Source of the DNA: Phycisphaerales bacterium
Lineage (GTDB): Bacteria > Planctomycetota > Phycisphaerae > Phycisphaerales > SM1A02
DNA length: 64,000 nt
Direction: 5' to 3'
Assembly: GCA_029242715.1 (NCBI GenBank)
Contig: JAQWTL010000012.1
Span: 62,001 to 126,000, forward strand
Shown: piece by piece, positions 1 through 64,000 of the stretch
How positions within the stretch are numbered: position 1 is the first letter of the stretch
Layout: every line of letters starts with the position of its first letter
Position numbers and translations under genes: made by a program
The notes under the pieces: generated by a model
What the model was told of the DNA's origin: nothing
The model's database searches: none
Seen by the model: only the letters and a program-made list of their open reading frames with translations

Positions 1-582
1 CGTTTCGATGATTGTGACCAGCATCCTGTAATCGGCTTTGTGCCAACCGCCGCCCATGCCGAGATACTCGCCCTCAAGATCCACCATCGTGGTTGACAGT
101 TCATTTACGGTCTTGGCATCGATTGTGGGCCGGGGAGGGCTGCCATCGGTACTGCGAAACTGTCGTGTCCAGCGGTCAATATTGTTCTGGATCGTATTGC
201 CACTCGCTTCGGGGAAAGTCGTTACGACGAGCTCTGCAGGTTCGGCGCCTTCGCGGCCTGGAACGATCCACTGGGCAACGCGAAAATGATGCCTTGGTGG
301 TTCCCATGTCCATGTCACGGGTATCGGGCCACTGAGTCCAGCGAATTCCGCCTTGCCGGGTGGTTGAGGCGTGTGTGTGTTGTCCTCTTGATCTGAGGTT
401 GCCGCCTGATCCCGGCTGGGTCGTGTCGTTGATGGCGATGCCATGGACACTGCAGGTGTCGAGCCAGGAAATGAGGTTACTTCTGCATTCACATTTGCAG
501 GAGGAGGCAACTGTGGTTCATCGCAGCCACTGGAGATCGTGAAAGCAAACGAGATGAGGAGGGCAGGCAGGCAAGTTCGCAT
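1..582 (-). CDS. Putative lipoprotein, hypothetical (3' end beyond window)
   Basis: An open frame runs without a stop from an ATG at 582 to the window edge, giving the first 194 residues. The N-terminus is MRTCLPALLISFAFTISSGC, a short hydrophobic signal ending in a cysteine near residue 20, so a lipoprotein is likely although the lipobox (SSGC) is not ideal. A Pro/Ser/Thr-rich spacer follows to about residue 80, then a globular part that begins with a Trp-Thr-Trp stretch (VTWTWEPP) and contains RVAQWIVPG. I do not recognise a named domain; the globular part resembles conserved planctomycete proteins of unknown function. The gene is transcribed away from the divergent amidohydrolase gene, with about 90 bases between them. 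The function is unknown. Reading-frame integrity and the signal sequence are the support. Confidence 0.75.
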   Translation of the reverse strand, partial: MRTCLPALLISFAFTISSGCDEPQLPPPANVNAEVTSFPGSTPAVSMASPSTTRPSRDQAATSDQEDNTHTPQPPGKAEFAGLSGPIPVTWTWEPPRHHFRVAQWIVPGREGAEPAELVVTTFPEASGNTIQNNIDRWTRQFRSTDGSPPRPTIDAKTVNELSTTMVDLEGEYLGMGGGWHKADYRMLVTIIET

Positions 583-674
583 GGTTGATGATCGTCTGGT
601 CATGGGTTGAGGGCGGGGGACAGGCACAGGTTGCTCCAGACGACATAGCATAGGCGTTTGAACGGGAGCGTGAC

Positions 675-2252
675 ATGGCTACGCAGGACACCATCTATTA
701 CAACGCACGGATCTGGACAGGGATGGATGATCCCAGATTCGTTTCCAGCTTCCGTGTCCGTGATGGGCGTATTGCGGAGTTGGACTGTCCTGTTGAAATG
801 AACGGGTCGCATCTGGTTGATCTTGGTGGAAGTTTCATTTCACCTGGCTTCGTAGACGCACATCTCCACCTTCTCTCAGGTGGCGAATGCCTCATGTATC
901 TGGATCTCTCCAGTGCTGGCAGCCGGGAAGAATTCATGGATCTCCTGGCTGAAGCTGATCGGCAAATGGAGCCTGGCCGTTGGCTCATTGCCTCCGGGTG
1001 GTCTGAAAACCGCTGGGATCCTCCACATCTCCCTGACAAGAGTTGGTTGGCATGTTGTGGGGATCGGCCAGTTGTGTGCTGGCGTATGGATCTGCACGCG
1101 GCCGTGGTCAATGACGCCGTTCTCGAGCACCTGAATTTGCCGGATGACGAGCGACTGGAGGCTGAAGGCGGACGAGTTCTAAGGGATGAAGTGGGGCAGT
1201 TGACAGGGATTCTCCAGGAAGCAGCTGCCTGGAATCATCTCATCCCAGCCATCCCACCGTTGCCTGAAGGTGAACGTGTTCAGGCGCTTGATGCAGCCCA
1301 TCGGCACTGCTTGAAACTGGGCATCACATCGGTGCGATCCATGGAGTATGAAGTTGATGTCCGGGCATTGCACATGCCAGCAGGCATTGCTGGAAGGCTC
1401 AGGGTGTCCATAGTTCTTCTTGATAGAACGTTGCCACTGTCACTGAGTTGGCTTCAGGAAGCGCGTCATGATGATTGGTTCAGGATCACCGGATGCAAGT
1501 CATTTCTTGATGGCACGCTTGGTTCGCGGACTGCCCGGCTTCAAGAGCCATACGCAGATGATTCCGGCAACATGGGTGTTGTCACAGAGCACCTCTTGGA
1601 TGGAACCTTGGAGGAATGGTCTCGGCAAGTAGTAGCAGCCGGTTGCACTCCGGTCATGCATGCCATTGGCGATGAAGCAGTGCTTGCGGGGATCAAAATA
1701 GTCAGACAATTCGATGATCAGGTGCGAGCCAGCATCGAGCATGCGGAAATTGTGACACCAGCTGTTCTGGAGGCATTGAAAAAAGTGCCTGGTATTCGAT
1801 TGTCAGTTCAGCCTTTGCACAGGGCCGATGACGCCATGTTCATCGAGACGGCGTTGGGGTCGGATCGCGCGTCTCATCTTCTGCCGCTTGCGGAGCTCGT
1901 TGATAGTGGTGCACGTTTGTCGTTCGGTACGGATTGGCCGGTTGTTTCAGTCGATCCAATTGAGAGCATGGCTGCCGCCATCACAGGAAGCAATGTCGAG
2001 GGAAAGCCTTTTTATTCTGAGCAGAAGATCGAGGTTGAGCAGGCGCTCAGGAGCTACAGTGCTGAGGCGGCAGAAGTCGCTCACCTGGATCATGTTGGTA
2101 CGCTGAGTACAGGTCAAGCTGCCGATTTCATCGCCTGGGATGAGGATCCTTTTCAGCTGGACTGGACTCGTAAGAGGCCGAGGATCACGGCAACCTTCCT
2201 TGCCGGAGAGTTGGTAGAGGGCCTGTCTGGAGCAGGGGAAGTCACCGCATGA
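675..2252 (+). CDS. Amidohydrolase family 3 metal-dependent hydrolase (YtcJ-like)
   Basis: A 525-residue amidohydrolase_3 protein of the usual length. The N-terminal composite β-sandwich is followed by the metal motif SPGFVDAHLHLLSGG (His63 and His65). Further family motifs are DGTLGSRTARL, VMHAIGDEAV and ASIEHAEIV (metal-ligand His residues) and LSFGTDWPV (the catalytic or metal Asp). The family hydrolyses amide or related bonds with one or two divalent metals; the substrate cannot be told from sequence. There is no signal peptide, so it is cytoplasmic. The start has GGGAG about nine bases upstream. The stop overlaps the moaC start (ATGA), so the two are probably co-translated, an unusual pairing with no obvious pathway link. 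Confidence 0.9.
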   Translation: MATQDTIYYNARIWTGMDDPRFVSSFRVRDGRIAELDCPVEMNGSHLVDLGGSFISPGFVDAHLHLLSGGECLMYLDLSSAGSREEFMDLLAEADRQMEPGRWLIASGWSENRWDPPHLPDKSWLACCGDRPVVCWRMDLHAAVVNDAVLEHLNLPDDERLEAEGGRVLRDEVGQLTGILQEAAAWNHLIPAIPPLPEGERVQALDAAHRHCLKLGITSVRSMEYEVDVRALHMPAGIAGRLRVSIVLLDRTLPLSLSWLQEARHDDWFRITGCKSFLDGTLGSRTARLQEPYADDSGNMGVVTEHLLDGTLEEWSRQVVAAGCTPVMHAIGDEAVLAGIKIVRQFDDQVRASIEHAEIVTPAVLEALKKVPGIRLSVQPLHRADDAMFIETALGSDRASHLLPLAELVDSGARLSFGTDWPVVSVDPIESMAAAITGSNVEGKPFYSEQKIEVEQALRSYSAEAAEVAHLDHVGTLSTGQAADFIAWDEDPFQLDWTRKRPRITATFLAGELVEGLSGAGEVTA

Positions 2253-2710
2253 AAGAGCAATCATTGACGCATATGGATGAGCGAGGGCGTGTCACGATGG
2301 TAGATACGTCTGCCAAGCCAGCCGTTCGGCGACGGGCTGTTGCAGAAGGCTTCTTTGTAGCTTCTTCAAGCACTCTTGATCGTCTCATGGATGGCAACCT
2401 TCCAAAGGGGGATGCTCTGGCAACGGCTCGTATTGCTGGAATCCAGGCGGCCAAGGAGTGTGATCGTCTGATCCCGTTATGCCACGGGCTTCCGTTGGAC
2501 CAGGTATGTGTCGAATTCGAGCGAGTTGATCCGGGGCGTGTCAAGATTGAGGCGTCTGCAACAGTTGTTGCAAGAACCGGCGTCGAGATGGAGGCATTGA
2601 CCGCAGTGACAGTTGCTGCGTTGACGCTTTATGACATGACCAAGGCTGTTGACCGTGAATTGCGTATCGAGGGAATCAGCCTTGTGCTGAAGGAAAAGGC
2701 CGAGGCCTAG
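2249..2710 (+). CDS. moaC: Cyclic pyranopterin monophosphate synthase MoaC
   Basis: MoaC (153 residues; E. coli about 160) converts the 3',8-cyclo-GTP product of MoaA into cyclic pyranopterin monophosphate in molybdenum cofactor synthesis, as a cytoplasmic hexamer. Seen here: VTMVDTSAKP near the N-terminus, the LCHGLPL active-site loop (His79), the ARTGVEMEALTAV segment, and DMTKAVD with Asp129 and Lys132, the catalytic pair. It overlaps the upstream amidohydrolase gene by four bases. No other moa gene lies nearby. Its TAG stop shares the palindrome CTAG (2707-2710) with the stop of convergent trpF. Confidence 0.97.
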   Translation: MKEQSLTHMDERGRVTMVDTSAKPAVRRRAVAEGFFVASSSTLDRLMDGNLPKGDALATARIAGIQAAKECDRLIPLCHGLPLDQVCVEFERVDPGRVKIEASATVVARTGVEMEALTAVTVAALTLYDMTKAVDRELRIEGISLVLKEKAEA

Positions 2711-3345
2711 CGACTGGCTTCATCGGCTTCGCGGACGGCCTCGCAGAATGCCTTGATGCGAGAGGGGTCCTTGATCCCGCGTTCTGATTCCACGCCGCTG
2801 CTCACATCCACTCCCCATGGGCGTAGGTTTCTGATGACCTCGTTGACCGAATCGGGATCAAGACCGCCGGCAATGACCAGTGGAGTTTGGATCTCATTTC
2901 GGATGGCAGCCAGTGCACTGTGATCAAATGATTTGCCTGCGCCCTTGCCCGGTCCATCAACGAGCAGAACATCAACATCGGTGCAGGCGTCCCAGCGGCG
3001 TACGGCCTCCTCTGAGAAGGCGAATCCTCTCACAACAGGGCCCTTGGCCATTGCCGCGATTGCTTCGGTTTCTTCCCCATGCAGTTGAATCCATCCCTGG
3101 TATCTGGCCAGTTGATCCGGGAGTGGATCGACTACGACCTCGATACATGGGATCTCAGGGGCCAGCACTGCTCGAACGCGTTGCGCTTGTTGGTCATCCA
3201 CATGACGTGGTGAGGGTTCGTGTCGAACGATTCCAATCGCAGAAGCTCCAGCCTCGACTGCCAGCAAAGCCATGTCGGGATCCTGAATGCCACAAATCTT
3301 GATTCGTGTTGCTCCAGTGCTTGATGGCCAGTCCGCCGCGTTCAT
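2707..3345 (-). CDS. trpF: Phosphoribosylanthranilate isomerase TrpF
   Basis: TrpF (212 residues, normal length) carries out the Amadori rearrangement of N-(5-phosphoribosyl)anthranilate to CdRP in tryptophan synthesis. It is a TIM barrel. Visible are RIKICGIQDP with the catalytic Cys18, GASAIGIV, IQLHGEE, VLLVDGPGKGAGKSF with the catalytic Asp130 and the Gly-rich loop, PLVIAGGLDPDSV, and the C-terminal phosphate-binding GVDVSSGVES. It follows the rhomboid gene with a four-base overlap, so the two are probably one transcript. No other trp gene is in the window. Confidence 0.96.
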   Translation of the reverse strand: MNAADWPSSTGATRIKICGIQDPDMALLAVEAGASAIGIVRHEPSPRHVDDQQAQRVRAVLAPEIPCIEVVVDPLPDQLARYQGWIQLHGEETEAIAAMAKGPVVRGFAFSEEAVRRWDACTDVDVLLVDGPGKGAGKSFDHSALAAIRNEIQTPLVIAGGLDPDSVNEVIRNLRPWGVDVSSGVESERGIKDPSRIKAFCEAVREADEASR

Positions 3346-4523
3346 GATGCAGGCTCCGGGCCACTTTGCTTCAACAAGCGATACGCAAGTTCCCGGTGAC
3401 TTTCTGATTTCAACTCAGGAATGGCCTTCTCGAGGAGTGTGTGTGCGTTTGCCGGTTGATCCAGGAAGCGAATCAGCAACGACGCCAGCAGCAATCTGAC
3501 CTCGGGAGCTTGCCTTGAGCCGGGATATCTGTCCAGGAACTGTTCATAGGCATGAGCTGCTGCTGATCGTTCTCCCCGTGACTGGAGACGATTGGCGATC
3601 TCCAGTTGCATCGATTCGGGCAGTACGGTCTTTGGATGTGATTCCTGGAGTTCTTTGAAGGCATCCTGTGCTTCATCAAAGCGGCTCTCTCTGATCATGC
3701 GAATCACTCTGTTGCGGTGGCTTGCTTCTTCTGGATCAAGTTCGTTGTCCGTAATGACGGGTACAACGGATTCTCCAGGCGTGTTTCGAACTCGCGATGT
3801 GGATTCGCTTTCCTGGACCACGCGTCGATAGGCCGCTCGTCGTCGTCTTTGGCGAAGGAGGAACAGCAGGTCGTATTCATCCGACTTGACGATACCGACT
3901 GCGACCAGGAGGGCTGCCAGCAGGAAGCCGTATGCGTATCCCGCCAGGTGTGCGCTGTAGGCAATCGGACCTTGCGGGTTGAGCCATCCGACGGTGTCAA
4001 TGATCACCTGGAAGGCGACAATCCACATGGCTGGAATCATGTAAACGCCAATCAGGATGAAGAACCAGATGATTCGAATACGAGCTCGTGGGAAGAGCAC
4101 GACGAATCCGCCAGTAGCCGCGCAGACGGCGCCGCTGGCCCCGATTACCGGGGCGACTGTTGACATGGTGTGCGCGATGCCTGCCACGGCGCCGCCCATC
4201 AGCAGGAAGAGAACGAAATTCACATGGCCAAGACGGTCTTCCAGTGCAGAACCGAAGATCCAGAGAAACAGCATGTTGAATGCAAGGTGGAAGATGTCTA
4301 CGGGGCTGTGTGCGAACTGGTATGTCAGGAGTTGCCAGAGTTCGCCATCAGCGAGTCCTCCGCGGTTCAGGGACATGGCGCTCATGAAGCCCTCGACTTT
4401 TGCAGTGCCTGACGTGTCGAGAATCAGGGCTACGAGATACACGAGCATGTTCAGAACGATGATCGTGCCGGTTGCCCTGGGGCGGCGGCGGCGGGGCCTG
4501 TCTGTCCCAATGGGGATGAGCAT
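3342..4523 (-). CDS. Rhomboid family intramembrane serine protease with C-terminal soluble TPR-like tail
   Basis: 393 residues. The first ~215 form the rhomboid core: an N-terminal basic stretch, a first helix, the HxxxN-containing FHLAFNMLFLWIFG segment, GASGAV with the nucleophile Ser130, and AHLAGYAYG with the catalytic His192. The family cleaves transmembrane helices within the bilayer; substrates are unknown here. From about 220 the protein is soluble, charged and helical, with repeated motifs typical of tetratricopeptide repeats (for example SRFDEAQDAFKELQ and HAYEQFLDRYPGS), probably a cytoplasmic partner-binding tail. It overlaps trpF by four bases. It is divergent from the citrate synthase gene. 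Confidence 0.92.
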   Translation of the reverse strand: MLIPIGTDRPRRRRPRATGTIIVLNMLVYLVALILDTSGTAKVEGFMSAMSLNRGGLADGELWQLLTYQFAHSPVDIFHLAFNMLFLWIFGSALEDRLGHVNFVLFLLMGGAVAGIAHTMSTVAPVIGASGAVCAATGGFVVLFPRARIRIIWFFILIGVYMIPAMWIVAFQVIIDTVGWLNPQGPIAYSAHLAGYAYGFLLAALLVAVGIVKSDEYDLLFLLRQRRRRAAYRRVVQESESTSRVRNTPGESVVPVITDNELDPEEASHRNRVIRMIRESRFDEAQDAFKELQESHPKTVLPESMQLEIANRLQSRGERSAAAHAYEQFLDRYPGSRQAPEVRLLLASLLIRFLDQPANAHTLLEKAIPELKSESHRELAYRLLKQSGPEPAS

Positions 4524-4685
4524 ACGGAGAGTGTAGGTTCAGGGGCTCTGCGAGGCTTATCTGGGGACTATCTGATTGCGTCTTCATGCGGCTGTGCCTA
4601 TGATGGGGGGCTCGCAACGCCTGCGGATGGAGGTGGGTTTCCTCCGACGGGCCGAAAAAACACTGCAGCAACGTGAGGGAAGGCA

Positions 4686-5846
4686 ATGCTCATGGCCGAT
4701 GTGACCGCCACTCCAACTATGGTTACTGACAAGGGACTCGATCACGTCATCATTGGCGATTCCGCCAAGTCATTTATTGATGGCACGGCTGGTGTGCTTG
4801 AGTACGTGGGCATTGATATTGATGATCTTGCTCGCAATTCCACTTTCGAAGAATGCTGCTACCTGCTTTGGTATGACCGTCTTCCAACCTCCTCGGAGCT
4901 TGAGTCCTTCGAGACTGAAATCCGGTCCCACTACAAGTTGTCCGATGACATCAAGAAGATGATCATGACGACGCCCAAGGACGCGTCGCCCATGCATGTG
5001 GTCCGCACAATGGTCTCCGCCCTGGGCATGGAAGATCCCGAGTGCAATGACCAGAGCATCGAGGCTGAGGAGCGAAAGGCTCTCCGTGTTCTGGCCAAGA
5101 CTCCGGCCATCATCGCCAGTTTCGATCGCTATCGTCGCGGCGAGTCGATGATCGATCCTGATCCATCTCTGAATATCGCAACGAATTTCCTGATGATGCT
5201 CAATGGGGAGATGCCAGGCGAACAGACTGCCAGGGCCCTGGATGTCTGCCTGATCCTCCATGCTGATCATGGAATCAATGCATCGACCTTCGCCACCATG
5301 GTGGCAATTGGTACCCAGAGTGACATGTATTCCGCCATTACCGCTGCCATCGGCACCCTGAGAGGCCCTCTGCACGGTGGTGCCAATGAGCGTGTCATGC
5401 GCATGCTTCAGGAGATTGGTGAAATCAAGCATGTCGAGTCGTTCGTCAAGGGCCGCCTTGAGAACAAGGACAAGGTTCCTGGATTCGGCCACCGCGTGTA
5501 CAAGGCTTACGATCCACGGGCCAAGTACCTCAAGACATTCGCGGAGACGATTGCAGAAGAGACTGGAAACCACGACCTCTACGAGATGAGCAACACCATC
5601 GAAGGGATCATGGAAGAGGCCGTCGGCGCAAAGGGAATCCATCCCAACGTCGATTTCTTCTCTGCCACGTCGTATTACTCGATGGGGCTGGAAATCGATC
5701 TCTTCACACCCGTATTCGCACTTGCTCGCAACGCTGGTTGGGCAGCTCATGCTCTTGAGCGGCACGAGGACAATCGCCTGATTCGACCTCGATGCAACTA
5801 CACGGGGCCTCATGCTGCCGCTTACGTTCCAATTGAGAAACGCTGA
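4686..5846 (+). CDS. gltA: Citrate synthase
   Basis: Type II fold citrate synthase (386 residues, the size of the shorter bacterial/archaeal form) that condenses acetyl-CoA with oxaloacetate at the entry to the TCA cycle. The catalytic triad is visible: His230 in RGPLHGGANE, His269 in VPGFGHRVYK, and Asp323 in NVDFFSAT. The C-terminal NRLIRPRCNYTGP is the usual substrate/CoA region. A strong purine run (GAGGGAAGG) sits just before the ATG at 4686; a second in-frame ATG at 4692 is possible. A methylcitrate synthase role cannot be excluded from sequence, but no prp genes are nearby. It stands alone between the divergent rhomboid gene and the esterase gene. Confidence 0.95.
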   Translation: MLMADVTATPTMVTDKGLDHVIIGDSAKSFIDGTAGVLEYVGIDIDDLARNSTFEECCYLLWYDRLPTSSELESFETEIRSHYKLSDDIKKMIMTTPKDASPMHVVRTMVSALGMEDPECNDQSIEAEERKALRVLAKTPAIIASFDRYRRGESMIDPDPSLNIATNFLMMLNGEMPGEQTARALDVCLILHADHGINASTFATMVAIGTQSDMYSAITAAIGTLRGPLHGGANERVMRMLQEIGEIKHVESFVKGRLENKDKVPGFGHRVYKAYDPRAKYLKTFAETIAEETGNHDLYEMSNTIEGIMEEAVGAKGIHPNVDFFSATSYYSMGLEIDLFTPVFALARNAGWAAHALERHEDNRLIRPRCNYTGPHAAAYVPIEKR

Positions 5847-5870
5847 GCAGCTTCCATCTGGCAACTGCAA

Positions 5871-6632
5871 ATGAGGTGTTTGGTGCATGCATTGCCATGT
5901 CAATTGACGCTTCTCGTCTGCCTCCTTCAGTCCTGCAGTCAACCGAGTGTCCTCCCTTCAACAGCAGTCGAGAAGACTGGGCCAGAGGGCTCTGGTTTTC
6001 ATGCTTGTGAAGATGGGTATCGTCTCCAGTACAAGCTGACACGTCCCGCAGAGTCTGATGATGGAACCAGAGTTCCCTTGTTGCTTTGTCTTCATGGAGT
6101 AGCAGGCGGAACACAGGCGCCCAGGGCGCTCAGAGAACTTGATGGGCCTTCATGCTTCGTGCTTGTTCCCAGTGTTCCCTCGAAGGAATTCTCCTGGGGG
6201 CCGAAGCGACGCAACGGTCTGCCTTATGTCTTCGAACTCGTCGATGATCTTCTGGAAAACGAAGCGATTGATCCAGATCGAATCTACGTGACCGGGCAGT
6301 CCATGGGGGGATTTGGCACATTCGCGGCAGTCGCGTCCCGCCCCGATTTCTTTGCGGCTGCAGTGCCGGTATGTGGTGGCTGGAAGACGGCAGACGCCTC
6401 GCGAATGCACAAGGTTCCGATGTGGGTCTTCCATGGAGAGGCGGACAAGGTGGTTCCTGTTCGCTATTCACGTGAGATGGTCAAAGCGTTGCGTGCAGCA
6501 GGCGGGCAGCCCAGATACACCGAATTTTCGGGAGTTGGCCACAATTCCTGGGTCAAAGCGTATGAGTCCGAGGAACTCTGGATCTGGTTGTTCGAGCAGC
6601 ACAGAGGTTCAGCGGATTCCGCTCGTCATTGA
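5871..6632 (+). CDS. Alpha/beta hydrolase lipoprotein (esterase / PHB depolymerase-like)
   Basis: A 253-residue secreted α/β-hydrolase. The N-terminus has a hydrophobic signal ending LLQSC (Cys22), a plausible lipobox. The catalytic triad is readable: Ser144 in VTGQSMGGFG, Asp192 in FHGEADKVVPV and His224 in SGVGHNSW; the oxyanion segment is LLLCLHGVAGG. The arrangement matches the dienelactone-hydrolase/feruloyl or PHB depolymerase-like esterases that planctomycetes often export. The substrate is unknown. It starts 24 bases after the citrate synthase stop and may be co-transcribed with it. The downstream hairpin at 6728-6755 could end the transcript. Confidence 0.87.
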   Translation: MRCLVHALPCQLTLLVCLLQSCSQPSVLPSTAVEKTGPEGSGFHACEDGYRLQYKLTRPAESDDGTRVPLLLCLHGVAGGTQAPRALRELDGPSCFVLVPSVPSKEFSWGPKRRNGLPYVFELVDDLLENEAIDPDRIYVTGQSMGGFGTFAAVASRPDFFAAAVPVCGGWKTADASRMHKVPMWVFHGEADKVVPVRYSREMVKALRAAGGQPRYTEFSGVGHNSWVKAYESEELWIWLFEQHRGSADSARH

Positions 6633-6727
6633 AAGCAAGAAAGCTTTTCGTCACCACGGGATTTATTCATTGGTTTTTTACGCGCACTCAAGTTCCGCTT
6701 TGAGAGTTTGTCTCCAGCGGAAATGGC

Positions 6728-6755
6728 AACCGCCTGCTGAAGGCAGCAGGCGGTT
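6728..6755. terminator. Perfect 12-bp hairpin between convergent genes
   Basis: AACCGCCTGCTG and its exact reverse complement are separated by a four-base loop. It lies between the 3' ends of the esterase gene (+) and the FG-GAP protein gene (-). Neither side has a clear U-tract, so a bidirectional terminator or mRNA 3'-end stabiliser is inferred from position and stem strength only. Confidence 0.6.
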
Positions 6756-6789
6756 GGCTCGGTCTGAGAATGCAATTACCTGGGATTGA

Positions 6790-9093
6790 TCACTGCGGAT
6801 ATATGAGAACACGGTCATGGCAGAGCATGACGACATCGTGTTTTCCGTCGCCTGTGAGATCAGTGATGATGATCTCGCGCGGCTGCGTTTCTCGGCCATC
6901 TCCGCCAGAGAACATCTTGGATTCGAAGATCTTGAAGCCACGTGCATGCAGCATGTCACCGGACTTGTTGTAAGTAAAGATATCGAAGTTCTGGTTGCCA
7001 GCATCCAGTGAAACCATGTCACCGTAGCCATCGGAATTGATATCTCCAACGGCCAGTTCATGGGGAACGCTTCGGTCATCATCACTTCGCCATGAGGCCA
7101 CTTCCTCAAGCGCACGTCGTTCGCCTCCAAGTCGGACGACCGCATAGCCATCCCGTCCCATGACCAGGACACTTGGTTCTCCATCGCCAGTAAAGGACCC
7201 GGTATGGATGGCTCCGATGGGGAACCCCTGGAGCCTGAGTGTTTCTGTCTGCGACCACTTGCTGTCATCGCCGGCTTCAAAGATCACAAGTCGGTTTCCA
7301 GGCTTGTCAGCGGCCACGATGCGACGGCCTTCAGCGGCAACAGCAACCAGTTCCGTGGTTGGATCATCCGTATTGAACTGCTCGACGACCTGCCATCCTG
7401 GGCTGGCGCCATCTTTGGGAGTCATGTCATAGCGGACTGCTCTGACGAAGTTCTTGTCGGCAATCAGCAGTTCGGGTGTTCCATCGCCCTCGATATCAAA
7501 GGGGACGGTGTTGTCAGCTGAAGCTGAACTGACCAGTCCGAACTGTCCCATCTCATCTTTTTCCAGCTTCTCGAATCGGGCTCCATCCTCGGAAGGCTCG
7601 ATTGCATGAAGCATGATCATCGGTCGTTCCTGTGTGAAAAGCAGGAGGTCGGTCATTCCATCCTGATCTGCGTCAAGAGCTACGACGGTCTCTGGTGCCT
7701 TGCTGATCTGGCCAAGCTCGATCGTTTCGCGAGTGTTGTCGCCGCTGATCAGATCAATGACATAGTCACGTTTCTTGCTTGCAACGACTGCGACATGTGG
7801 CCCGTTTTCGAGCTCCACAAGATTCATGGCAACAGGCGTGTAGCCATCTGAGATGCCAAGTGGGCGGGGGAATGGGACATCTTCTGTAGAAAGCTCTGAT
7901 CGACCGATGACCCCTTCCTTTTCAGACAGGACGTACAACTCGGCGTTGTCGTCATCTGTGCGGTTTGATGCGGCGAGATATCCGATGTCGGAAAGGCTTG
8001 AGAAGGTCTCTCCGGGCAACATGCCCCGGTCGGCAACCTGTCGGTGGATCACGACTGCGTTGGCACGGGTGTCCGTGGTGATGAGGTCTTCAAGGCCGTC
8101 CCCATCGATGTCCAGGATCACTTCATCCCGGTTGCGATTACCTGGATCCGTATAGCTGTAGACAACGAAAGAAGCTTCACGATCTCCGGAACCCTCTGCA
8201 GGCTCTGTTCCCAGGTCATAGACAACAACTCGATGGGAAGATCGTTCGATGACCGCAATTCGATCATTGGGTTTTCCAGGCAAGCCAACGGCCTCGAACT
8301 CGTTGATTGGCGGCATTTCAAAGATTGTCTGCGCCCCCAGAAGGCGTTCGTTCCGGTGGTTCTGGCCGAACCAGATCCGTACTGGTGCCATGTCATCAGG
8401 AATGATGCCGGCAATGTCCTTCAATCCGTCTCCGTTGTAGTCCGCCGGTATGAATGCCTGCATCCTGGTTCCAGCGGAGAGTTTTTCCGGTGAGCCAAGT
8501 GAGGTGCCATCCAAAGGCCAGATTGTGATTTTGCCTTCTGTTATGGCGGCAAGCTCAGGTTTGTCATCGCCCATCACATCGATGATTCGGAAGCCTCCAG
8601 GTCCTGCTTCCAGTTTGGGCACAGTCCTTCGTGCGGCGACCTTGAAGGAATCAGATTCCTTCTGTTCAAGAAAAACGACCTTGTCGTTCTTGGATGCCGC
8701 ATACACCAGGTCCAAGTCGCCATCACCGTCGAAATCGAAGGGTTCGATTGCAGAGATTTCGTGAGCGACACCAACGTACTCACGCGAGAACATCCAGTGA
8801 TCTGGCAGTTCGTTTACGCGATCAGTTGCCTTGACGGGAGCGTCTCGTTTGGCGTCAGGCTTCTGGTAGAGCAGATCAATGCGGCTATCCCGGTTGTTGA
8901 CCACGATGATGTCTGGGAGGCCATCGTTGTTCAGGTCGGCAACTTTCATCGGGCCGGGTTTGTCGCCGATCGCAATGATCTCCAGCCCAGAAAATCCGAA
9001 ATAATCCCTGAGGGGCGTCTCGGCTTGTGTTGTGGCAGCCATGGCCAGAAGAGATGCGGTAAGGGCGAGGACGGGCTTGGTCGAGATCGACAT
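6790..9093 (-). CDS. Secreted FG-GAP/VCBS repeat protein
   Basis: 767 residues with a clean Sec signal (hydrophobic stretch, then ATTQA before Glu25). The mature part is a run of β-propeller FG-GAP/VCBS blades marked by recurring Ca-binding loops such as ADLNNDGLPDIIVV, FDFDGDGDLDLVYA, ADYNGDGLKDIAG, LDIDGDGLEDLIT, GDINSDGYGDMVS and TDLTGDGKHDVVM. Such propellers act outside the cytoplasm in binding or adhesion; no enzymatic domain is seen. Unlike the CRTAC1 proteins later in the window it lacks an ASPIC/UnbV end. It is monocistronic as far as can be seen and divergent from the S1C protease gene. Confidence 0.88.
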   Translation of the reverse strand: MSISTKPVLALTASLLAMAATTQAETPLRDYFGFSGLEIIAIGDKPGPMKVADLNNDGLPDIIVVNNRDSRIDLLYQKPDAKRDAPVKATDRVNELPDHWMFSREYVGVAHEISAIEPFDFDGDGDLDLVYAASKNDKVVFLEQKESDSFKVAARRTVPKLEAGPGGFRIIDVMGDDKPELAAITEGKITIWPLDGTSLGSPEKLSAGTRMQAFIPADYNGDGLKDIAGIIPDDMAPVRIWFGQNHRNERLLGAQTIFEMPPINEFEAVGLPGKPNDRIAVIERSSHRVVVYDLGTEPAEGSGDREASFVVYSYTDPGNRNRDEVILDIDGDGLEDLITTDTRANAVVIHRQVADRGMLPGETFSSLSDIGYLAASNRTDDDNAELYVLSEKEGVIGRSELSTEDVPFPRPLGISDGYTPVAMNLVELENGPHVAVVASKKRDYVIDLISGDNTRETIELGQISKAPETVVALDADQDGMTDLLLFTQERPMIMLHAIEPSEDGARFEKLEKDEMGQFGLVSSASADNTVPFDIEGDGTPELLIADKNFVRAVRYDMTPKDGASPGWQVVEQFNTDDPTTELVAVAAEGRRIVAADKPGNRLVIFEAGDDSKWSQTETLRLQGFPIGAIHTGSFTGDGEPSVLVMGRDGYAVVRLGGERRALEEVASWRSDDDRSVPHELAVGDINSDGYGDMVSLDAGNQNFDIFTYNKSGDMLHARGFKIFESKMFSGGDGRETQPREIIITDLTGDGKHDVVMLCHDRVLIYPQ

Positions 9094-9210
9094 GGAGGGC
9101 TCCTTGGGGCTTCCCTGTTCTGGGGGCGTTGCATCGTAGCACTCCCAATGGACTTCCAGCCGAGTCCACAGAGTAGGGGAGCTATCCGCCCTCTATCCCG
9201 GCCTGCCGCC

Positions 9211-9216
9211 TATACT
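9211..9216 (+). promoter_or_regulatory. Possible -10 element for the S1C protease gene
   Basis: TATACT differs from the σ70 -10 consensus in one base and would put the start of transcription about 25 bases before the ATG at 9247. No convincing -35 hexamer is seen 17 bases upstream, so this is only a suggestion. Confidence 0.3.
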
Positions 9217-9246
9217 CATGGGCCCACAAAGCCAGGAGGCCTACTG

Positions 9247-10194
9247 ATGCGAGTGCTTTTTTCGATCCTTGCCCTGTGCCTGTTTTCAGCCCTGAATGGA
9301 CTGTCGATGGCGGATGTGATCACCCTTGAAGGTGGACATGAGATCCGTGGGGATGTTGTTGCTGAAGATGACGCGAACCTGTGGGTACGGGTCGGATCTC
9401 AGGTCATCCAGGTTCAGAAAAACCAGATCATTGATCACGAAGTGTCGAATCCAGAAGAAGGCGGGGCCCGTATCCGCAGTTTCTTGTTCCACACTGAGGA
9501 AGATCCCACGGAACTGAGCATTGAGAAGCAGGCCAATCTGGTCAAGCCCAGCGTAATCAAGGTTCAGACGCCAGCGGGGCTCGGTTCAGGGGTCATCATC
9601 AATGAGGATGGATATGCCATCACCAATGCGCATGTGATCCAGGGCGAAACTAATCTTCGGGCCACAATCTGGCTTCCTGCAGAAGGTGGCAAGACTCGCC
9701 GGACCACTTTGGAAGATGTGGAAATCGTTGCAGTCAATAACCACCTGGACCTGGCACTTCTTCGGCTGACCCATCCGGATGGAGAGGATTTTCCTCATTC
9801 GCCACTGGAATCCTATGAAGGCATCATGGTCGGCCAGCCTGTCTTTGCCATTGGCAATCCACTGGGGCTCGAACAGACCACCAGCGATGGCGTCGTGTCG
9901 ACGACCCAGCGCAATTTCCAGGGTCTCACCTATATCCAGACCAACACGGCCATCAACCCCGGAAACTCCGGAGGCCCATTGTTCAATACCCGTGGTGAAG
10001 TCATCGGGATCACGAACATGGGAATCCTGGCTGGAGAAGGTCTGAATTTCGCCATTCCCACTCGCTATGTGAAGGACTTCATCCGGAATCGCGAGGCTTT
10101 TTCCTACGACACCAAGAACCCCAACTCAGGCCACAATTACCAGGTGCCACCCGCCCGAAAAGGCCAGGGTGTTGCCGATGAGTTGAGTAACTGA
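9247..10194 (+). CDS. Secreted S1C trypsin-like serine protease (HtrA-like, no PDZ)
   Basis: 315 residues. The ATG at 9247 is preceded by CCAGGAGGC and begins a signal peptide (MRVLFSILALCLFSAL...), so the longer open frame upstream, which is antisense to the FG-GAP gene, is not coding. After the signal comes a small β domain (residues ~22-65, VITLEGGHEIRGDVVAEDD). The chymotrypsin fold follows, with the triad His129 (TNAHVI), Asp168 (HLDLALLRL) and Ser241 (NPGNSGGPL). The family degrades or senses misfolded envelope proteins. The C-terminus ends soon after the protease domain with a short Pro/Gly tail and no PDZ domain, unlike DegP. The Met-rich protein gene follows after 47 bases. Confidence 0.93.
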   Translation: MRVLFSILALCLFSALNGLSMADVITLEGGHEIRGDVVAEDDANLWVRVGSQVIQVQKNQIIDHEVSNPEEGGARIRSFLFHTEEDPTELSIEKQANLVKPSVIKVQTPAGLGSGVIINEDGYAITNAHVIQGETNLRATIWLPAEGGKTRRTTLEDVEIVAVNNHLDLALLRLTHPDGEDFPHSPLESYEGIMVGQPVFAIGNPLGLEQTTSDGVVSTTQRNFQGLTYIQTNTAINPGNSGGPLFNTRGEVIGITNMGILAGEGLNFAIPTRYVKDFIRNREAFSYDTKNPNSGHNYQVPPARKGQGVADELSN

Positions 10195-10241
10195 AAGCAA
10201 GACCTTCCTCCAGTGAAACGGAGGGCTGAGGAGAGATCACT

Positions 10242-12020
10242 GTGTTGCTAGCAACTGCTGTATTGACCACTTCATTTCTGGGTGCCCCTCAACTTGGCAT
10301 CGATCAGGTCGCTCCGGAGCAGACCGTTCTTCTCATGTCCCTCAGTGATGTGGGGGCCATGCTTGACAGGCTCAAGGAAACTCCAGCTGGAGACAATCTG
10401 CAGCCCATCAATGACATGAAGGATGGTTTCATGGATGGCCTCCCCGATTCCATGTCAGATGCATGGGATGAGTCGATGGAAGATGTTGATTTCATCGAGA
10501 TGCTGGGTCAATTCCAGATGGGCATGGCGATTTATCCTGAAGTAGATAAGGAAACCACGGCAGTGACGATTGGTCTGACCATGTGCATCCATCTTGGAGA
10601 AGCCAAGGAGGCAATGGGCACTATCTGGGATCAGGCAATGGAAGATGTCGAGGAGGATCAAAGCGATAACTTTGAGATCATCGAGCTTGCCGAGACAGAA
10701 GTCATCAGGATTGACAGTCCTGCTGAAGAAGACGAAGAAGAGGAAGACCCCTTTGGTGGTGGCGGATTTGGAATGGGCATGGATTTCGAGAGTGCAATGC
10801 CCGACCGGTTCTACATGGTCCGTGTTGACGAGCACATCCTGTTGAGCACGTCCAGATCACAGATGGTGAGGATGCTTGACATCCTGGCAGGTGAAGAGGT
10901 CGAAGGCGGAATCGGCGAGACTGAGCCCATGAAGGGCATGACGGGGTACATCGGCGAAGGTGGCTTGAGAATGGTTCTGCTGACGGATCATCTCGGTGAG
11001 ATGATGCAGGCCTTTGGTCAACCCTTCATGGTGAACATGATGAAGCCGATGGTGGCTGCCATGTTCGGCAAGATCGAGGCCATTGGCGTTGCATTTGAAG
11101 CCGCCAAGGAGCCTGCACTGGTGTCATTCCGAATGGGCGCCTGGATTCCCGAAGGCAAATCAGGCTTGATGAAACTGATGTCCAGAAACTCACCAAGAGA
11201 GCCGATTCCAGGCTGGGTCACAGCAGAAACATTTGACTATGGACGAATCAACTTCGATTTCGAAGGCGTTGTTCCCTGGCTCAACGATGTGATCAATTCC
11301 AACCCCATGCTTGCCATGCAAGGGGGGCAGGCCATGGAGGAAATGGAGCCCATGCTCAACAAGGTTTTCTCCGGCATGGGCAACAGCATTCAGATGTCAA
11401 AGAGCATCACGTATCCCTTGAATGCAGAGAGTCTCAACAGCCTCTGGGCAATGCCAGCCAAGGATGGCAAATCCTTTACGGATGCCCTGGCTGAGATGGC
11501 ACCCCAGATGGGCTTTGAACCCCGTGACTTCCAGGGTCACCAGATCTACTCGATGGACATGGGTGGCATGATGGGTGGCATGGGTGGGGGTGGCGCTTCG
11601 ATGGATGTCGCTGTTGCTGTTGGCGGTGGCGATATCTTCATGGGGACCCTTCCTGCCGTTGAGCAATCCCTGCGTTCTGTTGGCAAACGTTCATCAGAGG
11701 ACAGCTCAGTAGCCATGAAATTTGCGGTTCTGGAGGACATGTTCTCCTCAGAACCTGTCGTGTATTGGCGTGTGGCAGATCTGGGCGCCACCATGTCTGC
11801 CGAGGCCAAAGTTGCAGAGATGCAGTGGTCTTCTGAACTTGGTCGTTTGGAAAATGAGGATCCAGAACTTGCCGAAGAGTTGGCAGAGATGATGGGTGAG
11901 GGCGAAGACGACTTCATGGCATCCATCACAGAGTGGATCGGCCTGTCTGCCTACGAGATCATGTCTGTTGAGAACGGTTTCAAGGGCCAAGGTTGGATCC
12001 TGGCACCCGAGGAGGAGTAG
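10242..12020 (+). CDS. Secreted Met/Gly/Glu-rich protein of unknown function
   Basis: 592 residues beginning at GTG, with GAGGAGAGA six to ten bases upstream. The first ~18 residues are a hydrophobic signal (LLATAVLTTSFLGAP). The mature protein is acidic and unusually rich in methionine and glycine: see GGGGFGMGMDFESAM near residue 170 and GGMMGGMGGGGAS near 445. Acidic runs (EEDEEEEDPF) occur near residue 165. The opening APEQTVLLMSLSDVGAML recalls DUF3352-like periplasmic proteins, but I cannot confirm this. No catalytic motif is visible. It lies just behind the S1C protease gene on the same strand and may be co-transcribed with it. Confidence 0.8.
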   Translation: MLLATAVLTTSFLGAPQLGIDQVAPEQTVLLMSLSDVGAMLDRLKETPAGDNLQPINDMKDGFMDGLPDSMSDAWDESMEDVDFIEMLGQFQMGMAIYPEVDKETTAVTIGLTMCIHLGEAKEAMGTIWDQAMEDVEEDQSDNFEIIELAETEVIRIDSPAEEDEEEEDPFGGGGFGMGMDFESAMPDRFYMVRVDEHILLSTSRSQMVRMLDILAGEEVEGGIGETEPMKGMTGYIGEGGLRMVLLTDHLGEMMQAFGQPFMVNMMKPMVAAMFGKIEAIGVAFEAAKEPALVSFRMGAWIPEGKSGLMKLMSRNSPREPIPGWVTAETFDYGRINFDFEGVVPWLNDVINSNPMLAMQGGQAMEEMEPMLNKVFSGMGNSIQMSKSITYPLNAESLNSLWAMPAKDGKSFTDALAEMAPQMGFEPRDFQGHQIYSMDMGGMMGGMGGGGASMDVAVAVGGGDIFMGTLPAVEQSLRSVGKRSSEDSSVAMKFAVLEDMFSSEPVVYWRVADLGATMSAEAKVAEMQWSSELGRLENEDPELAEELAEMMGEGEDDFMASITEWIGLSAYEIMSVENGFKGQGWILAPEEE

Positions 12021-12071
12021 TCCTCCTGTGACTGGGACATGAAATTCCTTGTGCGGTTGGCCTGAGTTTGA

Positions 12072-12914
12072 TCAGGTCCAGCCCACTTCAAGGAAGACCG
12101 CGGTGAACATCAGGTCAGCGATGATCACAAGCACGATCGTTTGAACGACGGTGTCCGTGGTCGCCTTGCCGACGCCTGCTGCACCGCCGGTCACACGAAG
12201 GCCGTTGTAGCAGGCGATCGAGGCCAGGATGAGTCCGAAGACCAGCGACTTGACTACGCCTGAGAAGAAGTCTGACATGCCCAGTTGGGCAAGCGTATTG
12301 TCGATGTAGACCTGGGTACCTACACCAAGAAACAGCGTTGAAATCAGGCCTGAGCTGATGACCGCGGTGACATCAGCCAGAACGGTCAACAGTAAGAGGC
12401 TGATTACTGTGGCAATTACGCGGGGTACGACAAGGAAGCGGATCGGGTTGAGTGCATGGGCTTCAAGAGCCTCGATCTCTTCTCCAACCACCATTGTGCC
12501 GATTTCAGCAGCAATCGAGGCTCCGGCAAATCCCGTGAGCACGATTGCCGAGATGAGTGGTCCCATTTCGCGGAAGACGGCGATGCCCACGATGTTGGGG
12601 ATCTGATTCTGCTGGCCCAGTTCTGCCAGTGCGGGATACATCGACATGGCCAGGATGAGCCCGATGCAACCGGAGACGACAACCACGATCCCGATGGACT
12701 GGACGCCCACTCGCACCATCTGTGCAACAACAGCATCCTTGCCAAGTCGAACGCCCGGCGTAAAGAAGGAACGAGTGATCCACTTTGCCGAGGTGCTGAT
12801 GATTTGCCAGAGTCCGCCAATCAGTACGAAGATCGACATCCAGAAGCCACCCCAGCGGGCGAGGAGCCGCATGATGAGATTTGGCCTTGCGGGGATGTCG
12901 CCGGAGACAGTCAT
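12072..12914 (-). CDS. MlaE-family ABC transporter permease
   Basis: 280 residues, MlaE/YrbE permease family, which moves phospholipids or other hydrophobic molecules between inner and outer membrane. Hydrophobic helices occupy most of the protein. The family signature is clear at the C-terminus (FGLILASIACYNGLRV, GGAAGVGKATTDTVV) and in EIGTMVVGEEIEALEAHAL. An N-terminal extension of about 45 residues is seen. It starts one base after the stop of the STAS gene, so it forms an operon with it. The MlaF ATPase and the MlaD/MCE partner are not in this neighbourhood and must lie elsewhere. Confidence 0.93.
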   Translation of the reverse strand: MTVSGDIPARPNLIMRLLARWGGFWMSIFVLIGGLWQIISTSAKWITRSFFTPGVRLGKDAVVAQMVRVGVQSIGIVVVVSGCIGLILAMSMYPALAELGQQNQIPNIVGIAVFREMGPLISAIVLTGFAGASIAAEIGTMVVGEEIEALEAHALNPIRFLVVPRVIATVISLLLLTVLADVTAVISSGLISTLFLGVGTQVYIDNTLAQLGMSDFFSGVVKSLVFGLILASIACYNGLRVTGGAAGVGKATTDTVVQTIVLVIIADLMFTAVFLEVGWT

Positions 12915-13268
12915 TCAGCCGTTGGTTTCCATGGCGGTTTCAAGCGTTTCAGTGATTGTGAAGACGCCATCGAGTCGGGCTATCTGGAACACGGAAAGTA
13001 CGCGTTCGCCCAGTTGGCAAAGTATCAATTCAATTTGGTCTCGACGGCATGACTGAAGCAATTCAACCAGGGTCGCAACTCCGGATGAATCCATGTAAGG
13101 AACATCCTTGAGATCCACGACGATTTTGCCGTTAGCACTTGCCAGCACGTCACGCAGTTGGGATCGAAGTCCAGGAGAACTGGCCAGATCGATATCACCT
13201 TCTGGCCGGATGACCACGAGATTGTCGTGGCGGTCAATTGCCAGCGTCATTGGTGCCTGTTCATCCAT
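12915..13268 (-). CDS. STAS-domain protein (anti-sigma antagonist / MlaB-like)
   Basis: 117 residues, a single STAS domain. The segment VDLKDVPYMDSSGVATL contains the switch serine Ser61, the residue phosphorylated by RsbW/SpoIIAB-type kinases in SpoIIAA and RsbV. It sits exactly between an RsbW-like kinase gene (8-base overlap) and an MlaE permease gene (abutting). It could therefore be a phosphorylation-switched antagonist, or the STAS subunit (MlaB) of the Mla transporter, or both. Sequence alone does not decide. Confidence 0.9.
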   Translation of the reverse strand: MDEQAPMTLAIDRHDNLVVIRPEGDIDLASSPGLRSQLRDVLASANGKIVVDLKDVPYMDSSGVATLVELLQSCRRDQIELILCQLGERVLSVFQIARLDGVFTITETLETAMETNG

Positions 13269-13827
13269 CGGCTTTCAAACTCCCCTTGGTATTGTTTTTG
13301 GGCAAAGCGTGTTTCATCCGAAGCCGCATGCCGCCACCTTCTCGATGACTGTACTCCACGTACGTCATGATCTCCTGGATGATGTGTACGCCAAGCCCGC
13401 CGGGCCGGACCTCCTTGAGATCCCGGGAACGGATCGTATCAAGATCGACAGTTTTGGCTCGATCCAGGATATCGATCTGGAGCTCTGGCTCCTCCCCCTC
13501 GATACGCGAGATATCCAGCTGGATCCGGCCATCTGGCTGATTGTCATAGCCATGGCGAATCACGTTGCATATGGCCTCATCAATCGCCAGGCAGATTCGG
13601 GCGGCTTCCTTGGGGGTCAGGCCCATTCGTTCACAGAGTGCATCCAGCATGTGCCGGATGCATCCCAGGTAGATGGGACGGCTGTAGAAAGTCAGGCTCA
13701 AGTCAGGTTCTGACTGGTTGGAGGATTTGGGGTCAAGCATGGCAGTCTGTATCCGATGATCTATCGCTTTGGCATTGTCTGCCGCAGAGCCAAGATCCTG
13801 TGGGCGGCTGGTTCCCATGGGGGGCAT
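13261..13827 (-). CDS. RsbW-type ATP-binding protein (anti-sigma factor serine kinase)
   Basis: 188 residues, GHKL/HATPase_c_2 fold. N-box IDEAICNVIRHGY with Glu84 and Asn88, G1-type ILDRAK (Asp122) and the Gly-rich GGLGVHII (143-146) are visible. The family binds ATP, phosphorylates a STAS partner on serine and can hold a sigma factor. The first ~35 residues are a low-complexity extension. It heads a three-gene operon with the STAS protein and the MlaE permease. No sigma factor gene is adjacent, so the target is unknown. Confidence 0.88.
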   Translation of the reverse strand: MPPMGTSRPQDLGSAADNAKAIDHRIQTAMLDPKSSNQSEPDLSLTFYSRPIYLGCIRHMLDALCERMGLTPKEAARICLAIDEAICNVIRHGYDNQPDGRIQLDISRIEGEEPELQIDILDRAKTVDLDTIRSRDLKEVRPGGLGVHIIQEIMTYVEYSHREGGGMRLRMKHALPKNNTKGSLKADG

Positions 13828-13955
13828 GATAGGGGATGCGGGGCCTTTGATGAATCCAGGGGGGCCAGATCAGCCTCGCCCGGCGAGCGTGATAACATGC
13901 CCCGCTTCGCTGCATGTCTGGAATCGTTCCAGGCATTCTCAAGGGAGCCAGATGC

Positions 13956-15548
13956 ATGACGTTCGACGGAGATTCCCGGTGTCCCGCACCGCGTGACGTC
14001 GAGACGATCCTGATTCTCGACTTCGGCAGCCAGTATGCCCAGTTGATTGCCAGGCGTGTCCGGGAAGCGGGTGCGTTCAGTCTGCTGGTGGCTCCGGATA
14101 CGCCTCTGGAGCGTTTGAAGGAACACAATCCCAAGGGGCTGATCCTCTCAGGTGGTCCATCGAGCATCCATGATGCAGGATCCCCTCGATGTGATGAGCG
14201 GCTCTTTGAACTGGGTGTTCCTGTGCTGGGCATCTGCTACGGGATGCAGTTGGGTTGCTATCTCCTGGGATGTGATGTCGAAGCTGCAGAGGCAAGGGAA
14301 TATGGTCGCAGCAGGCTCCAGGTCGAATGTGCTGACGGCTTGTTGGCCAACATCCCTCAGGAAACAGCCGTCTGGATGAGTCATGGGGATCAGGTTGCAG
14401 GCCTCTCGGATGAATTCGAGATGTTGGCATCTACTCCCACATGCCCCTATGCAGCGGTCAAGCATCGCACACTCGATTTCCATGGTCTCCAGTTCCATCC
14501 AGAGGTGACCCACACGCCCCATGGTGTCGACATTCTTCGGAACTTTCTCTACGACGTCTGTGGTTGCCGAGGCACCTGGAAGATGTCGGATTTCCTTGAG
14601 TCTGCTTGCAAATCGATCCGGGAAAAAGTCGGAGACGATCGAGTCATCTGCGGGCTCAGTGGCGGAGTGGATTCTTCGGTAGTTGCGGCATTGCTTGCAC
14701 GAGCCATTGGTGACAAGTTGACATGTATTTTCGTCGACAATGGCCTTCTACGTAAGAAAGAGCGCGGCTTTGTCGAGTCAACCTTCCGGGATCATTTTGA
14801 CATTGACCTCCGCGTCGTTGATGCCACCGATGACTTCCTCGCGGATCTGGATGGCATTACGGATCCACAGGAAAAACGACGCCTGATCGGTCATCGATTC
14901 ATCGATGTCTTCAAGCAATCTGCCGCTGAAGTGGCTCAGGAGGGCCGTGGGGAAGTGCGATTCCTTGCTCAGGGAACGCTTTATCCTGACGTTATTGAAT
15001 CAGGGCATGGCCATGCGGGACAAGCAGCCAACATCAAGTTGCATCACAACGTTGGTGGACTGCCGGAGGACCTGGGCTTTGATCTGATCGAACCACTGCG
15101 TGACCTTTTCAAGGATGAAGTGAGATCACTTGGTGAGGTGCTCGGTCTGCCTCCGCACATCGTGTGGCGACATCCGTTTCCCGGTCCTGGACTCGCAGTG
15201 CGAGTACTTGGTGAAATCACCCGTGAGAAACTGGATCTGATTCGTGAATGTGATGAGATCCTGCTTGAGGAAATTGTTGCAAGGAACCTCTATCGGAGTA
15301 CCGATCAGGTGTTTGCTGTCCTGCTGCCCGTGCAGTCCGTGGGTGTCATGGGGGATGGCAGAACCTATGACTCGGTTGTGGCGGTACGTGCCGTTGAAAC
15401 ATCCGATTTCATGACAGCTGACTGGGCTCGCATTCCACATGATGTGCTTGCGGTCATCAGCAGCAGGATGATCAATGAGGTGGAAGGCGTCAATCGGGTT
15501 GTCTATGACATTTCCAGCAAGCCGCCAGCCACGATCGAGTGGGAATGA
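13956..15548 (+). CDS. guaA: GMP synthase (glutamine-hydrolysing) GuaA
   Basis: 530 residues from ATG 13956, which has AAGGGAG eight bases upstream; an in-frame ATG 14 codons earlier lacks a ribosome site. GuaA aminates XMP to GMP using glutamine and ATP. The class I glutamine amidotransferase half has the nucleophile Cys94 (GICYGMQLG) and His181/Glu183 (FHPEVTH). The synthetase half has the PP-loop SGGVDSS (235-241) and the C-terminal dimerisation domain ending KPPATIEWE. Length and motifs are normal. It is divergent from the kinase/STAS/MlaE operon. Confidence 0.97.
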
Positions 15549-15577
15549 GTCATCCGATCAGTGTCAGGAGGCAGGCG

Positions 15578-16819
15578 TCAACGGCGTGGGCTTCTGCCAG
15601 GCTTCGTGCCCTTGTCCGGTCGCCTGCTTGAAGATTGTCGTTCTTGTGATGTGGCAGCTTCAGCAATGTTGCTGGTGGAGAGTTGCTGTTTCTGCCATTC
15701 ATCTTCATCGATGCTCGCAAATACAAGCCTTCCGGCACTGGTTTGAACGGAATTGCTGATTGTTACCAGGATTTCGTTTCCAATATGACCAGAGGCGCCT
15801 TCGATGACCACCATGGTTCCATCCGGCAGATAGCCGATGCCCTGGCCTTCGGATTCTCCTTTGCGAATAATCGCAAGCATCATGGATTCTCCTGGGACGA
15901 CATTGCCCCGAAGGAGACCGGAGAGATCATTGAGATTGAGGACGGGCACGTCCTGAATTTCTGCGACACGGGCAAGGTTGTAGTCGGTTGTCACGATCCT
16001 GAAATTCTTCTCTGTAGCCAGGGTCATCAAGGCCTGATCGACGCCTTCATCCTCTGGTTCGGATTGTTCGATGGTGATGGTTGTTCTGGAACTGTCCTGG
16101 AGCAATCGAAGGTTGCCGAGCCCTCGGCGACCTCTCTCGCGTTTACCACCATCGTTGGAATCTGCCAACTGGTGCATTTCATCAATCACGAACTGAGCGA
16201 CGATCAGGGGAGCATCCAGGAATCCGGTTCGGGAAAAGCTGTTTATTCGTCCATCGATCAAGGCCGAGGAATCCAGGAGCATTGGCCGAATGCCACGGAC
16301 TTGGCGAGAAAATTCGACGTATGGAATGACCATTCTGATGTTGTCCTTGGTTGTCAGGACGATCGAAACGGCCAGGTAGCACAAGGTGAGACCGACAGCC
16401 AATTTGAGCAAGGTGAGGTATTTCAAGGCGGAATCACCGCGATCAAGCCCCCAGGTGTCGGCTATGAGATCGATCAGGGCGCCGACTGCCAGGGCAGCGA
16501 ACAACCCTGCGACGATTGCCAGATAGAGGCCAAAGACATTGGCCAGGCGTTTTCTGGGGTTCAGGATGTCAAGTAGCAGGACGATTGCGGCCAGGGCTGT
16601 CGTGGAGACGACGGGGGCTGCGTAATCCCAGAAGACCAGGCCTTGCTCAGCCGGGCTGATGATGCTGATGAAGGGCAATGTCGAAACGGCAATCATCAGA
16701 ACGACATAGACGAGCCTGGTGGAGAGCAACAGGATGTGCTCAGGTTCGCCTTTGGGGATTTGCTCCAGCATTGTTGCCGGCTCGGCTGATTTCTTTTTTG
16801 GGGCGTCCTGATCGCTCAT
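15578..16819 (-). CDS. Membrane PIN-TRAM domain protein (YacL-like)
   Basis: 413 residues. Four hydrophobic segments (about 30-52, 63-86, 97-120, 136-156) precede a PIN nuclease domain (~179-305). The acidic residues of the PIN domain are in LLDSSALIDGR (Asp183, Asp189), VIDEM (Glu214) and TTDYN. A TRAM RNA-binding domain follows (~310-370, PGESMMLAIIRKGESEGQG), then a basic low-complexity tail. The architecture matches YacL of Bacillus. The role is probably RNA cleavage at the membrane, but this is not proven for the family in general. Confidence 0.9.
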   Translation of the reverse strand: MSDQDAPKKKSAEPATMLEQIPKGEPEHILLLSTRLVYVVLMIAVSTLPFISIISPAEQGLVFWDYAAPVVSTTALAAIVLLLDILNPRKRLANVFGLYLAIVAGLFAALAVGALIDLIADTWGLDRGDSALKYLTLLKLAVGLTLCYLAVSIVLTTKDNIRMVIPYVEFSRQVRGIRPMLLDSSALIDGRINSFSRTGFLDAPLIVAQFVIDEMHQLADSNDGGKRERGRRGLGNLRLLQDSSRTTITIEQSEPEDEGVDQALMTLATEKNFRIVTTDYNLARVAEIQDVPVLNLNDLSGLLRGNVVPGESMMLAIIRKGESEGQGIGYLPDGTMVVIEGASGHIGNEILVTISNSVQTSAGRLVFASIDEDEWQKQQLSTSNIAEAATSQERQSSSRRPDKGTKPGRSPRR

Positions 16820-16976
16820 GGCGCGAGTGTACCAAGGCCGTGCCAGGCCCCCGGGGTTGGCTCAAAAACGCTTGCAGGCTGGAATTGATCCCACATCAGA
16901 AATCAAGTGCTTCCAATCCCGTCCAAGAGCAGAAGGAGGACCTTTGGGCTGCTACCATGCACCTCAGTGCGGGCGT
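16820..16976. other. Intergenic stretch before the SRP RNA
   Basis: No open frame with a ribosome site is seen. It must carry the promoter of the SRP RNA gene and the start region of the divergent PIN-TRAM gene. TACCAT at 16953-16958 is the nearest -10-like hexamer, without a good -35. Confidence 0.4.
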
Positions 16977-17088
16977 GGAAAGGGCGGCCGGGCTCCGTGG
17001 GCAGGTGTCTCGTGAACCTGGTCAGAGCCTGACCGCAGCAGCCATAAGCGTCGTCATCTACGCCGTGGATGTCCTGGTCGCCCTTTCC
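16977..17088 (+). ncRNA. ffs: Small bacterial signal recognition particle RNA (4.5S type)
   Basis: About 112 nt, the size of 4.5S RNA. The closing helix is readable: 16977-16992 pairs over 16 positions (with two G-U) with 17073-17088. The conserved domain IV Ffh-binding region is GTGAACCTGGTCAG (17012-17025) and GCAGCAGCCATAAGCG (17035-17050), very close to other bacterial SRP RNAs. The apical loop between them reads GCC-TGAC-CGC and does not give the usual GGAA tetraloop. The gene sits about 50 bases before dnaX, a placement also known in Firmicutes. The exact ends are uncertain by a few bases. Confidence 0.88.
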
Positions 17089-17141
17089 GCTTCTTCGCTT
17101 CTTCTTTCAGCCATCAACATCTGAACGGCTCGTTTCATCCA

Positions 17142-18821
17142 GTGACCTACACCGTACTTGCACGCCGTTATCGATCACGATCCTTCGACGAAGTCGTCGG
17201 GCAGGAGGCTGTTGCCAATACGTTGAAAACGGCGATCGAGATGGACCGGGTCGGCCACGCCTACTTGTTCTGCGGAACAAGAGGTGTCGGAAAGACGACG
17301 ATGGCCCGTCTGTTCGCCGCTGCGATCAATGTATCTGACTCGATTTCAAGTCCGGAAGAGATCCGTGATGCCGTCATGCGAGGTGAAGACCTTGATGTTA
17401 TCGAGATCGATGGCGCATCGAATCGTGGGGTTCAGGAAGCACGTGATCTGATCGCCAATGCGGGCCTTGCGCCTGCTCGGTGCCCATACAAGATCTACAT
17501 CATCGATGAAGTCCACATGCTGACGACGGAGTCGTTCAATACCCTCCTGAAGACCATGGAGGAACCTCCTTCGCATGTGAAATTCATCCTGTGCACGACT
17601 GAACCAAACAAGGTTCTCAATACCATTCAGAGTCGATGTCAGCGATTCGATTTCCGCCCCATTCCATCGTCGGATATCGCGGATCATCTTCGCGAGGTCC
17701 TTGCTCGGGAAGGTGTTGAAGCCTCAGATGAAGTCGTTTCAAGGGTTGCGGAACTGGGCAATGGTTCAATGCGTGATGCATTGAGCGTTCTGGAGCGATT
17801 GCTTGCAGCAGGCCACCTTGCACTCGATACATCAACAGTTGACCAGGTTCTGGGCCTTCCGGATCAGCAGCGCATAGCCTCCATTCTGGAAGCTGTTCTG
17901 AATGGCGATCCGGGCGAGTCACTTCAGCGTTCCGCATCACTTCTTGCGGATGGTTCAAGCCTTGAGCAGGTCCTGGGTTGCCTGATCGACACATTGAGGA
18001 CAATGCTTCTCATGGCTACCTGTGGACGGGATACGGAACTCGTCGAGGTGACCGAGGGGACCCGGGCACAATTGGCAGATCTGATCAGTCGCCTGGATGC
18101 CGAGGGCATTCTGCATCTGCTGGCACTCAGTGAGCACGCGGCTCGAGCGGCGCGTTTGTCCAGTTCGGCCAGAGCTGTCTTTGATGCGACGATTGTACGC
18201 ATGGCATTGGCCGAGAATCTGGTGGATGTGCAGACCGTGCTTTCGGGGGCAACCCCGGCAACGCGTCAGCCCAAGGCTCAAAAAAAAACGGATAGTGAGT
18301 CCAGCCAGCCAGTAAAGAAAAAGCCGGCTGCTGCTGCGTCACCTGATCCGGTCGCTTCCAAGCCAAAGGCATCAGTCGCATCAACTCCAAAACCGGTCTC
18401 TGAGCCAGTCGATACACCAGTACCGGCGCAGACTCCGGGATCTGGATCTCAGACGGACATCAGCCTTGAGGGGCTTTGGACTCGTACCAGAGAACTTGCA
18501 ACCTCTGCGGGAATGAAGGCCAAGATCGAATCATTTAGACCTGTTTCAATATCCGAGGGTGTTCTTCAACTTGAAGTCCGGACAGCGGGTGGCGGTGATT
18601 TTCTCCGCAGCACTGTTGGGACTCTTGAGGAGGTTGTTTCCAAGGCAGCAGGCACCACGCTTCGATTGGAGGTCATGCCGGATACCGCTCCGGTAGCAGC
18701 GCCTGTACGGTCCGCAATGGATGATTCCGTCCAGAAGGATCCGGCAGTTCGTCTTGCATCCGAGCTATTGGAAGCGATTGTTGTCGAAGTAGAGAATCCA
18801 GAGAAGGAAACCGGGGCGTAA
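17142..18821 (+). CDS. dnaX: DNA polymerase III subunit gamma/tau (DnaX)
   Basis: 559 residues with GTG start; clamp-loader ATPase of the replicative polymerase. AAA+ motifs: Walker A GTRGVGKTT (45-52), Walker B region IIDEVHML (120-127), and SRC (164-166), the arginine-finger/sensor segment. The C-terminal half holds a Lys/Pro/Ala-rich linker (~375-440) and a small domain. The zinc module normally between Walker A and B (four cysteines) is absent: residues 62-82 contain no cysteine. It follows the SRP RNA and precedes the YbaB-type and recR genes, the standard dnaX-ybaB-recR order. Confidence 0.96.
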   Translation: MTYTVLARRYRSRSFDEVVGQEAVANTLKTAIEMDRVGHAYLFCGTRGVGKTTMARLFAAAINVSDSISSPEEIRDAVMRGEDLDVIEIDGASNRGVQEARDLIANAGLAPARCPYKIYIIDEVHMLTTESFNTLLKTMEEPPSHVKFILCTTEPNKVLNTIQSRCQRFDFRPIPSSDIADHLREVLAREGVEASDEVVSRVAELGNGSMRDALSVLERLLAAGHLALDTSTVDQVLGLPDQQRIASILEAVLNGDPGESLQRSASLLADGSSLEQVLGCLIDTLRTMLLMATCGRDTELVEVTEGTRAQLADLISRLDAEGILHLLALSEHAARAARLSSSARAVFDATIVRMALAENLVDVQTVLSGATPATRQPKAQKKTDSESSQPVKKKPAAAASPDPVASKPKASVASTPKPVSEPVDTPVPAQTPGSGSQTDISLEGLWTRTRELATSAGMKAKIESFRPVSISEGVLQLEVRTAGGGDFLRSTVGTLEEVVSKAAGTTLRLEVMPDTAPVAAPVRSAMDDSVQKDPAVRLASELLEAIVVEVENPEKETGA

Positions 18822-18836
18822 GGAGACGCATCAGTC

Positions 18837-19208
18837 ATGTTTGACGGATTAAAGAACCTGGCCGGAATGGCATCGATCATGAAAGACCTGCCGAAGATGC
18901 AGGCACGGCTTGAGGAAGTCAAGAAAGAGCTGGCTTCACTTCGAGTGGAATCCGAGACAGGTGGTGGGGCAGTGCGAGTCATTGCTACTGCCGACTTGAA
19001 GATCGAATCGATTCAGATCGATCCAGCTGTCATGGGCACTCTTGTGGATTCAAACAGTCCTGAAGACCATCGCATGGCCGAGGAACTTGTTGCCGGAGCT
19101 GTGAATACCGCCATGGAAAGAGCAAAGGACGTGGCGAAGGATCACCTGGCAGCAGCTGCCAGAGACATGGGATTGCCGACACCGCCAGCAGGTCTGCTTG
19201 GTTCGTAA
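18837..19208 (+). CDS. YbaB/EbfC family nucleoid-associated protein
   Basis: 123 residues, homologous in order and composition to YbaB/EbfC: an N-terminal coiled-coil (MKDLPKMQARLEEVKKELA), a central β region (VRVIATADLKIESIQIDP) and a helical C-terminus. The family binds DNA as a dimer and is nearly always located between dnaX and recR, as here. Start is 15 bases after dnaX with AAGGAGA upstream. Confidence 0.94.
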   Translation: MFDGLKNLAGMASIMKDLPKMQARLEEVKKELASLRVESETGGGAVRVIATADLKIESIQIDPAVMGTLVDSNSPEDHRMAEELVAGAVNTAMERAKDVAKDHLAAAARDMGLPTPPAGLLGS

Positions 19209-19229
19209 CCCAGAGGGAGCGACGAGCTC

Positions 19230-19883
19230 ATGTCACCACAAGGCGGATTGCACGCATTTCCTGAACCGGTTGAACGTCTTGTGCGTGAACTCGAGCGATT
19301 GCCTGGAATCGGTCGCCGCACAGCAACGCGACTGGCCTTCCATATCCTCAAGGATGAAGGCGGGCACGCTCAGGACCTGGCTGCTTCGATCAGAGAGGTC
19401 AAGGACAAGGTGGCTTGTTGTGAAACATGCTTCCAATTGACCGACGTTGATCCTTGCCGCCTCTGTTCGGATCACACACGGGATGCATCGAAGATTCTTG
19501 TTGTGGAACAGCCCGGTGATCTCATGACATTTGAAGCGACTGGCATGTACCGGGGTATCTATCACGTACTTACGGGACGGATCGACCCTCTTTCGGGTGT
19601 GGGGCCTGATGACCTCACCGTCCAGTCCTTTCTTGATCGAATCGATCAACCGGATCGCAATGCAAGGGGGGTCAAGGTAGAGGAGGTCATTCTGGGTTTG
19701 AATCCAAACCTGGAAGGGGACAGTACGACCCTCTATCTCGCCGAGGCACTGGAGCACCGGGATGTGCGGGTCACGCGATTGGCGCGGGGGCTGCCAAGCG
19801 GGTCACAGCTGGAATTTGCCAATACGGCGATTATTGCCGATGCGTTGCATGGCAGACAAGGCATGGCCGGGTCCGGCGATTGA
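19230..19883 (+). CDS. recR: Recombination mediator protein RecR
   Basis: 217 residues (E. coli 201). Helix-hairpin-helix at the N-terminus (LERLPGIGRRTATRLAFH), a C4 zinc site (Cys64, Cys67, Cys76, Cys79) and a Toprim domain from LVVEQPGDLM (~91) through NPNLEGDSTTLYL. RecR works with RecO to load RecA on gapped DNA. It is third in the dnaX operon. The C-terminal Walker-B-like helix is followed by a short extra tail. Confidence 0.96.
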   Translation: MSPQGGLHAFPEPVERLVRELERLPGIGRRTATRLAFHILKDEGGHAQDLAASIREVKDKVACCETCFQLTDVDPCRLCSDHTRDASKILVVEQPGDLMTFEATGMYRGIYHVLTGRIDPLSGVGPDDLTVQSFLDRIDQPDRNARGVKVEEVILGLNPNLEGDSTTLYLAEALEHRDVRVTRLARGLPSGSQLEFANTAIIADALHGRQGMAGSGD

Positions 19884-19961
19884 ATAGCTGGAAGATTGGT
19901 TTGTCTTGATGACCGCTACGGGGAGTATGATGAAGGCGCAGATGTTTTTCTGTTGGAGTCC

Positions 19962-21485
19962 ATGGTCATGATGCGTTTTGACACATCACAGCAGATGAAA
20001 CTCGGACAGCAGATGAAGCTGAGCCCGAGAATGATCCAATCCATGGAGATCCTCCAGATGCCGATCCTGGCATTGCAGGAGAGGATCGATCAGGAGCTCG
20101 AGACGAATATTGCCCTGGAGGTCAACGAGGAAGAAGCCACCGGGCCAACAGAGTCTGATCGTGAGCGTGACATCGAAACACAGGAAATGGTCGTGGGCGA
20201 TACGACCAAGAATGGTGAAGATGACTTCGCCAGACTTGACTCGATGGAAAACACGTACAGCGAGGCATTTGACAACGAGTACTCATCGGGCAGTTTTTCA
20301 GCATCTCGAATGGCTGGAGAGCGAGACGGCAAGATGGACGCCATGGCGTCCATCAGCGCTCGAGGAGAACGATTAGCCGAGCAGATTCTGCACCAGTGGA
20401 CGTTTGCAGAAGTTCCAGAGCCAATCGGTCGTGCCGGCCGGATCATCCTTGAGTACTTGAATGATGATGGTTTGCTGGAGGCTGACCTGGAAACCATCTT
20501 TGAACAGCGTGGTGGAAGTGAAGATGCCAAAGAGCTTTCTCTGGAGACATTTCAGGAGGCATTGGAAGCCATCCATCATTGGATCGAGCCTCCAGGACTG
20601 GCTGCTCGCAGCATCAAGGAGTGTTTGTTGCTCCAGGTCCATGCGTTTCAACGATCGGATGATTCAGAGGTTTCTGGTGGATGGGAAGATGTGCGCCGGC
20701 TGATCGATGAGCATATGGATGATCTCGTTCAGAACAGGCTGCCGCGAATCGTTCAGGAAACAGGGCTGGACATGGACCGGGTTCGTGAAGCAATGAATCT
20801 GATGCACCGTCTTGATCTTGCGCCGGGCAAGGGGCTGGTGAGCGAGGAAGTGAAACCCATTCTTCCAGATGTCATCATCGAGTATGACGAGGAACGCGAT
20901 GAGTACATCGCTGCGCTTTGTGATGGAGTCATTCCACCGCTTCGTGTATCTCCTCGATATGACGAGATGTCCAAGGACAAGGACGTTGACAAGGAGACTC
21001 GGGAGTTCCTTGGCCGCAGCGTTGGTAATGCCAAGTGGATGATTGAATCCATCAATCAGCGTAAGAATTCACTGCTTCGGGTTGTCAATGTCGTTCTGAC
21101 TAGACAGCGTGAGTACTTTGATATTGGCCCACAGCAGTTGAAGCCATTGCCCATGGTGGAAGTGGCGGATCAACTTGGAATTCACGTCGCTACGGTCAGC
21201 AGAGCTGTAGCGGACAAGTGGATGCAGACACCGCGTGGCATCGTTCCGCTTCGAAGATTCTTCTCCGGAGGTACGGAAACGGCCAGCGGTGAAAACATGA
21301 GCTGGGAAGCCGTCAAGGCGGTTCTTCAGGAAATCGTCGAAGGCGAGGACAAGCTTCATCCGCTCAGTGATGAGGCCATTGCTGCGCAACTCAAGGAACG
21401 TGGAATCGACATTGCTCGCAGGACAGTCGTGAAGTACCGCCAGCAGTTGGGAATTCCTCCTGGCAGGCTTCGCAAGCAATATTGA
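19962..21485 (+). CDS. rpoN: RNA polymerase sigma-54 factor RpoN
   Basis: About 507 residues from ATG 19962 (alternatives at 19968 and 19971; an upstream TTG frame lacks a plausible site). The Gln-rich activator-binding region I is at the start (SQQMKLGQQMKLSPRMIQ). An acidic region II follows, then the core-binding domain, the HTH (MVEVADQLGIHVATVSRAV) and the RpoN box near the C-terminus (ARRTVVKYRQQLGIP). It directs transcription from -24/-12 promoters with an enhancer-binding ATPase. No such activator gene was seen in the window. It lies behind recR, possibly in the same transcript. Confidence 0.95.
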   Translation: MVMMRFDTSQQMKLGQQMKLSPRMIQSMEILQMPILALQERIDQELETNIALEVNEEEATGPTESDRERDIETQEMVVGDTTKNGEDDFARLDSMENTYSEAFDNEYSSGSFSASRMAGERDGKMDAMASISARGERLAEQILHQWTFAEVPEPIGRAGRIILEYLNDDGLLEADLETIFEQRGGSEDAKELSLETFQEALEAIHHWIEPPGLAARSIKECLLLQVHAFQRSDDSEVSGGWEDVRRLIDEHMDDLVQNRLPRIVQETGLDMDRVREAMNLMHRLDLAPGKGLVSEEVKPILPDVIIEYDEERDEYIAALCDGVIPPLRVSPRYDEMSKDKDVDKETREFLGRSVGNAKWMIESINQRKNSLLRVVNVVLTRQREYFDIGPQQLKPLPMVEVADQLGIHVATVSRAVADKWMQTPRGIVPLRRFFSGGTETASGENMSWEAVKAVLQEIVEGEDKLHPLSDEAIAAQLKERGIDIARRTVVKYRQQLGIPPGRLRKQY

Positions 21486-21491
21486 ACCCAG

Positions 21492-22058
21492 CTAGATCGA
21501 AGTGATCTCTTCGACCTTCTTGGAGACGATCTTGCCGATCTGATCAACATGTCCCTTGGTAGCCTCGTCGATATTCGACTTGGCCGCTTTGCCCTGATCT
21601 TCTGACATCGAACTCGTCTTGTCCTTGATCAACACGTCGATCTGCTTCTGGGCATCACGACGTTCATTGCGAATGGCAATCTTGGTCTCTTCCCCCATCT
21701 TCTTGGCCTGAGCAGCCAATTGGTTGCGTCGTTCTGCTGAGGGCGAGGGGACGGCGATTCGAATCGTGTCACCATCGACGGTGGGGTTGAGACCCAGTTC
21801 TGCCGTCTCGATGCTCTTCACAATGCTTGCCTTGGAGGAAGGGTCGAAGGGTTTGACCAGAAGTTGAGTCGGTTCGGGGACGCTGATGGCGGCCAGGTCC
21901 CGAAGATCGGTGCTGGAGCCGTAGTAGTCCACTTTCAGGTACTCGAGCAAGGCAGTGGATGCCCGGCCTGTACGGATGCCACGAAGTTCCTTGGTCAGGT
22001 ATTCAATGGCCTTGTCCATCCCTTGTTGGGCGGTCTTCAGGATTGTCTTCTCGTCCAT
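21492..22058 (-). CDS. frr: Ribosome recycling factor
   Basis: 188 residues, standard length. RRF splits post-termination ribosomes with EF-G. Diagnostic segments are LRGIRTGRASTALLEYLKVDYYGS, ISVPEPTQLLVKPFD and LAAQAKKMGEETKIAIRNERRD (each cited in part); the three-helix bundle and β hinge are intact. It follows pyrH by 53 bases, the common pyrH-frr order, though rpsB and tsf are not in front. Convergent with rpoN, six bases apart. Confidence 0.96.
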   Translation of the reverse strand: MDEKTILKTAQQGMDKAIEYLTKELRGIRTGRASTALLEYLKVDYYGSSTDLRDLAAISVPEPTQLLVKPFDPSSKASIVKSIETAELGLNPTVDGDTIRIAVPSPSAERRNQLAAQAKKMGEETKIAIRNERRDAQKQIDVLIKDKTSSMSEDQGKAAKSNIDEATKGHVDQIGKIVSKKVEEITSI

Positions 22059-22111
22059 CTTGTTTTCTCCAAGGGAACTGCTGGACTCATTGCATCCGGT
22101 TGTGGTCGTGT

Positions 22112-22867
22112 TCAGGAGCTGACGGCTTTGGGCTTGATGGAATCCGTAGCGTTAACCAGGGTTCCGATCTGCTCACCTTCAACTACTCGGCGAATGTTGC
22201 CTGCTTTGTGGTAATTGAACACGATGATGGGAAGGTCGTGTTCCATGCACATCGACATGGCAGTGATATCCATGACACCCAATTGAAGCTCAACGGCTTC
22301 TCGGAAGCTGAGGCGATCAAATTTGGTGGCATCGGGGTTTGTCTTGGGATCACTTGTATAGATGCCGTCGACTTTCGTGGCCTTGAGCAGGACATCACAA
22401 TTGAGTTCTGTTGCTCTCAGTGAAGCACAGGTATCAGTGGTGAAGAATGGGTTGCCCGTTCCTGCAGACAGGATGAGGACCCGGTTCTTGTCGAAATGAC
22501 GCAGGGCACGTTTGCGTACGAAGGATTCGGCCAGAGCAGGCAGGGAGATTGCGGACATCAGCCTGGCGGGCTGTCCCATCTGTTCCAGTCGTTCCTTGAG
22601 GGCCATGCCATTCATCACAGTGCCCAGCATGCCCATGTAGTCCGCGGTGGACTGATCAATTTCAAGTCTTGCTGCCAGATCGGCTCCACGGATGATATTG
22701 CCGCCCCCGGTCACCACGGCGATCTGGGTGCCGCTGGCAGCAGCCTCCACGATCTCATTGGCGATATGGGAGAGCGATTCAGGGTCAATACCCGACTCCC
22801 CGGGTCTGCAAAAACTCTCGCCGCTGATCTTGAGCAGTACACGGCGATAAGGGGATGAACCTGCCAT
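22112..22867 (-). CDS. pyrH: Uridylate kinase PyrH
   Basis: 251 residues; amino-acid-kinase fold UMP kinase making UDP for RNA and cell-wall precursors. Seen: RVLLKISGESF, VVTGGGNIIRG, the ADYMGMLGTVMNGMALK helix, AGTGNPFFTTDT and KATKVDGIY. AAGGATT lies six bases before the ATG. It forms an operon with frr. Normal length and no odd feature apart from a short hydrophilic tail. Confidence 0.96.
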   Translation of the reverse strand: MAGSSPYRRVLLKISGESFCRPGESGIDPESLSHIANEIVEAAASGTQIAVVTGGGNIIRGADLAARLEIDQSTADYMGMLGTVMNGMALKERLEQMGQPARLMSAISLPALAESFVRKRALRHFDKNRVLILSAGTGNPFFTTDTCASLRATELNCDVLLKATKVDGIYTSDPKTNPDATKFDRLSFREAVELQLGVMDITAMSMCMEHDLPIIVFNYHKAGNIRRVVEGEQIGTLVNATDSIKPKAVSS

Positions 22868-22888
22868 TGAGCAATCCTTTCGGGTGGC

Positions 22889-22917
22889 ATTGGACCCGCA
22901 ACCGGCTGGCCGGTCAA
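22889..22917 (-). promoter_or_regulatory. Candidate sigma-70 promoter for pyrH-frr with internal dyad
   Basis: On the minus strand TTGACC and TCCAAT are spaced 17 bases, upstream of pyrH. The spacer contains most of a perfect dyad, ACCGGC-2-GCCGGT (22901-22914), which could be an operator or a leader hairpin. The -10 is weak, so the call is tentative. Confidence 0.3.
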
Positions 22918-23064
22918 GGCGAATGCTTTTCTGGTGGTCTGGGAATTGAAGTTCTGGCGTGGAAAGCCGTTTCCTGAGATCCCCTGTGGAACATTGCAGG
23001 AAGAAGGCGAGTAGGCTGGGTTAGACCGCGGTCATGATCAGCCGCGGGCCCTCATGAGGTGACC

Positions 23065-24024
23065 ATGATCCCCCCTGATCAGAATCAAGTGGACCAGGCT
23101 TGGCAGCTACGCCAGGAAACCATCAAGCGGCGACTCTGGCAGTTGATCGGAATCGCAGCAGGCCTCTCTTTGCTGATCCATTTCGGGATCATGTTCTATC
23201 TGGGACAGGTCAAGCGTTCGGGTCCTCCGGCGCAGGTCGTTGAAATGGTCATGGAGTTTCCAACGACACGAACAGTGGAGGAGCTCACGACCCTGTCTGA
23301 AACGGACCTTGCAGAGCCGGATGTTGAATCAAGGTCTGAGCTTGATCGCATCCTGGAGCCCGATATCCCCTCGCCAGAGGAATCCGCTGCAGCTGAGTTA
23401 TCCGAATCCAATGTTGGAGCGACTCCAACTCTGGGCGGATCGGGGCAGAAGGGGGTGAGTGGTCAGGCTGCTCTTGGTGGGGCTGGTGGAGCGGCTTCGT
23501 TCTTCGGGGTCTCAAGCAAGGGTGAGCGATTCGCTTACATCGTCGACCGTTCAGGCTCGATGGCAATCAATGATAAATTGATACTGGCTACGACTGAATT
23601 GAAGAGGTCGGTAAAAAGACTTCCGGACTATGCCCAGTTCTTCGTAGTTTTCTTTTCCAGCAGAATGACGCCCTTGCCATCGTGGCAACAGGGTTGGGTC
23701 CGAGCACGTCCTCATCAGTTCAACAGGCTGGTTGGCTGGATCCGAAAAATCAATGACGAAGGGGGGAATGGTGGAACCCAGCCGCTGAGTTCCTTTCGGC
23801 GTGTTCTGAGTCTTACGCCCAAGCCGGATGTCATTTTCTTCCTGACAGACGGTCAGGTGCAGGGGATGACTGCTGCTGATGTGGCGAATCTGAATCGAAA
23901 AGGCGAGCCATCCGTCATCAATACCATTGCCTATGCAACCAATGAGAGTCAGCAACTGCTTGAACGTATTGCTCATGAATCAGGCGGTGTCTACCGGTTT
24001 GTTCCCGTGAGGTCGACGCAATGA
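23065..24024 (+). CDS. Membrane-anchored VWA-domain protein, TonB/TolA-like topology
   Basis: 319 residues from ATG 23065 (GAGG five bases upstream; a GTG two codons earlier is less likely). A basic N-tail leads into one transmembrane helix (residues 24-46), then a long acidic Pro/Glu/Ser linker (~55-118) and a Gly-rich segment ending GGAASFFGVSSKG. The von Willebrand A domain (154-315) follows, with a complete MIDAS site: Asp161-x-Ser163-x-Ser165, Thr238 and Asp262. Such domains bind a protein ligand through a metal. It opens an eight-gene overlapping operon with ExbB/ExbD homologues, and the N-terminal topology is that of TonB or TolA. The function is unknown. Confidence 0.88.
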   Translation: MIPPDQNQVDQAWQLRQETIKRRLWQLIGIAAGLSLLIHFGIMFYLGQVKRSGPPAQVVEMVMEFPTTRTVEELTTLSETDLAEPDVESRSELDRILEPDIPSPEESAAAELSESNVGATPTLGGSGQKGVSGQAALGGAGGAASFFGVSSKGERFAYIVDRSGSMAINDKLILATTELKRSVKRLPDYAQFFVVFFSSRMTPLPSWQQGWVRARPHQFNRLVGWIRKINDEGGNGGTQPLSSFRRVLSLTPKPDVIFFLTDGQVQGMTAADVANLNRKGEPSVINTIAYATNESQQLLERIAHESGGVYRFVPVRSTQ

Positions 24025-25148
24025 TTGTGCTTCTTCTTGGTCCAATGATTTTGTGCAGGCTTGCCCTTGGGCTTGATGTCGTCGAGTTGAGAGGGGATCT
24101 GGGCGAGTTGCAGGGGACCGTGCTGGCTTCGGATGAGGCCACCCTTCGTATCGAGAACAGTGAGGGCATCAGGCAGGAAGTGGCCTGGGATCTTGTTCGG
24201 GATATCCGGTTTGATGACCCAGATGGTCAGAACAAGGCCATGGCCGATCGACTTGCGCGTGCCAATGACATCTGGAGGGCACGTTCTCGATTGCAGCGTG
24301 GTGATGTAGATCTGGCAGAACCATTGTTTGAAAAGTATTTTGTTCCCACGCCTTCGAATCGAGATGAAACGTCACTGATCATTGCCGAGGGCCTGCTTCG
24401 TTGTCGTCTGAGCAGAGGCGATCTGGTTGACGCCATACTGCCAGCTCTTGAAACGATGCGATTGCGCCGGCTTGGTGTCGAAACAGATCGCTATGAGCAG
24501 CTCGGCCTGCTTCATGATCCCGGGTCTGGCCTTTGTATCTACCTGCCACCAGCCTGGGCTCATGAGACAGCAAGATCTCGGCTGCTCAGTCAACTGGAAC
24601 AGTGGGATGCCGGCGGCGACGAGACCCTTGCAGATGTTGCGGATACTTACCGGGTTCTGGTGGAATATCCATCCGGCACAATACCGGAGAGTTTGCTTGA
24701 AAAAGAAAGCGATCCAGTCCAAAGGGCTGGCCAGGAGCATCCCGCTTTCAGGCTGCTTGAACTGGCGGTGGAATCGCGGCGGGATTCTGTCGAGACAAGG
24801 CGATCGGCACGTGCCAAGATGCGATCTCTGCTGAAGCAGCCTTCCGACTGGAAGCGTCCATGGCTGCATTATCTGCTTGGTGTATCCCTTCTTCAGGAAT
24901 CAGGTGATGGCATGCGAAGGAAGGGGCTTGTCGAGTTGGCATGGATTCCTTCCCGCTACGGATCTGAGCATCCGTATCTTGCCGGTATCGCCATGGCTAT
25001 GATGGCTGCTGAGTTGGACAGGCAGGGGGAGACAGAGCCGGCAGCCAAGCTCAGGTATGAACTGGGTACCCATTATGAGAATCACCCGGCCTTTCGGCCA
25101 CGTGTGGCCGACACTGTGCAGAAATCACAGGAGGAATTGATGCGATGA
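24021..25148 (+). CDS. Secreted solenoid-like protein of the VWA-ExbBD operon
   Basis: 375 residues; the start overlaps the VWA stop (ATGA). A signal peptide (IVLLLGPMILCRLALG) is followed by a small β domain (VVELRGDLGELQGTVLASDEATLRIEN), similar in pattern to the N-terminal domain of the S1C protease in this window. The rest is helical with TPR-like periodicity (for example RGDVDLAEPLFEKYF). No catalytic motif is seen. It probably acts in the periplasm as a binding partner of the VWA/ExbBD complex; this is inferred from gene order only. Confidence 0.8.
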   Translation: MIVLLLGPMILCRLALGLDVVELRGDLGELQGTVLASDEATLRIENSEGIRQEVAWDLVRDIRFDDPDGQNKAMADRLARANDIWRARSRLQRGDVDLAEPLFEKYFVPTPSNRDETSLIIAEGLLRCRLSRGDLVDAILPALETMRLRRLGVETDRYEQLGLLHDPGSGLCIYLPPAWAHETARSRLLSQLEQWDAGGDETLADVADTYRVLVEYPSGTIPESLLEKESDPVQRAGQEHPAFRLLELAVESRRDSVETRRSARAKMRSLLKQPSDWKRPWLHYLLGVSLLQESGDGMRRKGLVELAWIPSRYGSEHPYLAGIAMAMMAAELDRQGETEPAAKLRYELGTHYENHPAFRPRVADTVQKSQEELMR

Positions 25149-25888
25149 CGATCGTTCCATACACGCTTTTCTTGTCGGTGCCGAGTACTGGCGCCGCTAC
25201 CGATGTTGCACAGGTTCGAACCTGGTGGGACACGGTCATGGATGGAGGCCCTGTTGGTTTCATCATCATCTCGCTCAGTATTGTTGCGCTTGCTCTTTGC
25301 ATCATTCATTTCATACAAATTCGACGTTCCTCATTGTTGCCGGCGCAGCAATTGGAGGAAATCGACAAGCGGCTGCTCGCTGGAGATGTTGCTGGCGCGA
25401 CCACTTACTGCCTGGACCCAGTCAATGACAGTTTTCTGACCCGTGTCATGGCTGCAGGTCTTGCGAGATATCAAGCATCTGCATTTGGAGTATTTGAAAT
25501 CAAGAACACGATCGAGGAGGCGGGGCAGGACCAGGCCGCACGCCTGTATCGCTCCACAGATGGCCTTGGAGTCATCGGCACGATCTCTCCATTGCTTGGC
25601 TTGTTGGGAACAGTCGTCGGCATGGTCGGAGCGTTTGAATCAATGTCTCTGAGCGGCGGCTCCAACTATGAGCAGTTGGCTTCCAATATCAGCATGGCGC
25701 TGGTAACCACCTTGATGGGCTTGTCTCTTGCCATTCCTTGTGTGGCTCTGTTTACCTGGTTCCGGAACCGTATAGATACTCTGGCTTCTGAGGCTGGTCG
25801 CCAGGTGGAACGACTTGTCACACATCTGGAAAGCGGCGCGATGGCCGGGGCGAATCTTGCAAATGGGCAAGGGGGCAAGAAGAGCTGA
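25145..25888 (+). CDS. ExbB/TolQ/MotA-family proton channel protein
   Basis: 247 residues; overlaps the preceding gene by four bases. One transmembrane helix near 35-57, then a cytoplasmic loop. Two more helices carry the family signature DGLGVIGTISPLLGLLGTVVG (cited in part, ~136-158) and ISMALVTTLMGLSLAIP (~181-200). The family forms a pentameric stator through which protons drive work across the periplasm with ExbD/TolR. Two ExbD genes follow at once. The soluble loop is short, closer to TolQ/ExbB than to MotA. Confidence 0.94.
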   Translation: MTIVPYTLFLSVPSTGAATDVAQVRTWWDTVMDGGPVGFIIISLSIVALALCIIHFIQIRRSSLLPAQQLEEIDKRLLAGDVAGATTYCLDPVNDSFLTRVMAAGLARYQASAFGVFEIKNTIEEAGQDQAARLYRSTDGLGVIGTISPLLGLLGTVVGMVGAFESMSLSGGSNYEQLASNISMALVTTLMGLSLAIPCVALFTWFRNRIDTLASEAGRQVERLVTHLESGAMAGANLANGQGGKKS

Positions 25889-26307
25889 TGCGTTTTTCTC
25901 CCAAGGGCAAACGCGAACGCCGGCTTGTCGTCGAACTGACATCGATGGTCGACATCGTGTTCCTTCTCATCATTTTCTTCATGGTGACTTCTGACTTTGC
26001 GCGTGACGCCAGGGCTGAAGTTGATCTTCCGTTGCTGCAAGGTGAACGGGCGGAGCAATCAGAAGAGGCTGGTTTGTTCATCAATATTGATGCTGAAGGA
26101 AATATCATCCTGTCTACTTCCGAGTCCCCCGTAACAGTCGAGCAACTCGCAGACCGGCTCCGGAAACTCGTTATTCAAGAAACGACACCCAAGGTCACTG
26201 TTCGTGCTGATCGAAATGCTTCCATCATTCGATTCAATGAGGTCATCCGGGCTTTGAACGAAAGCGGAGTGTCTTCAGCTCGCATCGCCACAGAGGTTCC
26301 AAGGTAA
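25888..26307 (+). CDS. ExbD/TolR family protein 1
   Basis: 139 residues, starting in the TGATG shared with the ExbB stop. The single N-terminal helix has the proton-carrying aspartate (Asp22 in TSMVDIVFLLIIFFMV), then a periplasmic domain rich in β structure (LFINIDAEGNIILS). The C-terminus is the usual KVTVRADRNASIIRFNEVI segment. It is the dimeric rotor/arm partner of ExbB/TolQ. Confidence 0.94.
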   Translation: MRFSPKGKRERRLVVELTSMVDIVFLLIIFFMVTSDFARDARAEVDLPLLQGERAEQSEEAGLFINIDAEGNIILSTSESPVTVEQLADRLRKLVIQETTPKVTVRADRNASIIRFNEVIRALNESGVSSARIATEVPR

Positions 26308-26311
26308 TCCC

Positions 26312-26731
26312 ATGCGTTTCAGCATGCGACAGCATCGTGGGGGCAACCGCCTCATCATGAACATGACCAGCATGATTGATGTCACGTTCCTGCTGTTGGT
26401 CTATTTCATGGTGTCCACTGTTCTGGCGAGTCCTGAGGACAGGCTTACGCCGACTATTCGTACCCAGGATGAATCAGCGAGTGGCAGTAATGCCGACTTC
26501 CAGCCTCAGATCGTCGATGTGCTCATGGTCGGAGGAAAGCCGACATATCGCCTTGGTCAGATTGACATGACTTCCGTGGCGGATTTGAAAGCCCGTCTTT
26601 CAGGTCTTCCTGTGGAATTGGGGGTATTCATTCGTGGGGGTGAAGGTGTCTCCGTTGGATTTACCATGGCGGCAATCCAAGCAGCTCGTGACGCTGGATT
26701 CGACCAGGTGACATATGTTCCGCTTGATTAG
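26312..26731 (+). CDS. ExbD/TolR family protein 2
   Basis: 139 residues, four bases after the first ExbD gene and of the same length. The helix carries Asp23 (TSMIDVTFLLLVYFMV). The periplasmic part is more diverged (YRLGQIDMTSVADLKARL, VGFTMAAIQAARDAGF). Two different ExbD proteins in one operon suggest a heterodimeric arm, as proposed for some other ExbBDD operons. The 3' end overlaps the next gene by 17 bases. Confidence 0.93.
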   Translation: MRFSMRQHRGGNRLIMNMTSMIDVTFLLLVYFMVSTVLASPEDRLTPTIRTQDESASGSNADFQPQIVDVLMVGGKPTYRLGQIDMTSVADLKARLSGLPVELGVFIRGGEGVSVGFTMAAIQAARDAGFDQVTYVPLD

Positions 26732-29339
26732 GCACAGAAAACTCATTGGAAGAAGCAGAAGTCTGCTGGCCATCGTGTGCATGGGCGGCCTGCTGATGCT
26801 TGTCTCTCCTGCGTGTTCATTTGAAGAGGTTGATACATGGCTTGAGGACCGAGGCATGGATCAGCTTCTCGCAGAGTATCTCGAGCAGCAGCTTCCAGGA
26901 ATGGCTCCTCAGGACAGAGCAGAAACAACCCTCAGGCTGGCTCGCTTGTATGCCCGGCTTCTCAGTCAGACCGAAGACCGCGCACAACGAGTCATTCTTG
27001 AGAAAAAGAGCCGTCGCTTGCTTGAGGAGGTGGGAGGCGCGGCAGCAGAATCTCTGCGGCTCGAGCTGTTGCATGGGATCTATCTTGGTATTGAGGATGC
27101 AGCAGAGCGACACAGGCTTCAGCTTCTCGATCAAACAAGCCAAGCCGAGACCATCGAACGTCTCAGGTTGTTGATCGCAGAACTGGATCAACTTCATGCT
27201 CGCGTTGATCGTCTGAGGGACAAATGGAACAACGCTTCAGGGAGAATGCGAGCCAGGGTGGCTGGGAAGTCGCAGTTCGAATTGCTGAATGAAATGTCTT
27301 CCCGGATCGATTTTCTCTCTGGTTGGTGTCATTACTACCTGGGCTGGTTGACAGGTTCAGTCGCGGAGGCAGAGCTGGCGGAGCGTCAGTTTGCCGGAAT
27401 TCTCATGTTGGACCAGCTTGACCCTGATGAGGTGTCAGTTGATCTGCGTTCATCTCCTGCAATTGCCTGGACGATCATAGGCATGGCACTGACCAGTTCC
27501 ATGACATCTTCTGAAGCTACGGCACTTCGCTGGCTGGATTTGCTTGATCTGGCAATCGTTCCCGAGGATATCCGTGAACAAGTTCCAGGATGGCGTTTGG
27601 TTGTTCTGCTCGAGCATCAGAAATTCAAACAAGCTCTGCAGCTCCTCAAGGCCATGGCCTATCTGCCTGGCGGGCGTCCAGTGTCCTGGGTTCGTCTCGC
27701 AGCCGTGTCGGCTCTTGCACATGCGGGTCAACCGGAAGCAGACGTGCTGGCATCAGAGTCACTGGCAATGCTTGCATCCAGTGGCGAACTCGGCCAGATC
27801 CAGAATATCGCTGCTCGTTATGGAGATGAGATTGGCCTGGACAGCTTTTCATTCAACCATGCCAGGGCCATCATGGAATTCGGGTTTGCCAAGAAATTGG
27901 AGGATCAGGATCCCATCGCAGCAGAAGCAGACAGGCGCCATGCCTGGAGGCTGGCCCTGAAATCAATCGAAACGGCATTGAATTCGGAAGACCGAGGCCA
28001 GTACAACTCGGCTTTTCAGCAGGCGCGGCTTCTGAAAGCCTGGTCGATTTATTACTTGCAAAGATATGAGGAAGCACGAGATCTCTTCGAGTCCGTCTCG
28101 CAGGAACTGAAAGCAGATGATGCCAGTGAATCGCTCTGGATGGCTTATGTCGCCGAAGAGCGTCGATGTGTCGAGTCTCCATCGATTGGCACCGAGGAAC
28201 TTGACCGACTTGTTGAGCGTTACCTGGAGCGTTTCCCGTCCGGGCAAAGAGCGGGTGAACTCATGGTGCGACGAGCATCACGAGGCGAGATCCCATCGCA
28301 AGAACGTGTTGATGATTTTCTGCAGGTTCCACTGGGTTCCCTGGCACGTCCGTTGGCAAGAATGCGTGCTGCTGACATGCTCTACAGACTCTATCGTGAG
28401 GCAGAACCAACAGATAAACCTGAAGCAGGCGCTGAATACCTTTCTTTGGCTGTTCCAATGATGCAGGAAGATGATCGGACGGGTGGAGAGGTCGCTCAAT
28501 CTCGCAGCGTTGCTCGGGCTCGACGTGTGCTGGAAGTGGCAACGAGTCCACGTGTCCTCCGTATGGTTGCTGCTGATTCGGCGATGAGAATTCTGCGTAA
28601 CCGGGCAGTCATTCTCAAAGAAACTGACACATCGTTGGATGATGAGCTTGATTACCGTGAGGTTCTCATGTTGCTGGCAAGAAACCAGTACTCTCAGGCT
28701 CAGACATTTGTTGATGGACTTCATCAACGAAACGCGTTGTCGATCTGGGCCCGCCTGGCTGCCAGGCGCATGCTGGAACGCGCAAGACAGGAAATCAATG
28801 AATCAGAAGGCGATGAATCGAGGGCCTCTCTCGAGGGTGTTGTTCGCAATGGCGAATATGTACTTTCAGAATCACCTTCGCTTCCGGAAGCCATAGAAGT
28901 TCAATCAGGACAACTCGTTGCATTCAGCGTTGCTGAAGCGGCAGAGAAATTGTGGTTGATGGAAGGAGACTCGCAGTTGGGGGACCGGGCCTGGGAACTC
29001 TATGGAGCATTGCTTGAAGTCTCTCCCAAGAACAAGAGTTTTCTCTCAGGAAGAGGTCGTTTGGCAGCATCGCGTGGAGATACGGATGAGGCTCTGAGAT
29101 GTTGGCGTATTGTCACGGCTGGCAGCCGTGCGGGATCCGATGATTGGTTCCAGGCAAGAACAGCATTGATTGAGCTGCTGGAGGCGAGTGATCCGTCACG
29201 GGCACGTGAGGTCATGGAGCAGCACATGGCCTTGTATCCCGAATTTGGTCCTGTTCCTTGGGGTGAACGGCTCAGGTCTGCTGCTGATCGCCTTGGGGCC
29301 AATGTGAATCCTGATGATGATCCGGAGGCGTTGCCATGA
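26715..29339 (+). CDS. Large secreted TPR-repeat protein of the VWA-ExbBD operon
   Basis: 874 residues. An N-terminal basic stretch and hydrophobic helix (LLAIVCMGGLLMLVSPAC) form a signal sequence; the cysteine at its end could be lipidated, but the -3 residue is not ideal. The mature part is almost wholly helical with repeated TPR-like pairs, for example AEAELAERQFAGILMLDQL, AWSIYYLQRYEEARDLFES, and a C-terminal LYGALLEVSPKNKSFLSGRG. No enzyme motif is seen. It overlaps ExbD-2 and the next gene (ATGA). It probably forms a periplasmic scaffold. Confidence 0.85.
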   Translation: MFRLIRHRKLIGRSRSLLAIVCMGGLLMLVSPACSFEEVDTWLEDRGMDQLLAEYLEQQLPGMAPQDRAETTLRLARLYARLLSQTEDRAQRVILEKKSRRLLEEVGGAAAESLRLELLHGIYLGIEDAAERHRLQLLDQTSQAETIERLRLLIAELDQLHARVDRLRDKWNNASGRMRARVAGKSQFELLNEMSSRIDFLSGWCHYYLGWLTGSVAEAELAERQFAGILMLDQLDPDEVSVDLRSSPAIAWTIIGMALTSSMTSSEATALRWLDLLDLAIVPEDIREQVPGWRLVVLLEHQKFKQALQLLKAMAYLPGGRPVSWVRLAAVSALAHAGQPEADVLASESLAMLASSGELGQIQNIAARYGDEIGLDSFSFNHARAIMEFGFAKKLEDQDPIAAEADRRHAWRLALKSIETALNSEDRGQYNSAFQQARLLKAWSIYYLQRYEEARDLFESVSQELKADDASESLWMAYVAEERRCVESPSIGTEELDRLVERYLERFPSGQRAGELMVRRASRGEIPSQERVDDFLQVPLGSLARPLARMRAADMLYRLYREAEPTDKPEAGAEYLSLAVPMMQEDDRTGGEVAQSRSVARARRVLEVATSPRVLRMVAADSAMRILRNRAVILKETDTSLDDELDYREVLMLLARNQYSQAQTFVDGLHQRNALSIWARLAARRMLERARQEINESEGDESRASLEGVVRNGEYVLSESPSLPEAIEVQSGQLVAFSVAEAAEKLWLMEGDSQLGDRAWELYGALLEVSPKNKSFLSGRGRLAASRGDTDEALRCWRIVTAGSRAGSDDWFQARTALIELLEASDPSRAREVMEQHMALYPEFGPVPWGERLRSAADRLGANVNPDDDPEALP

Positions 29340-32194
29340 ATCAACATGATCCCATGCGGCGATTCCTGGGCCTGGATTCTTCTGCGGATCCCCTTCAGGT
29401 GCTTGGCCTTGGTCCGACCGATCTGAACATGAAATCGATCCTTGAGGCTCGTGACAAACGTGAGCGTGAGATTGAAGAGCATCCTGATGGGCAATCGGAT
29501 CAAGCCCAATTGGTCAAGGCTCATGTTCAAGATGCTGCAGTCTTGCTTCTGGATTCTGCTGCCCGAATGTCGGCTCTGGCTCGGCACATTCCTACGGATG
29601 TAAAAAATGTTTCTGCGGCAGAGAGTTCTTCAGTAACCGAAATCACCAGTTTTGACAGACAAGTTCTGGGCGTTCTTACAGCGTGTGGCGGCTGGAACAG
29701 TCAAAGTCGAGTCAAATTGATGATGATCGCGGCACAACATGGGGTGGCACCATCCCAGTTGATGGATGTGCTGATGGGCATGACAAGTTGGCTCAGGAGT
29801 GGGGGTGCTGCGATCAACAGGCCAGCCGAGAGTCTTGGCTCGCCTGGAGCTGCGATGCAGACTGCTATGGCAGCCACGCGAAATTCACAGAATTCCCATG
29901 CATTTGATCGCTTTGTTGATCGCTGGACACCTGATATTCGTGCAAATGATGGGGCATCCGTGGCTCGTCTTTCGATTCTTTTTGCAGGTATCACGATTCT
30001 TCTGCTGATTCTGATTGTTAGTTTTCTTGTTTCAACACCCAGTGGTAACAAGGAGGCCATTCTTGACGTGGATTCAAGCCAGGCCACGAGGTCTCTGAAT
30101 CGCCCCTCTGATGGAAATTCAATTGAAGGGATTCCGGGTGAACAGGTCGTCGACCAGGACGGCCACTTTGTCACCCGGGTGGAGATTCCATCCAGCCTTG
30201 TTGATGCGTCTGATGCAGTTGTGTCGACCACTGTGGGATTGGATCTTCTCGCCGAGGCGATCGGACGGGGTGAAGAGGCCAGTTCTACGATATCTACGTT
30301 TGCCGAGTTGATTGATGTTGCTGCACAGGGATGGTTTCTCGCAGGTGATTCCCAGCGAACTGATCTGGTTGAATCAACTGGTCGTGTCTTTGAAATGATC
30401 GCGGGCGATATCGCGCAAGCAAAGTCACTTCTTGCAAATCTGAAGTTGCCTCCGGTGTCTTCTCAAGATGTCGAAGCGATTCCCGTCGCCACGTTTCATT
30501 CAGGAATTCTTGGCGCCATTACCGAGAACCGAAGGATTTCGCCGTCCATTCGAGAAGAAGCTCGACGCATTCTGGCAGAGCATGGAATTGCAGGCTTGCG
30601 TGGTGATGGTTTTTCATCTGCTGCGATTGCCTGGTTGAATCAGGTCCGGCAGTCACTTCTTGAAGGAACGAAAGTAGGTTCGGACAAGGAACTCCAATGG
30701 GAGATCTGGACGATGTGTCTGCTTGCGTTGGGCGATGTCCCAGGGAGCCAGGCGTCAATCCTGGTGGCAGTGGAAGGGATTGTTCGTGATGGGTTGGAGA
30801 TCGGTTCACCGAGTCCCGCTCGCCGGACACTTATGCGAACTCTGAACAGTGTTGATTACATCGGTTCCCCCTTGGCTCGAACTGCTTTTCTCGGTTTATA
30901 TGTTGATGAATCGCTTGATTCCCGCCGACTTGGAATCTTGACGGATCTTCTGGCGAGCAATGTGAGTTCATCCTGGTTTGATCAGTCGATGATCGTGGAT
31001 TCTTCAGCAGACATGGCCCGCAGGGAGTATCTGGCAAATGTTCTTGCGTCGAAATGGCCCGGAACCAGGCAGATCGCAGTTCGCAGGCCGATGCCTGTCC
31101 CTCGTGGATTTGATGATCAACTCGCCGCATTCTGGTTGGAGAAGTGGGGGCTTGTAGAGATCTTGCCGCCGGGACGTTCCGATGTTGCCATGCTGGAGCA
31201 CCTTCTGGATCTACGAGTGTTGAACCAGTCGGCGTCTGCAATCGTCGACGGTGATGCGGCCGCGGCAAGCCGAATATTCAATCGCATGGAGAATGACATG
31301 ATTCTGCAAGGGGATAATCCGCTTGTAGATCAGGAGTTCAACTCGATGCGGGCCTGGGGACAAAGGATGTCAAAGGCTGGAGACCGTGAAGAGAAACTGG
31401 CCTTGCTCAATGAGTTGATGAATCATGGCCCTGGTGATCTTGGCCCAAGCGATGCAGCCGTGCTTGCAAATGTTGCCCTGGCAGGGGCCACTCGAATCCG
31501 TGAGCGAGCACATCAGGTCATCGAACAAAGATTTCTGAGTGATCCCGAGCTTGTTTTAGCCGTCTTGAATGAGCTGCCCCGTCGTCCATCAGAAGATGTC
31601 TCGGCCTTTCTGGACGAGATGGTCGGGCAGTCGCTGCCTGATGTCCAGGCTGCGCAATGGGGTTTGGAGATCAGGCGGCTCCTTGCGGAACGTGCCATGG
31701 AACTCAGAGCCCGGGATAACAAGAGGATCGACTATCTGGCATCGCTTTACAGGGACTCGGTTCTGGAAGAGGTACGAAGTCTCATGCAAGTTGAAGCAGA
31801 ACCAGATGTTTCTGCCGCCAGGGCTCTGGCCTTGCTTGCAGAGTCACGCACCGATCGCATTCGAGGAGTGATGGCAGCATCAGACATGGCGATTCTCTCC
31901 AGGATGATTCAGGAGCATGAAGTTCGCTTTCGTCTGGCGGAAGGGCCGCTTCAGCAGTCGCTTGTTCGATCACTGGCTGTGCTGGATCTGGTGACCATGG
32001 AGTGGTCCATCAGAATGCCATCTCAAATGGAATCATTTGATTGGATTCAGGAAGATCTTCGGTTCCAACTGCCTGTTGCGAGCCATGTATTGGAGCAACT
32101 GGTCCTTATTGAAATGGCGATTGGCAAAACCTGGCAGGTGGTTATCGAGGATTATCGAAAGAGGATCCGCATGAACAAGGGACCCATTGGATGA
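29336..32194 (+). CDS. Single-pass membrane protein with J-like N-terminal domain
   Basis: 952 residues. Residues ~8-85 (RRFLGLDSSADPLQVLGLG ... AAVLLLDSAAR) resemble the short helical domain found at the N-terminus of many planctomycete membrane proteins. It recalls a J domain but has no HPD motif. One transmembrane helix lies at ~209-234. A long helical C-terminal part (~270-950) would be periplasmic if the N-terminus is inside. No catalytic motif is seen. The start overlaps the TPR gene and the stop overlaps the last gene of the operon, both by ATGA. It is a likely link between cytoplasm and the envelope complex. Confidence 0.82.
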   Translation: MNQHDPMRRFLGLDSSADPLQVLGLGPTDLNMKSILEARDKREREIEEHPDGQSDQAQLVKAHVQDAAVLLLDSAARMSALARHIPTDVKNVSAAESSSVTEITSFDRQVLGVLTACGGWNSQSRVKLMMIAAQHGVAPSQLMDVLMGMTSWLRSGGAAINRPAESLGSPGAAMQTAMAATRNSQNSHAFDRFVDRWTPDIRANDGASVARLSILFAGITILLLILIVSFLVSTPSGNKEAILDVDSSQATRSLNRPSDGNSIEGIPGEQVVDQDGHFVTRVEIPSSLVDASDAVVSTTVGLDLLAEAIGRGEEASSTISTFAELIDVAAQGWFLAGDSQRTDLVESTGRVFEMIAGDIAQAKSLLANLKLPPVSSQDVEAIPVATFHSGILGAITENRRISPSIREEARRILAEHGIAGLRGDGFSSAAIAWLNQVRQSLLEGTKVGSDKELQWEIWTMCLLALGDVPGSQASILVAVEGIVRDGLEIGSPSPARRTLMRTLNSVDYIGSPLARTAFLGLYVDESLDSRRLGILTDLLASNVSSSWFDQSMIVDSSADMARREYLANVLASKWPGTRQIAVRRPMPVPRGFDDQLAAFWLEKWGLVEILPPGRSDVAMLEHLLDLRVLNQSASAIVDGDAAAASRIFNRMENDMILQGDNPLVDQEFNSMRAWGQRMSKAGDREEKLALLNELMNHGPGDLGPSDAAVLANVALAGATRIRERAHQVIEQRFLSDPELVLAVLNELPRRPSEDVSAFLDEMVGQSLPDVQAAQWGLEIRRLLAERAMELRARDNKRIDYLASLYRDSVLEEVRSLMQVEAEPDVSAARALALLAESRTDRIRGVMAASDMAILSRMIQEHEVRFRLAEGPLQQSLVRSLAVLDLVTMEWSIRMPSQMESFDWIQEDLRFQLPVASHVLEQLVLIEMAIGKTWQVVIEDYRKRIRMNKGPIG

Positions 32195-32934
32195 ACTGCA
32201 TTATCAAGTCAATCTTGCTGGCAATAACAGTCCTTCTCATGGGTGCGTCTTCTGCATCAGAGCGACGTTTCGAGGACAGACTCATGGCGCTGCGGCCTGT
32301 TGATGCCAATAGCTATTTCATACTCGGGGAAGATGTGGCTGAGATCGCCAGAACAGATGTTGAGCGGGCTCTTGCCATCAGGCTCTTTGTCCTTGCTGAT
32401 CATCTTGACCACAATCGCTACCACCGCAGTTCGCTGCTGGCGATTCGTCCACTGGTAAATGATCCGGTTGCGCTTCAGTTGCTGGACTCCAATCTGAGAT
32501 CATTGTCTGGAGCAGTCAGTCTGTTACCTGACAAGGCAACAGGAGATGAGCGGGAGAATGAATCCATACTTGCGGTTGTCGAGGTTCTGTCGGCTTTGAG
32601 GCGAGGAGATCGAACGGCTATGGAATCGAATCTCAGAAAGAAATCGGTTTCAGAGCGAATTGATTCACTTGAGCACGTTCTCCCTGGTAACTCTGAGTGG
32701 ATGCTCAAGAAGGTTTCTTCGGCCAGGCGTGGAAAGCCAGTTCTGGGAGAGGATGATCTCATGGCAACACTGCGTGTGCAGGCCGCATTACTTGGCAGTG
32801 AAGTACAGCCATGGTCCGTGGATCTGCACTCAAGTCATGGTGTGCCAATGACGATGATTGATCCCGTTCCGCTGGTTGAGATATTCCACATCGATCCCGA
32901 CCGGGCCACATGGCGCGGTGGTCGCTGGGAATAG
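32191..32934 (+). CDS. Small secreted protein closing the VWA-ExbBD operon
   Basis: 247 residues with a signal peptide (KSILLAITVLLMGASSA). The mature part is helical (FILGEDVAEIARTDVERALAIRLFVLADHLD looks TPR-like; only part is quoted as a motif) and ends in a compact region with PVPLVEIFHIDPDR. No recognisable domain. Its start overlaps the preceding stop, which makes it the eighth gene of a fully coupled series. Expression with the ExbB/ExbD genes is therefore expected. Confidence 0.8.
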   Translation: MNCIIKSILLAITVLLMGASSASERRFEDRLMALRPVDANSYFILGEDVAEIARTDVERALAIRLFVLADHLDHNRYHRSSLLAIRPLVNDPVALQLLDSNLRSLSGAVSLLPDKATGDERENESILAVVEVLSALRRGDRTAMESNLRKKSVSERIDSLEHVLPGNSEWMLKKVSSARRGKPVLGEDDLMATLRVQAALLGSEVQPWSVDLHSSHGVPMTMIDPVPLVEIFHIDPDRATWRGGRWE

Positions 32935-32958
32935 CCGGTCTGTTTCAGGCACCCTTGA

Positions 32959-33480
32959 TCAGTTGTCAGTTTCGGGTGGGGGGAGCATGCTGTCGCCCTC
33001 ATCGAGCAGGCCTCGCTCGTTGGTGGCCTCGTGTTCACCCAGCGCAAGTTGATCAAAGCGGCGTTTCAGGATTCCCAGTTCCAGCAGAGAGCGAACCCTC
33101 GTAATCAGCTCGTGCTTGTTGACCGGCTTGGCAATGAAGTCATTGGTGCCGCATTCCTTGGCTCGTTCGTAATCGCCAACTTCATTCAGGGCTGTCACCA
33201 TGATGATGATGATGTCGCGAGTAGAAGGTTGGGACTTGAGCTTCTCACAGACTTGGAATCCCGAGACGCGGGGCATCATCACATCCAGGAGCATGAGATC
33301 GGGAGGAGATTTTTCCACGATCTCGATCGCCTCGTCGCCATCCGTAGCCGTCAGAATGTGGCAGCCGATACCTTCCAGGTAGGCCTGCATCAGTTCAAGG
33401 TTCTGCTGGTTGTCATCGACGATCAGGATGGTGGCGGTTCCCAGGTCTGGGAGGGGCGTCGTCGTGTTCGCGTCGCTCAT
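32959..33480 (-). CDS. Response regulator, stand-alone receiver domain (PleD-like)
   Basis: 173 residues from ATG 33480, which has GGGAGCGG upstream; a longer frame to 33564 is unlikely. Receiver domain ~17-138 with the acidic pair Asp22/Asp23, phospho-acceptor Asp66 (LMLLDVMMP), Thr96 and Lys118 (FIAKPV). No output domain follows, only a charged tail of about 35 residues, so it may signal by protein contact. No histidine kinase lies next to it. It is convergent with the operon ending at 32934. Confidence 0.93.
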   Translation of the reverse strand: MSDANTTTPLPDLGTATILIVDDNQQNLELMQAYLEGIGCHILTATDGDEAIEIVEKSPPDLMLLDVMMPRVSGFQVCEKLKSQPSTRDIIIIMVTALNEVGDYERAKECGTNDFIAKPVNKHELITRVRSLLELGILKRRFDQLALGEHEATNERGLLDEGDSMLPPPETDN

Positions 33481-33679
33481 GAATTCCGCTCCCGGGCGAG
33501 GAAAGTTGCCCTGTATCCGGGCCCTCCTGAGGGTCTCCGAATGTGGGCATGGTATCGCCAACAAAGGTCTACGGACATTCTGGGAGTCGATTGTGGGGCT
33601 GGAGGGGCCAGGACTGCAACATGGTGCCCTTGGGCTGCTAAACTACAGGATTCCCGCCGACCAATGACCGGAGTACGAC

Positions 33680-34159
33680 ATGGCCGAGATCCAGAAGCCC
33701 GTCAGCTGGACCGATGAGTTCAACGTTCCAACCCCTGATGCCCTGCGGCGCGAGCTCGTAGAGGAATCACGGGAGACCTATGATCAACTCAGAAAGTTGA
33801 TGAATGGTTTCGATGGAGTGCAAGAGCAGTGCCGCTGGTATGGCGACTGCTGGCACTGGACCCTGGCCTACCTGCTGGATGAGCAGCCCCTTCGTGACCC
33901 TTCCATCGAATGGGAGCCGCTGGCTCTTGTGATACCGGCTCCAGAGGATGTCCAGTTGGCCATGGCCTTGAATCAGGACTTCGTCTCGTCGTTGAACACA
34001 CGCCGTCTCAAGCGAGGTGTGCGTGATGGACTTGAGCTTGGAAGCGCCCCCTTTACGACTCGATGGGCGGTCTGGTCAATCACGACACCGGGACTGCTTG
34101 CCGAACTTGCTGGCCTGGTGAAGCAGAAGATTGCCTGGATGCGAACCCACGAATCCTGA
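33680..34159 (+). CDS. Conserved hypothetical cytoplasmic protein (DUF3788-like)
   Basis: 159 residues, no signal or membrane helix. A GGAG-containing site precedes the ATG. The pattern (FNVPTPDALRRELVEES, QEQCRWYGDCWHWTLAY, ending LAELAGLVKQKIAWM) recalls DUF3788 proteins, but this is from memory of the pattern and not certain. No function is known. It stands alone between the response regulator (divergent) and a small gene on the other strand. Confidence 0.78.
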   Translation: MAEIQKPVSWTDEFNVPTPDALRRELVEESRETYDQLRKLMNGFDGVQEQCRWYGDCWHWTLAYLLDEQPLRDPSIEWEPLALVIPAPEDVQLAMALNQDFVSSLNTRRLKRGVRDGLELGSAPFTTRWAVWSITTPGLLAELAGLVKQKIAWMRTHES

Positions 34160-34250
34160 TCCATTTCCATTGTTCAAAAAATGAACAGGCGAAACACCCG
34201 GTCCCACCAGAGATCCCGGGTGCATCACCATTAGTCTTGTTGTGAATGCC

Positions 34251-34448
34251 TCAGGCTGCTGGCTTCCGGCATACGACTGCTGTGGTATCACCCAGTCGTG
34301 TCCAGGAGGAGCCCCGTGGTTCGAGCGTTTGCTGGAGATGATCGAGATATCGCTCCAAGTCCTCTGGCGAGAACTCATCAAGCCAACCGAGGTCGGCGGT
34401 AGGGTTAATCTCATGGATGAGTTCGATCAGTCCGGTTTTCGTCAGCAT
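34251..34448 (-). CDS. Small conserved-looking protein, 65 residues
   Basis: MLTKTGLIELIHEINPTADL... is preceded by AAGGGAG eight bases before the ATG. The composition is that of a real folded protein: a helical N-terminus and SPEDLERYLDHLQQTL in the middle, with a basic C-terminal TAVVCRKPAA. The competing frame on the plus strand has no ribosome site. No domain is recognised and the role is unknown. It lies downstream of the CRTAC1 lipoprotein gene (34698) on the same strand, 249 bases away. Confidence 0.7.
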   Translation of the reverse strand: MLTKTGLIELIHEINPTADLGWLDEFSPEDLERYLDHLQQTLEPRGSSWTRLGDTTAVVCRKPAA

Positions 34449-34697
34449 CCTGTGGACTCCCTTGCTTTGAGGACCTCGTTGCTGAATTCACTTTCGGCAT
34501 GATCAGGGGTTCGCTAGGAGCGGATAACAAGCGTTCTTTGCGAGGCCATGGGGCATTGAGCAGGTGATTGCACCATCAGCAGCGGGCTGTCCATGGCCCA
34601 GACACATCATGTTGTGCTGGAAAAAAACCACTCAGTTGGGTCCGGGATTACAGGCCGGCAGATGAAGGTCCGAGAATCTGCTGGGCAGGCTGCTGGT

Positions 34698-36416
34698 TCA
34701 ATCCAGGGGAAGCAGGCCATCGAATCGCAGGCTGCCCTTGCCCCGTTGAAGTTCGTACATCTGGTTGGCCTTCAGATCACCAAACAGCTCATGGTGGCCA
34801 TCCAGCCATATGACCTCGACATCTTGCAGCTTCGTCTGTGGCCCCATTCCAACATGGACTCGGGGGTCATTGGCTGCAAAGTAACTATGGGCTGACTGGA
34901 TCGGACGAGTGATCTGCCTGTCGCCAAGCCTGGCTGTGAGAACACCGCCCAGGGAATCGCGTCCGTGCTCGTCCAATACCCTGATCAGGCACCAGTTGCC
35001 CGGGTCCTTGACGATGTTGCGGTACAGGTTCGCGGGTGCATCACGGTTGATCACCAGGATGTCCACAAGGCCATCATCATCGAGGTCACCGAATACTGCA
35101 GCACGACTGGTCCGATGAATGGTGGCGTTGGTGCCCCCCATGGGGGTGACCATTTCGAAACGGCCACTGGTTTGCCCCTGGAGAAGAATGTCTTCTTGGG
35201 CATAGGGGTCCTTCTCGTGGGAGTTGTAACGCCGTTGTACGTGTCCAGTTGCCTCGTAAAGATCCAGGAGACCATCATTATCAAGATCGATCCAGCCCAG
35301 ACCGAATCGGGTATGGGAACTGGTGGCTCTCTTGACACCACGTCTTGCTGTGGCATCGATGAAATAGTCGCCCTGGTTCAGGAACATTGAATCGGATTCA
35401 TTGACCAGATTGCATACGACAAGATCAAGATCGCCGTCGTCATCAATGTCCGTGCTGCCGACACCCATGCCGGCTTTTTCCTGGCCATCTTCATCCATGG
35501 CGCAACCGGCTCGCATGCCGACATCCTGAAAACGTCCATCGCCCTGATTTCGCCACATCGTGTCTGGCTTACCATCATTGGCGATGAACACATCGATGAA
35601 ACCGTCATCGTCATAATCGCCTATTGCAATTCCCAGTGCGGTTCGATTCAGCATGTCGATGCCGGCTTCGCTGCTCACGTCTTCGAATGTTCCATCTCCA
35701 CGATTGCGATACAACCGATCAGAGGCTGCCGTGGGGTAGTTTCCAGGGGCGCAATAGTCCTCTTTGCCAAGGCTGGATTGGCAGGCGATCTCGGATTGAG
35801 GGGACCATTCCAGATATCCGCCGGCGTACAGATCCAGATCGCCGTCAGCGTCATAATCGAGGAACGCAGTTGCGGAGCTCCATTCCCGGCCGGCAACTCC
35901 TGCAATCTCGGTGACATCCTCGAAACGACCACCATCGTTTCTGAGCAGTGTGTTTCTGCCGAGGTTGGTCACGTACAGATCGATGTCACCATCGTTGTCA
36001 TAATCCCCGGTCGTCACGCCCATGCCGTATCCGCGATCACTTGCGCCGGCGGCATCTGGTACTTCACTGAACATCCAGTCCCCGTCATTGCGGAAGAGCT
36101 GATTGGGGAATTGGCTGTTCTTGGGAACATGTCCGGTTTCATCGATCTGACCGCCCTGTACGAAGTACAGGTCAAGATCTCCGTCATTGTCATAGTCCAG
36201 CATGGCGGCGCCACCGCCAATGATTTCAGGCAGGTAGTAATCGCCCTTGGCGCCGGACTTCCACGTGAATTGCACACCTGATTCGGCAGCAACATCCTGG
36301 AACCATGGAAGGGGGGTGGCAGACTGTGCAGTAGGTTCTGGGACGGAAGTGTTATTGGAGTCTTCGCAGGCGGTCAATGCAGCTGCAGTGGAGAGGATGA
36401 TCAGCGAGGCTCTCAT
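34698..36416 (-). CDS. CRTAC1-type lipoprotein (FG-GAP propeller + ASPIC/UnbV domain)
   Basis: 572 residues. Lipoprotein signal ending LTAC (Cys17). A FG-GAP β-propeller follows with many Ca loops (MLDYDNDGDLDLYFV, GDYDNDGDIDLYVT, LDYDADGDLDLYAG, IDIDDDGDLDLVV). The C-terminal ASPIC/UnbV domain (~470-565) is marked by LGGVLTARLGDRQITR and DVEVIWLDGHHE. The family is abundant in planctomycetes and acidobacteria; its role is thought to be extracellular binding, without known ligand. The start overlaps the stop of the TPR lipoprotein gene by four bases, so the two are made together. Confidence 0.92.
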   Translation of the reverse strand: MRASLIILSTAAALTACEDSNNTSVPEPTAQSATPLPWFQDVAAESGVQFTWKSGAKGDYYLPEIIGGGAAMLDYDNDGDLDLYFVQGGQIDETGHVPKNSQFPNQLFRNDGDWMFSEVPDAAGASDRGYGMGVTTGDYDNDGDIDLYVTNLGRNTLLRNDGGRFEDVTEIAGVAGREWSSATAFLDYDADGDLDLYAGGYLEWSPQSEIACQSSLGKEDYCAPGNYPTAASDRLYRNRGDGTFEDVSSEAGIDMLNRTALGIAIGDYDDDGFIDVFIANDGKPDTMWRNQGDGRFQDVGMRAGCAMDEDGQEKAGMGVGSTDIDDDGDLDLVVCNLVNESDSMFLNQGDYFIDATARRGVKRATSSHTRFGLGWIDLDNDGLLDLYEATGHVQRRYNSHEKDPYAQEDILLQGQTSGRFEMVTPMGGTNATIHRTSRAAVFGDLDDDGLVDILVINRDAPANLYRNIVKDPGNWCLIRVLDEHGRDSLGGVLTARLGDRQITRPIQSAHSYFAANDPRVHVGMGPQTKLQDVEVIWLDGHHELFGDLKANQMYELQRGKGSLRFDGLLPLD

Positions 36417-37813
36417 GGTGCCGTGCCAGTTTCTGTTGGTGTTTGGCTGAACCGTTTCTGGAGCTGCAGCAAAGCGGGGTGTCCGGGAGCAACCTGTATG
36501 CCGTTTCGTACCGCCTCGATTGCGCCAAGATTATTGCCCTGGGCGTGTCGTGTTTCGGCAAGTACGCCCCAGGCAAACGGATTGCTTGAATCAACAGTAG
36601 TGACCTGTTGGGCGTGTCGCTCGGCTTCCTGGAATCTGCCCGTTCGAAGCAGGACATGGGCGTAATGCAGTCGTTCTTTCGGATCCTGAATGCCAAGGCG
36701 AAAAGCTTCATCCAGAGCGAGGACCGCCCTGTCGGTATTGTCCTGAATCAGAAACAGTCTTGCGACTTGCAAGTGTGCCTGTGGCAGGAGCGGGTTGTAT
36801 TTCGCGGCCGCAACAGCGTGATTGAAGGCAAGCGATTGCTTCTTGCTCTGCAGGTAGGCTATTGAAAGATTGAGGTGCGTGGCGGCGTTCTCCTCATCGA
36901 GGCGAAGGGCTTTCTTCAGTTCCAAAATCCAACGGCTCGTATTGCCACGCAGGCGGTAGACTTCACTTCTTCGATGGATCAGATTGACATCGGTGGGCCA
37001 GGTTTCCTGGCCGCTTGCAATCACTGCCGATGCTTGATCCAGCTCTCCACGCTCAAGGTGACGATCAATCCGGTTCATGGTCGCATCGAGTCCCTGGGCA
37101 GCATCGTTGATCTCATCATTCCAGGGATCGGGGTACTCAGGTTGATTGGCTTCGCCATTGGCAAAGTAGGCATCGGCCTGGTTCTTGTTGCCAGCACGTT
37201 GGTGTGCTTGGCCAAGGAGATACAGGATGTAGGGATGGGCTGACATGCCGCGAAGCTGTTCCAGGATGCTGATGGCCTCCTCAACTCTGCCAAGTGCCAC
37301 GAGTGTTCTGGCAAGCGCGACGTATCCACCTGCATTATTGGGATCTAGTCGAAGCGATTCTCGTGCCAGCGGTTCAGCTTTTTCAGGCCGGCCCATGTCC
37401 AGTTCCCAGATCGCGGGACGCCAATAGCTTGGTGCAATGGTGCTGTCGAGTTCACGCGAGCGGGCAGCGGCCGAGATCGCTTCTTCGTAGTTGCCGTTTT
37501 CCTCGAACGCCAGGGCCAGCCAGTACCACTGCCTGGCTTCACCTGGTGAGGCCTGGATGATCTGCTGCCAGGTTTGAATGGATTCGCCCGGCAGTTCATT
37601 GGCCTGATAGATTTTTGCGAGTTGAATCCGCGCGGCTAGATCAGCGGGGTTGGCTTCGATAGCAGCCAGTTGCTGATTGATTGCCTTGAGGACCTCGCCT
37701 TGGACGACCTCCTGGTTGGCTGGCCTAGGTGGAGCAGGCAGATCGCTGACACTCGTTTTCGAGCAACCGAGCATCAGAAGGCAGGCCAGCAGCATTGTGA
37801 TCAGGAGCTTCAT
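36413..37813 (-). CDS. TPR-repeat lipoprotein paired with CRTAC1 protein
   Basis: 466 residues with a typical lipobox LMLGC (Cys17). About ten tetratricopeptide repeats follow, for example AARIQLAKIYQANELPGES, NYEEAISAAARSRELD, AGGYVALARTLVALGRVEE and LLRTGRFQEAERHAQQV. TPR arrays bind other proteins. It is first of a two-gene operon with the CRTAC1 lipoprotein gene (ATGA overlap). Two similar TPR/CRTAC1 arrangements are found within the next 11 kb. Confidence 0.92.
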   Translation of the reverse strand: MKLLITMLLACLLMLGCSKTSVSDLPAPPRPANQEVVQGEVLKAINQQLAAIEANPADLAARIQLAKIYQANELPGESIQTWQQIIQASPGEARQWYWLALAFEENGNYEEAISAAARSRELDSTIAPSYWRPAIWELDMGRPEKAEPLARESLRLDPNNAGGYVALARTLVALGRVEEAISILEQLRGMSAHPYILYLLGQAHQRAGNKNQADAYFANGEANQPEYPDPWNDEINDAAQGLDATMNRIDRHLERGELDQASAVIASGQETWPTDVNLIHRRSEVYRLRGNTSRWILELKKALRLDEENAATHLNLSIAYLQSKKQSLAFNHAVAAAKYNPLLPQAHLQVARLFLIQDNTDRAVLALDEAFRLGIQDPKERLHYAHVLLRTGRFQEAERHAQQVTTVDSSNPFAWGVLAETRHAQGNNLGAIEAVRNGIQVAPGHPALLQLQKRFSQTPTETGTAP

Positions 37814-37891
37814 GTCCCAATGATACTACCCATGGCGTAGAGATTTGAGGGTCGGGCCTGAGACGTATCAGGTCCGGTACAATAGCCTCCG

Positions 37892-38878
37892 ATGGCCAGT
37901 ATCCCATATGCCGCGGCGTGCCAGACGGCGTTCGATTCACCCCGGCATCGTGACCAGATAGGGGAGCGGACGGCTCGAATGATCAACATGGTCGAGCAGA
38001 CCATCGTTGGATATGAGCCTTTTTTCGATGTCAGGCTGTTGGTCTTTCCTGAATTCGCACATGCCGTACCCATCCACGAATCAGTTCAGAAGCTTCGTCG
38101 GGATCTTGCCGTCGAACTTCCAAATGAACATGTTGATGCCTATGCCCGTGTCTGCCGCAAGCATGGATGCTGGATCCAGACCGGTTCGTTTCTTGAAGTT
38201 GATCCGGCCTTGGGGGATGACATCATCTTCAATACGACGATGTTGGTCGGGCCGGAAGGACCGCTGTTCAAGTACCGCAAAGTGAACCCCTGGATTCCGT
38301 GGGAGGTACACGCTTCTCCACATGACATTGATCCTGATGGAGATCACTTCCCTGTTGCTGATACCGAGATTGGTCGAATTGGGGTTGCGACCTGCTACGA
38401 CTGGTTGTTTCCCGAAAGCATTCGCCAGATAGCATTCAATGGTGCTGAGATCATCTGCAGAATCTCCGCGTACATGGATCCCTGGGGAGCAACGCCGCCC
38501 ATGGATTGGTGGACGGTGATCAATCGGGCCAGAGCCATTGAGAACAGAGTGTTCGTTGTTGCAGCCAACCAAGGGGCGTCCATGGAGGGATACCCTCCGT
38601 TTTCATGGCCTGGTGGCAGCATGGTGGTGGATTATGACGGGCGCATTCTTTCTCAGGCAGAGGCCGGCCCGGGTGAAAAGATCGTTGTTGCCCCGATTGA
38701 TGTCCGAGCGCTTCGGGATGAACGAAGCCGTCGTCGCGGACATGACATGCAATCCCATTACCGAGCCGAAGCTCATCCCTATGCTTCCCAGGGCGCTCTG
38801 CCACCGGCCAGTTCGCATCCCATTTCTGTTGAATCGCTCCGTAAACGTATTGATGATGCCAGGAGGCATGCCCCATGA
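37892..38878 (+). CDS. Carbon-nitrogen hydrolase (nitrilase superfamily amidase)
   Basis: 328 residues. The Glu-Lys-Cys triad is visible: Glu54 in VFPEFAHAVP, Lys130 in FKYRKVNPW and Cys168 in ATCYDWLFPES. ENRVFVVAANQG and PGGSMVVDYDG are the usual later motifs. The family hydrolyses amides or nitriles; the exact substrate is not predictable, and CYDWLFPE is closest to aliphatic amidase/formamidase-like members. No signal peptide. The stop overlaps the start of the 1112-residue lipoprotein gene (ATGA). Confidence 0.92.
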   Translation: MASIPYAAACQTAFDSPRHRDQIGERTARMINMVEQTIVGYEPFFDVRLLVFPEFAHAVPIHESVQKLRRDLAVELPNEHVDAYARVCRKHGCWIQTGSFLEVDPALGDDIIFNTTMLVGPEGPLFKYRKVNPWIPWEVHASPHDIDPDGDHFPVADTEIGRIGVATCYDWLFPESIRQIAFNGAEIICRISAYMDPWGATPPMDWWTVINRARAIENRVFVVAANQGASMEGYPPFSWPGGSMVVDYDGRILSQAEAGPGEKIVVAPIDVRALRDERSRRRGHDMQSHYRAEAHPYASQGALPPASSHPISVESLRKRIDDARRHAP

Positions 38879-41800
38879 GGCGGATCTTTGCTGTTAGTTC
38901 GCTGGTCATTCTTGGGCTCCTTGTGAGTTGTGGTCAAGAAGATCCTCAAATTGAAACTCCGGCTGAGAAGAGCCTGACTGAAGAAGCCATCATGGAGAAC
39001 AACCGTGGCGTTGGCCTGATGGGCAGTTTCGATTACGACGGTGCATGGCAGGTATTCAACGCACTGGCTGAGAAGTATCCAGGCAACTCCCAACTGCAGG
39101 TCAATCGGGCAATTGCGCAACTCAATCGTCAGCAGGAAGGCGATGAGCAGAAAGCATTGCACATCCTGGAGCTTGTTCTGGAGTCGAATCCCGATCACCT
39201 GAACGCCTTGTACGTGGCAGGAGTTCTTCAAACCAACATTGGTGAAACGTACGAATCACACGAAAGATTTCGAGTTGTTGCGGAACAGGATCCAGAGGAT
39301 GCCTATGCCGCTTACTTCGCCGGGCAGACGTTGCTTCAGATGGATCGTGCCAAGGAAGCACTGGAATGGTACGAGCGTGCAATTTCACTTGATCCCTATC
39401 TGAGAAGTGCAGCTTATGGCGCAGCCCAGGCTGCTCGCAGGTTGGATAGGAAAGAAGAAGCGGCTGTCTACCTGGAGCAGTTTCAGGCGATGGCGGAAAA
39501 CCCGCGCGGGCGACTGGCCGAGATCAAGTACACCCGGATGGGGCCTCGTGCTGAGGTGAAGGTCCTCGGAGAGGATGCCGCCGTTGAAATGGAGAGGCCT
39601 TCAGGTGCGTTGTGGTTCCCTTACAGCGAAATCTATGAGAGACGTGTCATGGGCGACACGATGCCCAATGTGACTGCCTGTGATATCAACCAGGATGGTC
39701 AGGTCGAGATCTTCATCGTGGGGATGCACTCCAAGGAGGGCGGTCGTTCATCCTGGGTTTACAAGTACAAGCAGGACGACTTTGTATTGGATTCGAGACT
39801 TCCTTTGTGTGCTGTGGATGATGTGAATACCGTTCTCTGGGGTGATGTCGATGGCAACGGCTGGCCCGATGCGTATCTCTGTCGAGACGGCGGGAACCAG
39901 CTCTGGTTGCAGGACAATGGACAGTGGAGGGTCGAACTCGCGATCGAGTTCGCCGAGGGCATGCCACGAAATACCGTGGATGGTGCGATCTTCGATGCGG
40001 ATCATGACGGAGATCTCGATATCTACGTGGCCAATGCAGATGGTTCCAACGTCCTGTTGAACAACAATCGTGACGGGACCTGGAGGCAGGTTGGAAGTGA
40101 AGAGGGACTTCCGACCAGCGATCACGCTTCACGACAGGTTGTCGTGGCGGATCTCGACAACGATCGTGACCTCGATCTTGTGATCATCAATGAAACACCA
40201 CCCAACGAGGTGTATCTGAATGATCGCTTGTGGCGTTATGAGAAGGCCCCGGGATTCCTGGCCTTTGAGTCGATGCCGATGAAGGCTGCCATCGCCGGAG
40301 ATATCGATTCGGATGGGCAGGTCGAGTTGATCAGTCTCTCCAAGGACGGGGAAGTCCATGTGTGGCACAAGGAAAACGAATGGCTGCCTCGTCTGATCCG
40401 ATCTTTTTCATCTGCTGATGATTCCGAAGTTGAAGGTCAATCACTCCTGACACTGCTGGATATCGATGGCTCGGGCAACAAGACGCTGCTGGTTTCAGAC
40501 TCTGGCATGATTGTGCCAGTCAATCCGAACTCGGCGGATCAGAGCAGCGAATCGAGTGATTCGTTGTTCGTCAATTGTCTGACGATGACTCCGGTGATAT
40601 TCGAGCCTGGGAAGGGCTATTCTCTCTTTGCCCTCACGGCAGCAGGGCCCGGCAAGGAACTCGAAAGAAAGATTCTCAACCCGGGTGCGGGGCGTTATCC
40701 CTTTGTGGATGTTTCGTTCACAGGGAAGCATGACGAAGGTCAGTCGATGCGTTCCAACGCCAGTGGCATCGGCACACGTTATGCCGCACGAAGCGGATCC
40801 CGTTGGCACATGGGTCGTGTTTTGAGGGATGATTCGGGGCCGGGTCAGAACCTGCAGCCAATTGCCATCGGATTGGGGCCCCAGCCACGACTGGACTTCC
40901 TGGCAATCGAATGGTCCGATGGCGTCTACCAGACGGAACTGGGGCTCTCTGAATCCACTGTCATTGAAGAAACCCAGAGGCAGCTTTCCAGTTGCCCTGT
41001 TCTGTTTGTTCGCGATGGTGATGAACAGATCTTTGTCAGTGATCTGCTCGGCGTGGGGGGAATCGGTTTCCGAACCGGACGCGATACGGTCGTTACGCCG
41101 CGTCCTTGGGAGCGATTCCTGATGCCCGAGGGTTTACTCAAATCACATGATGGTCGCTATGAACTCACGATCGCCGAACCCATGGAAGAATCCTGCTATC
41201 TGGATGCGGCTCGCCTCGTGAAGTGGCACCTGCCTCCGGGTTGGTCGATGACACTGGATGAGCGAATGGGTACCGGGGCACCTTTGCCAACGGGTGAACC
41301 GGTGTTCTATCGAGCTTCCTTGAAGCCATCACGATGCCGGGACAACATGAGTGGTGAGGTCACGGCTGAACTGCTCGAAGTGGATGGTGTTGCCGCCCAA
41401 CCGGCGGATCATGATGTTCGTTTCATGGGACGCCTGGCGCGAAATCATCAGTTGGAACTGTCTTTCGATCAGTCGCTTGATTTATTGCCAGGAACACCCG
41501 TCCTGGTCCTCGATGGTTGGGTGGAGTACCCGTATTCACAGACCAACTTTGCAGCATGGCAAGCGGGCGCGACCTATGACCCTCCGACCATAGAAGCAAG
41601 AGGCGAGGATGGTGCCTGGGAAGTCGTCGCGTCCAAGGTGGGATATCCGGCAGGCATGCCACGCCAGATGTCCTTGCCGCTTGCATCACTTCCGAGAGGA
41701 ACCGATGCGTTGCGAATCACGAGTAATCTCGAGATCTACTGGGATGCCGCCATGGTGGTCGGAAGTGAGCCTTGTCCAGAGGCCCTGAAACAGTCATTGC

Positions 41801-42213
41801 CGTTGCGCTCGGCGCGTCTGTTTGATGCAGGTTATCCCGAACGTCGAAATGGTCCACAGAAGCGACCAGGATTCGACTGGTCAAGGCGTGCGCCACTGTG
41901 GGACACTCGATTTCAAAGAGGCATGCATAGTCTGCATGGAAATGTTCATCCATTGATCGAGAAGACGGACTCGGCCCTGGCGATCTTTGGTCCGGGAGAA
42001 GCTGTCGAATGTTCTTTCTCGGCTATTCCCGATCCATTGAATCTGGAGCCGGGCTGGAGGACTCGCTTCGTTCTGGAAATCGATGGTTGGTGCAAGGACA
42101 AGGATCTCTTCACCCAGGATGGCGATACCATCGAACCATTGCCGGTTGACCTTTCAGGGGAGGCGGCCATGTTGCATGAGCGGCATAACAATCGATGGAT
42201 GGGTGGACATTGA
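38875..42213 (+). CDS. TPR + CRTAC1 fusion lipoprotein, 1112 residues
   Basis: Lipobox LVSC (Cys20) after a clean signal. TPR repeats fill ~35-205 (LMGSFDYDGAWQVFNALAE, LNALYVAGVLQTNIGETYE, RAKEALEWYERAISLDPY). A FG-GAP propeller follows (~260-520: ACDINQDGQVEIFIV, GDVDGNGWPDAYL, FDADHDGDLDIYVAN, LDNDRDLDLVI), then an ASPIC/UnbV-like stretch (~590-700: NASGIGTRYAARSGSRW, LDFLAIEWSDG). The last ~400 residues form further β-rich domains I cannot name, with little resemblance to known families. It is a single-chain version of the TPR/CRTAC1 pairs nearby and is coupled to the nitrilase gene. Confidence 0.88.
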   Translation: MRRIFAVSSLVILGLLVSCGQEDPQIETPAEKSLTEEAIMENNRGVGLMGSFDYDGAWQVFNALAEKYPGNSQLQVNRAIAQLNRQQEGDEQKALHILELVLESNPDHLNALYVAGVLQTNIGETYESHERFRVVAEQDPEDAYAAYFAGQTLLQMDRAKEALEWYERAISLDPYLRSAAYGAAQAARRLDRKEEAAVYLEQFQAMAENPRGRLAEIKYTRMGPRAEVKVLGEDAAVEMERPSGALWFPYSEIYERRVMGDTMPNVTACDINQDGQVEIFIVGMHSKEGGRSSWVYKYKQDDFVLDSRLPLCAVDDVNTVLWGDVDGNGWPDAYLCRDGGNQLWLQDNGQWRVELAIEFAEGMPRNTVDGAIFDADHDGDLDIYVANADGSNVLLNNNRDGTWRQVGSEEGLPTSDHASRQVVVADLDNDRDLDLVIINETPPNEVYLNDRLWRYEKAPGFLAFESMPMKAAIAGDIDSDGQVELISLSKDGEVHVWHKENEWLPRLIRSFSSADDSEVEGQSLLTLLDIDGSGNKTLLVSDSGMIVPVNPNSADQSSESSDSLFVNCLTMTPVIFEPGKGYSLFALTAAGPGKELERKILNPGAGRYPFVDVSFTGKHDEGQSMRSNASGIGTRYAARSGSRWHMGRVLRDDSGPGQNLQPIAIGLGPQPRLDFLAIEWSDGVYQTELGLSESTVIEETQRQLSSCPVLFVRDGDEQIFVSDLLGVGGIGFRTGRDTVVTPRPWERFLMPEGLLKSHDGRYELTIAEPMEESCYLDAARLVKWHLPPGWSMTLDERMGTGAPLPTGEPVFYRASLKPSRCRDNMSGEVTAELLEVDGVAAQPADHDVRFMGRLARNHQLELSFDQSLDLLPGTPVLVLDGWVEYPYSQTNFAAWQAGATYDPPTIEARGEDGAWEVVASKVGYPAGMPRQMSLPLASLPRGTDALRITSNLEIYWDAAMVVGSEPCPEALKQSLPLRSARLFDAGYPERRNGPQKRPGFDWSRRAPLWDTRFQRGMHSLHGNVHPLIEKTDSALAIFGPGEAVECSFSAIPDPLNLEPGWRTRFVLEIDGWCKDKDLFTQDGDTIEPLPVDLSGEAAMLHERHNNRWMGGH

Positions 42214-42225
42214 TGGAATCCCAAT

Positions 42226-42690
42226 ATGCGTGATCAGGACCAGCGGCAATCCGTGCTCCTCGATGTCCTCAGAAGGAATCAGGTTCATTCCCAGGTGGAA
42301 TTGCTCAATCTGCTGAGTGTGGAAGGCGTCGAGGTGACACAGGCCACGCTGTCCAGGGACCTCAGATCCATTGGGGTCATCAAAGGGCCGGAGGGATACA
42401 CGGCCCCTGAATCTGCTGGGCTCGACAAGGGTGTTCAAAAGAAGCTTAGAACCCTCCTGAAATCTCATCTGGTGGGCATGCAGGCGGCGGACTCTCTGCT
42501 GGTTCTACGCACGGCCAGTGGTTATGCCGGCGCTATTGCTGCTGAGCTTGATTCTCTGGGCCTGGCATCCGTCCTGGGCACCGTTGCTGGCCGAGACACG
42601 GTATTCATTGCGACTTCAATGCCTGGCCACGTAAGGCGTCTTCAGGCCGAATTAGCCAAGATTTCAGGCCGGGCAGATTTAAGGCCTTGA
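42226..42690 (+). CDS. argR: Arginine repressor ArgR
   Basis: 154 residues, full-length ArgR/AhrC. Winged-helix N-terminus (VHSQVELLNLLSVEGVEVTQ then ATLSRDLRSIGV) and C-terminal hexamerisation/arginine-binding domain with LGTVAGRDTVFIAT, which carries the conserved Asp of the arginine site. It represses arginine synthesis genes and activates catabolism in response to arginine. No arg genes are in the window. Thirteen bases separate it from the preceding lipoprotein gene. Confidence 0.94.
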   Translation: MRDQDQRQSVLLDVLRRNQVHSQVELLNLLSVEGVEVTQATLSRDLRSIGVIKGPEGYTAPESAGLDKGVQKKLRTLLKSHLVGMQAADSLLVLRTASGYAGAIAAELDSLGLASVLGTVAGRDTVFIATSMPGHVRRLQAELAKISGRADLRP

Positions 42691-42737
42691 ACCGGGATAT
42701 GATTAGAGGCTGAATACACTCATTTTTTGGGCCTGTT

Positions 42738-42772
42738 ATTCAGCTCATGACTGCATGAATCATGAATAATCG
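42738..42772. promoter_or_regulatory. Possible ARG-box-like dyads downstream of argR
   Basis: ATTCA (42738-42742) and two TGAAT copies (42756-42760, 42763-42767) lie in the 121 bases between argR and the cytochrome gene. CATGAATAA within this matches the first half of the Bacillus ARG box; the second half matches poorly. An ArgR site controlling the cytochrome gene is possible but weakly supported. Confidence 0.25.
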
Positions 42773-42811
42773 CTCATCTTGCCCACCGGCTGCCGATAGG
42801 GGGCTTGGACC

Positions 42812-45685
42812 ATGCCCAGTCCCGAACAACCAGTCAAGGCTTCAAAGCCAACGGCTCCTACCAGGAGGCGTTACAGGCCCGTTGTAGGCCCACGGCTGAA
42901 GATTCTGCTCATCGCTATCTTCGCCTTGTTTGCCATCATGGTCATCAATTCGGTGTACTTGGTCGCCATCAGGATCATGGGGCTGGCAACAGCGGATTCC
43001 TATGAGAACTGGTTCTATCTGATCATGTTCCTGGCCCATCTGATCCTGGGCCTGATTCTCCTGGTGCCCTTCATCATCTTTGGGGCGGCCCACATCAGGA
43101 ATGCTCACAACAGGCCCAACCGCAGGGCGGTTCGGGCGGGTTATGCCCTGTTCATCAGCGCGATCGTTCTGCTGGTAACCGGAATCGTCCTGATGCGTGT
43201 TGAGGGGATCATTGACATCCGGGACCAGACAGCCCGATCAATCATCTGGTGGCTTCATGTGCTGGTGCCACTGGTCGTGATCTGGTTGTTCATCTTGCAT
43301 CGTCTTGCTGGCAGAAAGATCCGCTGGGGAGTGGGGCTTGGCTGGGCTTCCGTGGCGGCCGTGTTTGCCGTCTTGATGGTGCTTCTTCAGTCTCAGGATC
43401 CTCGCCAGTGGAACATCGAAGGAAATCCGGAAGGCGATCAATACTTCTTTCCCTCACAGGCCCGGACGGTCTCGGGCGATTTCATCCGTGCCGATGTTTT
43501 GCAGAACGATGAGTATTGTCTTGAATGCCACGCAGATATCCACGATTCGTGGATGCACTCTGTGCACAAGTTTTCCTCGTTCAACAACCCTGCCTACCTG
43601 GCTTCGGTCAAGGAGACGCGTGAGGTCGGGATGGAGCGAGACGGCGATGTCAATGCTTCCCGCTTCTGTGCAGGCTGCCACGATCCAGTGCCATTTTTCA
43701 GTGGGGCCTTCAATGATCCCGACTTTGACATGGAAGGTGATCCAACAGGGCATGCAGGTATCACCTGCACGGTGTGCCACGTCATCAGTCACGTGAACTC
43801 TCCGGTGGGCAATGCGGATTACACCATTGATGAGCCACAGCACTACCCATTTGCATTCTCTGACAACCCGGTCTTGTCATGGGTCAACAGGCAACTGGTT
43901 AAGGCCAAGCCTGAATTCCACAAGAAGACCTTCCTGAAGCCGCTTCACCAGACGGAAGATTTCTGTGGAACGTGCCACAAGGTTCATTTGCCTGTTGAGC
44001 TGAATGACTACAAATGGCTTCGTGGCCAGAATCATCTGGATGCATACCGCCTGAGCGGAGTTTCTGGGCATGGAGTCACGAGCTTCTATTACCCACCAGT
44101 TGCCGAGATCAATTGCAATAATTGTCACATGCCATTGATGCCATCCACGGACTTCGGGGCGCAGGTCCGGGATGATTCTGGTGAGGCGACGGTGCATGAT
44201 CACATGTTCCCCTCCGCGAACACGGCCATGCCGATGATGGTTGACATGCCACGTGCCGAGGAGGCCATTGAGAAGCACAGGGAATTCCTCGAAGGCGTGA
44301 TGAGGCTGGATATCTTCGGACTGAAGAAGGGCGGCGAGATCGATGGCGAGTTATTGGGTCCGATCCGACCCGGGATACCGGAACTCGACCGTGGCGAGGA
44401 TTATCTCGCGGAGATCGTGCTCCGTACCGTCAAGATGGGGCATCTGTTTACGCAGGGAACGTCAGACTCCAACCAGGTCTGGGTGGATGTGACCGTGACT
44501 TGTGGGGATCGAATCATTGGTCAAAGTGGAAAAATGGATGAAGAGGGGCGGGTTGATCCCTGGTCCCATTACGTCAACAGTTTCGTCGTAGACAGGGATG
44601 GCAATCGTATCGCTCGTCGAAACGCACAGGACATCTTCACCTCCCTCTACAACCACCAGATACCTCCAGGCGCAGCGGATTCAGTCCATTACCGGTTCCA
44701 TGTGCCGGAGGACTGCGAAGGGCCGGTGACGATTCATGCGGCCTTGAAATACAGGAAGTTCGATACCGAGTACATGCGGTTTGTTCATGGGGATGCTGTC
44801 TGGATCAATGACCTTCCGGTCACATTGCTGGCAGAGGATGTGGTGGAGCTTCCAGTCAAGGGAGGCGTGCCTGTCGAGGCTGTTGATGACATGGAGATTC
44901 AGGAATGGGTTCGATGGAATGACTACGGCATCGGTTTGTTTCGAAAGGGCGATCTGGGTGAACTTCGGGGAGCGGAGGAAGCTTTCCTTGAGGTGGAACG
45001 TCTGGAGCGGTCAGAAGGCCCCATTAATCTTGCGCGTGTGTACCTGAAGGAAGGGCGTGTCACCGAGGATGCGCCAGCCGCTTTGGATCGGGCAGGATCC
45101 ATGACTCATCCAGCTCGGGAATGGCATCTTCTTTGGTTTGGTGGTTTGGTGGACAAGCAGAATGGTCGACTTGATGCTGCCATCGACAAGTTCAGGCAGA
45201 TTACAGAGGGTGGATTTGAGCAAGCCAAGGGGCGAGGTTTCGACTTCTCAGAAGACTGGCGGGTATTGAACGAGCTGGGCAACACGCTCTATCAGCGTGC
45301 CCGGCAGGAGCGAGGTCCAGCAAGGCGGGCGAAGCGAGAGACGCTCATGAGAGAAGCGGCTGAGGTCTTCGAGGAGAGCCTGGCGTTGGATCCAGAGAAT
45401 GTCGATGCCCACTACAACCTCAAGCAGATCTGGGCGGACCTGGATGACATGGATCGCTCTGCGCATCATGCATCAATGCATGCCAAATACAAGATTGACG
45501 ACAATGCCCGTGACCGTGCCATATCAGAAGCGCGTCGCAAGTATCCTGCGGCCAACAAGGCATCTGAAGCCGTGGTGATCTACGATCTGCTTCCGCCGAA
45601 GCAAACCGAGGAATCGCTTCCAGCACAAGGTTTGGAGCCTCAGGTTTCAGCTGAACAAGAAGGTGAACCAAAGGGTGACTCATGA
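42812..45685 (+). CDS. Membrane pentaheme c-type cytochrome with C-terminal TPR
   Basis: 957 residues. A basic N-tail precedes five hydrophobic helices (~30-53, 67-91, 110-129, 145-164, 173-194), of which several have His residues that might bind b-heme. The outer part has five CxxCH heme sites at Cys236, Cys286, Cys319, Cys385 and Cys435. A β-rich region follows to about residue 680. The last ~250 residues are TPR-like (RGAEEAFLEVERLERSEG, INLARVYLKEGRVTEDA, FEESLALDPENVDAHYN). Such proteins pass electrons between the quinone pool and periplasmic partners. The stop overlaps the next CRTAC1 gene (ATGA), which suggests a shared complex. Confidence 0.9.
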   Translation: MPSPEQPVKASKPTAPTRRRYRPVVGPRLKILLIAIFALFAIMVINSVYLVAIRIMGLATADSYENWFYLIMFLAHLILGLILLVPFIIFGAAHIRNAHNRPNRRAVRAGYALFISAIVLLVTGIVLMRVEGIIDIRDQTARSIIWWLHVLVPLVVIWLFILHRLAGRKIRWGVGLGWASVAAVFAVLMVLLQSQDPRQWNIEGNPEGDQYFFPSQARTVSGDFIRADVLQNDEYCLECHADIHDSWMHSVHKFSSFNNPAYLASVKETREVGMERDGDVNASRFCAGCHDPVPFFSGAFNDPDFDMEGDPTGHAGITCTVCHVISHVNSPVGNADYTIDEPQHYPFAFSDNPVLSWVNRQLVKAKPEFHKKTFLKPLHQTEDFCGTCHKVHLPVELNDYKWLRGQNHLDAYRLSGVSGHGVTSFYYPPVAEINCNNCHMPLMPSTDFGAQVRDDSGEATVHDHMFPSANTAMPMMVDMPRAEEAIEKHREFLEGVMRLDIFGLKKGGEIDGELLGPIRPGIPELDRGEDYLAEIVLRTVKMGHLFTQGTSDSNQVWVDVTVTCGDRIIGQSGKMDEEGRVDPWSHYVNSFVVDRDGNRIARRNAQDIFTSLYNHQIPPGAADSVHYRFHVPEDCEGPVTIHAALKYRKFDTEYMRFVHGDAVWINDLPVTLLAEDVVELPVKGGVPVEAVDDMEIQEWVRWNDYGIGLFRKGDLGELRGAEEAFLEVERLERSEGPINLARVYLKEGRVTEDAPAALDRAGSMTHPAREWHLLWFGGLVDKQNGRLDAAIDKFRQITEGGFEQAKGRGFDFSEDWRVLNELGNTLYQRARQERGPARRAKRETLMREAAEVFEESLALDPENVDAHYNLKQIWADLDDMDRSAHHASMHAKYKIDDNARDRAISEARRKYPAANKASEAVVIYDLLPPKQTEESLPAQGLEPQVSAEQEGEPKGDS

Positions 45686-47568
45686 CGGAATCTGAAGGTC
45701 AGCAGCCCGGGGATCCTGGTAACACATCGCTTCATGAAGACCTCGTTCAGGATGACGAGATCATTGGCGTTGTCTTTCGATGGTCGATTCTTGTTGTCCT
45801 GATTCTTGTCTGTGCCGGCTTGATCGTCTGGTTCGTGGTTTCGTTGGGGTCTTCAGAGGAAGAGAAGGTCATCGAGAAAGACGTTGTGGCTCCTGAAGTT
45901 CTGGTGCCGGATCTGTCCGTTCTTCCGGACGTTGAATTCAAGGACATCACTGTTGATGCAGGCATCACGTTCAAGCATCAATCCGGTGCCGAAGGAGAGA
46001 AGCTGCTTCCCGAGACGATGGGTTCAGGCGTGGCGTTTCTTGACTATGACAACGATGGTGACCAGGACCTCCTGTTTGTGAACAGCATGCGATGGGAGCA
46101 TTCGTCATTGGCAGATGAGCCCAGTCCACCGGCCCTGTATCGCAATGACGGTAGCGGCTTGTTCGAGGACGTCTCTGCTTCGGCGGGACTGACTGAAAGC
46201 TTCTATGGGACAGGCATTGCCATTGGAGATGTCGATGCTGATGGAAGACGGGATGTCTTCATCGCGGCCTATGGTCCCGGGCGGCTCTATCTCAACAAGC
46301 CTGATGGCTTTGTGGAAGTTGCGGAACAGGCAGGTGTCGCTGGCAGGCCCGGAGAGTGGGGGAGCAGTCCTGCTTTTCTGGATTATGACCGAGACGGCGA
46401 CCTGGACCTCTTTGTTCCCAGTTACATCGATTGGTCACGAGAGAAGGATCTGTCGCTGAACTTCACGCTCAACGGCACTGATCGTGCTTATGGTCCGCCC
46501 AAGCAGTACGGTGGCAGTCAGCCTCATCTCTACCGGAATCGCGGAGACGGCACGTTCGATGATGTTTCCGAACAGGCGGGTATGCACATATTGAATCCGG
46601 CGACAGGTGTTCCTGTCGGCAAGTCACTGGCAGTGGTTCCGATCGATCTGGATCGTGACGGCTGGATGGACCTGGTTGTCGCCAACGACACGACCCGGAA
46701 CTTTCTGTATCGCAACCTGGGTGACGGCCGTTTCGAGGAGATCGGGACCATGGTTGGTGTCGCCTATGACGATCGTGGTCAGGCCACAGGGGCCATGGGA
46801 ATTGATGCGGCCCACTATCGCAATGACGAGTCCATCGGGATCGGCATCGGTAACTTTGCCAATGAAATGACCAGCTTCTATGTCGGTGAAGGCGAGTTGT
46901 TTTCAGATGAGGCGATCCTTGAGGGCATCGGATCGCCAACACGACCATTGCTTTCCTTCGGCCTCTTCTTCTTTGACTATGACCTGGATGGACGCTTGGA
47001 TCTCTTCCAGACCAATGGGCACCTGGAAGAGGAGATCAACGAGATTCAATCCAGCCAGCACTACCGTCAGCCAGGTCAGTTGTTCTGGAATGCCGGGCCG
47101 GATCGGCCGGTCTGTTTCGAGATCGTTCCCTCTGAAACTGCAGGGGACCTGGTGACACCGATCGTTGGACGAGGTGCAGCCTTTGCCGACATTGACTCAG
47201 ATGGTGATCTTGATGTGATCGTGACGCAGGCAGGGGATCGGCCGCTGCTTCTGCGGAATGACCAGTCGCTTGGCAACCACTGGCTGAGACTCAAGCTGGA
47301 GGACCCGACATCTGACAATCGTGATGCCATCGGAGCATGGATCGAGTTGACAGCCAACGGCATTACGCAGCGGCGCCAGGTGATGCCGACACGTTCCTAT
47401 CTATCACAGGTGGAGTTACCAGTGACCTTTGGCTTGGGCAAACTCACGGATGTTGAAGCATTGAGGGTGATCTGGCCAGATGGAACCGTCGAGTTGATCC
47501 CGACGACTGGCCTGACTCCTGACAGCCAGCACATCATTCGTCGCGAGGTGGGCGTGTTTCGCCAGTAG
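45682..47568 (+). CDS. Membrane-anchored CRTAC1 (FG-GAP + ASPIC/UnbV) protein
   Basis: 628 residues. One transmembrane helix (~32-54, RWSILVVLILVCAGLIVWFV) without signal cleavage, then a FG-GAP propeller (FLDYDNDGDQDLLFV, GDVDADGRRDVFIA, LDYDRDGDLDLFVP, IDLDRDGWMDLVVAN, FFDYDLDGRLDLFQT). The C-terminal ASPIC/UnbV domain runs ~530-620 (IGAWIELTANGITQRRQV, LRVIWPDGTVELIP). It is co-translated with the pentaheme cytochrome. Same family as the 572-residue lipoprotein at 34698. Confidence 0.92.
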   Translation: MTESEGQQPGDPGNTSLHEDLVQDDEIIGVVFRWSILVVLILVCAGLIVWFVVSLGSSEEEKVIEKDVVAPEVLVPDLSVLPDVEFKDITVDAGITFKHQSGAEGEKLLPETMGSGVAFLDYDNDGDQDLLFVNSMRWEHSSLADEPSPPALYRNDGSGLFEDVSASAGLTESFYGTGIAIGDVDADGRRDVFIAAYGPGRLYLNKPDGFVEVAEQAGVAGRPGEWGSSPAFLDYDRDGDLDLFVPSYIDWSREKDLSLNFTLNGTDRAYGPPKQYGGSQPHLYRNRGDGTFDDVSEQAGMHILNPATGVPVGKSLAVVPIDLDRDGWMDLVVANDTTRNFLYRNLGDGRFEEIGTMVGVAYDDRGQATGAMGIDAAHYRNDESIGIGIGNFANEMTSFYVGEGELFSDEAILEGIGSPTRPLLSFGLFFFDYDLDGRLDLFQTNGHLEEEINEIQSSQHYRQPGQLFWNAGPDRPVCFEIVPSETAGDLVTPIVGRGAAFADIDSDGDLDVIVTQAGDRPLLLRNDQSLGNHWLRLKLEDPTSDNRDAIGAWIELTANGITQRRQVMPTRSYLSQVELPVTFGLGKLTDVEALRVIWPDGTVELIPTTGLTPDSQHIIRREVGVFRQ

Positions 47569-47573
47569 GTTGG

Positions 47574-50500
47574 TCAATAGCCCCAGTTCTCAAGGATGAT
47601 CAGGACATCGTTGGTGTCAACCTGCTGGTCCAGGTTGGCATCTCCAACACAGTTGCCAGTACATCCATAATCGGAAATGACAATCAGGATGTCGTTGACA
47701 TCGACGACGCCATCACCGTTCAGGTCGCCAATCAGATTGGCGCATACGCTGTCAAGCATGATGCCGTTGTTGCTGATCAGATATATCTTCTCACAGGGTT
47801 CGAAGGCAATATGCCCGGAAAAGGGACCCAGTACAAGATGGCCTTCCCCGCCTTGAGGTGATTGCGATCTTGACCTGAAAGCCTTGATATCAGGAGAGAC
47901 GAAGACGTGTCCATTTGCTGGGATCACAGATCCTGCTGCAAAGGTAAAGGTGACATCTCCATCAAGTCGCCATCCAGAGATATCGACCGGGGTCTCTTCG
48001 TTATTGATCAGCTGGATGAATTCTTCATCAGAGTTTCCCGAAGCGGGCTGGGCCTGGATCTGACCGAATGTGATATCCAGGGCATCTGCCTGGGGTGCGG
48101 GAATGAGGCCGCCGAGTTCGCCATGCGTCACATAGAAATGCACGCGTCGTGGTTCCAGGAAGTCATTGATCAGATGATCGACTGCCACTTCAATGGTCTG
48201 TGGCTCGCCCCATTCATACGGCCATGTGATGCGATCAAGAATGATTTCCGAGTTGGTCAATGTGAGTAGTTCATCGATTCTGTTCTCGAATTGTCGATAT
48301 GGATAAGCAGTTCCGGGCGGCTGGAGCATCATGTCCATCTGCGTCCTGAGATGCCTCAGATACATCTCTCGAATCTCAGGAACCCTGAAGATTGCGTCAG
48401 TCAGTCGATTCCACTTGCCATTCACCTTGGGGTGTTCTTCGTCACCGAACAAGGGGTGTGACGAAGGGTCGGTGTCTGAGACCATGACATCATTCAGCAG
48501 GCCCTTGTCAGGAAAGGCGTTTCGACCGAAGGTCATGTCCTTGTCCCATGGGATGAACTGCCATTCGCCATCGCCTTCGGTATCGCGGTACAGATAATAG
48601 TTCTTGCTGACCTGGTCATTATGGTGAATCAGATTCGTAGTAGCCAGATAGGCCAGTACAGCAGGGATGTCCAGGTTGTCCAGCAGGAAGATGCGGAGCA
48701 GGTCAAGGTCTTCCTCCACTATGCCATCAGTGATGATCTTTAGATCCAGGTTGTTTTCATGCTCGCGGGTCTTCTTTTCTACATTGACCCAGTAGCTGTT
48801 GCAGCTGTTGAACATCTTGTAGAGCGCGCCTTCGGGATCCAGGCCAACTCGCTCAAGCATCCGTTTGTCGACCTGCTCGACATATGTGGAGAGCGAATGG
48901 AACTGGCCATTCAGATGCAGGCGAACGGGGATGGCCCGGCTGCATAACGTTCCGGCCTGTTCATAGGCTTCCCATGAAAGGAGTCGGCGAAGCGTGCTCT
49001 TGTCGCTGTAGTTGCTCTGGAGGCTGAGCTCTTCCTGAGGATCGCCTTCGCCCAGGAAGTCAATGTGGTGGTCGCTGTTGAAATCAAGCTTGTAGCTCTG
49101 TTTGGGCCAGTTCAGGCTGGTCTGGCCTCTGGGACGAACCAGCACATTGTCATAGAGGAGGCCCTCGTGCACGACGACGCAACGTGTGCCGGTGTCCGGC
49201 ACATCCATGGCTTCCAGATCCTCGACGAACAATCTGATCACATGCAGTTGTGTGTCAATGGGATTCTGGACATGAACACCTTGGTACTGAGGAGAATTGA
49301 AAGGGTCGATATGAGCGGGGAACGTGCTGATATCACCTTCAATGTCAGTTGCCATCGCGTACCAACGGATGATCTCGCCGGGTTCACCGCCGGGAATGGT
49401 GATCTCCCATGTGTCATTGTTGATCTGAGCCATATCCAGTGGGGCAGACTCCTCATTGAAGTCACGTCGGACAACAAGGCTTACTGATGCGATGTCAGTA
49501 TCCTCAGCTTCGACTTCACAGCGGATCGTGATGCTTTCGCCTGCCTCCGGATGAGAGGGTTCATGTTCCATGTCGTCCATTTCGGGACCGATGCCTACGC
49601 CTTCTGCGATATTCAACTGGCCAGGAGTCGACTCGGATAGATAGGTGGGCTCAGACAGATAAGAGCCCTGGTTGCCGATCAAGAGAGGTGACAGGAGCAG
49701 GTCTGGACTGGTGATATTGTCATTGAGCGACTGGATCGCGAGGATATTGGAGCCGGGTGTCAGGAGTGTTGAAACAAGATCCAGGCTGAAGTGTTCGGGG
49801 ATGACCGCCGCTTCGTCATCACGGGTATCAGTGGCGTGGCTGTTCCATGTGAGATCATCCAGGTTCGGTGCATTGGACTGAGCTACCGGCGAGCCATTGA
49901 GCCAGCAGGCGAATCCATCGTCGTACTGCATCAACAGGGTCAAGGGAAGGCCTGTCATGTCATCCGGGAACCATTGGAAGTGGATGCGTATCAGGGCGCT
50001 GGAAGCCTGGCCATACATTTCTGCCTCTATGTCGAAGCCGATATAGGGATCATATTCATCATCGGTGTCATAGCCGATGCCGATGCTCCCACTTGGCCAC
50101 TTGGCGTCGTCAAATTCCGGGACGTACCAATTCGCATGGCCATTTTCACTTTCCGGAACATGAACATGCGCCTGGCTTGATGCGGCGATGATTGAAGTAG
50201 GAGTGATATCGGCGACGAGTCCATAGGCGATATCTTCCTGCTGTTCAGGGAAGGCCGGTGCATAGTCGTGGATGACTGTACTGTCCGGGCCTACTAGCCC
50301 GAGATATTCCCCATTGGCGGACAACTTGAAATTGGTATGCAGTGGTTGCTGGGGATCTGTTCGATCCTTGTCTGAGGCGAAGACGATCAGAGACTGGCCG
50401 GGTAGCAGCTGGATGGTGGGGAATATCCACTTGTCCAGGAGCTCAGGGTCGTCAGTCAATGACCAGTCCCCAAGGTTGATGGGCGCATTGCTGATGTTGC

Positions 50501-50657
50501 ACAGCTCAATCCAGTCAGAGCTGTCGCCATCCTCATCTTCAAGGGTGTTGTCATTCTTTGCCATGAACTCACTGATCACGACAGGATGGCCCCAAGCAGA
50601 CATTGGGGCTGCCGACGCAAGCATCATGGCCAGCATTGTCAGCTTATGACGCCGCAT
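47574..50657 (-). CDS. Secreted CotH-like protein with lamin-tail and dockerin domains
   Basis: 1027 residues with signal peptide (KLTMLAMMLASAAPMSAWG). A lamin-tail domain (~24-125, PVVISEFMAKNDNTLEDEDG) is followed by a β region (~150-340). A CotH kinase-like domain (~470-800) shows RLHLNGQFHSLSTYVEQVD, HNDQVSKNYYLYRD and FIPWDKDMTFG, the last with the Asp pair typical of CotH. A second lamin-tail domain is near 885-965 and a dockerin type I pair ends the protein (GDLNGDGVVDVNDILIVI, GDANLDQQVDTNDVLIIL). CotH kinases phosphorylate secreted proteins in Bacillus. It is convergent with the CRTAC1 gene, five bases away. Confidence 0.9.
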   Translation of the reverse strand: MRRHKLTMLAMMLASAAPMSAWGHPVVISEFMAKNDNTLEDEDGDSSDWIELCNISNAPINLGDWSLTDDPELLDKWIFPTIQLLPGQSLIVFASDKDRTDPQQPLHTNFKLSANGEYLGLVGPDSTVIHDYAPAFPEQQEDIAYGLVADITPTSIIAASSQAHVHVPESENGHANWYVPEFDDAKWPSGSIGIGYDTDDEYDPYIGFDIEAEMYGQASSALIRIHFQWFPDDMTGLPLTLLMQYDDGFACWLNGSPVAQSNAPNLDDLTWNSHATDTRDDEAAVIPEHFSLDLVSTLLTPGSNILAIQSLNDNITSPDLLLSPLLIGNQGSYLSEPTYLSESTPGQLNIAEGVGIGPEMDDMEHEPSHPEAGESITIRCEVEAEDTDIASVSLVVRRDFNEESAPLDMAQINNDTWEITIPGGEPGEIIRWYAMATDIEGDISTFPAHIDPFNSPQYQGVHVQNPIDTQLHVIRLFVEDLEAMDVPDTGTRCVVVHEGLLYDNVLVRPRGQTSLNWPKQSYKLDFNSDHHIDFLGEGDPQEELSLQSNYSDKSTLRRLLSWEAYEQAGTLCSRAIPVRLHLNGQFHSLSTYVEQVDKRMLERVGLDPEGALYKMFNSCNSYWVNVEKKTREHENNLDLKIITDGIVEEDLDLLRIFLLDNLDIPAVLAYLATTNLIHHNDQVSKNYYLYRDTEGDGEWQFIPWDKDMTFGRNAFPDKGLLNDVMVSDTDPSSHPLFGDEEHPKVNGKWNRLTDAIFRVPEIREMYLRHLRTQMDMMLQPPGTAYPYRQFENRIDELLTLTNSEIILDRITWPYEWGEPQTIEVAVDHLINDFLEPRRVHFYVTHGELGGLIPAPQADALDITFGQIQAQPASGNSDEEFIQLINNEETPVDISGWRLDGDVTFTFAAGSVIPANGHVFVSPDIKAFRSRSQSPQGGEGHLVLGPFSGHIAFEPCEKIYLISNNGIMLDSVCANLIGDLNGDGVVDVNDILIVISDYGCTGNCVGDANLDQQVDTNDVLIILENWGY

Positions 50658-50658
50658 T

Positions 50659-50673
50659 TATTCCCCACAAATG
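50659..50673 (-). promoter_or_regulatory. SD-proximal leader element CATTTGTGGGGAATA
   Basis: Directly before the CotH-like gene start; the GGGG acts as the ribosome site. A nearly identical element precedes the Cys-rich secreted protein gene (53568-53583). Its role beyond ribosome binding is unknown. Confidence 0.35.
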
Positions 50674-50814
50674 TTGCCGAGCCATGTTCGGGCCCAACTA
50701 CTTCAGAGCTGCTTAAGAACCCTTTATAGCCTACAGGCAATGGGGGCATGCACCAGTTGTGTTTGGGCAAAAATCCCGGCAACAAATGGCTCAAGCAAGA
50801 GGGCCTTTGGCAGC

Positions 50815-50854
50815 AAAAAAGAGCATCCCCCCGATCCGAAGACCGGGGGGATGC
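50815..50854 (-). terminator. Strong intrinsic terminator of the Cys-rich secreted protein gene
   Basis: On the minus strand GCATCCCCCCGGTC, a TTCG loop and GATCGGGGGGATGC form a 14-bp stem (one G-U), followed by TCTTTTTTG. It begins 56 bases past the stop of the gene ending at 50910. The TTCG tetraloop, GC-rich stem and U-tract make this a clear case. Confidence 0.9.
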
Positions 50855-50909
50855 ATAAGGTGCGTTTGGATTCGATCGTCAGACGATCGATCCGATCTTC
50901 ATGGACAAA

Positions 50910-53561
50910 CTACTCAACGATGCAGTAGTTAAGGCCGAAGGCCTCTGCTGCCCAGCCAGTGCCATCATTGATGGATGAATTGCCGGTGTCAGCAGACATC
51001 CAGAGGTACCAGCATTCGCCATCGCCGCCACTCTGAGACTGAGCTGAAACATAGTTAAAGCTGCCAGAGTAAGCATTGTTGGCTGTCCATCCGTGCAGGG
51101 CGTAAACGCCTGCATAGAGGATGGTGGTTGCCTCGTAGGTGGCAGGTGCCGAGCTGACAGATGCGTATGCGCCATCGAGCAAATCGATGTTCATAGGCAT
51201 TGACTCAGGAGTAGTGCAAGCGGTCCAGCCGCCGGCGTAGACCAGCGAGAGACCGTAGCAGGTTACATCCTGAGCACTCGTTCCAAGCACTTCAGCTGCA
51301 CGCTGGTAGCCAGCGCCAGCATCGGCAGTACCTGCAGTCCAGGCACCATCGGCTGTGGTTGGATTGGCACCGTTGCCCGTAGTGCAATTGATAACCTGTG
51401 GGCAGGTTACATCTGCACAAGCCTGGCTGACGAACCAGGTACCACCGAGTGCAGAGCAATCGCTGGCGAGCTGGCCATCAAGGCAAGACTCGTCTGCGAG
51501 ACAGCAAGCACCCTCTTCATTTGCACCGACGCATGTGAGCGTCAACGTGCCAGGACCAGTTGCACCCTGCCATCCACCGATGCGGATGTAGTAGGTGGAA
51601 CCAGCGGTCACTGGGTGACCATAGATGCCGGAGTAGAAGCTCTGGCATCCAGTTTCAACACTGGCGTCGCCGTTACAAGCAACCTGTGTAAGGCTACCGC
51701 AATCTGAACCCTCATAGAGCACCAGTGAGGTGTCATAAGAGCTTGCATCGCAGAGGCTGATGTCCATGGTGCCATCACCGGCAACGGTGGTGGAGAACCA
51801 TACATCGGGGCTGCCAGTCCAGTCGAGGTAAGTGCCTGCGCACTGCGTGTCATCGGGTTCGCCGAATCCGCTGTCAGAAGCGGTCGAGGAATCGAATGCA
51901 GTTGCGCTTGGGCAGTCAACAGCCTGTGCATCTTCGCAAGTGTCGTTGGATGTGCCACACTCGTAAGTGTTGCAGTCACCTTCGTTGTAGACACCGCCGA
52001 AGTCGGCGCAATCCATAGGCATCAGGTCGAGGCAATCCTCGCCAACGCAGCATGCGCCGTCAACAGGAATGTCGCACGAGATGCTCATGACGCCGGTGCC
52101 AACTGCACCTTCGGACCATGAACCAACACGTACTTTCACAGTTTCGCCAGCGGTCATGCTGTAGCCAAGCTCTGACGTGAAGCCAGTGCAATCCGCAGCA
52201 TCATCATTGCAGGCCAACTGAAGGCCACCACAATCGTCATAGAGAGCGATGATGGTGTCTACGTCAAACTGGTTGCAAGTGCTGAAGGTGACTGTGCCGT
52301 TGCAAGTTGCAGTGTAGGTGTACCAGAGATCGTTGAAGATCTGAGGATCAGTCTGCGTTGTGCACTCGTCAGCAAGTGCTGGGCCACTCGAGGTAGCAAG
52401 AGTGTTATCGATTCCGGTGTCGCCATCGAAGATATCGAAAGCGCCTTCGCAATCATTGTTATCAGGAGCAGGTTCGCAGACTACGTCTGCACATGCAGAG
52501 CTGTCGCCCTGATAGGCGCCGCCGCAGTCTTCTGGAGTTGCCTGGATGCAGGAACCGTCAGAAAGGCAGCAAGCACCACTGACGCATGCTGCACAGGAGG
52601 AACCCTGTCCAAGCCAGTCGCCGCCAGCATCATCGCACTCAGCATTTGTGAAATCTTCTGCACAACCGTCAACGCCGTAACAGCAGGCGCCGCGAGGGGT
52701 GCAATCCTGGTTGAACTGCTCAATGCCGGTGAGAAGGTCATCGACGTTGACGACGCAGTCACCATGAGGCATTGGGGCGCAGTCGCCCTGTGGACGGCTT
52801 TCGCCATTTCCACTCTCATTGAAGGTCTCAATGATCGAAAGGATGTCATCGACGCCGACGAGGCCGTCTGGGACACCATTAGGACCACTGACGTCAGCCT
52901 GGCATGCAGCGGGAAGAGGCAGATCGCAAGGATCGCCGGTTCCGCCAAGAATGCGGTAAGCAGCGTTGTTGGGCTGCTCCTGAATGGTGCCAAAGCCAAA
53001 CCCGCCATTGGGGTTGGCCTGCCAGCACTGGTTGTTACCGATCGTGGAGATGGCAGCACCGGTCTGACCGTTGACACCGAACTCGTTGACAGGAATAAAG
53101 CTGAAGCCAACCTGAGCGCCTGAACCAGCGTTCCAAGGCAGTGAAGCTGAAACACCGATCAGGTCATAGCCTGCGAGTGTCCAGTTAGGATCAGCGAGTG
53201 GTGTGCCAGCGTAATCAATGGATGTCAGATCGCCAGCAAGGCCGAGGCCTGCATCGATTGGGCTGGAGTAGAAGTTGATCTGGGCAGCAGAGATACCAGC
53301 GGCACCTGTATAGCCATTCCAACCACCAACAACCATCTGTGCAGAACTGCCAGATAGGCCAGCAGTGTTGTCGAAGTCATCGACGACACCAACATCATAC
53401 GCAGAGAACGAAGCCTCAAAGTACTGGTTTGCCAGGATGTTGGCTGGATCAATACTGGAACCATCGTCCAGACCAATCTGATCCATCAACACTGTGGCTC
53501 CGCCCATGGCGGTACCAGCGGTGAGACCCAAAATACAAAGACAAGACGGTAGGGTTTTCAT
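50910..53561 (-). CDS. Secreted Cys-rich protein with dockerin-like and PPC-like domains
   Basis: 883 residues from ATG 53561 (GGAGGGG upstream; the frame runs further but without a ribosome site). Signal peptide MKTLPSCLCILGLTAGTAMGG. The N-terminal β domain (~25-210) is followed by a dockerin-like segment (~215-300, VPDGLVGVDDILSIIETF and CVVNVDDLLTGIEQF). Cys-rich motifs recur (GACCLSDGSC, GACCVGEDC, GACCLADESC), each before a domain of the pre-peptidase C-terminal type; two such domains are seen (NNDCEGAFDIFDGD... and NDTCEDAQAVDCPSA...). This mosaic is typical of Phycisphaerae secreted proteins. Binding or cell-surface role inferred only. Confidence 0.87.
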   Translation of the reverse strand: MKTLPSCLCILGLTAGTAMGGATVLMDQIGLDDGSSIDPANILANQYFEASFSAYDVGVVDDFDNTAGLSGSSAQMVVGGWNGYTGAAGISAAQINFYSSPIDAGLGLAGDLTSIDYAGTPLADPNWTLAGYDLIGVSASLPWNAGSGAQVGFSFIPVNEFGVNGQTGAAISTIGNNQCWQANPNGGFGFGTIQEQPNNAAYRILGGTGDPCDLPLPAACQADVSGPNGVPDGLVGVDDILSIIETFNESGNGESRPQGDCAPMPHGDCVVNVDDLLTGIEQFNQDCTPRGACCYGVDGCAEDFTNAECDDAGGDWLGQGSSCAACVSGACCLSDGSCIQATPEDCGGAYQGDSSACADVVCEPAPDNNDCEGAFDIFDGDTGIDNTLATSSGPALADECTTQTDPQIFNDLWYTYTATCNGTVTFSTCNQFDVDTIIALYDDCGGLQLACNDDAADCTGFTSELGYSMTAGETVKVRVGSWSEGAVGTGVMSISCDIPVDGACCVGEDCLDLMPMDCADFGGVYNEGDCNTYECGTSNDTCEDAQAVDCPSATAFDSSTASDSGFGEPDDTQCAGTYLDWTGSPDVWFSTTVAGDGTMDISLCDASSYDTSLVLYEGSDCGSLTQVACNGDASVETGCQSFYSGIYGHPVTAGSTYYIRIGGWQGATGPGTLTLTCVGANEEGACCLADESCLDGQLASDCSALGGTWFVSQACADVTCPQVINCTTGNGANPTTADGAWTAGTADAGAGYQRAAEVLGTSAQDVTCYGLSLVYAGGWTACTTPESMPMNIDLLDGAYASVSSAPATYEATTILYAGVYALHGWTANNAYSGSFNYVSAQSQSGGDGECWYLWMSADTGNSSINDGTGWAAEAFGLNYCIVE

Positions 53562-53977
53562 TTTTTCTATTCCCCTCCAAATGGGAACACGGGTTTGGCG
53601 AACCGGCTTTGGCCGGAACGCGGGTGAAGCCTCACAACACTTCCCCATACACAATTACACACACGAACAATCAACACACGAAGGAATCGAGCATGCCGTT
53701 AGGCGTGACCGATCACAAACAATATGGGACCCAGGAGTCTTCTCTTTCTCCTGATTGCGAGTACGTGGCCACGCGACGAGCCAGAAACGCAACTTCCCTC
53801 TCAATCGACTGCCCTTTCCGAGGGCAGTACTCCACTCCACTTTGGCCGCCAACAGCCCTATTGTCAAGAACTTGTCGAGTATTCAGTGAATTGGAATGAG
53901 GCCATACGTCACTTATTCGGGCACTTCTCAGACAAACAGCCTTCAGAGGCCCTAGAAAGCCTTCTCCAGCCATGAAA
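53562..53977. other. Intergenic region upstream of the Cys-rich protein gene
   Basis: 416 bases without a supported gene. On the minus strand it holds the leader of the gene starting at 53561, with CATTTGGAGGGGAATA (53568-53583) and, further up, the small hairpin CCGGC-CAAA-GCCGG near 53615. Open frames here have no ribosome sites or protein-like composition. Confidence 0.5.
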
Positions 53978-54009
53978 AGCCCCCGCCTTCCATTGAGAAA
54001 GGGGGGGCT
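53978..54009 (-). terminator. Intrinsic terminator of the 1321-residue Ca-binding protein gene
   Basis: On the minus strand AGCCCCC and GGGGGCT pair across a 17- to 18-base loop and are followed by TTTTCATGG. It lies 50 bases past the stop at 54059. The loop is long but the GC stem and U-run are in the right order. Confidence 0.7.
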
Positions 54010-54058
54010 GATGGGGCTTAGAAACGGTTCCAGAGGGCCTTGAGGGCCATTCTGGGTA

Positions 54059-54836
54059 TCAAGGGGCCTCAGGGAAATTAATGACAGCCGTCGCACCGCT
54101 AGTGGAGACGGACAAATCCTTGCCATAACAGCTTGGATCGGCCCCTGTATACGAGTAGATCCGGGCTTCAATGACCAGGCCGTCCCTGGCACCGCTATCG
54201 GAGTCGAAGACCCACTGGTGGGTCAGTTCGGTCCAGGATGTAGCGGAATCGCTGTAGTTACCCGGGCCACTGGCGGAGCCAGCGTAGGAAGTGATGTCAT
54301 CAACAACCGTGTAGTGGGCCCAGAGCCTGATCTTGCTTGTGACGTCTCCATCACCCAGGCCCAACATGCTGACATCAATCGTATCGCCATCAGTGAGGCC
54401 GGTTACCCAGGCTACGAAGCCCTGAGGCGTGCCGGAGAGTGGGTCCTCGGTGATCTTGAGGCACCTGTCATCTCCTCCCAGAGGATCGGCAACATTCTCG
54501 AAGACGACGTTGTCGCCGTAGGAGCCCATGACCGTTCCGCCATTGCTCCAGTTGTAGAAACCATTACCGCCACCGGTCTCACACTCATCAGGAACGCCAT
54601 TGCCGTTCTTGTCCTGTGAGGTGCCATCGGCGATGTCGCAGGCATCGGGCGAACCATTCTCGTTGCAGTCAGGATCGCATTCATCCGGGACGCTGTTGCC
54701 ATCACAATCCTGTGAGGTTCCATCTGCAAGATCGCAGACATCACCAATACCATTGTTGTTGCAATCTAACTGGTCGGGATTGGGCAGATCACAGTTGTCA
54801 AAGTCATCCGAGACGCCATCACCATCACTGTCCACT
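54059..54836 (-). repeat. Intragenic duplication, C-terminal copy
   Basis: About 260 codons (TSP3 loops plus β domain from DSDGDGVSDD to the stop) that repeat the unit at 54852-55636 with an offset of about 800 bases. Identity is high at both protein and DNA level, for example GDTxxGSYGDNV-type starts and DSDSGARDGLVIEARIYSY in both. Confidence 0.8.
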
Positions 54837-57800
54837 GGGGGCGTGAGATCACAGCTGTCGCCGGGGAACTGAATCGACACATCTGAACCAATGGAGTTCA
54901 CCAGGACGTTCAGATCAGTGACGTAGCCACTGGGATCGGCACCTGCATAGGAGTAGATCCTGGCCTCGATGACCAGGCCATCACGGGCGCCACTGTCGGA
55001 GTCAAAGGTCCAGTCGTGGGTCAGCAGCGTCCATTCAGTGGCTGAATCACTGTAGTTACTAGGTCCACTGGCGGACCCGGCAAAGGCGTTGATATCACCG
55101 CCGACACTGGTGTAGTGGCCCCAGAGCCGCATCTTGCTGGTGGCTACACCATCGCCAAGGCCGAGCATGTCGACACTGACAACATCGCCATCGGTGAGTC
55201 CGGTGACCCAGGCAACAAACGCCTGGGGTGTTCCAGAGAGTGGGTCTTCGGTGACCTTGAGTGCGTAGCCATCACCGCCAAGGGGATCAATTACATTCTC
55301 GAAGGTGACGTTATCGCCATAGGAACCAAGGATGGTTCCACCATCTCCCCAGTCATAGCAAGAGGAACTGGCTGATTCACACTCATCCGGGACACCATTT
55401 CCATCAGTGTCCTCGGAAGTCCCGTCCGCGATGTCGCAGGCATCCGGTGAGCCGTTCTCATTGCAGTCAGGATCACATTCATCCGGGACTCCATTGAAGT
55501 CACAGTCAAGGGAGGTTCCATCTGCAAGATCGCAGACGTCGCCAACACCATTGTTGTTGCAATCGTACTGTTCCGGATTGGGTAGATCACAGTTGTCGTA
55601 CTCATCAGGGATACCATCGCCGTCGGTGTCATCGCCACCACCAGAGCCGCAGTCGCTGCCGCCGAAGCTGGTGTCATTGAACGTCTTGCCAGGTGAGAAG
55701 AGTGCGCCGGTGGGGGAGACCTCACTGTGCTTGGTGAAGGACTCACCATAGAGATCGGGATTCCTCGTCAGCGACTGGTTGTCGCCGCCATCACTGCCAT
55801 AGCTGGCTGTCGCCAGGATGGAGCCATCCCCTGCAGTCAGTGTGACGTCGTCGCCACTGTTATTGAGGCCCAGGGCCCCTTCAGAGGCTGCTTGGAGCAC
55901 GGCGCCACCAAAGTCACCGGTGTATGCGGCAGGATCGCCACCACCAAAGACCACGATTGCACATCCCGTACTGAGCGTTGGCGTACTTGTCGGGAAGGTG
56001 TGACGTACACCGAAGCCGTCAGACAGAGTGGCTCCACCAAGGTAGAGATCACTGCCGGTCATGTTGACGATTTCAACGAACTCGTCATCGCTGTAGCTGT
56101 TTACGCCATCGCCGTTGGCATCGCCATCCATGTCAACATTGGATGGGTCGGCAAGGATCTCGTTGATGACGAGAACAGGCGTTTCGCACTCATCAGGAAC
56201 GCCGTTTCCATCGGAATCCTGGGAGTTGCCATCAGCAATATCACAATCATCCGGGATGTTGTTGCCATTGCAGTCTGGGTCGCAACTGTCCGGGACACCA
56301 TTCTGGTTGCAGTCAAAAGCGGTGCCATCGGCAATATCGCAATCATCCGGGGTGCCATTGAGGTTGCAGTCCATCTCGCAGACATCTGGAATGTTGTTGC
56401 TGTTGCAGTCCGTGACGATATCGCAGGCATCGCCTTCGCCATCGTTGTCACAGTCGGCCTGATCCGGGTTTGGTATATCAATGCAGTTGTCTGCACAGTC
56501 CGGGACGCCGTCGCCATCCGTGTCATCGGCAGGATCGCAGGGATTGGGTGTGCCAGGCGTGTCCTGGCAGCCAAGTTCGAATGGAGCCATGACCCATGCA
56601 CCCACGCCATCAGGGCAGCGGTAGCCGCCTACCGCGGTATAGAGGCCATCGGGTCCAACGGTTGCATCGCAGTAGACCAGCTCGTTGGAGCCGGCGCCGA
56701 TGAGGCCAAGGCAGTCAATGGTTTCTTCCCATGGCATGTAGTCAAGGGTGCCATCATCATTGGTATCCAGATCGACGGTCGTTTCACTGACATCGCCGAC
56801 TTCACCAAGTCCTCGAACCAGGACATGGGTCACTGGATCATTGTTCTCGAAATAGTCTTCGATGATCTGGCTGTAGAAGCCAGTGCTGTCGATGGTTTGT
56901 CCATCGAGCCTGATGACTGATTCGAGATGTCCACCCGGGCTGTCGCCGGAGCCATCGCCGATCACGATCCAGGCATAGGGGGCCAGTGAAGTGCCAGGTG
57001 TGCCGAAGATCTCGAGGTATTCATTGGTGTCGACACCACTGTGATTGGTCCGAACCTCGTTCATGGACAGTTCGGGCTCTGGCTCGACGCATTCCTGCCC
57101 GTAGGTGCCGATGACCTCGAGGAGATCGTCGACATTGACCAGGCAGTCGCCATTTGGCGATGGTGCACAGTCGGCGGTGGGGCGGAAGGTGCCATCGCCA
57201 GACTGGTTGAATTCTTCGATGACCTTGAGGACGTCATCTACGTTAATGATGCCATCAGGAGCGCCGCTGGCACCAGTGATATCAGTGGGGCAGGTTGGCA
57301 GGGGATCATCGCAGGGATCTGCCGGGGCAGCGGTTGAGAGCTCAATTGCCTCAACCCAGTGTTTGTTGTCATAGCCGATATTTGCCAGGTCGGTCCATCC
57401 ATTGATACCGCAGGCGTTGTTCTCGGTTGCAAGCCAGCTTGGAGAATTCTGCCCACCTGCATTGCTTGCAATGTCATAGGCGTTTTGCGCCGCGTCTTCT
57501 GGTGTTACGAGTTCGATGAAGACATAGCCGGCTGGGACGACCAGTGGGGTACTGAAGTTCGTGACGAGGTAGTAGTCACTTCCTGCAGTCATCGTGCTGG
57601 AAGCACTTCCAAGGAAAGACATCCCGGAAGTTGGGTCGCCGTCATCATCTGAATAAACCCGCACATCTACTGCGGCGGTAATCAATGATTCCTTGATTCC
57701 CCATTTGACACATTCCAGCGTAATGTCGTTGCCGCCAGCATCTATGCCGGAAAGGTCATGCATTCGTCCATAGCTGTGTCCGGGTGTTCCGCTGCTGCCT

Positions 57801-58024
57801 GAGCAGGTGAGCCCGTTGCCAAGCGTATTCAGATCAACCGATTCGGTGATCTGAATGTTGCTCGCATCGCAGGTAGGCATTGTCAGACCGGAGCGGTGTG
57901 GTGGCGCATCCTTGGAGCTCATCGTCATGAGTCCTGGTCGGGCAAGCAGTAGTGGTGAAATACAAAGACCGATAATTGCGGTCGTCGAAACGAGACCTTT
58001 AGAGGCACGCTGTGCGGTGGACAT
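54059..58024 (-). CDS. Giant secreted Ca-binding protein: dockerin-like, lamin-tail and thrombospondin type-3 repeats
   Basis: 1321 residues from ATG 58024, which follows AGGAGAAGGAAC; the frame extends 19 codons further without support. Signal peptide, then a β domain (~40-230) and a dockerin-like segment (APDGIINVDDVLKVIEEF, CLVNVDDLLEVIGTY). A long lamin-tail/esterase-like region follows, then TSP type-3 Ca loops (DTDGDGVPDCADNC, DCNLNGTPDDCD repeated), a clear lamin-tail domain (VLVINEILADPSNVDMDGD), and two near-identical units of TSP3 loops plus a β-jelly-roll-like domain. No catalytic motif. Probably a cell-surface or matrix protein. An ArsR-type regulator gene is upstream. Confidence 0.87.
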   Translation of the reverse strand: MSTAQRASKGLVSTTAIIGLCISPLLLARPGLMTMSSKDAPPHRSGLTMPTCDASNIQITESVDLNTLGNGLTCSGSSGTPGHSYGRMHDLSGIDAGGNDITLECVKWGIKESLITAAVDVRVYSDDDGDPTSGMSFLGSASSTMTAGSDYYLVTNFSTPLVVPAGYVFIELVTPEDAAQNAYDIASNAGGQNSPSWLATENNACGINGWTDLANIGYDNKHWVEAIELSTAAPADPCDDPLPTCPTDITGASGAPDGIINVDDVLKVIEEFNQSGDGTFRPTADCAPSPNGDCLVNVDDLLEVIGTYGQECVEPEPELSMNEVRTNHSGVDTNEYLEIFGTPGTSLAPYAWIVIGDGSGDSPGGHLESVIRLDGQTIDSTGFYSQIIEDYFENNDPVTHVLVRGLGEVGDVSETTVDLDTNDDGTLDYMPWEETIDCLGLIGAGSNELVYCDATVGPDGLYTAVGGYRCPDGVGAWVMAPFELGCQDTPGTPNPCDPADDTDGDGVPDCADNCIDIPNPDQADCDNDGEGDACDIVTDCNSNNIPDVCEMDCNLNGTPDDCDIADGTAFDCNQNGVPDSCDPDCNGNNIPDDCDIADGNSQDSDGNGVPDECETPVLVINEILADPSNVDMDGDANGDGVNSYSDDEFVEIVNMTGSDLYLGGATLSDGFGVRHTFPTSTPTLSTGCAIVVFGGGDPAAYTGDFGGAVLQAASEGALGLNNSGDDVTLTAGDGSILATASYGSDGGDNQSLTRNPDLYGESFTKHSEVSPTGALFSPGKTFNDTSFGGSDCGSGGGDDTDGDGIPDEYDNCDLPNPEQYDCNNNGVGDVCDLADGTSLDCDFNGVPDECDPDCNENGSPDACDIADGTSEDTDGNGVPDECESASSSCYDWGDGGTILGSYGDNVTFENVIDPLGGDGYALKVTEDPLSGTPQAFVAWVTGLTDGDVVSVDMLGLGDGVATSKMRLWGHYTSVGGDINAFAGSASGPSNYSDSATEWTLLTHDWTFDSDSGARDGLVIEARIYSYAGADPSGYVTDLNVLVNSIGSDVSIQFPGDSCDLTPPVDSDGDGVSDDFDNCDLPNPDQLDCNNNGIGDVCDLADGTSQDCDGNSVPDECDPDCNENGSPDACDIADGTSQDKNGNGVPDECETGGGNGFYNWSNGGTVMGSYGDNVVFENVADPLGGDDRCLKITEDPLSGTPQGFVAWVTGLTDGDTIDVSMLGLGDGDVTSKIRLWAHYTVVDDITSYAGSASGPGNYSDSATSWTELTHQWVFDSDSGARDGLVIEARIYSYTGADPSCYGKDLSVSTSGATAVINFPEAP
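54852..55636 (-). repeat. Intragenic duplication, N-terminal copy
   Basis: Partner of 54059-54836. It begins at DTDGDGIPDEYDNCDLPNP and ends after DVSIQFPG. The two copies are in the same frame, which suggests a recent in-frame tandem duplication. Confidence 0.8.
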
Positions 58025-58085
58025 GTTCCTTCTCCTCTCCCTCCGTCTCCAAATGGAGGGTGAAACTCCAAGTAACAACACCCTG

Positions 58086-58118
58086 CACCGGCCTCCCCCT
58101 TCCTGGGAGGGGCCGGTG
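58086..58118. other. Strong hairpin between the ArsR-type and giant protein genes
   Basis: CACCGGCC pairs with GGCCGGTG, and the inner CCTCCC can pair with GGGAGG with a two-base bulge. No U-tract follows on either strand. It could be a terminator for the regulator gene or part of the 5' leader of the giant gene, about 65 bases before its start. Confidence 0.5.
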
Positions 58119-58205
58119 TTCAGGTGCTTCTAGCGTACCGTGCTTGACGCCGCTTCCAAGTGAAGAATCACTCAGAATCAGCTTCAGGTTTGATTCAGAG
58201 AAGAA

Positions 58206-58676
58206 TCAGGCCCCCTTGGCCAGCTGGTTGGGGGGGAGATTGCTGTTCTGATCGAGTTTCTCATTCAAACCAGGTGTGACCTGGATGACAGGAGCGTGCT
58301 CATTGTCATGGCTCTTGGTTGATGCAGGAGCGGGGATACTGAGAGTCAGGCTGCCTTCTGCAGCTACATGAACGCTCAGATCGAGGCTCTGCTCGCCATA
58401 TCGAAGGAGGATATTGGAGGCAAGGGAGTAGATCCTTTGCCTGCTCCGTGGTGTGCAATCCACCAGATGAGCCTCTCTTAGGAGCCTCAGATTGTGGCTT
58501 ACAAGGCCAATGCTCTGTCCGGTTTCTTCTGCAAGTTGGCCAACGGGGCGTGGGCCAAGTGCCAGGTGCCGGATGATTTCCATCCGAACAGGGCCACCGA
58601 GCAAGGACAGGATTCTTGTGAGATTGCCCTGATTGACTGATTCCCCCCCGCAAATGCTATTCGTAGACGTATTCAT
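58206..58676 (-). CDS. ArsR-type winged-helix transcriptional regulator
   Basis: 156 residues from ATG 58676, with GGGAGGAACCA just upstream; a longer frame to 58784 is not supported. The winged helix (~15-90) reads ILSLLGGPVRMEIIRHLALG, then VGQLAEETGQSIGLVSHNL and HLVDCTPRSRQRIYSL, a classical ArsR-like fold. No metal-binding Cys pair (ELCVCDL) is seen, so a metal sensor is unlikely. The last ~50 residues form a non-conserved tail. Its position before the secretome genes on the same strand makes local control possible but unproven. Confidence 0.88.
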   Translation of the reverse strand: MNTSTNSICGGESVNQGNLTRILSLLGGPVRMEIIRHLALGPRPVGQLAEETGQSIGLVSHNLRLLREAHLVDCTPRSRQRIYSLASNILLRYGEQSLDLSVHVAAEGSLTLSIPAPASTKSHDNEHAPVIQVTPGLNEKLDQNSNLPPNQLAKGA

Positions 58677-58957
58677 TGGTTCCTCCCAACGCGGTTTCTG
58701 GAGCGGGGGCCAGAAAACCTGAATATGCAAGGAAGGCCAAATGGCATACTTCCTTAAAATACCTTTCGTGGTAGCCCCTCCCAAAGGTTGCGGTTCTTTT
58801 GGTCAATAGACCGCTGGGATGGACTCGTGGAGTACGCGGGAGGACTAGTACGGTGCGTCTCAATTCGAAATTCTATCGATATTGACAACGTTCCTTTGTT
58901 TAAGAGGTCTTAATCGCAACTTCTGTTATTTCAACATGTGTCCAAATTACCTATGGA
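58677..58957. other. AT-richer leader region of the ArsR-type gene
   Basis: 281 bases, lower in GC than its surroundings, with several short A/T runs. No open frame is supported. It should contain the regulator promoter on the minus strand, but no hexamer pair with proper spacing was found. Confidence 0.4.
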
Positions 58958-59071
58958 CTAGGTCATCCAAATAATTCCGATGAGGATCAAAAGACCTCCG
59001 AGTCCAACGAAAATCCACCCGACTCTTCGGCCAATCAGTTTGCCTCTGGTGATGCCCATGGACAAGAGCAT
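58958..59071 (-). CDS. Possible 37-residue single-helix membrane peptide
   Basis: ATG 59071 to TAG 58958-58960. The peptide has a basic start (MLLSMGITRGKLIGRR) and a hydrophobic helix (VGWIFVGLGGLLILIGIIW), a typical small membrane protein pattern. The ribosome site is weak (TTGGATCC). It could also be the remnant of a longer gene. Located between the tRNA-Leu terminator and the regulator leader. Confidence 0.4.
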   Translation of the reverse strand: MLLSMGITRGKLIGRRVGWIFVGLGGLLILIGIIWMT

Positions 59072-59120
59072 ACGGATCCAAGTTGATTGATGGAACTTCT
59101 GGTCAGCTGCTTGAACATGA

Positions 59121-59146
59121 AAGGCCGCCCCGGATTCGGGGCGGCC
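59121..59146 (-). terminator. Intrinsic terminator of tRNA-Leu
   Basis: GGCCGCCCCG, a four-base loop and its reverse complement form a 10-bp GC stem, followed on the minus strand by TTTCATG. It begins 11 bases past the tRNA 3' end, so it should end the tRNA transcript. Confidence 0.8.
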
Positions 59147-59156
59147 CTGTTTGTAA

Positions 59157-59241
59157 TACCGAAGGTGGGACTCGAACCCACACTCCCTTAACGGGAAACG
59201 GATTTTGAATCCGTCGCGTCTGCCAATTCCGCCACTTCGGC
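59157..59241 (-). tRNA. tRNA-Leu (anticodon CAA)
   Basis: 85 nt, class II tRNA. The acceptor stem GCCGAAG pairs with CTTCGGT. The D-arm is GGCGGAATTGGCAGAC and the anticodon arm ACGGA-TTCAAAA-TCCGT gives CAA for UUG codons. A long variable arm (TTCCCGTTAAGGGAG) and the T-arm TGGGTTCGAGTCCCA complete it. The 3' CCA is not encoded (the next bases are TTA), so it must be added after transcription. Confidence 0.97.
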
Positions 59242-59337
59242 TCTGGAGGGTCTGTCAGAAGCGACCCAATGTGCTCAATGATCCTCTCCGCGGACTCATC
59301 GGTCAATCGAGGATCACTCACCGGTACAATCTCAGGC

Positions 59338-60588
59338 ATGAAGATCATGAGAATGAGACAGGGACTGGCATCTGGAACGATCGTGCTCATCGTGGCTATT
59401 TTGATTGTCGCGGGGCTTGTCGTCCTCCTCTCGTGGGATGCCAGTGAAGGCAATTCGATTCCCACAGCGAGTCAGAAGCCGGCCACCAGCAACCAGAGGG
59501 CTCAGAATCAGAAGCCCAAGCCACCTTCTGCTCCTGTGCAGGCGGCGGTTCCACAGGCGTCTGCGATCCCTGACGATCAGAAACCAGAAGCCAAAGTTCG
59601 CGTGAAGCCAGCCACTTTGCAGTTGGGTTATGTGGAGCCTGGTGAATCCAAGACGGCGTCGTTCCAAATAATCAATGAATCTGATGAGCCGCTGAACCTG
59701 ACGGCCCCTAAAAAGGGGTGTTCGTGCACAGAGGTGGAGGTCGCAAGAGGGATCATTCCGCCCGGCGGCATGACTGAAGTCACGGCGATCTTTACAGCCG
59801 GCCTGACGCCGACCACCAAGAACAGCAAGGTGGGCGTGCTCTTTGAAAAACATCGAAGTGTTCAGGTGCCGATGCATGCCATTGTTTGTCGCAAGGTGCG
59901 TGCGATACCAGCTGATTTCCGCATGCATCGTGACGGCACCTACGCCGGACCTGTTGTTCGCGACAAGGGCAAGATTCAGGTCAGTTCCATTGATGGGCGA
60001 CCGATCCGGATACTGTCAGCAGGTGGCAGGCCTGCTATTGCATGGCCTGGCTCAGGTGGAGATCCGATGCTCCCATCGATCTCCCATGAGGTTGCCGTGG
60101 ATCTCGGTGATCATGACAAGCAGACGCTGCTGGATCCCGAGGGCAATCTGCTTCCGGGCTTCTGGGTCTTCGAGACAGACCATCCTGAAGCGCCGGTTGT
60201 AGAAGTACGCATGATCCATGAGAAGCATCGGCCTCATCGTCGAGAGCAAGATCGAGAATGGGTCTTTGTTGAGAATCGGATTGTGGTGGATGCCGTTGAC
60301 CCTGGTGCCAGTACGACATTTGAACTTCCGATCATCTGGAACAGCCGTGACAATCGAACGCAGCAGATCCATGAAGTGGTGTCCATTTCCCCTGATTTCA
60401 AGGCTGAATTGACAGGGATGAGGTCAGATGGCTCGAAGACCAAGGCCATTGTCCAGATCACTCCAGCCGAGCATGTGAAGGGTCCTTACCAGGGCAAGAT
60501 TGAATTCGTTTCCAGGGAGCATCGTGCCCCGTTGGCAGTGATTGGCTATGTCAATAGTCCGGCCGCTCAGCAGGATGATTCTGAATGA
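59338..60588 (+). CDS. DUF1573 protein, membrane-anchored
   Basis: 416 residues from ATG 59338 (59347 also possible; the frame upstream overlaps the tRNA promoter area). One N-terminal transmembrane helix (IVLIVAILIVAGLVVLLSW), a Pro/Gln/Ala-rich spacer (~40-80), then the DUF1573 immunoglobulin-like domain (~85-190) with LGYVEPGESKTASFQI and the conserved Cys pair in KGCSCTEVEV. A second β domain follows (~200-400). The family is widespread in planctomycetes and Bacteroidetes with unknown function. The stop overlaps the ispD start (ATGA). Confidence 0.9.
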   Translation: MKIMRMRQGLASGTIVLIVAILIVAGLVVLLSWDASEGNSIPTASQKPATSNQRAQNQKPKPPSAPVQAAVPQASAIPDDQKPEAKVRVKPATLQLGYVEPGESKTASFQIINESDEPLNLTAPKKGCSCTEVEVARGIIPPGGMTEVTAIFTAGLTPTTKNSKVGVLFEKHRSVQVPMHAIVCRKVRAIPADFRMHRDGTYAGPVVRDKGKIQVSSIDGRPIRILSAGGRPAIAWPGSGGDPMLPSISHEVAVDLGDHDKQTLLDPEGNLLPGFWVFETDHPEAPVVEVRMIHEKHRPHRREQDREWVFVENRIVVDAVDPGASTTFELPIIWNSRDNRTQQIHEVVSISPDFKAELTGMRSDGSKTKAIVQITPAEHVKGPYQGKIEFVSREHRAPLAVIGYVNSPAAQQDDSE

Positions 60589-61376
60589 AAATCGCAGTCA
60601 TCATTCCGGCAGCTGGCTCTTCCACACGATTTGATGGTGGCGACAAGCTGGCGGCGGATCTCGGCGGACGACCGCTGCTTCTTCGAACTGTTGAAGCTTT
60701 CACGCGTCGTGATGAAGTCGGTCAGATCATCGTGGCGGGCCCGCCTGATGGACTTGATGCGTTCAAGGATCGATTCGGTGCTGGCCTCGGCTTCCATGGC
60801 GTGAATCTGGTTGAAGGCGGAAAGGTCGATAGATGGGAGACTGTTCGTAATGCGCTCGCTGCAGTTTCTTCCGAGTGCACACATGTAGCTGTTCATGATG
60901 CAGCTCGTCCACTGGTCTCCGATCAGATGCTGGACCGTGTCTTCATGGCTGCAGGCAAGCTTGGTGCAGTCGTGCCAGTGCTAGCCATGTCATCAACGCT
61001 GAAGGAAATTGATCCGGCTTCAACTGTGGATGCGGGTGAAGGTGAGGATCTCGTGGTGGATTCCATCCTTGATGGCGCTGGCCGCATGCAGGTTCCAGCG
61101 AGTCCAGTCACTGGGACAGTTGACAGGGATCGATATGCCATGGCTCAGACCCCCCAGGTTTTTCGTCGAGAGATCATCATTGAGGCCTACCAGGGAGCCC
61201 AGCTTGATGGTGCCACGGACGATGCCCAGGTTGTGGAACGAGCTGGTGGCCAAGTGCATACCGTGCCCGGGGATGCGACCAATATCAAGATCACGACAAC
61301 GGACGATCTCCAGTTGGCCAAGGCATTGCTTGGCCTGCACGAAGCTCGTCGGCCCCGGGATCCATTGCTGGGCTGA
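60585..61376 (+). CDS. ispD: 2-C-methyl-D-erythritol 4-phosphate cytidylyltransferase IspD
   Basis: 263 residues (E. coli 236). IspD joins MEP to CTP in the non-mevalonate isoprenoid pathway. The nucleotide-binding start IIPAAGSSTRFDGGDKL has Arg15 and Lys21. VHDAARPLVSD and the later TDDAQVVERAGGQVH are conserved. The stretch before AQTPQVFRREI is about 20 residues longer than in E. coli (SILDGAGRMQVPASPVTG). It is coupled to the DUF1573 gene. ispF is not next to it. Confidence 0.94.
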   Translation: MKIAVIIPAAGSSTRFDGGDKLAADLGGRPLLLRTVEAFTRRDEVGQIIVAGPPDGLDAFKDRFGAGLGFHGVNLVEGGKVDRWETVRNALAAVSSECTHVAVHDAARPLVSDQMLDRVFMAAGKLGAVVPVLAMSSTLKEIDPASTVDAGEGEDLVVDSILDGAGRMQVPASPVTGTVDRDRYAMAQTPQVFRREIIIEAYQGAQLDGATDDAQVVERAGGQVHTVPGDATNIKITTTDDLQLAKALLGLHEARRPRDPLLG

Positions 61377-61511
61377 TCGCCCTTGGCGCTCTACAAGAGA
61401 AACTTCTTTGATCAGCGGCGTTGATCCTGCAATACTCCGCCCCCCAAAGTGCCGACATTGAAAGTGAGCCCTCGTGAATTCTGAGGGAGCGAAACCCGGA
61501 GAGCCCGGAAC

Positions 61512-62666
61512 GTGGTGACAGATGAGACAGGACGCCAGGCCCCCGAGGGGGCCGTCGAACCCCCGATCAGTGGGGGCCCGCGATCAATCTCACTGGTTGT
61601 TCCGACCTATCAGGAGGGCGACAGCCTTCCGCCATTGATCAAGCGGCTCGAAGGCTTGCGGTCCGCTGGCTGGGATCTGGAGTTGCTGATTGTTGATGAT
61701 GATTCGCGTGATGGCACGGAGAAATACATCCAATCTCTGAATGCCCCCTGGATCCGGCTGATTATCCGGCAAGAGGAACGCGGGCTGAGTACCGCCGTCA
61801 TGCGAGGGCTTGATGAAGCAAGTCATGACATCCTGGTCGTCATGGATGCGGACTTGAGTCATCCCCCTGAAGCCATTCCAGCATTTGTGCAGGCACTTGA
61901 GGGAGGCGCCGATTTCGTGGTGGGCTCCCGTTATGTACCGGGCGGTTCAACCGAGGACGGGTGGGGATACCTCAGGTGGGTGAACTCGAAGGTTGCGACT
62001 GTCATCGCGCGTCCCTTTACCCGCGTGAAGGATCCGATGAGCGGCTTCCTGGGACTTCGCAGGCAGACCTTGCAGCAGGCAGAAGACCTTGATCCTGTCG
62101 GTTACAAGATCGGTCTTGAACTGATTGTGAAATGCCGTTGTGACAATGTTGCAGAAGTGCCGATCCATTTCAGCACGAGGCGTCATGGGGAAAGCAAGCT
62201 TACGCTGAAGGTTCAACAGGATTACCTTCGCCATATCCTGCGACTGGCAAGGTGGAAATATCCGGAGCGATCCAGTTTCATCCCCTTTGCGATCGTCGGC
62301 GCCATGGGCGTCGGGGTGTATGTGGCGTTGCTTGCGATCCTGGTTCCGCTGCTTTCTGATTCAATCGGAAAATCCTGGACCATTGCAATTGCCATACTCC
62401 TCACCATGTGCTTCAACTTCATTCTCGACAGGAAGCTGGCGTTCTGGTGGTCTCCCAGGGATCAGGTCGCGGGCCAGTTTCTCGGGTTCCTGGCCATCTG
62501 CTCTGTTCCCGTGCTCATCAACTTCTGGGTGACCTCCTACTTTGCAGTAGACGATCAGATGGCAACACCCCTGGCAGGTGTCATTGGTGCCGCAGTAGGT
62601 TCGGTGCTTGGGCTTGTCTTCAACTGGACGATCAGCAGGTTGCTGATATTCAGCCGACCACGTTGA
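61512..62666 (+). CDS. Glycosyltransferase family 2 (DPM1-like) fused to GtrA
   Basis: 384 residues from GTG 61512 (a second GTG follows at once; GGAG nine bases upstream). GT2 domain ~25-250 with SLVVPTYQEGDSLPPLI, the metal motif VVMDADLSHPPE and FLGLRRQTLQ, matching polyprenyl-phosphate mannose/glucose synthases. The last ~120 residues form four hydrophobic helices of the GtrA type (FAIVGAMGVGVYVALL, LTMCFNFILDRKLAFWW), which move lipid-linked sugars across the membrane. The two together suggest making and flipping of a lipid-sugar for surface polymers. Overlaps a convergent lipoprotein gene by 17 bases. Confidence 0.93.
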   Translation: MVTDETGRQAPEGAVEPPISGGPRSISLVVPTYQEGDSLPPLIKRLEGLRSAGWDLELLIVDDDSRDGTEKYIQSLNAPWIRLIIRQEERGLSTAVMRGLDEASHDILVVMDADLSHPPEAIPAFVQALEGGADFVVGSRYVPGGSTEDGWGYLRWVNSKVATVIARPFTRVKDPMSGFLGLRRQTLQQAEDLDPVGYKIGLELIVKCRCDNVAEVPIHFSTRRHGESKLTLKVQQDYLRHILRLARWKYPERSSFIPFAIVGAMGVGVYVALLAILVPLLSDSIGKSWTIAIAILLTMCFNFILDRKLAFWWSPRDQVAGQFLGFLAICSVPVLINFWVTSYFAVDDQMATPLAGVIGAAVGSVLGLVFNWTISRLLIFSRPR

Positions 62667-63039
62667 GGGTCTTGATCTGCTTCTTCACATCTGCCAGTGC
62701 AGACGTGATGTCGATGCTTGTCCCATTGGCCGATTGCCATTTCCATCCGGCTTGCTCAGCGCGGCTCAAGAGCCTCTCCTGATGTCGTAGATTGGCTACT
62801 TGTGTATCGAGGAAGTAGCCATCCTTGGAGATGCCGGCAAGATCAGCTTTGAGCTGCAGGTATTGGGCAAGTGCGGATACGGCCATGGAGTCGTTGGCTG
62901 GGAGGTAGATCGTTTCCCCATCCGGGCCCTTTGACAGTTTGATGTCCTTGGCGGGAACGTCCTTCTGCTCGGCACAGCCCTGTGCGGCAAGGCAGGCGGT
63001 GATGAGCATGAGTGGTATCAAGCGGGCGATCCGATGCAT
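62650..63039 (-). CDS. Small lipoprotein of unknown function
   Basis: 129 residues from ATG 63039 (CCAGGAGG seven bases upstream; an earlier in-frame ATG is not supported). Signal MHRIARLIPLMLITACLAAQGC with Cys22 after AAQG, an acceptable lipobox. The mature part is helical and charged (LAQYLQLKADLAGISKDG, NLRHQERLLSRAEQAGW). No domain recognised. Convergent overlap with the glycosyltransferase gene; uvrA lies upstream on the same strand. Confidence 0.8.
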   Translation of the reverse strand: MHRIARLIPLMLITACLAAQGCAEQKDVPAKDIKLSKGPDGETIYLPANDSMAVSALAQYLQLKADLAGISKDGYFLDTQVANLRHQERLLSRAEQAGWKWQSANGTSIDITSALADVKKQIKTLNVVG

Positions 63040-63108
63040 TTCAGGCCTCCTGGTGGGGTTCATCAAGAGCGTACACGATGCAACGTGGGCATGTTTTACC
63101 TGAAGGAA

Positions 63109-64000
63109 TCAAGCGGTCACACGCCGTCGTTTTCGTTTGGTGGCGTCAGCCGCCTTGATGCCGCTGGCTTTCAGATAGTGGCCTGTAAAGCTTCCCTTGA
63201 CGCTTGCAACTGTTTCAGGTGTTCCTTCGGCAATGACCCGGCCGCCACCTGAGCCGCCTTCTGGCCCGAGGTCAATGATCCAGTCAGCATTTCGGATCAC
63301 ATCAAGATTGTGCTCGATGATCACCAGAGTGTTGCCTCTGTCCGCAAGTCGGTGAAGGACCTGAGTAAGCCGATCAACATCCGCAAAGTGAAGCCCGGTC
63401 GTGGGCTCATCCAGGATGTAGAGACCGTGCCCGATGCTTCGGGTGCCCAGTTCTCTTGCGAGTTTCACCCGTTGGGCTTCGCCGCCGGAGAGAGTCGTGG
63501 AGGGTTGTCCGAGTTCAAGGTATCCAAGCCCGACGTCATTGAGACATTGAAGCATTCGGTGAATCGGTGGATGCGCTTCGAAGAATTCGACGGCATCCTC
63601 AACAGCCATGCCCAGGACATCGGCTATGGATTGCTGTCTCCATGTCACATCCAGTGTTTCAGGGTTGTATCGAGTCCCTTTGCAGGATTCGCAGGTTACG
63701 AATACATCAGGCAGAAAGTGCATCTCAATCTTGCGGACGCCTTGTCCCTGGCATGATTCACACCGGCCTCCTTTTACATTGAAACTGAAGCGGCCAGGTG
63801 CATAGCCACGGATTTTGGCTTCACGGGTCTGCGTGAAAAGCTTTCGCACTCCATCAAAGACGCCTGTGTAGGTGGCGGGATTGGATCGGGGGGTTCGCCC
63901 GATGGGGGATTGATCAACTTCAATGATCTTCTCAATCTTGCCCAGTCCTGTAACGCGAGTATGCCGGCCGGGCTTGGGGCCTGTTCCGTGCAGGTGACGC
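63109..64000 (-). CDS. uvrA: Excinuclease ABC subunit A, C-terminal part (5' end beyond window)
   Basis: The open frame continues to the window edge; about 297 C-terminal residues are present. Seen: [19 protein letters not shown] and [15 protein letters not shown], the second zinc finger ([19 protein letters not shown] ... [10 protein letters not shown]), the ABC signature [22 protein letters not shown], and [10 protein letters not shown] near the end. UvrA finds damaged DNA and loads UvrB in nucleotide excision repair. The C-terminus ends in a Lys/Arg-rich tail (KRKRRRVTA). Confidence 0.97.

Follow-up and report, generated by a model that had tools for sequence, protein, structure and literature searches.

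Which protein does the motor drive in an operon that encodes one ExbB/TolQ-type and two ExbD/TolR-type channel subunits and no TonB? The question is raised by a 64,000-nucleotide stretch of DNA from a Phycisphaerales bacterium (positions 62,001 to 126,000 of contig JAQWTL010000012.1, assembly GCA_029242715.1), which we refer to as the window. To our knowledge, TonB and TolA are the only well-understood periplasmic force transducers, and TonB was rejected as the driven part inside the operon because no operon protein matched it. An earlier note on this DNA had proposed that an adjacent VWA protein has a topology suited to the driven part of an undescribed machine.

Our check of the open reading frames (ORFs) in the window identified eight adjacent ORFs on the + strand, at 23059-32934, in the order VWA-SOL-ExbB-ExbD1-ExbD2-TPR-JTM-SML. 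The first encodes an inner-membrane VWA protein of 321 aa (23059..24024, with a GTG start at 23059 or an ATG start at 23065), assigned by its motifs and by Pfam family PF13768 (1e-6), and is followed by SOL, a secreted protein of 375 aa (24021..25148) whose gene adjoins VWA in relatives too. Next is the motor trio, comprising an ExbB/TolQ-family channel subunit of 247 aa (25145..25888; PF01618, 2e-27, and alignment), ExbD1 (139 aa, 25888..26307; Pfam, alignment and tree) and its distinct paralogue ExbD2 (139 aa, 26312..26731; Pfam and tree), with PF02472 matching the two ExbDs at 7e-25 and 4e-11. The last three genes encode TPR, a secreted TPR solenoid of 874 aa with weak Pfam TPR repeats (26715..29339); JTM, a J-like/TM protein of 952 aa described from a structure model and its topology (29336..32194); and SML, a secreted all-alpha protein of 247 aa described from a structure model and gene fusions (32191..32934). 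A Pfam search of JTM, SML and SOL returned no significant match. The VWA/SOL, SOL/ExbB, TPR/JTM and JTM/SML junctions are 4-base overlaps, ExbB and ExbD1 overlap by 1 base, and ExbD1 and ExbD2 are separated by 4 bases. The tight coupling described in the earlier note thus holds for eight ORFs on one strand, but not its limit of four bases on every overlap or gap, since ExbD2 and TPR overlap by 17 bases. Sigma-70 and terminator scans of the locus gave no useful operon boundary. Elsewhere in the window, on the - strand at 34698-37813, an ASPIC/UnbV FG-GAP protein and a TPR protein are encoded with a 4-base overlap.

We compared 40 fetched regions and ten further loci using a profile built for each protein. 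The full eight-gene set was identified at 31 loci including the window, of which 30 are distinct, as L041 and L060 represent one contig; order and strand are identical in all 31, with a largest gap of 62 bases. These loci span 15 coded genera in four families (f1-f4) of the Phycisphaerales-type order to which the window belongs, as well as uncoded MAGs. The eight-gene arrangement is real and beyond chance, and the expectation that gene order would be conserved in related genomes was borne out. Amongst f1-f4 genomes the TPR profile matched 95 of 98, almost always singly, and a VWA search found matches in 143 of the 151 genomes of the order, some of the weaker ones spanning the VWA domain alone. 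Upstream, pyrH, usually with frr, adjoins VWA in nearly all full loci that retain this sequence.

Beyond these families, other forms of the operon were found. In families f5 and f6, VWA-ExbB-ExbD-ExbD is retained and VWA is often doubled in tandem; some of these loci also have a gene the size of SOL, and in most of those examined the ExbDs are followed by a gene for a large secreted protein. Two tandem VWA genes precede ExbB in L090, L091, L095 and L096, and L091 has three ExbDs. In other classes, VWA-SOL-ExbB-ExbD-ExbD-TPR is kept in L114 and L116. JTM is mostly restricted to the order: a phylum-wide search matched 6 of 246 genomes, five of which belong to the order, and a weak JTM match was also found in L120. 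Family VWA proteins are present in L110, L112, L113, L117, L118 and L122 with no ExbB or ExbD recognised nearby.

The VWA protein has a transmembrane helix (TMH) at residues ~29-48 carrying S37-x3-H41-x6-L48, after which come a hydrophobic VxMxxEF stretch and, between the end of the helix (~48) and the start of the VWA-domain match (~160), a linker of ~110 aa. TonB and TolA share the motif Ser-3X-His-6X-Leu-3X-Ser (SHLS), whose Ser and His contact TM1 of ExbB/TolQ in a network of a conserved Ser, a Trp and a TM3 Pro (PMC12905483). As the S-x3-H spacing in the VWA helix equals that of TonB and TolA, the VWA protein bears a motor-docking signature. In an alignment of 30 diverse VWA proteins, His41 is conserved in 30/30 and Ser37 in 29/30, and His41 is the sole invariant residue N-terminal to the glycine-rich segment that leads into the VWA domain; the other invariant residues (G150, D163, S165, S167, L188, D264 and G310) lie within or beside that domain. 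S-x3-H was found in 70 of 76 VWA proteins. Leu48 is Leu in 17/30 and Ala in 12/30, and the final Ser of SHLS is kept in only 2/30, so that the complete motif is not a property of this set. The MIDAS is intact (D163-x-S165-x-S167, T240 and D264), and only VWA families matched the protein, with no TonB C-terminal domain found in it. The topology proposed for a driven part was therefore upheld, with the addition of a TonB/TolA motor-docking motif in the helix. One natural exception was noted at L070:13017-14174, where the helix reads SLAAN and lacks the docking His in a complete operon.

The core of this idea proved to have been described independently, as a prediction, in PMC12204202 (Mol Biol Evol 2025, section 8, Fig. 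4a,b), so the machine is not undescribed as first thought. That study predicts inner-membrane VWA force transducers whose genes neighbour those for TolQ, a pair of TolR and a TPR protein, lists Planctomycetes amongst the carriers, models docking with AlphaFold3, gives the function as unknown and raises gliding as a possible role. It reports SHLS in "many", not all, of the VWA transducers, and the complete motif is thus not family-defining. A predicted motor-box strand behind the TMH is a further trait of that family. The window VWA protein fits this family, having the N-terminal Ser-x3-His TMH, a linker, a vWA domain, and TolQ, two TolR and TPR neighbours; the S/H motif, the linker of ~100 residues, the adjacent TolQ, the heterologous TolR pair and the TPR gene are common to both. 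Here, in contrast, VWA is first in the operon, SOL, JTM and SML are additional, the ExbD1/ExbD2 split is ancient, and the neighbourhood is pyrH-frr. A limited literature search found no description of the eight-gene form, the ExbD1/ExbD2 ancestry, the fusions or the relocation of the trio; new in this work are the eight-gene form, the ExbD pairing, three gene fusions, the relocation of the motor trio and near-universality within families. The main text of two PVC transposon studies does not mention ExbB, ExbD, TolQ or VWA. The salt-induced exbB (RB12053) and exbD (RB12055) of R. baltica could not be linked to the VWA-cluster family.

The channel subunits retain the residues expected of a proton-driven motor. 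S45, T156, T188, T189 and P198 of ExbB are invariant in 21 relatives, with T156 and T189 aligning with T145 and T178 of TolQ; the Trp of the TolQ TM1 network, as read from the alignments, is not kept. ExbB scored 65 bits against the NCBI TolQ equivalog, below its cut-off of 221. The channel aspartate, Asp22 in ExbD1, is invariant in 24/24 sequences of both ExbD kinds. In a tree that drew on other classes as well as on the paralogous cluster of the source genome, 56 first-position and 56 second-position ExbD sequences separate without error (support 0.98). Position and ancestry agree, indicating that the pair is old; from these sequences, ExbD1 and ExbD2 are an ancient and obligate pair, for which a heterodimer would be the natural expectation. 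In the L087 genome the ExbB-ExbD1-ExbD2 trio is located elsewhere as one block, and its relocation as a block in that genus shows the motor to be a separable cassette.

The remaining proteins are predicted to be largely periplasmic. SOL comprises TPR-like helices after what is probably an N-terminal SH3-like barrel; a relationship to CpoB was rejected (E 0.75), and a PDB search of SOL gave no meaningful match. Hydrophobic, signal-like N-terminal segments were identified in 35 of 39 SOL, 34 of 37 TPR and 21 of 32 SML relatives, the last count being partly lowered by trimmed starts in some. One strong TM is found at ~200-270 in nearly all JTM members (~206-232 in the window copy), and the JTM model (mean pLDDT 81) has a small N-terminal helical domain and a long alpha-solenoid past the TM, which suggests a cytoplasmic J-like domain and a large periplasmic alpha-solenoid. 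The J-like label is only suggestive because the HPD motif at residues 49-51 is incompletely kept (H in 26/32, P in 24/32 and D in 9/32). A fold search with JTM returned a generic ARM/HEAT-type solenoid with low TM-scores (best Z 8.6 over 118 residues), which points to no particular relative, and no J-domain chain was amongst the structure matches listed, which is a weak test. A PDB profile match of JTM to VirB10 (E 0.002) was rejected, as the matched residues are in, or immediately behind, the TM and in the low-complexity linker. SML is modelled as all-alpha, and its best match in a structure search had only E ~1. SML copies in L072, L080, L086 and L088 have extra cysteine pairs that are absent from the window copy; those in L072 are of the CxxC type, like a DnaJ zinc finger. 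SML is fused to the C terminus of JTM in L061 and L085, and SOL is fused to TPR in L087, which supports contacts between the fused partners.

We then considered whether the trio energises a TonB encoded elsewhere, with the VWA and solenoid genes merely co-transcribed. The source genome, a 3.2 Mb draft in 46 contigs that is about 97% complete and among named relatives is closest to Phycisphaerae/Phycisphaerales MAGs, has five ExbB-type places. Contig C28 (L106:3276-8658) carries a second, paralogous VWA-ExbB-ExbD-ExbD cluster with a large secreted protein; BamA-, Skp- and LpxD-like genes lie ~4 kb downstream of it. On contig C22 (L108:6300-7944), a short ExbB (170 aa) and a short ExbD-like ORF accompany a proline-rich TonB-like protein whose helix reads AATLH rather than SxxxH, while contig C30 is MotAB-like and contig C9 has a lone ExbB. 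A candidate TonB is encoded after an ExbD on contig C41 (L107:4652-6330); this TonB-like protein has an SxxxH helix, its C terminus matches TonB weakly, and no ExbB was recognised nearby. This gene adjoins its own ExbD, however, and the genome has further ExbB genes; moreover, the docking motif is in the VWA protein itself, and VWA adjoins the trio across the phylum, making a TonB from elsewhere a very unlikely client. The reported absence of TonB and TolA accordingly stands for the operon, which has no TonB match, but not for the genome, given the gene on C41. No TolB was recognised in the draft source genome (~97% complete; best TolB_N match 14.9 bits, cut-off 22.4). Three OmpA-type domains were found, two on one contig and the third in a MotB-like protein; the former two may leave room for a Pal.

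Other known systems were compared as well. A surface motility or adhesion machine driven by the proton motive force, in the manner of Agl-Glt and with the VWA head as adhesin, would fit the intact MIDAS, the gliding floated in PMC12204202 and the make-up of Myxococcus AglR/AglQ/AglS, which likewise has one TolQ, two TolR and periplasmic TPR partners (PMC3169522). The operon nevertheless encodes no GltG-like TonB-domain protein, the eight proteins having given no match to a TonB-domain Glt protein, and no adhesin predicted to be a barrel or a lipoprotein; the VWA head is tethered to the inner membrane, and near-universal retention in the families suits a core role better. We regard such a machine as unlikely. 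VWA proteins frequently serve as adaptors with TPR partners, a habit that would suit a periplasmic chaperone or scaffold that assembles the motor or TPR proteins and is not itself driven. Assembly alone poorly explains an invariant His41 in a membrane helix, though, and we consider an undriven VWA protein quite unlikely. The TPH-vWA/TolQ family (PMC12204202, Fig. 4c,d) also combines VWA and TolQ, but it has no TolR/ExbD and an Asp helix in the pore, whereas the operon in the window has two ExbDs and a VWA protein with a His in its helix. Zorya ZorAB shares a MotA/ExbB-type channel; Zorya was rejected, as only a weak 14-bit match to ZorA was found, with no ZorB, ZorC/D or ZorE. TonB-ExbBD and TolA-TolQR share the channel residues and the S-x3-H docking motif, but here a VWA head replaces the C-terminal domain, the two ExbDs differ, and the locus lacks TonB, TolA and TolB.

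From the gene set and its order, the motifs, the ExbD pairing and the distribution, we infer that a complex is probably formed in which proton flow through ExbB/ExbD1/ExbD2 generates the force that pulls a VWA arm and the periplasmic solenoid proteins serve as adaptors. A probable ExbB pentamer would surround an ExbD1-ExbD2 heterodimer, and proton passage at the ExbD aspartates and ExbB threonines would power the motor. The S-x3-H helix would dock VWA onto the exterior of ExbB as in TonB and TolA, and VWA would be cycled so that its head, on the flexible linker, grips and pulls a periplasmic or outer-membrane partner; the intact MIDAS suggests that this grip is metal-dependent. SOL, TPR and SML would act as periplasmic adaptors, and JTM would link the complex to the cytoplasm. 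The operon itself encodes no outer-membrane partner, lipoprotein or barrel.

For the task of this VWA-pulling motor, our leading guess, a tentative one, is constitutive upkeep of the outer membrane or peptidoglycan, as in Tol-Pal; transport seems rather doubtful, and gliding or adhesion less likely still. Carried further, the operon may take the place of Tol-Pal in planctomycetes: a constitutive motor, built on an obligate ExbD1/ExbD2 heterodimer and linked to the cytoplasm through JTM, would pull a metal-dependent VWA hook to hold or constrict the outer membrane in cells whose division does not use FtsZ. In all its parts, this proposal is doubtful. If true, a third transducer that combines an integrin-like VWA head with a heterodimeric ExbD would mean that one motor serves quite different mechanical tasks. 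The near-universality of the operon in four families, together with the lack of a recognisable TolB in the source genome, offers a direct test of how planctomycetes maintain or constrict their outer membrane, and the list of eight genes and key residues opens the system to genetics in culturable planctomycetes.
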